DNA from: a virus
DNA length: 21,249 nt
Virus record (IMG/VR): IMGVR_UViG_3300027734_000357
Location: 1-21,249 of that record
Direction: 5' to 3' (one strand)
This document shows, piece by piece, positions 1 through 21,249 of this stretch; position 1 is the first letter of the stretch; each line of letters starts with the position of its first letter. The position numbers were made by a program, and so were the translations under genes. The notes beneath the pieces are model-generated. The model saw only the letters and a list, made by a program, of their open reading frames with translations. It was not told the origin of the DNA and made no database searches.

Positions 1-2
1 AG

Positions 3-149
3 GCGCAGACCTCCTACAAGTCAGAGCAGCAATGCCGCGCCGTGGTGGACGTTCAAAAGGAAAATCTGCAAAAGATGGCGCTCAAAGGTGGTCAGATGGT
101 CACCCAGATCGAGGGCACTTGCATCACTCTGAAAGGTGGGATGCTATGA
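3..149 (+). CDS. C-terminal end of a small unidentified early protein (cut by window edge)
   Basis: The frame starting at base 3 is open from the window edge to a TGA at 147-149. It gives about 48 residues, beginning AQTSYKSEQQCRAVVDV and ending TLKGGML. The start lies outside the window. The composition (mixed charged and polar, two cysteines about 25 residues apart) looks like a genuine small protein. The neighbouring frame over the same bases is Arg/Gly/His-rich and looks like noise. The stop overlaps the next start as ATGA, the junction type used by most genes of this operon, which is the best argument that this frame is the coding one. A small exported protein with a disulphide is possible, but no signal peptide can be checked. 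Function unknown. Confidence 0.55.
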   Translation, partial: AQTSYKSEQQCRAVVDVQKENLQKMALKGGQMVTQIEGTCITLKGGML

Positions 150-262
150 CCGGATTTGATTCAAAACAGCAAATGGTTACGTTGTTTTTTATAGCGTTCG
201 TTATCTTCATTATGTTTTTTACAGGCATTGGAATTGCAGCATTTATATGGAGTTTTTTATGA
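146..262 (+). CDS. Small single-pass membrane protein, 38 residues
   Basis: The start ATG at 146 overlaps the previous stop (ATGA). A longer reading from about 32 would add an Arg/Gly-rich stretch that is the shadow of the upstream gene. The product has a short polar N-terminus (MTGFDSKQQM), then an almost unbroken hydrophobic helix (residues 11-38) ending IWSFL. The last Trp-Ser codons, TGG AGT, also supply the GGAG Shine-Dalgarno for the next gene, whose ATG overlaps this stop. Small phage membrane proteins like this may act in superinfection exclusion, membrane modification or lysis control. Nothing here says which. Confidence 0.6.
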   Translation: MTGFDSKQQMVTLFFIAFVIFIMFFTGIGIAAFIWSFL

Positions 263-381
263 CACCTGCAATGAAACACATCCTCAACCATTTTGATGAA
301 ATTGCATTTACCGCTTGCGTAATGACTGGATGTTCTTTGGTATTTTGCATTGTATTTTTTTGGAGTGTGTTATGACACCTG
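248..381 (+). repeat. Duplicated gene-junction sequence (two 21-bp copies)
   Basis: Copies lie at 248-268 and 361-381, 113 bp apart. Each reads TGGAGT, five variable bases, then ATGACACCTG, with 19 of 21 positions identical. Each holds the Trp-Ser codons closing one gene, the Shine-Dalgarno GGAG, the overlapping ATGA stop/start, and the first codons (MTP) of the next gene. The gene between the copies (259-375) is therefore bracketed by a direct repeat, as expected from duplication or cassette insertion. Confidence 0.7.
259..375 (+). CDS. Second small single-pass membrane protein, 38 residues
   Basis: The ATG at 259 overlaps the preceding TGA, and the TGA at 373-375 overlaps the next ATG. The product starts MTPAMKHILNHFDEIAF and continues into a hydrophobic helix (about residues 17-38) ending FFWSVL. 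Length, membrane topology and Trp-Ser ending match the upstream 146-262 protein, although the rest of the sequence differs. A GGAG lies 7 bases before the start, inside the previous gene's Trp-Ser codons. Together the pair look like a small array of short membrane proteins expressed by coupled translation. Function unknown. Confidence 0.55.
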   Translation: MTPAMKHILNHFDEIAFTACVMTGCSLVFCIVFFWSVL

Positions 382-1079
382 AAGACGAAGCGTTTGACGA
401 ACTCGCCCGCAAGCAAGGTGACTGGGGCGGCGGCTTTCCAGCTAAGCGGCGTATGGCTGCGGACAAGTTGCAGGAGCCAGCGCAGGAGCCTGTAAAACTG
501 TGGCTATGGAAAAACTTTGTCGATGGCAAGCCTGAATATTGGGCTTTTGACAATCCGTTTCCCATTTTTATGGATAGCCACGATCCGCAAACGCTTGGCG
601 AGCCTTGTGGGTACGCATGGTTTAAACCATCACGGGCTGGGAGAACAGATGTCAGTGATAAGCAAGTGTTGCAAGATGTTCAAGAAGCCTTATCAAAGCC
701 AGCGCAAGAGCCTGACATGCTGGTCATCGCATACCAAAGCGGCTATTACGACGGCAAAAAAGCAGCATTGGCACAGCCAGTGCAAAAGCCTATCAATTTG
801 TTAGAGGCCAGAAAAATTGCTGCTGAATACGGAACGCCAGATTCGCAGATTGACAGCGGGAATTTGTATTTTGCTTTGAGCAAATGCTTGGAGCATATTG
901 ATGCACAGCCAGCGCAGGATGAATCTGAGTTATTAACTATTGCATATCAAAGCGGTTACCACGATGGCAAACAAGCGGCACTGGCTGGGAGGGAATGGAA
1001 CTTTTGCGAACGCTGCGGCAAGCGCACTGCTGACCTGACAATCATCCACACTTGCACACCACCACAAGGGGACGCATGA
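372..1079 (+). CDS. Repeat-rich early phage protein with C-terminal Cys motif, 235 residues
   Basis: I chose the ATG at 372 because it has GGAG seven bases upstream and the ATGA overlap seen throughout the operon. Upstream in-frame residues belong to the previous gene in another frame. The protein is modular. Acidic N-terminus (MTPEDEAFDEL) is followed by spacers of the type PAQEP at about residues 36-40 and 110-114, with variants at 135-140 and 179-183. Two near copies of IAYQSGYxDGKxAALA sit at residues 119-134 and 190-205. The C-terminal part has CERCGKRTADL then a further Cys (228), possibly a partial zinc site. Gln-Glu-Pro-spaced mosaic proteins are common early genes of betaproteobacterial phages. 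This is probably a cytoplasmic early or accessory protein of unknown role. Confidence 0.65.
   Translation: MTPEDEAFDELARKQGDWGGGFPAKRRMAADKLQEPAQEPVKLWLWKNFVDGKPEYWAFDNPFPIFMDSHDPQTLGEPCGYAWFKPSRAGRTDVSDKQVLQDVQEALSKPAQEPDMLVIAYQSGYYDGKKAALAQPVQKPINLLEARKIAAEYGTPDSQIDSGNLYFALSKCLEHIDAQPAQDESELLTIAYQSGYHDGKQAALAGREWNFCERCGKRTADLTIIHTCTPPQGDA
711..986 (+). repeat. Internal duplication encoding IAYQSGYxDGKxAALA
   Basis: Two segments, about 711-773 and 924-986, lie 213 bp apart in the same frame. They encode near-identical blocks (IAYQSGYYDGKKAALA and IAYQSGYHDGKQAALA). The DNA has diverged more than the protein, mostly at third positions, so the copies look old and kept by selection on the protein. 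They lie in the repeat-rich gene 372-1079. Confidence 0.75.
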
Positions 1080-1243
1080 TCTGCCCACAACCGCAATGCA
1101 AATCCTGGACCCGCGTGTTGGAGACCAGGCACAAGTACGACAACGAAACATATCGTCGGTATGAGTGCGCCAATGGGCACAGGTTCTCGACGATGGAAAG
1201 AGTGAAAGTAGATCGTGCAGCCAACCCGCCTAAAGCAGATTGA
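1076..1243 (+). CDS. Small zinc-ribbon protein resembling the NrdR N-terminal domain, 55 residues
   Basis: The ATG at 1076 overlaps the previous stop (ATGA). An upstream in-frame start would add only MHTTTRGR, read from the previous gene. The sequence MICPQPQC (Cys3, Cys8), then RVLETR, RRYEC (Cys31), ANGH (His35) and RFSTME follows the layout of the NrdR zinc ribbon, where CPxC, RVxxSR and RFTTxE are typical. The spacing here is CX4C and CX3H, not CX2C and CX2C, and the ATP-cone that follows in cellular NrdR is absent. A small nucleic-acid-binding or transcription-modulating protein is the best inference. Confidence 0.65.
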   Translation: MICPQPQCKSWTRVLETRHKYDNETYRRYECANGHRFSTMERVKVDRAANPPKAD

Positions 1244-1583
1244 GAGCGCCCTCAGAAAGCGCCCCATGACGCGCAAGGAGTTAGCGGCTGCCGTGTTCCT
1301 GTCCGAGCGTGCTGTTGAGTACAACATGAAGAAGATGCATGAGCGCGGCCAGGTCTACGTCGCAGGCTGGTCCCGCACCAGCGGGAGGATTGCCCGTGTC
1401 TACGCCTGGGGGATAGGCACTGACGCTCCCATGCCACCAGCCTACTCAGGGTATGAGCGCGTGCAGAGAGTGCGTGCGAATGAGTCTCCAGAGGAGAAAG
1501 ACTTTCGTCTGGCGCGTGAGCGTGGCAAGCGCAGGAAAATCAAAGTTGATCCGCTGATGTCGGCTTTTTATGGAGTGAAGTGA
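1215..1583 (+). CDS. Winged-helix DNA-binding protein, 122 residues
   Basis: The likely start is the GTG at 1215, inside the end of the previous gene. The next in-frame ATG (1266) would remove the first helix of the domain. Residues about 4-55 read as a helix-turn-helix with wing: LKQIESALRKRPMTRKELAA, then a recognition helix around LSERAVEYNMKKMHERGQV and a strand YVAGW. This resembles MarR- or ArsR-type regulators and phage DNA-binding proteins. The C-terminal half is basic (RLARERGKRRKIKVD), which could add DNA contacts. It probably regulates phage or host transcription, being next to a zinc-ribbon protein in the early operon. The stop overlaps the next ATG as TGATG. Confidence 0.65.
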   Translation: MQPTRLKQIESALRKRPMTRKELAAAVFLSERAVEYNMKKMHERGQVYVAGWSRTSGRIARVYAWGIGTDAPMPPAYSGYERVQRVRANESPEEKDFRLARERGKRRKIKVDPLMSAFYGVK

Positions 1584-1789
1584 TGAAGATTACAGAAAGA
1601 GAACCCACTGTTTCCAATTGGGAACAGGACGGGGAATTCATTCAAGTTGCCTTTCATAGAGACAACGGGGAGCGCGTAACTGCTCTCTATCAACGATGGG
1701 GCTGGGTTCAACCGCCATCGGAAGTTATTGAAGACACTCTCAATACCTTGGGTAAAGGTCCTCATCGCGTAGTAGGCCGCCAGGAGTAG
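1583..1789 (+). CDS. Small hypothetical protein, 68 residues, at operon end
   Basis: The start ATG at 1583 shares a base with the preceding TGA. GGAG at 1572-1575 lies seven bases upstream, which favours this ATG over the GTG at 1580. The product begins MKITEREPTVSNWEQDGEFI and contains QVAFHRDNGERVTALYQRWGW, a compact soluble-looking alpha/beta composition with several Trp. It ends PHRVVGRQE. Its last 50 bases run through the 3' end of the convergent late operon, so the end of either gene is constrained by the other. I recognise no family. Confidence 0.5.
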   Translation: MKITEREPTVSNWEQDGEFIQVAFHRDNGERVTALYQRWGWVQPPSEVIEDTLNTLGKGPHRVVGRQE

Positions 1790-4478
1790 GAGTACTTGTT
1801 GCTGGGAATGCTGCACCCGCTGACAATGCTGCAGGAATCGCCAGCAATCCCTTATTGCGGACAAAGTCTAAAAGATTCATCAAATCCTCGCGGGTTTTGT
1901 ATCCTTTAGTTTGTGCTGTTTTTGCATAAATGTCATACAAGTCACCAGCGGGAGCCATCGACGCTTGGCTTAATTTAGCCTGATCCTTTGGCGATAATTT
2001 ATTGAAGTATTCTAGAAATTGCGTTGTAGCAGCGCCAGATCCTGGTGGCTGCCGCCATGCATTTGAATAGTCAACATAATCGCTGATGTTATAGGTCGGC
2101 ACATAATCTTTTGAGCCTAATGCTGATTGCAATTGTCGTATATCAGCAGCAGGCAATCTCTTACCAAAATTTAGCCCAGCAACACCAGTTCCATAATCTG
2201 CTAAAGGTATTTCATCTCCGGCCAAATTGTAGGCATACCTAATTTCATCTTCGCCGACTTTCTTCTCTAATGGGAAGAACATACTTTCACCCTTGGCATA
2301 TGGCACTTGCACGTTATAAGGCGATCCACCCTGGGCTGTAAGCAGCCCCCTGGTGGCAGCTACAGCGCCAAGTTTCTCTTGAGTTTTTCTGGGTATTTGT
2401 GGGTAATTCAAAGCCGGACCAACCTTTGACACTGGGCTGGCATATGTCACCGGCACTTCAAAACGATTGGCAAAACCAGTATTGGTTTCAATTGGATTTT
2501 TTGCTAGTGTCGGGGCGCGTAATCCAGTTTCTGATGCTGGCCCTACAAATGGAACTCCACCTGGTGGCCGGTAAGCGCCTTGCATACCTCTTGTCTTCAG
2601 TACGTTCTCATCCAACAAAGACCTGGACAAAATGTCTCGTCCTTGGACGTCTTGGAATGCTGATGCAGCGCGAGATGAAAAGTTTGCGCGTGATCCAGCC
2701 GGTTGATTTATTAATTCTTCAAGATGGCCGCTACCTAAGAAAGGTATCATTTCGTAGGTTTCAGCACCAATCGCCCTGTCGGGTAGATTTTGCGGATTTC
2801 TGGGCAGGCTGATTACCTTACCGCGGGACTCCATTTGCCTAAATCCGTGCAATTCTTCAAGTCTTTTTGCAAGTGAATCAATGTCGCGTTGTTCAGACAT
2901 GGATAGTTGAACATTTGATGGGCTCCACTCATATGGTTTTAATGCTGCCAATTGTTCTTCATACCCAGCACGACGCAAAATATCCTGATAATTTCCTTGG
3001 TTGAGCAAAGTGGAAAAATCAGGAGTCCCTCGGATAATATCTGGCGTCAACTTACCCTGATCCAGTATTTTCCTGGCTGGCAGTCCCATCGATGTTTGGC
3101 CCTCCATCAAGGGCATCGCAAGAGACCAAATTGTCTCCTGGCCTTCCGATGGGAACATTCCAGCTTGTTGAGCGCCTTGCCTCAGTCTGGCGTTGGTGGC
3201 AATGTATCCAGGAGTCAGACCAGGATCACCTTTTGCAAGTTGCAATGCTGTAGGAGACCCGCTAAAGAGATTTTGGTTTACTCCAAGAGCGTTCGCCATC
3301 CATGCGTCGTTTGTTACCTTATAGACATCATCAGCAAGATTTTTGTAGAACGAATCTACTTTAGGACCGGACAAAGTGACCTTTGCTGGGTCTGGCGCTG
3401 AGAGCGATCTGAATGCGTTATTTTCCCACGCACCCAGAATTGACTCTTCACCCTTAGTGCCACTCACACTGCGACCCATAATTTCTTTGATGGCCCTGGC
3501 GTCAGTCGGGCGTCCAGCAGCAGTCCAGTTTTTCCAGGTGTTTAGCGTATTGAGCAAATTCATCTCTACGCTTGTTTGCGGTGACAGTGCTGCAAGCAAT
3601 GACGCAAACCTTGGCGCATCATCAGCACCAAATACATCAATAATGGCTTGCGTTGATGCTCTATACCAACCCTGTTTCGGTTGCCCAGCTTTAGCCATTG
3701 AAGACATTTCTTTGGCGTTAGGAAGTATTGACAGCAACTGGCTTACTTCTTTCACCGCTGATTCTGAGCGAATCAACTTCTGCACTTCTTGCCCTGTCAT
3801 AAATTTAGACGCACTCGCAAAATCAGGGTACTTTTGCTTGAGGGTATCTAGAATTTCTTTTTCGTCATCAGATAACAATTTCTTCTGTTGACGTACAAGT
3901 TCTTTGCTTGTCTCGCCTCTTACTGGTGCTTTGCCAGGCCGTAAAGCGCCGGTTAAATCAAGAGCCGGACTACTCTTTGCGGCCATTCCTGACGTAGTAC
4001 CCTGGCCCATTGCACCAACCATCTCACTAAGCAAACCGCCACGTTCCATAACTTGCGGCACAACGCGCTCCGCTAGGCGCTCACCAGCGCGTCCTACGGC
4101 CATAGCACCCTTCACCGGAACCATTGGAGCGAATGATCCAACCTGGCCTGCGACTCTGCCTAGTGGGTTGGCTTCTGCTGGAGCCAACGGCAGATTCTTT
4201 AGGAAATATTCAGACCCATATGGAATCAATGTAGGCTTGAACCCACCATCCATTGGCAGCATTGACATCAATGTTGATGGCAAGTTCGCAATGTCAGCCG
4301 GTAACCCAAGCAGACCAGCGAGACTTCCCCTTGCTAAATCCACTGGGACATTCGCGGCGTACTCTCGTTGCTTTGGCGTCAACTCTGCCCTGCGTGCAAG
4401 ATAGCTGTAGTCTGGAGCCATAAACTCGTCCAGCAAGCCACCGCGCTTGCGCAGACCGCCTGGGTATGCTGTTGCCAT
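1740..4478 (-). CDS. Very large internal virion/ejection-type protein with DNA-glycosylase-like segment, 912 residues
   Basis: This is the last gene of the late operon. AGGAG lies nine bases before the ATG at 4478, overlapping the end of the previous gene. Residues about 45-130 (DLARGSLAGLLGLPADIANL onwards) are a Gly/Ala/Pro-rich, weakly hydrophobic stretch common in large phage internal proteins. Residues about 265-400 have a distinct pattern: WYRASTQAIIDVFG, LLAALSPQTS, a long helix with NTWKNW, then LSGPKVDSFYKNL and YKVTNDAWMANALGV. This resembles helix-hairpin-helix DNA-glycosylase-like domains, with Asp391 where the catalytic Asp would be. The rest matches nothing I know. The C-terminus has a hydrophobic patch (LLAIPAALSAGAAFPA). 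By position after the nozzle and other internal proteins, I infer it is packaged and ejected. Enzymatic activity is unproven. Confidence 0.6.
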   Translation of the reverse strand: MATAYPGGLRKRGGLLDEFMAPDYSYLARRAELTPKQREYAANVPVDLARGSLAGLLGLPADIANLPSTLMSMLPMDGGFKPTLIPYGSEYFLKNLPLAPAEANPLGRVAGQVGSFAPMVPVKGAMAVGRAGERLAERVVPQVMERGGLLSEMVGAMGQGTTSGMAAKSSPALDLTGALRPGKAPVRGETSKELVRQQKKLLSDDEKEILDTLKQKYPDFASASKFMTGQEVQKLIRSESAVKEVSQLLSILPNAKEMSSMAKAGQPKQGWYRASTQAIIDVFGADDAPRFASLLAALSPQTSVEMNLLNTLNTWKNWTAAGRPTDARAIKEIMGRSVSGTKGEESILGAWENNAFRSLSAPDPAKVTLSGPKVDSFYKNLADDVYKVTNDAWMANALGVNQNLFSGSPTALQLAKGDPGLTPGYIATNARLRQGAQQAGMFPSEGQETIWSLAMPLMEGQTSMGLPARKILDQGKLTPDIIRGTPDFSTLLNQGNYQDILRRAGYEEQLAALKPYEWSPSNVQLSMSEQRDIDSLAKRLEELHGFRQMESRGKVISLPRNPQNLPDRAIGAETYEMIPFLGSGHLEELINQPAGSRANFSSRAASAFQDVQGRDILSRSLLDENVLKTRGMQGAYRPPGGVPFVGPASETGLRAPTLAKNPIETNTGFANRFEVPVTYASPVSKVGPALNYPQIPRKTQEKLGAVAATRGLLTAQGGSPYNVQVPYAKGESMFFPLEKKVGEDEIRYAYNLAGDEIPLADYGTGVAGLNFGKRLPAADIRQLQSALGSKDYVPTYNISDYVDYSNAWRQPPGSGAATTQFLEYFNKLSPKDQAKLSQASMAPAGDLYDIYAKTAQTKGYKTREDLMNLLDFVRNKGLLAIPAALSAGAAFPATSTPTPGGLLRDEDLYPRY

Positions 4479-4482
4479 CGTC

Positions 4483-6438
4483 TTACTCCTGTGCCGCGCC
4501 GATTGCGCTTCCCATACCCATACGAATCGCCTTCTCGCGCAGTGACTTAGCGAGAGGCTCCACCTTCATCATGTTGGCCTTGCTCATCAGCACAGACGCC
4601 GTCTGCGGGTCAAGCATGGCCTCCACAAGCAACTGCTGGATTTGATTATCAGGCAGCTTGTACAGCCAATCCAACGGGCGTGTCATGGTCCGCAATGTAG
4701 TGTTGTCTGCCATCGACTCGCTAAATACTTTGCCAATCATGTTGCCCATGCTCATGTTCTGGAAAGTGTTAGACCCTGGAGCCTTCACTCCTGGCGCTGT
4801 AGAGGCCATGCCACGATTGATCTCAGTGATGATGGCGTCCAGCCTGCGCTGCGCTGCTGGCGATAGCTCAGTGCCTAGCTCGTCTGCCCTTATCGCAAGC
4901 TGACGGCGCAAAGGACCAGCAGCCAATACTGGGTTGCCGCTTATGTTTGGCTGGCCCGTTGCAACTTTGGCCTCAATGTCTTGCAGCAATTGCATCTGGT
5001 CAATAGGACTAGACATTTTCTTGTACTTAGTCATGTAGGCAACGTAACCAGGTGCAGCGGCTTCAATCACGTCATCAATTGATCCGATGACATCCGAAAG
5101 CTGACCCTTTGCAAGTCGCAGGCTTGGGTTCTCTTGGTTGTACTTGCCCTGTGCGGCAGCAGCCAAATCCTTGCGTACCTCGTACAACTCTTGAGGATTC
5201 CGAGCCTTTGCAATCCTGCTGGTTGCCCAATTCATTGCGCTCTCAACGTCTTGGCGCACGCCAACTGGACTGTCTAGCACGTTTTGAACTGCCCTGTTCA
5301 CGACCAGACCAATGCCGCTTTGGAATATTTCTGGTTGGACAGTTACAGCACCGAATGCCTCTTCACGCATAGGTCCGGTAATAGCACTACGCTTTGCTTC
5401 TGCATAGGGGATTGATCCAGGTTGACCGGACAGACGTCGGTAGGCATTCAGCAAAGCCTCTTGGTTAGAGGATATTCTTGCGCCGAATAAATTGGTCGGG
5501 TCAAATGTCGCAGACCGTAATGGTGTCTCCAGACCAGCAAGGCCAGGGTCATACGCTGTGGCAGCAGTTGTAGGCCGTACACCTGGAACTAGCGGTGCGG
5601 CATTCGCAAGACGCTGCTGCGCCAACTCTGGGTTGGTCGCCATCCGGTTCAGCACATTACCCACAATCACCTCGCGGCCAGCTTGTGTGAACGGCTGCAC
5701 TACGGCTGCCGGTGCTGCCAAGGCGCGTTGCGTGAACGGTAGCTTCGGACCACCAGGCGCGACCATACCCGCCAGCATCGCACCGCCCATCTGAGCGCCT
5801 GGGCTTGCCCCTGACTCGCGCAGAGTGCCACCGGCAGCGCCTGCCATGCCTGCGCCAGCCACTTGCTGCGCTGGGTAGCGCGAGAGCAGGCTAAACACCT
5901 CAGACGGGATTCCCGCAGCCTGGCCGCGCATCAGGTTGGCGTTTGCCAGGTTCTGCGCGACAACGCCAGCACCACGCGCAGATCCCGCGGTCGATGTTCC
6001 AGCGCGGACGATGTCGCTTACCACTCGCTCTGTCGGGGTCTCGGGTGCTGGCAGCCCCATCTGGGTAGCAATGTTCTCAAACGCCTGAGATGGCGTAGGA
6101 ACCTTGTAGCCCGTGGCGCGGTTGAACAGGTTAACCAGAGGGTCACCAGCCATAGTCCCGAGGCCGACGCCCAGAGCGCCGATTGCAGCCCCTGGAGGAC
6201 CGCCTACAGCGCCGCCCATAGCAGCGCCTGTCACAGCCGGTAGCGCGGCGCGGGAGGTAAGTCCAAGCTGACGCGCCAAGTCCTGCGCAACGCTGCGCTG
6301 GGCTGGTTCTGTAGCTGCTGCTGGTGTAGCCAGCGCAGCGCGTAACACCATGAGTTGCTCTGTGGTGAAGCCGGAGAAGTCACCGGCCTGCGCCTTGCGT
6401 AACTGCTCGTCAGTGAATTGGCCTAGTCCATCGCTCAT
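4483..6438 (-). CDS. Large internal virion/DNA-ejection-like protein with glycine-zipper segment, 651 residues
   Basis: The ATG at 6438 overlaps the previous stop (ATGA) and follows a strong GGAGG. The N-terminus (about residues 1-35, with LGQFTDEQLRKAQAGDF) is a short helical module. Residues about 65-98 form a GxxxG-rich hydrophobic segment (ALPAVTGAAMGGAVGGPPGA then AIGALGVGLGTMAG), and a second Gly/Ala stretch lies at about 190-230. Such glycine-zipper helices suit a protein that inserts into the cell envelope during DNA ejection. The C-terminal half (about 320-651) is alpha-helical and polar. There are no catalytic motifs I can name. It lies between two other large proteins in what looks like the ejection module. 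Confidence 0.6.
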   Translation of the reverse strand: MSDGLGQFTDEQLRKAQAGDFSGFTTEQLMVLRAALATPAAATEPAQRSVAQDLARQLGLTSRAALPAVTGAAMGGAVGGPPGAAIGALGVGLGTMAGDPLVNLFNRATGYKVPTPSQAFENIATQMGLPAPETPTERVVSDIVRAGTSTAGSARGAGVVAQNLANANLMRGQAAGIPSEVFSLLSRYPAQQVAGAGMAGAAGGTLRESGASPGAQMGGAMLAGMVAPGGPKLPFTQRALAAPAAVVQPFTQAGREVIVGNVLNRMATNPELAQQRLANAAPLVPGVRPTTAATAYDPGLAGLETPLRSATFDPTNLFGARISSNQEALLNAYRRLSGQPGSIPYAEAKRSAITGPMREEAFGAVTVQPEIFQSGIGLVVNRAVQNVLDSPVGVRQDVESAMNWATSRIAKARNPQELYEVRKDLAAAAQGKYNQENPSLRLAKGQLSDVIGSIDDVIEAAAPGYVAYMTKYKKMSSPIDQMQLLQDIEAKVATGQPNISGNPVLAAGPLRRQLAIRADELGTELSPAAQRRLDAIITEINRGMASTAPGVKAPGSNTFQNMSMGNMIGKVFSESMADNTTLRTMTRPLDWLYKLPDNQIQQLLVEAMLDPQTASVLMSKANMMKVEPLAKSLREKAIRMGMGSAIGAAQE

Positions 6439-8126
6439 CGCATTCCACCTCCACGTTGTTGCTGGGCGCGTCTAGCTAACTCAGCATCAATTGCATTTTG
6501 CGCTGCATTTGCGCCACCGACTGCTGCTGGTGTCATTGGTTGAGGCACTGGCACAACAGCACCAAGAGCCTGGTTAGCATCAATTCCGTACTTAGCGCCA
6601 AACCCAGCATACTCATTGCGCTTGTCGTTGTACGCCTTGGATGACGCAGCGAACAATTCAGTGGCAAGCGCATTGAACTCATTGCGCTGTGTAGGAGTAA
6701 GCAAAGTGCCCTTCTTCCACATATCAACGTAATTTGTCAGGCGATCCATCTTTCCGGTAGCCGCCATAGCAATGCCAAGTTCAGATTCACGGACCACTGA
6801 TCCAGGATCGAGCAGCTTCATAATCTTTGTCGCGGCTGCAACGTCACCAATAGGGTTGGCCTTCTTCAGTGACTCTTGGATCTGCGAGAACGCGCTCTTC
6901 ATTCCTTGATATTCTTTGTAGATAGGTTCTGCGCTGAATGCATCTTTGATCTTGAACTCGTTTGTAAATCCCTTTTCACCAGTGTTCACCGATACGGTTG
7001 TGCCGCCACCAGCACCAGACTGACGAATCTTCATCACGTTTTCAAGCGTCACAGGAGTGTTTGTAGCATTCAACAGTCTCACCTCTGTAGGGCTTGCCTC
7101 TTGCTTCAATGATTGCAAGTTTTCCAAAGTAACAGGTAAATTGAGTGCTCTCAATGTGCGGATACCCTCTGGGTCTTGAGGTGCAGCAGACGGGTTTAGC
7201 TTCGCTAGGTTTTCAAGCGTAACGTCTAGCCCCAAAGCCTTCAGCTTCTTGATGTCATCAGGCGTAGACTCTTTTGCAGGCATCAGCTTTTGCGCCATGT
7301 CAAAGTATTTGCTGGCCTGCTCTGGGTTGCTTGCAGCGTAAACGTCTGCCAGCTTCATGTACTGCTGCGCCTTGAACGTATTGGCGTCAACGCCTTCCGG
7401 CGCTTTCTGAGATAAGAAATTGGAGACGTTAGTCTGCATATTCTTCGCGGCCTTCGCGTCTTCCATCTTCTGCTTCATCGTCATGCTCTGTAGCAGATTC
7501 TGCTGCGCAGCCTGATAACCCTGCTGACCAGCACCATACGCTTGACCAATAGCCTGACCGAGTCCGATAGGTGTCCGGCTGGCTCCTGACGATGCAAGCA
7601 GTTGCATGGCCGCTGCCATGACGCCCTGGTTCTGTAGCTGCGCTCTCTGAGCGTCCGTCATGTAATCGTCCAGCGCGGATGCACCACCAAACATATCACC
7701 CAGCAGGCCGAGTGTGCGGCGTGGTGCTGCTCCAGCTTCTTGTGCTGGCTCTGCCAGATAGTTGGGATTGTCCTGCGGCATGATGTCTTCAACGACAACA
7801 TTTTGCGCAGTCGGCATCATTGAGCCGCCAGGCTGGAACCCGCGCTGGTTTGGAGTTTGGAATACGTCTTGCGGTTGATTCGATAGCGGCTGCATCTCAC
7901 CCATCAGTCCCGCGCTAGGAGTGAAGTCTCCCATTTGGGTAGGAGCGAAGACTCCCATATTGTTGAGATATAAACTCTCAGGACCTTTCCCACGCGACAT
8001 AAATCTAGTCGTTGGGCGGGAGTTCTGATTGAACCTTGTAGCCCCAACCCCACTACCAAGGTAATACTGGCTTAATGGGTTAAATGTGTATGGATCACCA
8101 TAATAGAAATCTGACAGTGTTGCCAT
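6435..8126 (-). CDS. Internal virion/ejection-like protein with VTLEN repeats, 563 residues
   Basis: The start at 8126 (MATLSDFYYGDPY) is preceded by AAGGGGA and follows the previous stop directly. The longer reading from 8201 overlaps the preceding gene and lacks support. The N-terminal 130 residues are Pro/Gln/Gly-rich and disordered-looking. Then come Ala/Gln-rich helices (residues about 145-240), three 22-residue repeats containing VTLEN (residues 290-368), and a conserved-looking C-terminal helical domain with KLLDPGSVVRESELGIA, a motif found in several phage internal virion proteins. The very C-terminus is basic (ELARRAQQQRGGGMR). It probably sits inside the capsid with its neighbours. 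Its precise role is unknown. Confidence 0.6.
   Translation of the reverse strand: MATLSDFYYGDPYTFNPLSQYYLGSGVGATRFNQNSRPTTRFMSRGKGPESLYLNNMGVFAPTQMGDFTPSAGLMGEMQPLSNQPQDVFQTPNQRGFQPGGSMMPTAQNVVVEDIMPQDNPNYLAEPAQEAGAAPRRTLGLLGDMFGGASALDDYMTDAQRAQLQNQGVMAAAMQLLASSGASRTPIGLGQAIGQAYGAGQQGYQAAQQNLLQSMTMKQKMEDAKAAKNMQTNVSNFLSQKAPEGVDANTFKAQQYMKLADVYAASNPEQASKYFDMAQKLMPAKESTPDDIKKLKALGLDVTLENLAKLNPSAAPQDPEGIRTLRALNLPVTLENLQSLKQEASPTEVRLLNATNTPVTLENVMKIRQSGAGGGTTVSVNTGEKGFTNEFKIKDAFSAEPIYKEYQGMKSAFSQIQESLKKANPIGDVAAATKIMKLLDPGSVVRESELGIAMAATGKMDRLTNYVDMWKKGTLLTPTQRNEFNALATELFAASSKAYNDKRNEYAGFGAKYGIDANQALGAVVPVPQPMTPAAVGGANAAQNAIDAELARRAQQQRGGGMR
7023..7259 (-). repeat. Three protein repeats containing VTLEN
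   Basis: Within the 563-residue protein, three 22-residue units start at residues 290, 320 and 347: DDIKKLKALGLDVTLENLAK, EGIRTLRALNLPVTLENLQS and TEVRLLNATNTPVTLENVMK (each followed by two more residues). The pattern is a short helix, a turn with Val-Thr-Leu-Glu-Asn, then a second helix. Linkers of 8 and 5 residues separate them. This looks like a small helical-hairpin repeat of unknown family. Confidence 0.8.
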
Positions 8127-8136
8127 CTTGTTCCCC

Positions 8137-8883
8137 TTATCCACCAAAGTATCCGAGCAGGCCACCAAGCAAAGCGCCGGTTCCACCGTAGTTTGCACCA
8201 CCTAGCCTTTGACCAGCCAATGCGCCGCCCAAAGCGCCTGACAATGGGTTCGTGTAGTAGGGTTGCGTCTGGGTCATCCCTAGATTCGGTAGCTGGGTGC
8301 TGATGCCACCGGAGGCAATCTGTAGCTTCTCCAGACCGATGTTGCGCAGGGCATCCAATTGAGCCTGCTCCAACTGCTGACGCGCACCGCCTAAGCCCAT
8401 GACCGCCTGGCCGCCGGAGATGTTCGCACCCTTGGCGTACTGTGCCAGACCAGCAGCTTGGCCGTAACCCTGTGCGCGTAACTGCGCAGCAGTATCAGCC
8501 GCCTGCTTGATGGCTGCAGCATTGGTTAGTGATTCCTGCACTCCTTGGCGTGATCCACCAAATGCGCGTGCAGCAGTTGCTGCCTGACGATCTCGCAATT
8601 GTTGAGTTTGCAATGCTCCACCAACATCAGCTAGTGAACGCTGAACCACCTCGTTCTCGTAGGGGTTCATAAACTGCTGGATGGACTCGCCAGTGAATGG
8701 GGTCAATGCCTCATTCGTAACTTGTTGCTCTCCGGCCGTGTACAAAGGGTTAAACCCTGCGAATTGTCGTGCTGGTAATGCACCCGCAACGCTCTGAGCC
8801 TGTCCGATGTTGCGTAGATACGCCGCCTTCAGATCAGGGTCAATTGCTGTGGTGCTAGTTGTGCTGCCGCCGCCTTTAGACAT
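8137..8883 (-). CDS. Internal virion-type protein with C-terminal glycine zipper, 248 residues
   Basis: The ATG at 8883 has a clear AAGGAG. After a Gly/Ser/Thr-rich start come Ala/Gln-rich helices. Residues about 72-115 (FMNPYENEVVQRSLADVGG through RAFGGSRQGV) form a signature I associate with podovirus small internal or ejection proteins, where MNPY and AFGGSR recur. The C-terminus (about residues 213-248) is a glycine-zipper hydrophobic tail: LSGALGGALAGQRLGG, then TGALLGGLLGYFGG. It could enter or cross a membrane. A role like that of T7 gp14 is plausible by position and architecture, not by sequence I can align. The next gene's ribosome site overlaps its stop. Confidence 0.6.
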   Translation of the reverse strand: MSKGGGSTTSTTAIDPDLKAAYLRNIGQAQSVAGALPARQFAGFNPLYTAGEQQVTNEALTPFTGESIQQFMNPYENEVVQRSLADVGGALQTQQLRDRQAATAARAFGGSRQGVQESLTNAAAIKQAADTAAQLRAQGYGQAAGLAQYAKGANISGGQAVMGLGGARQQLEQAQLDALRNIGLEKLQIASGGISTQLPNLGMTQTQPYYTNPLSGALGGALAGQRLGGANYGGTGALLGGLLGYFGG

Positions 8884-8894
8884 ATCGTTTCTCC

Positions 8895-9905
8895 TTACAT
8901 TTCGAGCAAGCCGCGCAGCTTGCCCTTTGAAATCTTGCCTGAGTTAATGGCATCCATCAACTCGATACCATATTTTTTTACCGCCTTGTCGTTGATGACG
9001 TACTCGCCATCCTTGAGAGCACCGTAACCGTCATCTGGACCCATTGGGTTCGGGCCTTGCAAGTGCATCATGGAGACGTGACCGCCTTTGGCGTAGCCGC
9101 CTCCTCTACCCCACCCACCTCTATCACCACCTGGCTCACCTCGTCCCGCAGCGCCATCACCACCGCCGCCGTACCCGCCACCGCCTTGACTATCACCCCT
9201 ATCCATTCCAGAAAAATCAGTGCTGTTTATGGCATCCCGAACTGCTTGCGTGTCTGGTGTGCTTGGTGCTGCTGAAATGCTTCCCCTATCCATTCCAGAA
9301 AAATCAGTATTGTTTATAGCGTTTTGAACTGCTTGTGTGTCTGGTGTACTGACAAAGCCACCATTAACAAAGTTATATTCTCCAGGAAGTACATCCCTTA
9401 CTGGGGCTTTGGGTACTCCTGGTGCTAGTGGTTTACCTAGATCTCCATACTTGAAATTTGTGTACATATTACTTAAAGCGGGCAATACGCCAACTTCTGT
9501 AAATACATCGTTTAAAAGCGTCCTATATGGGTTTATTCGACGAACATCTGCCATGTGCATTGCTCTTTCAGCGGGGCTTAATGCTGCAAGCTGCGCCGCT
9601 GACATTACATCTTTTACTGTTGTTTCTTTAGTGGGATCGTACCTGTCAATGCTCAAATAGTCTTGCGGAGCGTTATAAGCTGCTTCACGTTCTGCACGTT
9701 GCTCTGCTGATTGCCCACCACCGCCACGCATAGGTGCAGCACCCTGCGCAATGATCTCTTCGTAACGGTTTGCTGGTGCAGCATACGTCTGAGGCTGCGA
9801 AACGTCATAGCCGCCGGTGTAGCTTTGCGGATATCCGAAAAACGAATACGGCTGCGACTGCCTGTATTGAGACATGATCTCAGCGTAACGGTTTCTTGTC
9901 GCCAT
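8895..9905 (-). CDS. Gly-rich virion-associated protein with tandem duplication, 336 residues
   Basis: The ATG at 9905 directly abuts the previous TAG, with AAGGAG nine bases upstream. The N-terminus has two related short motifs (NRYAEIMSQ and NRYEEIIAQ). The middle holds the 29-residue duplication described at 9197-9350, followed by an extreme Gly-rich stretch (about residues 240-272). The C-terminal 60 residues (GYGALKDGEYVINDKAVKKY, then a helical tail LMDAINSGKISKGKLRGLLE) resemble a module at the end of several phage virion proteins. It is probably structural or part of the ejection set. The Gly-rich spacer suggests a flexible linker between domains. Confidence 0.55.
   Translation of the reverse strand: MATRNRYAEIMSQYRQSQPYSFFGYPQSYTGGYDVSQPQTYAAPANRYEEIIAQGAAPMRGGGGQSAEQRAEREAAYNAPQDYLSIDRYDPTKETTVKDVMSAAQLAALSPAERAMHMADVRRINPYRTLLNDVFTEVGVLPALSNMYTNFKYGDLGKPLAPGVPKAPVRDVLPGEYNFVNGGFVSTPDTQAVQNAINNTDFSGMDRGSISAAPSTPDTQAVRDAINSTDFSGMDRGDSQGGGGYGGGGDGAAGRGEPGGDRGGWGRGGGYAKGGHVSMMHLQGPNPMGPDDGYGALKDGEYVINDKAVKKYGIELMDAINSGKISKGKLRGLLEM
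9197..9350 (-). repeat. 87-bp-spaced direct repeat encoding a duplicated 23-residue block
   Basis: Two copies of about 67 bp, at 9197-9263 and 9284-9350, are offset by exactly 87 bp (29 codons). They encode STPDTQAVQNAINNTDFSGM and STPDTQAVRDAINSTDFSGM, each followed by DRG. The DNA copies are close enough to suggest a recent tandem duplication. Confidence 0.8.
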
Positions 9906-10265
9906 CTACAACTCCTTGCTAAGAATATGCCACTTAGGGGCATATCCCTCGTCTGCTAAAAATGTCCTTGCCCAGCCCTTACGGCCAGCCAGGGTAACTC
10001 GCGTGCAACCGATCTGCTTACCCCAAGCCTCGATGTGTGGTCGCATCCGCTTGAGTTCATCTAGGTCGCCGCCAGCAAGAAAATAGTGCAGATTCTTGAG
10101 TCGCGGATAGACAATGATCTCTGTGATGACTGCGCTATTAATCCCAGGCCAAAGCTGGAATCTGTTCTCCTCTACACCCTGCGCAACATCTTGAAGAGTG
10201 TGGGTTCCTGCTGAGTATTCTAAGGCGGCTTCGATGTGTTGTGCCAACCGCCAGAAATCCTCCAT
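9906..10265 (-). CDS. Small GNAT-like phage virion or accessory protein, 119 residues
   Basis: The ATG at 10265 shares its A with the preceding TAA (TAATG). A longer reading to 10316 lies inside the nozzle gene and is rejected. Residues about 43-119 have strand-helix alternation and the phrases GGDLDEL, GCTRVTLAGRKGWART and FLADEGYAPKW. This is the layout of small phage proteins with an acetyltransferase-like (GNAT) fold. T7 internal protein gp13 is a possible functional analogue by position between tail hub and ejection proteins. No clear acetyl-CoA pyrophosphate loop (RxxGxG/A) is visible, so enzymatic activity is doubtful. The stop abuts the next start. Confidence 0.55.
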   Translation of the reverse strand: MEDFWRLAQHIEAALEYSAGTHTLQDVAQGVEENRFQLWPGINSAVITEIIVYPRLKNLHYFLAGGDLDELKRMRPHIEAWGKQIGCTRVTLAGRKGWARTFLADEGYAPKWHILSKEL

Positions 10266-11743
10266 TACCGTTTCCCTGCCGATGTAGCCTCCAGCCGCAT
10301 TACTCCTACCCGCCAATCGTCCAAGACGCTTCCGGTAACCTTCATCTTGACTGACCGGCCTGAGAACCTGGTATCGGTTGGAGCCTTGGCGCTAAACGGG
10401 CCGTAACTCACTTCGTCCGATGTCGGGTACATCCTGGCTGTAAATGAGATTAGGACCTCTCCTAGCGTCTGCTCGTCAGGAATCACCGACCTGACGGCCA
10501 TCACGTTGTCGCCGTTCCCGAGTTCAATCGGACCGGACTGCGCATAGGGAGAAACCGAGTCGTAGGTGTATCCAACTTCGTGATCGTAGATGTACCCGTC
10601 AGTTCCGACCATCATAGGATTGACGAATACACCTCGATCTGTTCCAGCGGTGCGCGCCATCAATCCGAAATACCAAGTGCCTTCACGATAGTTATAGGTG
10701 ACATAACTGTCATTCTCAGTGGAGGACAGCGACGGGTAGAACCAGGTCACCTCACCATAGGTAGAGTTGTGGACGGCGTAGACCTTGGACGCCTGGGCGT
10801 AGTTGATATTGTTGAAGACGTAGTCCCCGACATCGCACTGCATAGGCTTGACGTACCCATCGTAACTCCAAAAGCCGCTGCTGCTCATCCATAGACATGA
10901 GGTATCGATGGCCGCCACCGCCTGCGCTGAGATGACGCCGCACCCGCTGCCAACCTTCTCAAAACTGTAGACGAATGGCAGGCCGATGTAGTTAGCGACG
11001 TGCGCGTCAACGTCTGTCAATAGGAGGTTGACGCCTCGCACGCGCTTGCCGCACCTCAGAGATCCTGGTGTCGCTAGTTCAAAATCACCAGCCTGGTTGT
11101 TGGCTGCCGCCGTCCAGGTTGTGTTGTTCTCCTGGTCCGACCACTTCACCAGACGCGGGTTACCCGATGCGCCAAGAGCAAACATAATGCGCTCACTGGT
11201 GACCATTACCGCCGCGCAGCTTGTAGGTGCGTTGGTGATGACAGCCGCGATAGTGGGAGTCGTGAAACCTAGCTGCCACTCGTACAGCTTGCCGTCTGTA
11301 GTGCTGCAAGCTACTAGGTACTCGCCCCAAGTGTCTAGGCTCCAGGTGGTGGCCGGTACTGATCCGGTGTCAGGTCGCGCAGTGCCATAAGACAGGCTCC
11401 CATATGTCCAATAGCCGTAGCCTGTAGTGCCAGTGGCGTTAGCAGAACCAGCCGTGAAACCTGTCGGGGTAATGTCCTTGACCACTCCTAGCGCATTCAT
11501 CGCGTACAACTTGGATTGCGTACCCATGCCAGCCCATCGGTTGGCGCTGTTATCTCTCCAGGCAATGATGCCTCGGCATATGCCTGTCATGGCAGACGTT
11601 GACTTCTTGCGCCACCCGCCAATAGGTCGCAGGGTATTCTCAAACCAGCGCACCAAGTTGGAGTCGTACCAGCGACCCATTGCCTGGTACTCTGTACCGT
11701 TGCGGTAGACGCCTGGTGGGATTTTTAATGGAATGAGTGCCAT
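10265..11743 (-). CDS. Tail nozzle/hub-like protein, 492 residues
   Basis: The start at 11743 lies two bases after the previous TAA. The N-terminus reads LKIPPGVYRNGTEYQAMGRW, then YDSNLVRWFENTLRPIGGWR, a strongly conserved opening of phage tail hub or nozzle proteins (P22 gp10-like DNA-stabilisation family and the SU10 nozzle type). The rest is strand-rich with many aromatic residues and repeating blocks such as DGKLYEW, PRLVKWSD, GFWSYDGY and GTWYFGL, consistent with a beta-propeller. No signal peptide or catalytic motif is seen. It would sit below the adaptor at the tip of the short tail and keep DNA in. Cofactor-free structural role. Family choice is by recognition, without alignment. Confidence 0.75.
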   Translation of the reverse strand: MALIPLKIPPGVYRNGTEYQAMGRWYDSNLVRWFENTLRPIGGWRKKSTSAMTGICRGIIAWRDNSANRWAGMGTQSKLYAMNALGVVKDITPTGFTAGSANATGTTGYGYWTYGSLSYGTARPDTGSVPATTWSLDTWGEYLVACSTTDGKLYEWQLGFTTPTIAAVITNAPTSCAAVMVTSERIMFALGASGNPRLVKWSDQENNTTWTAAANNQAGDFELATPGSLRCGKRVRGVNLLLTDVDAHVANYIGLPFVYSFEKVGSGCGVISAQAVAAIDTSCLWMSSSGFWSYDGYVKPMQCDVGDYVFNNINYAQASKVYAVHNSTYGEVTWFYPSLSSTENDSYVTYNYREGTWYFGLMARTAGTDRGVFVNPMMVGTDGYIYDHEVGYTYDSVSPYAQSGPIELGNGDNVMAVRSVIPDEQTLGEVLISFTARMYPTSDEVSYGPFSAKAPTDTRFSGRSVKMKVTGSVLDDWRVGVMRLEATSAGKR

Positions 11744-11745
11744 GA

Positions 11746-12399
11746 TTACACCGATAGGTTGGAGACAAACGACAGTGTAACGATGGCCGACGGTACTGCT
11801 GGCCTGGTCGGAGAAGTGCCTGCCGGATACTGCTCAATCGACACTCCGACATCAGTAGGCCGCCACATGATCTCCACATAGTCGTTTGCGTTAAGGCTTA
11901 CAAAATAGTTTATTGCTGCAATTGTGTGAAACGGATCGCCAGCGCCTTTTCTGGGTGCAAACCCAAACCTTGAGTTCGACTTGTCAATGTTTGTCCCATT
12001 CTTTCTGAACCAAACGTCAACGTCTTGGGATGCGTTTGTCGTGTTCGTAAACTGGATGGAGAACTGGACGTTGTATATACCCGACTGCGATACGTTCAGC
12101 CTGGATGAGTTTGAGAGAGTGACGCCGTTGCTGAAGTCGGTGGTGTCAAAGGTGACGGCGTAGGCCGTTGTGGTATTAGCCGCGACCTGGTCTGTGGAGT
12201 CCTGGAACGCGCCATAAGGAGTGTTGAGGTACTTTCCTCCACGCGGTCCGAATAACGCTGCCAGGGCGTTTGTGACGCGGCCTGCGTAGTTCCCGATGTT
12301 GCTGAATGTTTGGCTAAAGAACAGGCGGTCATACACCTCGCCAGGGTTGCCGATATTCGGCTGCGCTGGCGTTGTGATCTGGCCGCTGTAGTCGCTCAT
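11746..12399 (-). CDS. Predicted jelly-roll (C1q/TNF-like) tail or fibre protein, 217 residues
   Basis: The ATG at 12399 overlaps the endolysin stop (ATGA). Residues about 1-70 look like a connector (ending FGPRGGKYLNTPYGAF). Residues about 71-217 have alternating strands: TAYAVTFDTTDFSNGVTLSN, SGIYNVQFSIQFTNTTN, DVDVWFRKNGTNIDKSNSRF, NYFVSLNANDYVEIMWR and a final AIVTLSFV. This is the strand order of C1q/TNF-like jelly rolls found on phage receptor-binding proteins, in particular Gx-Y-x-V-Q-F and W-x-R-K-N-G. It may be a trimeric fibre tip or a particle decoration. Position between lysis genes and nozzle fits a tail part. Confidence 0.6.
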   Translation of the reverse strand: MSDYSGQITTPAQPNIGNPGEVYDRLFFSQTFSNIGNYAGRVTNALAALFGPRGGKYLNTPYGAFQDSTDQVAANTTTAYAVTFDTTDFSNGVTLSNSSRLNVSQSGIYNVQFSIQFTNTTNASQDVDVWFRKNGTNIDKSNSRFGFAPRKGAGDPFHTIAAINYFVSLNANDYVEIMWRPTDVGVSIEQYPAGTSPTRPAVPSAIVTLSFVSNLSV

Positions 12400-12734
12400 A
12401 CGTTCCGTTCAAAGTGTGGGCAGTCCACCAAACTCTTGAAGTTTCCACCCCACCGATTCTTCGGATGCAGGCTTTCCCAATACGCGCCTAGCGGAGCTAG
12501 GATAGCCTTGTCCCAGATGATTTTCCCATCCTTGAAGAAGTTCAAGTCGATGGCGCAACGCTTGAGATGGATGCTGTTCATGGTCTTAGACCGGCCCGTC
12601 TTGAAGTAGATGGCCTGCTGCTCTGGTGTACGCGCCAACTCGCCACCAGTGACCATAAATCCCAGATCTGTGGCGTGCTGGATCAGCTTGCACATATCCA
12701 ACAGGAATGCGGCTTGTTCTTGACTCAGGCTCAT
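12396..12734 (-). CDS. M15-family endolysin (VanY-type peptidoglycan peptidase), 112 residues
   Basis: The ATG at 12734 overlaps the holin stop (ATGA). The zinc-site motifs of peptidase M15 are all visible: SIHLKRCAIDLNFF gives His56 and Asp63, and DCPHFE gives His107, with Asp104 as probable general base. WGGNF, which usually precedes the last histidine, is at residues 95-99. Family enzymes cleave peptide cross-links or stems in the cell wall (L-Ala-D-Glu or D-Ala-D-Ala type). There is no signal peptide, so it needs the adjacent holin to reach the wall. The length is compact but sufficient for a single catalytic domain, as in T5-like endolysins. Confidence 0.88.
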   Translation of the reverse strand: MSLSQEQAAFLLDMCKLIQHATDLGFMVTGGELARTPEQQAIYFKTGRSKTMNSIHLKRCAIDLNFFKDGKIIWDKAILAPLGAYWESLHPKNRWGGNFKSLVDCPHFERNV

Positions 12735-13243
12735 TTTGTGCTCCTCATTTCAGCAAGCTTCTCAATGGTTCGGCCTGCAAAATAAGCCCCCATAATTAGC
12801 TGTCCCCAATTCCCCAACAATGTTACGTAACTTTCGTTGGCATTGTAACCAAAAGCCGACATCATGGCAAACAGAAAAAAGCCCAAGAAGATGGCAATCA
12901 AGCTCATGGGGCGGATGTTCTTGGACAGCCAAGAGTCAGATGCCATATCCGCTTCCCAGCGGTCTGTGATGTTGTCGGCATCATTCTGTGCGGCCTTGGC
13001 AAGCAGTTCCAGTTCGGCCATCTCCAGCTTGGCTTTCTCTATGCCTAACTCAATCAAGCGCTCTTCATGGTGGAACTGCAACTCGCGCAGTTTCTCAACG
13101 TCAGCCGGTGTAGGGTTGTCGGGTATCTTGACGCCCAGAGTGTTCTCGACTACCTCCTTGCCTTTGGCTTGGATAGCAGAAGAAAGCAGCCCCAGGCCGC
13201 TTTCCGCAAGAGTACCGAGTAGTGCGCCGAGAATTGGAATCAT
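12731..13243 (-). CDS. Three-transmembrane holin (GTA_holin_3TM-like), 170 residues
   Basis: The start at 13243 shares a base with the preceding TGA (TGATG) and the stop overlaps the endolysin start. A hydrophobic N-terminus (MIPILGALLGTLAESGLGLL) is followed by an amphipathic charged coiled coil (about residues 45-95). Then comes RWEADMASDSWLSKNIRP, which is typical of the three-helix holin family of gene transfer agents. Transmembrane helices follow at about 113-131 and 139-157. It should form membrane lesions that release the M15 enzyme to the wall. The neighbour order (holin, endolysin) agrees with the assignment. Confidence 0.85.
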   Translation of the reverse strand: MIPILGALLGTLAESGLGLLSSAIQAKGKEVVENTLGVKIPDNPTPADVEKLRELQFHHEERLIELGIEKAKLEMAELELLAKAAQNDADNITDRWEADMASDSWLSKNIRPMSLIAIFLGFFLFAMMSAFGYNANESYVTLLGNWGQLIMGAYFAGRTIEKLAEMRSTK

Positions 13244-13733
13244 CAGAAACCCCTATTTGTGATAACGTGAAACGTGATGCTGACCAGTGGGACAACGATA
13301 GCGGATGCGCCTGTAATCCAGAGTGTATTCATAATGATCGCAACCTTCATTTCTTTGTCCTTCTGCTTTCTTTCCGACTCTTCTCTTTCAAGTGTGTTGC
13401 GCTCCTTAATCATCCTGGTGCGCTCTGCCATCATCTCTTCCCAGACCGGAGCATTGCCACTATAGAAGAGGATGTCCTTCAGTTCCTTCTCATGCTCTCT
13501 CAGTGCCTTTGACGCCAGTGCGATCTGGAGAGCCTCAGAACTGATCTGTGCATTCGTCTTTCCTATTGACGCAATCCTGGCCTTGCTGCTTGCTAGGTGT
13601 ACCGTGTCTGCCGCTTGATAGAAACTGCTGAATTCTTTGTATAGGCCGTGTATATCTTTACCAAGGGCTACCGCTTTTTTATGCCTGCCACCGCACCCTG
13701 GGCAATAGCAAAGGCCGTAAACGGATCAATCAT
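13243..13733 (-). CDS. Lysis-cassette protein probably made by -1 ribosomal frameshift, 163 residues
   Basis: From the ATG at 13733 (ATGA overlap with the previous gene) the frame reads MIDPFTAFAIAQGAVAGIKK and one more residue, then stops at TAG (13670-13668). Just before that stop is A-AAA-AAG in the correct phase. A -1 shift there gives a 163-residue protein that continues AVALGKDIHGLYKEFSSFYQ, runs through a long charged helix (residues about 85-130, with REHEKELKDILFYSGNAPVW) and ends in a hydrophobic helix (residues about 130-156) and NRGF. Joined, the product resembles a known phage protein type that begins MDPFTAxxxxQ and has a single continuous frame elsewhere. A frameshift mutation or assembly error is possible instead. 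Role unknown: a C-tail-anchored coiled-coil protein near holin and endolysin suggests lysis or envelope function. Confidence 0.65.
13674..13680 (-). promoter_or_regulatory. Candidate -1 frameshift heptamer A-AAA-AAG
   Basis: Read on the minus strand, the bases are GGC ATA AAA AAG CGG TAG in the zero frame, so the heptamer A-AAA-AAG falls exactly on the phase X-XXY-YYZ. It is the slippery site used by E. coli dnaX and by IS3-family transposase genes. The zero-frame stop is the second codon after it. A weak Shine-Dalgarno-like GGTGG lies seven bases upstream. I find no strong downstream hairpin, only a short imperfect one (TAG-CC paired with GGCCTA). Confidence 0.65.
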
Positions 13734-13897
13734 TTCTTGTTCACAACTACCCATCGGCAGATGCGTCCGTCTTTGTCCATGAATTCGTTAGCACCCATCT
13801 TCTTGTCCTCTTCTCGTTTAGGAATACGACAAACCAAAACTATCTTTGTTTCTGTTCCAGGCCACGGGCTTTCAGCCGAGGCAAGCAGAGAAATCAC
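13730..13897 (-). CDS. Small Cys-containing protein of lysis cassette, 55 residues
   Basis: A GTG start at 13897 overlaps the previous stop (GTGA), and the TGA at 13732-13730 overlaps the next ATG (ATGA). It is the only start in this open frame, since a TGA closes it upstream. The product begins MISLLASAESPWPGTETKIV, continues LVCRIPKREEDKKMGANEFM, and ends DKDGRICRWVVVNKK. Two Cys, a hydrophobic start and a strand-like core suggest a short exported or membrane-surface protein, although the hydrophobic part is too short to be a firm signal peptide. I recognise no family. Its snug fit between two overlapping genes supports it being real. Confidence 0.6.
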   Translation of the reverse strand: MISLLASAESPWPGTETKIVLVCRIPKREEDKKMGANEFMDKDGRICRWVVVNKK

Positions 13898-14127
13898 TTG
13901 TCGGCCTTGTTTTCCAGCTTGTCAAAGATGCGCTCCAGAGTCGCGTCAATCTTGTCTAGGCGGCTCTCAATGTCTGCCTTGCTGACGTAGTTCTTGGGAA
14001 GATCAATCTCGATCTGCTTAATGTCATCCTTCAGCGTCTTGACAGAGTCCCATATCTCTTTACACCACCAGCCGACAGCGACCAGGATCGCTCCACCGAT
14101 GAAGTTGAACATTGGCTGGAATTCCAT
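13894..14127 (-). CDS. Small single-TM, coiled-coil membrane protein (possible second holin), 77 residues
   Basis: The start ATG at 14127 has AAGGAA ten bases upstream. One transmembrane helix (about residues 7-22, FNFIGGAILVAVGWW) is followed by a charged coiled coil (about 28-75, with DLPKNYVSKADIESRL). An N-terminal helix plus long polar tail is the layout of several phage lysis or holin-accessory proteins. In many phages a protein of this plan sits in the lysis cassette. It could be a pinholin, a holin regulator or an antiholin for the three-helix holin at 12731-13243. First of five chained lysis genes. Confidence 0.65.
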   Translation of the reverse strand: MEFQPMFNFIGGAILVAVGWWCKEIWDSVKTLKDDIKQIEIDLPKNYVSKADIESRLDKIDATLERIFDKLENKADK

Positions 14128-14135
14128 GATGTTCC

Positions 14136-15146
14136 TTACGGGTGAGTTGCTTTGTAGGCATCAAATTCTGCCTTGAGTTCTTGGATGGCTGCGGTTAGTG
14201 TGGCGACAAGGAACGACACGTCAATGCCTTGGTGAACAGGTTTGCCATCAGCGTCTACGGCATCTTTTGCACCCGTAACGGCGTGTGAACAAACTTCTGC
14301 TAGTTCGTGAGCAATGAATCCCTCACCATCAGAACCGTCCGCTTTCCACTTATAAGTAACGGGCTTGAGCGCAGCAACTTTAGCCAACGCTCCGGTCATA
14401 GGCACAATGTCTTGCTTTAAGCGGTAATCAGATGAAGTGTTGTAGGCGGTAGCCCCAGAACTAACGCTTACCGAACCAACTGTAGTGCCGTTACGTCTAA
14501 AGTTAAATATGGCTCCGTCACCATTAGACCTGTTTATATAAAAATCATTGATTAAAGAAAGTCTCGGCCCGAGTCCTGGTCTAAAACTAAATCCTGTTTG
14601 ACTTGTGGAGCTACCAATAAACGCATCTGTATCAGTTGTATTTAACATCCATGTGCCGCTGGAGTCAATACGCATTGCCTCCGCACCACCTTCAGTAAAG
14701 GCAATGGTGTCAGCAGCGGGGAAGAAGATGCCCGTGTTGGTGTCGCCTGTGGTGGTGATGGCAGGAGTACCAACTGCACCCGCTGGAAATACAACACCAC
14801 CAGTTCCTTTTGGCGTAAGTGCAATGCCAATGTTTGTGTCGCCACCTGTAGCAGATAACGCTGGTGCGCCACCAGTAGCTGCATTTGCAAGTGTCACCTC
14901 ATTCACAGCAGACGCGGTTGCAGATACCTTCAGCAACTCATTGCCGTTGGTGTCAATGACATCACCGACCAGCTTTAGGCTCTTACCAGATCCAACATTA
15001 AGACCGACGCTGGTTCCAGTTCCAGCCGCAGCGAATATTGCATCCACCGAGTCTAGGTCGGTGTTGATCTTTGTGCCCCAGGTGTCAGTGGATGCACCTA
15101 CCTCGGGCTTAGTAAGGAGTAGGTTGGTGGTGGTGGTATCAGCCAT
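14136..15146 (-). CDS. Tail fibre with C-terminal self-cleaving S74 chaperone domain, 336 residues
   Basis: GAGG lies 10 bases before the ATG at 15146. Residues about 1-45 ([20 protein letters not shown]) are a common phage fibre attachment module. A Gly/Thr-rich shaft (about 45-235) follows, with repeats such as TGDTN. The C-terminus (about 238-336) is an intramolecular chaperone of the peptidase S74 type. [10 protein letters not shown] gives the cleavage site Ser239-Asp240 and Lys244, the Ser-Lys dyad spaced five residues apart as in endosialidase. GEGFIAHEL and a final coiled-coil helix ([20 protein letters not shown]) are also typical. The chaperone trimerises the fibre and then cuts itself off. 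Confidence 0.85.
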
Positions 15147-15154
15147 GATTTACC

Positions 15155-16189
15155 TCATTGGGTTGTCCAATCCTTGGACGTTGCGCCTACTGGTGTCCAG
15201 GTGTCGGTGTTGTCAGAAATTATAGTCCAGCTGCGTGAATTTGGGGACTGCGTAGTCCATGTGGTAGTTGACGTACCAGAGTCAGTCCAAGTGTCTGAGT
15301 TGATTGGCTCCGGCTCCCACTTGAGCCGCTGGGTGATAAGGTCCAGTGCGCTGGCAGCTTCAGAAATTGATGCTAAAAAATCCAAGCCAGGCAAGTAATC
15401 GTCCAGCGCAGATCCTGATTCGGAGATGTTAGCTACAAAGATACCGACGTTTTCGTAGGCATCTATGGCTGCCAAAGACTCCGCAACATTCACCAAGAAT
15501 ACCGCCGTAACGCTTAATGAATCAGACGCCGTCACGGACTCAGAGTTAAACACTTGGTAGGTGAACGTCGGGAATAGTGACTCCGATGCGGTCAGCGCCT
15601 CCGCAACAGCGACAGACATAGTCAACGTGCCTATGCTTGCGTCTGACGCTGTAAGCGTTTCAGATACAGAGGCCACCGCCTCCAAGACATTGGTAATTGC
15701 GTCCGATACGCTCAGTGTCTCCGACACTTGGACAGGTATCGTCAAGATGCAAACTTGTGCATCTGCTGCGCTTGCACTTTCAGATACAAGCGCCAAAAAT
15801 ACGATAGTGCTGCTAAGTGAGTCGGATGCCGTTACAGATTCGCTGGCAAAGGCCACTGCCACCAGGCTGGTGTCTATTGCGTCAGCAGCAGATCCTGACT
15901 CAGCAATGCTTGCCACAATCGTGGCAATGTTGGTGAGGACGTCTGACGCTGATAGCGACTCAGATATTGTCAGTCCAAGCGTTGTAATCGCTGACTCAGC
16001 ATCTGCCGCTGATCCTGACTCGGATAAAGACTTGTCATATCCAAAACCACTTAGCAGAGACTCGTAACCGCCAATTCCATACGGTCCATATCCGTATAAA
16101 TTACTTCCATAGCCACCCTCAATAGCGTAGACAGAGTACGAATTCCCTGGTGCGCTGAATGGTGTACCGAATGGCGCAAGACCGAACAT
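15155..16189 (-). CDS. Repetitive virion or fibre protein with SES repeats and Trp decads, 344 residues
   Basis: The ATG at 16189 lies two bases after the previous stop. The protein has three parts. Residues 1-55 are Gly/Tyr/Pro-rich (YGSNLYGYGPYGIGGY). Residues 56-295 are twelve units of exactly 20 residues, consensus [SA]-E-[ST]-x-[ST]-A-x-D followed by a hydrophobic strand-like half. Residues 296-344 are five decads with Trp always at position 6 and mostly Thr after it (DTWTDSG, TTWTTQ, RSWTII, DTWTPVG, KDWTTQ). This looks like a rigid shaft followed by an adhesive or docking tip. It lies between two fibre genes, so it is probably part of the tail fibre complex. No enzyme motif is visible. 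Confidence 0.7.
   Translation of the reverse strand: MFGLAPFGTPFSAPGNSYSVYAIEGGYGSNLYGYGPYGIGGYESLLSGFGYDKSLSESGSAADAESAITTLGLTISESLSASDVLTNIATIVASIAESGSAADAIDTSLVAVAFASESVTASDSLSSTIVFLALVSESASAADAQVCILTIPVQVSETLSVSDAITNVLEAVASVSETLTASDASIGTLTMSVAVAEALTASESLFPTFTYQVFNSESVTASDSLSVTAVFLVNVAESLAAIDAYENVGIFVANISESGSALDDYLPGLDFLASISEAASALDLITQRLKWEPEPINSDTWTDSGTSTTTWTTQSPNSRSWTIISDNTDTWTPVGATSKDWTTQ
15158..15304 (-). repeat. Five 10-residue Trp repeats (residues 296-344)
   Basis: Trp occurs at residues 301, 311, 321, 331 and 341, exactly ten apart, followed by Thr each time. Neighbouring positions are Thr, Ser, Asp and Gly. The codons differ between units, so the pattern is held at protein level. 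Confidence 0.85.
15305..16024 (-). repeat. Twelve tandem 60-bp units encoding 20-residue SES repeats
   Basis: Twelve consecutive 20-residue units, for example SESLSASDVLTNIATIVASI and SESVTASDSLSSTIVFLALV, run without any insertion or deletion from residue 56 to 295. Position 1 is Ser or Ala, position 2 always Glu, position 8 nearly always Asp, and the second half is hydrophobic. The DNA units differ considerably, so the array is old. Confidence 0.9.
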
Positions 16190-16191
16190 GG

Positions 16192-16344
16192 TTAGTCAGC
16201 CGGTAACGGTGTGTTGCCTTCAGCAAGCCATTCCAAATATTGCTGGTAATCAGAATTGGCTGGGTCAAATGGAATGCAAGCACCATCACTTATGCGGATG
16301 ACGCTGGTTTGATTGCCCATGAATTGGGGTGATAGCTTGTACAT
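16192..16344 (-). CDS. Small phage protein after the tail fibre gene, 50 residues
   Basis: This reading is directly continuous: the fibre gene's TAA (16347-16345) is followed at once by ATG (16344). The product, [20 protein letters not shown] then [20 protein letters not shown] and [10 protein letters not shown], is a close match in style to a short phage family with the phrases RxSDGAxIPxDPxNxDYxxYLxW and EGNTPxPAD, often placed next to fibre genes. It may help fibre assembly or sit on the fibre. The next gene starts two bases after its stop. It is short but the signature is strong. Confidence 0.8.
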
Positions 16345-17559
16345 TTATAGCTCCGCAGAAAGCTGAGTCCCTACATTAGCAATTGCAAGTGCTTGATTGG
16401 TTGTTCTGCCAGTTAGACCATTAGCAGTTATTGGCGTTCTAGTTAATGATTGCCCAGCACCAGATATAGATTGGCTAGTCGCATTTTGACTGCCACCAAT
16501 AATGTCAATTGTAATATTGACCCCTGATGCCTGAGATAGTGTTGGGATTGTTCTCATTGAGACTGCATGAACTAGCGTGAAAAGCCCAGTTGTTGCGTTA
16601 TATGCTTGCCCACAAGTTCCTTTGAAATCACTTTGAAAATACCGTTGACAAAGTCCCAACTCAGTACCATACGAACGGTAATCAAAAGATGTAGCTACAC
16701 TGCCTTTTTCCAATTGGACATTCCCAATTACCCATGTTCCGCTGGTTTGAGCTCCGACAGTGAACAAGATTTCAATGCCCGTGGTAGCTGCCGCTGGAAT
16801 GCTAATTTGTGCGCTGTAGTTTGTCAGCGTTGATGTAACCGTGAATGTGCCTGTTGCAATCTGTGTCTTAGCTGACCATGTATCCGAACTAGTGGCATAG
16901 TTTGCAGTCCAAGTAACTGTGGTCAGTAATGAGTTGGAGATATTGACAGATAGCGTTGCTGTGCTGCCAGCCATGTCGAAACAATTTAATTGCTCAATGC
17001 GTTGACCAATACCAACTGCCGTAACAGATGCAGCGCCTGTAACCTGTAAGTTGAACTGGTTTGCATTAGACCCAGCCACCCTAGCAACCGTTACCGTTGC
17101 ACCAGTTGCATAGGCATACCAACGATCTAAAGCTGGGTAGGTTGGAACAGTAGTTGGAACCGCGTTTCCAGATGTTCCAGATGTTGCTCGTTGAATAATT
17201 TGCATTAGGCCGTTCATAAGACGGTTCTTAAACCCAAACATGCTGGGTGCGTCTGTATATACAGCTTTCCCTGCTGGATACGTTACAAAAACATTCTTTG
17301 ACCCAGCAGAAAAATTAACCAAACTTCCAGCATTACTCGATTTTAAAACCGTTGTTCTGGCGAGCGTTGTACCGGACGCGGTGTAAGTCCCTATTCCAGT
17401 TTCCCAATTTGTACCATCAGTAATGCAGTAGTAGGTTGTATTACCGTTGCCAATAGCGTCAAATGACTGATAGCCGGTTACAGCACCGGCAAGCGTTAGA
17501 GTACCAGTGCCAGTTGTAGTAGTGGTCTCCTGTACGCGATCATCAAGGACTAGAGCCAT
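16345..17559 (-). CDS. Tail fibre / receptor-binding protein, 404 residues
   Basis: AGGAG lies before the ATG at 17559. Residues 1-105 (MALVLDDRVQETTTTTGTGT, then CITDGTNWETGIGTYTASGT) form an N-terminal attachment domain seen in many phage fibres. Residues about 107-295 contain KNRLMNGLMQIIQRATSG, PALDRWYAY and the sequence VQLEKGSVATSFDYRSYGTE, which together mark a sugar-binding-module-like beta-sandwich found in phage fibres. The remaining C-terminal part (CQRYFQSDFKG onward) resembles a C-terminal trimer tip. Likely role: host surface recognition. No lyase or hydrolase motif is visible. The downstream 50-residue gene is coupled to it. Confidence 0.8.
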   Translation of the reverse strand: MALVLDDRVQETTTTTGTGTLTLAGAVTGYQSFDAIGNGNTTYYCITDGTNWETGIGTYTASGTTLARTTVLKSSNAGSLVNFSAGSKNVFVTYPAGKAVYTDAPSMFGFKNRLMNGLMQIIQRATSGTSGNAVPTTVPTYPALDRWYAYATGATVTVARVAGSNANQFNLQVTGAASVTAVGIGQRIEQLNCFDMAGSTATLSVNISNSLLTTVTWTANYATSSDTWSAKTQIATGTFTVTSTLTNYSAQISIPAAATTGIEILFTVGAQTSGTWVIGNVQLEKGSVATSFDYRSYGTELGLCQRYFQSDFKGTCGQAYNATTGLFTLVHAVSMRTIPTLSQASGVNITIDIIGGSQNATSQSISGAGQSLTRTPITANGLTGRTTNQALAIANVGTQLSAEL

Positions 17560-17575
17560 TAAAGACTCCTATAGG

Positions 17576-17752
17576 TCAGCTTGCGACAAGTTCGTTTTCT
17601 TTGAAGAAACGCTCTTGTGCCTGGTTGGATTGATCGGTGTATTGGACCTTGAACAGCAAGGTTGACTCGTCATCCACGACTGCGCCGACCACAATCGTGC
17701 CGGTCATGGACGTGCCCTTGATGGTCACGCTATCGCCTGTCTTAAACGCCAT
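17576..17752 (-). CDS. Small SH3/KOW-like protein, 58 residues
   Basis: Starting at the ATG at 17752, ten bases after the previous stop and with AGGGG upstream, the frame runs to a TGA at 17578-17576. The product is MAFKTGDSVTIKGTSMTGTI, VVGAVVDDESTLLFKVQYTD, QSNQAQERFFKENELVAS. The alternation of strand-like segments with GDxVxxKG and VxYxD resembles small SH3-like or KOW-type beta-barrels that occur as accessory phage proteins. It is too short to fall in a long-ORF list, but the conserved plan and tight spacing between the neighbouring genes support it. Structural accessory role inferred. Confidence 0.7.
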   Translation of the reverse strand: MAFKTGDSVTIKGTSMTGTIVVGAVVDDESTLLFKVQYTDQSNQAQERFFKENELVAS

Positions 17753-17761
17753 AAATGCCCC

Positions 17762-18316
17762 TTATACCGATGCGGTGTATGTGACGTTCAGCGTGTCGCC
17801 AGACGCGATAGAACGATTTCCGCCAGTGAAGCTACCAGCAGAGTACAAAGTGCCAGCAGTGCCTGATTTAGTGCTGCTGGTGGTCATAAACGCGCCTGCA
17901 ACAGTGGCTGTGGCGTTGATGGTGAAAGATGTCGCGGTAGACACTTTGGATCCAGAAGATGCCGAGTTCCAGGCTACTGATGGACGGGTGGAATTGGAGT
18001 AAGGAACTGTCTCGCTCCAGCCAGCGTGAGATGACATGGTGTCACCGGCTGCATAGGTAGGGGTAGACGCACCATCAACCAAACCGACATACCAGGCTGC
18101 GGTGTAGGCAGATCCAGCAAAATACTTGTCCAGCAGGTCGTTCTTGCCAACCGTTACCACTAGGTTTTTGATTGGCTCTGACCACTTCAGATTGCCGTCC
18201 TTGTCGAAACAAGTCAACTCATAAGAGCCGGTTACTCCGATGCTCTCATCCATAGAGGATTGACGCGAGATTGCTACGCTTGCAGCATCTTGACCATTGA
18301 TACGCTCTGATTGCAT
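17762..18316 (-). CDS. Phage structural protein, head or tail decoration type, 184 residues
   Basis: I chose the ATG at 18316 because GGAG stands eight bases upstream. A TTG four codons earlier (18328) overlaps that ribosome site. Residues about 25-110 include GSYELTCFDKDGNLKWSE and KNLVVTVGKNDLLDKYFAGS, then YVGLVDG, a conserved-looking module also found in phage head or neck genes. The rest is Ser/Thr/Gly-rich beta-type sequence. It may be a capsid decoration or fibre-like protein. It lies between the neck adaptor and the small beta-barrel protein. The precise function is unknown. Confidence 0.6.
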   Translation of the reverse strand: MQSERINGQDAASVAISRQSSMDESIGVTGSYELTCFDKDGNLKWSEPIKNLVVTVGKNDLLDKYFAGSAYTAAWYVGLVDGASTPTYAAGDTMSSHAGWSETVPYSNSTRPSVAWNSASSGSKVSTATSFTINATATVAGAFMTTSSTKSGTAGTLYSAGSFTGGNRSIASGDTLNVTYTASV

Positions 18317-18341
18317 TTTGTTCTCCAAAACTGGGAAAATT

Positions 18342-18962
18342 TTAACCGAAAGACTTGGCGCGTGACTTTAGAACGCCGCCGCTAGTCGCTCCGCGCTCGT
18401 CTGCAATTTGCAGTTCCTCTATGCCTGTCTTGTACAGGCCAGCCCACACTTGGATTCTTGCGTCGTCCTGTAGGTAGGGGGCAGCCTGTAGCAAAGAACC
18501 GTACAGGTACACGTCAGGCGCTTTGGTGAGCAGCCAGTTGGTGGTGTTGGACGTGGATAGCTTGGCGAGTTTGCTGTAGTAGATCAACTCGCCCGTGTAG
18601 CTGGAGTCAGGGATAGGCACAACGCGGAGTTGCGACCCGACTACGCCAAAGAACTTAGGCTTCCCGCTGGATGTGTACTGAGTCAGCAAGTCATCCAGAC
18701 TGTCAATGGTCTCAAACTGCAACGGACTGACGGGGTTTGTGTCCATCTTGAACGTCCGCGCCTCCAGAAAGTCGCCTGGCGTTGCGTTGTACTCGGCGTC
18801 GATGGTTGCCGTTGCGCGGGTAATCATCTGGGTGGTGCGCAGTGTTCGCTCCATTTGCGCTTCAGCAAGAGAAACAAAGTCAGTGATGGCAGACGTGAGA
18901 TCACTACGGTTGAGCCAATCGGCCACCGAGGCTTTCAGTTCAGCGTAGGTGCTAAGTGCCAT
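18342..18962 (-). CDS. Head-tail adaptor / neck protein (SU10-type adaptor), 206 residues
   Basis: The start at 18962 lies inside the end of the glycosyltransferase gene (11-bp overlap). The N-terminus STYAELKASVADWLNRSDLT followed by FVSLAEAQMERTLR is the hallmark of a phage adaptor family, where a helix pair opens with TYxxLxxxVxxWLNR. The middle part (LQFETIDSLDDLL and FFGVVGSQLRVVPIP) and the tail (YLYGSLLQAAPYLQDDARI) fit the same family. It would form the ring below the portal. The gene order capsid, adaptor, tail fits this role. Confidence 0.78.
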   Translation of the reverse strand: MALSTYAELKASVADWLNRSDLTSAITDFVSLAEAQMERTLRTTQMITRATATIDAEYNATPGDFLEARTFKMDTNPVSPLQFETIDSLDDLLTQYTSSGKPKFFGVVGSQLRVVPIPDSSYTGELIYYSKLAKLSTSNTTNWLLTKAPDVYLYGSLLQAAPYLQDDARIQVWAGLYKTGIEELQIADERGATSGGVLKSRAKSFG

Positions 18963-19617
18963 GCTCTGCCTTTTCCTTCTCGATGTCGCGCATCATCCAG
19001 GTGTGGTCGTGCTTGAATTCAAACGTCCCGATGTGGCCTATCTCTTTGCTCACGTCGTGATCTATCCAGATTTTATACCCTGCGTCCTGCGCCTTCCGGC
19101 AGAAGAAGATGTCCTCTCCGATGTAGCCTCGGGCGTCGGTGCGCCAGGGAGTCTCGAACCAGGGTTCGGTCAGCTTCTCAAAGACGTTGCGCTTGATCAG
19201 CATCACGCCCATTCCGATGCTGCCTACTTCCTCAATGCCGGCTGACTCCGGCATGGTGTAGATCAGTTCGCGCTTGCCATCAGAATCGTACTTCTGCGCA
19301 GTCGGGCCGGTAGGGATGCGGCGTCTGGCGCAGTTGGTCGCCACGATGTCCAGGTCATGCTTGAGCAGGCGCTCGACCATGTCCTGCGGGAACGTCATGT
19401 CTGAGTCGATGAACAGGATATGGGTGCAGCCCTCGGCCATCGCATCCAGCGCTAAGTCAGCACGCTGGTTTTGGATCAGAGTACCCTGCATGATTTTGAG
19501 AGACACTGCATCTGTCGTGTTCAGCGTGTGGTAGCAAACCATATTCACCAAGCAATAGGTGAAGTTGGCGTGAACCATGTCACGGGCTGGGGTGCAGACT
19601 GCAATGTAGTTGTTCAT
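18952..19617 (-). CDS. GT-A glycosyltransferase, 221 residues
   Basis: The ATG at 19617 overlaps the preceding stop (ATGA). Family 2-like GT-A features are visible: a first strand YIAVCTPARDM (residues 4-14), LDAMAEGCTHILFIDSDMTF with the metal-binding DxD motif at Asp71-Ser72-Asp73, and GYIGEDIFFCRKAQDAGYKI (residues 164-183) where Asp169 is the usual catalytic base. GHIG (194-197) is a common fourth motif. No transmembrane segment is seen. It would transfer a sugar from a nucleotide sugar, with an unknown acceptor. Its place between capsid and neck genes suggests modification of virion proteins or host surface. The assignment to the enzyme class is solid, the substrate is open. Confidence 0.82.
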   Translation of the reverse strand: MNNYIAVCTPARDMVHANFTYCLVNMVCYHTLNTTDAVSLKIMQGTLIQNQRADLALDAMAEGCTHILFIDSDMTFPQDMVERLLKHDLDIVATNCARRRIPTGPTAQKYDSDGKRELIYTMPESAGIEEVGSIGMGVMLIKRNVFEKLTEPWFETPWRTDARGYIGEDIFFCRKAQDAGYKIWIDHDVSKEIGHIGTFEFKHDHTWMMRDIEKEKAEHGT

Positions 19618-19928
19618 ACTTGTCCAGGTCTCGTTCTGAAAAATCTGTTGTCGGGGTCATTGAGCCAGCGCTTCATGTACGCCTGATCGTCCAGCTTGCC
19701 CTCGGCCTTGAGTTTGTAGTAGACGCCCTCCGGAATGCTTGCGACGTGATGCCACTCGCCCTTCCAGCTTGCGCGCTCATCTACCTTATTGAAATCCGCT
19801 TTGTTTGCTTCAACAACTGCTGTGACATCCTGCTGAGTCTGAATTGTTGCCTGGCCGGTTTCATCATCGAAATGCCAAAAGCGGGTGATACCCGCATCTT
19901 TGTTTTCGTCAAATACTTGTTTATTCAT
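19614..19928 (-). CDS. Conserved small phage protein downstream of capsid gene, 104 residues
   Basis: The only start is the ATG at 19928, since an in-frame TAA stands two codons upstream. No Shine-Dalgarno is visible: the preceding bases are the T-tract of the terminator. The product begins MNKQVFDENKDAGITRFWHF, contains ATIQTQQDVTAVVEANKADF and WHHVASIPEGVYYKL, and ends WLNDPDNRFFRTRPGQV. The motif of paired blocks, DDETG, QDV, HVASIP and LNDPDxxxxRTxPG, is one I associate with a phage family of unknown function. It is probably a small head or neck accessory protein. Confidence 0.65.
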   Translation of the reverse strand: MNKQVFDENKDAGITRFWHFDDETGQATIQTQQDVTAVVEANKADFNKVDERASWKGEWHHVASIPEGVYYKLKAEGKLDDQAYMKRWLNDPDNRFFRTRPGQV

Positions 19929-19933
19929 GCGTT

Positions 19934-19961
19934 AAAAAAGGGACCAGGTTGCCCTGATCCC
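19934..19961 (-). terminator. Rho-independent terminator after the capsid gene
   Basis: On the minus strand the sequence is GGGATCAGG, loop GCAA, CCTGGTCCC, then six T. The nine-pair stem has one G-T wobble, and the GCAA loop is a stable GNRA type. The stem starts nine bases after the last base of the capsid stop and the T-tract ends five bases before the start of the next gene. Confidence 0.9.
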
Positions 19962-19970
19962 TTCCATTGA

Positions 19971-20933
19971 TTACGACGTAATCAGGTCAGCTGCCAGACC
20001 GTGGGCATTTTCTGCCAACACCTTATGTCCCCACTCCACCAGCAACATACGCTTCTCAGCGTCGCCGGTCTTAGCGAGTTCAACTTGCTGGTAAGGACGC
20101 AGCACAACCATCTTGGCGTACTCAGGATCGAGTACCCATGCATCACGCTCACGTTGGAACCTGTTCGCAATAACGGCCACGGTTCCGAAATCGCTGACGT
20201 AAAGATCCACGGCGCCAATTAAAGTTGCAGGCTTCTCACCGCCATTGATGTTGAAACGGCTGGAGGCGATACCGGCAAATCCGCTGACGCGCTGCTTATT
20301 AACAGGACCGGTCATCAGAATCTTAGGAGAACCGCCAGCAGCCCACACTTGCTGAATCACATTCTTGAGAATGGTCTCAGTAAAAGTGCGCACGTTGCCG
20401 TCGGTACGGGCGCTGTTTGGTAGCGTGGTGTACGACGGGTTTGTGCCGTTGGTCTGCATATCGACGTTGGTCTTGACCCACGCGCCAAGGGATGCAGTTC
20501 CGCGTGCAACGCTGGTGCTACCAGCAGCAGCCACCGCGCCGTTGAGCATGGTGAACTCTTGGTCGCGTTTCAGTTCGGCGCTACGCTTGGCGATCTGGTA
20601 AGCCAGTTCGCTGCGACGGCCAGCCTTGTTGACCACCTCTTCAGTCGCGGACAAGATGATGGTCTTGCGCGAAATCTGAGCGTAGTTTTGCAGGCGAACG
20701 GTTGCGGTAACAGCGTCAAAAGAGGCAACGTCATCGCCCTCGATCTGCTTGTTAGCTGCTGCTGCGGCCAGGGTATCGCTTTGGAATTCAAACAGCGAAT
20801 TGCTGATTGACTCACGCCCGATGTTACTCATGTAAGGAGTTTCTTCGGGTGCGATATTGGTGATGATGTTTGACAGGTCTTCACGGATACCTTTGGCGTC
20901 AAAGGTCGTGAAGGTATTGGTTACGATTGCCAT
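19971..20933 (-). CDS. Major capsid protein (SU10-like, DUF5309 family), 320 residues
   Basis: The start at 20933 follows the scaffold-like gene's stop by seven bases. The N-terminus MAIVTNTFTTFDAKGIREDL, then NIAPEETPYMSNIGRESISN and SLFEFQSDTLAAAAANKQIE, is the signature of the SU10-type major capsid family: a region with TPxxSxIG followed by FExQxDxLAAA. Further family-like phrases are YAQISRKTIILSATEEVVNK, GSPKILMTGPVNKQ and LDPEYAKMVVLRPYQQVELA. The HK97 fold is expected, though no N-terminal delta domain is visible. The length is normal. An intrinsic terminator follows directly, so transcription can be peaked on this gene. Confidence 0.9.
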   Translation of the reverse strand: MAIVTNTFTTFDAKGIREDLSNIITNIAPEETPYMSNIGRESISNSLFEFQSDTLAAAAANKQIEGDDVASFDAVTATVRLQNYAQISRKTIILSATEEVVNKAGRRSELAYQIAKRSAELKRDQEFTMLNGAVAAAGSTSVARGTASLGAWVKTNVDMQTNGTNPSYTTLPNSARTDGNVRTFTETILKNVIQQVWAAGGSPKILMTGPVNKQRVSGFAGIASSRFNINGGEKPATLIGAVDLYVSDFGTVAVIANRFQRERDAWVLDPEYAKMVVLRPYQQVELAKTGDAEKRMLLVEWGHKVLAENAHGLAADLITS

Positions 20934-20940
20934 GATGTAC

Positions 20941-21249
20941 TCACTTTAATAAAAGTTCAATTGCGGAGACCGCGTCTTGTACGCGGCCACTTTTTGCAAG
21001 ACGTTGTTTTGCACGCGTTGACTCGCTTGTAGTGGAGACTCGACCCGCTGCTCCTGGCTTGGCTGGTCTTGGGCCATTGTTGACTACCGGCTTGATGTTG
21101 CCCCGCTTGGACATCATCTGTTCGTACAGCGCCGCTTTACGCAGCACATTCACGACGCGGTGGTCAAAAATGTTCTTCAGTTCATCAGGTTGGAATCCGG
21201 CTTTCTGCCCGAATTCAATGAGTAGCGCCTTTTCTGCCTTGGCCTTGGC
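20941..21249 (-). CDS. C-terminal part of a scaffold-like head assembly protein (cut by window edge)
   Basis: The frame is open from the last base of the window (first codon GCC at 21249-21247) to the TGA at 20943-20941, giving 102 residues. A GTG at 21153 could be read as a start, but the frame continues upstream without stop (AKAKAEKALLIEFGQKAGFQ, then PDELKNIFDHRVVNVLRKAA), so that is an internal Val. The rest is a helix with LYEQMMSKRG, a Pro/basic linker and a final helix ending AIELLLK. Placement just upstream of the major capsid gene plus a helical, charged composition and DHRxxxxxRKAxLY fit a scaffolding protein of P22-like or podovirus type. The portal and terminase genes are expected further right. 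Confidence 0.62.
   Translation of the reverse strand, partial: AKAKAEKALLIEFGQKAGFQPDELKNIFDHRVVNVLRKAALYEQMMSKRGNIKPVVNNGPRPAKPGAAGRVSTTSESTRAKQRLAKSGRVQDAVSAIELLLK

Follow-up and report, generated by a model that had tools for sequence, protein, structure and literature searches.

Genes and features of the locus

The window (the whole stretch of 21,249 nucleotides analysed here, positions 1 to 21,249 of IMG/VR virus record IMGVR_UViG_3300027734_000357) belongs to an aquatic-type phage and encodes a repeat protein of 344 aa (P0001) at 15155..16189 on the minus strand. All other features described here are on the minus strand as well, unless stated. The protein opens with an N-terminal tag, MFGLAPFGTPFSA (residues 1-13; 16151..16189), that has the family pattern MFGxxxFSxxPFS and was found by hhalign, blastp and a tag search also on sequence-unrelated repeat proteins. 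Following this are a Tyr-Gly-rich (YG) block, GGYGSNLYGYGPYGIGGY (residues 25-42; 16064..16117), twelve 20-residue units (residues 54-293; 15311..16030) with the consensus xVSESLSASDAxxxxLTFVA, delimited by autocorrelation, shuffles and a column profile, and five tryptophan decads (residues 294-343; 15161..15310). The reading frame is kept in ~40 viral contigs and, judged from a dN/dS of ~0.10-0.13 against six close relatives, is under purifying selection. An antisense open frame of 168 aa lies opposite the repeats (window 15561-16067, plus strand). This frame is apparently a by-product of repeat codon usage and was not counted as a gene.

Directly upstream of the repeat gene is a small ORF of 50 aa (16192..16344; phrog_20370, function unknown). 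Similar small ORFs occur after the tail-fibre genes of phage Venkman (gp56 and gp52), an analogy that suggests a putative fibre-assembly helper. Beyond it lies the gene for a tail-fibre-like protein (16345..17559; phrog_4492), and on the other side of the repeat gene is a fibre with a C-terminal Peptidase_S74 chaperone domain (14136..15146). In many relatives, the N-terminal 40-100 residues of these two fibres alone can be aligned (~100 aa in the tail-fibre-like protein). Also encoded are an SU10-type adaptor protein (18342..18962; PF24175, E 3.2e-37) and the major capsid protein (MCP; 19971..20933; phrog_1328, E 1.1e-94). Placed between the capsid and adaptor genes is a gene for a glycosyltransferase-like protein (18952-19617; phrog_1574, more weakly phrog_34859) that is 94-98% conserved among phages with a repeat protein of the window's type (A-type relatives). 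Among A-type relatives with enough flanking sequence for synteny comparison, the gene order is kept: capsid protein, small ORF, glycosyltransferase-like protein, SU10 adaptor, phrog_8123, fibre, repeat protein and S74 fibre, and from there on to holin, endolysin, a BclA_C-like protein and a nozzle-like protein.

Conservation is very uneven across this cassette. With the near-duplicate L001 set aside, the MCP is 91-98% identical among A-type relatives, versus 39-90% for the repeat protein. Capsid and adaptor proteins are more than 90% identical where both flanking fibres vary strongly, and the three consecutive genes can thus be considered a variable fibre module. The contrast matches the pattern of a host-contact region, without thereby proving contact. 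We considered, as an alternative to a tail part, a fibre or decoration protein attached to the capsid. The cassette also contains head genes, and in one related phage (L045) the repeat gene's immediate upstream neighbour matches a "head protein" family (phrog_240). Against this, variable fibre genes immediately flank the repeat gene on both sides in A-type relatives, and we regard a location on the capsid as unlikely.

Repeat units and A-type relatives

A preliminary description of the sequence had reported twelve exact 20-residue repeats, and the autocorrelation bears this out. Self-identity of the protein is 0.368 at offset 20, 0.330 at offset 40 and 0.294 at offset 60, versus a maximum of 0.20 at any offset in 2000 shuffled sequences. 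This control, together with the occurrence of the same period in unrelated repeats, rules out a chance origin of the period. Position 4 of the unit is glutamate and position 10 is aspartate or glutamate in 12/12 units, position 8 is alanine in 11/12, and S/T-A-S/A-D/E occupies positions 7-10 in most units. As had been noted, the units have diverged at the DNA level: mean identity between units is 44% for DNA and 34% for protein (63% and 80% in the best pair), so the units are old.

Two details of the earlier account need revision. The five decads stand, while the tryptophans number six, at an exact spacing of 10 (W291, 301, 311, 321, 331 and 341), with the first of these belonging to unit 12. 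The ladder therefore has the spacing and the even number that are typical of the family (see below). Perfect register was claimed over 289 residues; it is indeed exact in the window's protein, where the block (54-343) measures 290 residues, but it is not universal, since a more distant clade (L025) has two single-residue insertions that break the register in the last units.

Contig scans identified ~40 IMG/VR loci with relatives whose best segment is 45-100% identical. Comparison of unit number between related phages, proposed earlier as a check, proved informative: the relatives carry 8, 12 or 13 units and the large repeat gaps in their alignments are of 20 or 80 residues, and length varies mainly by whole 20-residue units. 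The YG block, including its YG positions, and the Trp ladder are invariant in the alignment of A-type relatives (A3).

The expectation that no named domain would be found held for Pfam, PHROG, NCBIfam and PDB sequences, although uncharacterised relatives are widespread. Profiles A2 and A3 returned insignificant matches only in a PDB sequence search. A search of a phage collection with the window's repeat protein identified no relatives, nor did the A1 profile or an S-type protein (described below) find any in 85k bacterial and archaeal genomes; thus, these genomes give no clue to the host or to prophages. Pfam and PHROG searches of the repeat protein identified no C-terminal Peptidase_S74 domain. 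Pfam gave no match to the DUF2807/GIN-type putative adhesin family (PF10988), which reaches E 0.15, short of the gathering cut-off, for Venkman gp51. The RTX beta-roll nonapeptide GGxGxDxUx is absent on reading the translation, and the period is 20 rather than 9.

Exchange of repeat types

In two loci (L202/L215), a different repeat protein, which we refer to as S-type, occupies the slot directly preceding the S74 fibre gene. These phages share with the window an MCP that is 84-89% identical (partial MCP alignments) and an adaptor that is 68-72% identical, so the type of repeat is swapped in one slot between phages with closely similar capsid proteins. S-type proteins consist of MAAYGSGYYGGGNYSYG, then 20-residue units with the consensus IGAFAISSTSSVSVAGQRVA, then Trp decads, and a Tyr-Gly-rich block near their N-terminus is similar to that of the window's protein. 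The two types have homologous C-terminal ladders, which hhalign aligns at all six Trp (probability 98.2, E 3.1e-14) and blastp matches at 6.6e-10. The N-terminal tag is shared with two further types. For the V-type, represented by Venkman gp51, hhalign of A3 versus A2 aligns 18 columns (probability 95.3, E 2.4e-8), and for the T-type (L032), whose unit length is 22 residues, blastp gives E 2.5e-8 over residues 1-41. TGV-type repeats occur in a related protein of Roseobacter phage CRP-345.

The unit profiles of S and V match each other with a score reached by 0/300 permutations. The A unit profile matches neither the S nor the V profile beyond the permutation control, and homology of the A unit to those units was thus not detected by profile comparison. 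Overall, this is a modular unnamed family in which an N-terminal tag is followed by n units, 20 or sometimes 22 residues long, and by a C-terminal Trp ladder spaced by 10 or 11. Many aquatic phages retain this architecture and its spacing but exchange the sequence of the repeats.

Variants of the plan were also observed. The type of L032 and L131-L149 ends in RTVYV-like or Tyr decads in place of Trp decads, and thus the ladder residue itself is exchangeable. Six loci (L306, L315, L341, L365, L368 and L381) encode tagged proteins of 81-100 aa with Trp pairs and without a repeat shaft. These could represent minimal caps or variants that lack the shaft.

To describe period and ladder spacing across the family, we compiled 57 non-redundant complete proteins from a contig search with the tag alone and from the loci of earlier family searches; the counts are descriptive, as the sequences are related and some of them were retrieved through family searches. 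The period is 20 residues in 44 proteins, 22 in five, 23 in one and weak in one, and six short proteins have none, so 44 of the 51 repeat-bearing tagged proteins share the period of the window's protein. This agrees, as does the preponderance of whole-unit differences among A-type relatives, with the earlier claim that repeat geometry is under selection.

The composition of the repeat protein is rich in Ser, Ala and Thr, as would be expected if it were a low-complexity, repeat-expanded protein with no selected geometry. However, dN/dS is ~0.1, the YG block and Trp ladder are invariant, indels are mostly whole units, the period is constant across unrelated sequences, and the units are old and divergent rather than recently amplified. 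We consider this explanation highly improbable.

The Trp ladder is spaced by 10 in 35 of the 57 proteins and by 11 in 19. Ladders with spacing 10 contain an even number of tryptophans in 34/35 cases (two in 8, three in 1, four in 15, five in 0 and six in 11), compared with 13/19 even and 6 odd among ladders with spacing 11 (Fisher exact ~0.006, calculated by hand and ignoring relatedness). S-type proteins add three more odd-numbered ladders. The idea that decads are half-units thus finds partial agreement. The even-number rule for 10-spaced ladders fits it, but in 17 proteins an 11-spaced ladder occurs on a 20-residue shaft, and ladder and shaft therefore need not share register. A strict rule in which ladder spacing is always half of the shaft period is ruled out by the 20/11 and 22/10 combinations. 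From the sequence patterns, two decads appear to behave as one 20-residue unit, and the 20/11 combinations indicate that this link is not obligatory.

Predicted fold

The AlphaFold2 model of the window's repeat protein, based on an alignment of 14 sequences, was unusable (mean pLDDT 32), with mixed helix and strand. The S-type protein of L215, for which 34 diverse sequences were available, was predicted as a single-chain beta-solenoid with pLDDT ~80-94 over residues 21-150 and low values at the N-terminus and the Trp decads. Each 20 residues of this model contain one 9-residue and one 5-residue strand. For the earlier suggestion that stacked units form a rigid shaft, the backing is thus indirect and comes from the sister protein; the protein's own model gives no help. 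We infer a solenoid fold for the A-type units of the window by transfer from the modelled S-type.

A second aligner (VIA-align) matched the S-type model to beta-solenoids of Bacteroidetes putative adhesins (4opw, 3lyc, 3ljy and 3jx8) with Z 16-18 and rmsd 2.5-2.6 A. Foldseek against the PDB gave no E below 0.3, and E above 1 for the adhesin solenoids. The likeness to these adhesins is that of the S-type model and not of the window's protein, and no sequence relation was detected. In a viral structure library, the best matches of the S-type model are uncharacterised Caudovirales proteins.

Shafts of most phage fibres are trimeric. The window's protein could likewise be an interdigitated homotrimeric fibre, resembling a beta-spiral or a triple beta-helix, whose single chains do not fold on their own. 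The failure of the monomer prediction would be consistent with this, as would the flanking fibre genes, one of which encodes an S74 chaperone. Against this, the predicted structure of the S-type sister, which has the same slot and a homologous Trp tail, is a compact solenoid of one chain. We therefore view a homotrimer as unlikely. Covariation at offset 20 has a Neff of 7.7, too few sequences to tell a solenoid from other packing.

It could also be proposed that A-type units are alpha-helical, each 20-residue unit containing an amphipathic helix that begins at a Ser-x-x-Asp capping box (SASD). The S/T-A-S/A-D/E motif at positions 7-10 has the required form, and the low-confidence helices of the failed AlphaFold2 model keep a constant register. 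The hydrophobic pattern of the A unit peaks at 106-110 degrees, which is not the beta angle, with z 8.6 versus residue shuffles. This signal is only nominal, as it is non-significant under column permutation (p 0.22), and the sister families show beta periodicity. Moreover, Gly, Pro and Asn occur at unit positions 14-17, the segments are beta-branched and Tyr/Phe-rich, and unit numbers of 8, 12 and 13 lack the parity that an up-down helical arrangement would favour. In other tagged proteins, A-type units have G, N and P at one same point (e.g., TDAQTGNVNYPVTVTE in L373), a placement that favours strand plus turn over helix. Helical units seem quite unlikely, and the beta-solenoid is retained as the preferred fold.

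Proposed role and comparison with known systems

We consider it moderately probable that the repeat protein is a virion appendage of a probably short-tailed phage, likely a tail-fibre shaft or adhesin with a docking tag, a solenoid rod and a Trp-decad end. A conserved part of the tail would be the docking site of the tag, perhaps together with the YG block. From the n units of 20 residues a rod would arise, most likely folded as a parallel beta-solenoid whose coils would each comprise two halves of ~10 residues. The Trp decads would be half-coils that prolong this rod, closing or presenting its tip. The sequence of the rod would be exchangeable between phages, and its length would shift by whole coils. 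We infer the presence of the protein in the virion, its oligomeric state and receptor contact. A literature search found no proteomic data on carriers of the plan. Among cultured phages, the plan is carried by the short-tailed Venkman and MEP401/402 (PMC10580990), with gp59 as the protein in MEP401.

Among the closest described arrangements is that of Methylophilales phage Venkman EXVC282S. Like the window's protein, its gp51 has the N-terminal tag (MYGLSAFSQSPYSALG), 20-residue units and a 10-spaced Trp ladder (4 Trp), and its gene follows a tail fibre and a small ORF (59 aa). In contrast, it has fewer units, and its unit (ASISGTATLTADGLRIRFGN) cannot be related to the A unit by profile. The annotation of gp51 as "putative E3 ubiquitin-protein ligase HERC6" is not credible. 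GenBank names such as "HERC6" and "serine-rich adhesin" on family members (L047 14723-15439; L048 4001-4777; L049 3821-4651) look like low-complexity misannotation.

The S-type proteins (MW202879 gene UOF82909.1; L044, L199-L278) are uncharacterised. They share with the A-type a slot beside homologous MCP, adaptor and S74 fibre genes, the YG block and the homologous Trp tail, and differ in lacking the MFG tag, in unit sequence and in being predicted as a beta-solenoid. Triple-stranded beta-helix shafts of the T4 gp5 type have a repeat shorter than 20 residues. The C-terminal domain of gp5 is like the window's protein by analogy, as a repetitive beta shaft of a tail part; in the known case three chains are interwound (PMC4576200).

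A repetitive fibre shaft or a beta-solenoid phage adhesin is a familiar kind of structure. What is new here is that unrelated rods are exchanged on a tag and ladder common to them, and that the spacing is quantised. As a tentative extension, these proteins may form a plug-in appendage system of aquatic short-tailed phages, with one docking tag and one Trp-ladder cap and with interchangeable, unrelated rods quantised in 20-residue coils. If so, a rod could be swapped or resized with the tail untouched, and rods would perhaps differ in secondary structure.

Widespread in contigs from viral metagenomes, the family also occurs in cultured OM43 phages with short tails, yet Pfam, PHROG and NCBIfam contain no entry for it. 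Phage CRP-345, which encodes one of the related proteins, is mentioned in a paper on HMO-2011-type phages that ranks this group with the most widespread and abundant (PMC9038755). For the fold, the quantised period and the even-number ladder rule set concrete limits that can be checked, and tag and ladder combined are usable as a search signature. The slot that the repeat gene occupies next to the tail fibres changes fast and is a candidate attachment determinant in phages whose hosts are mostly uncultured.
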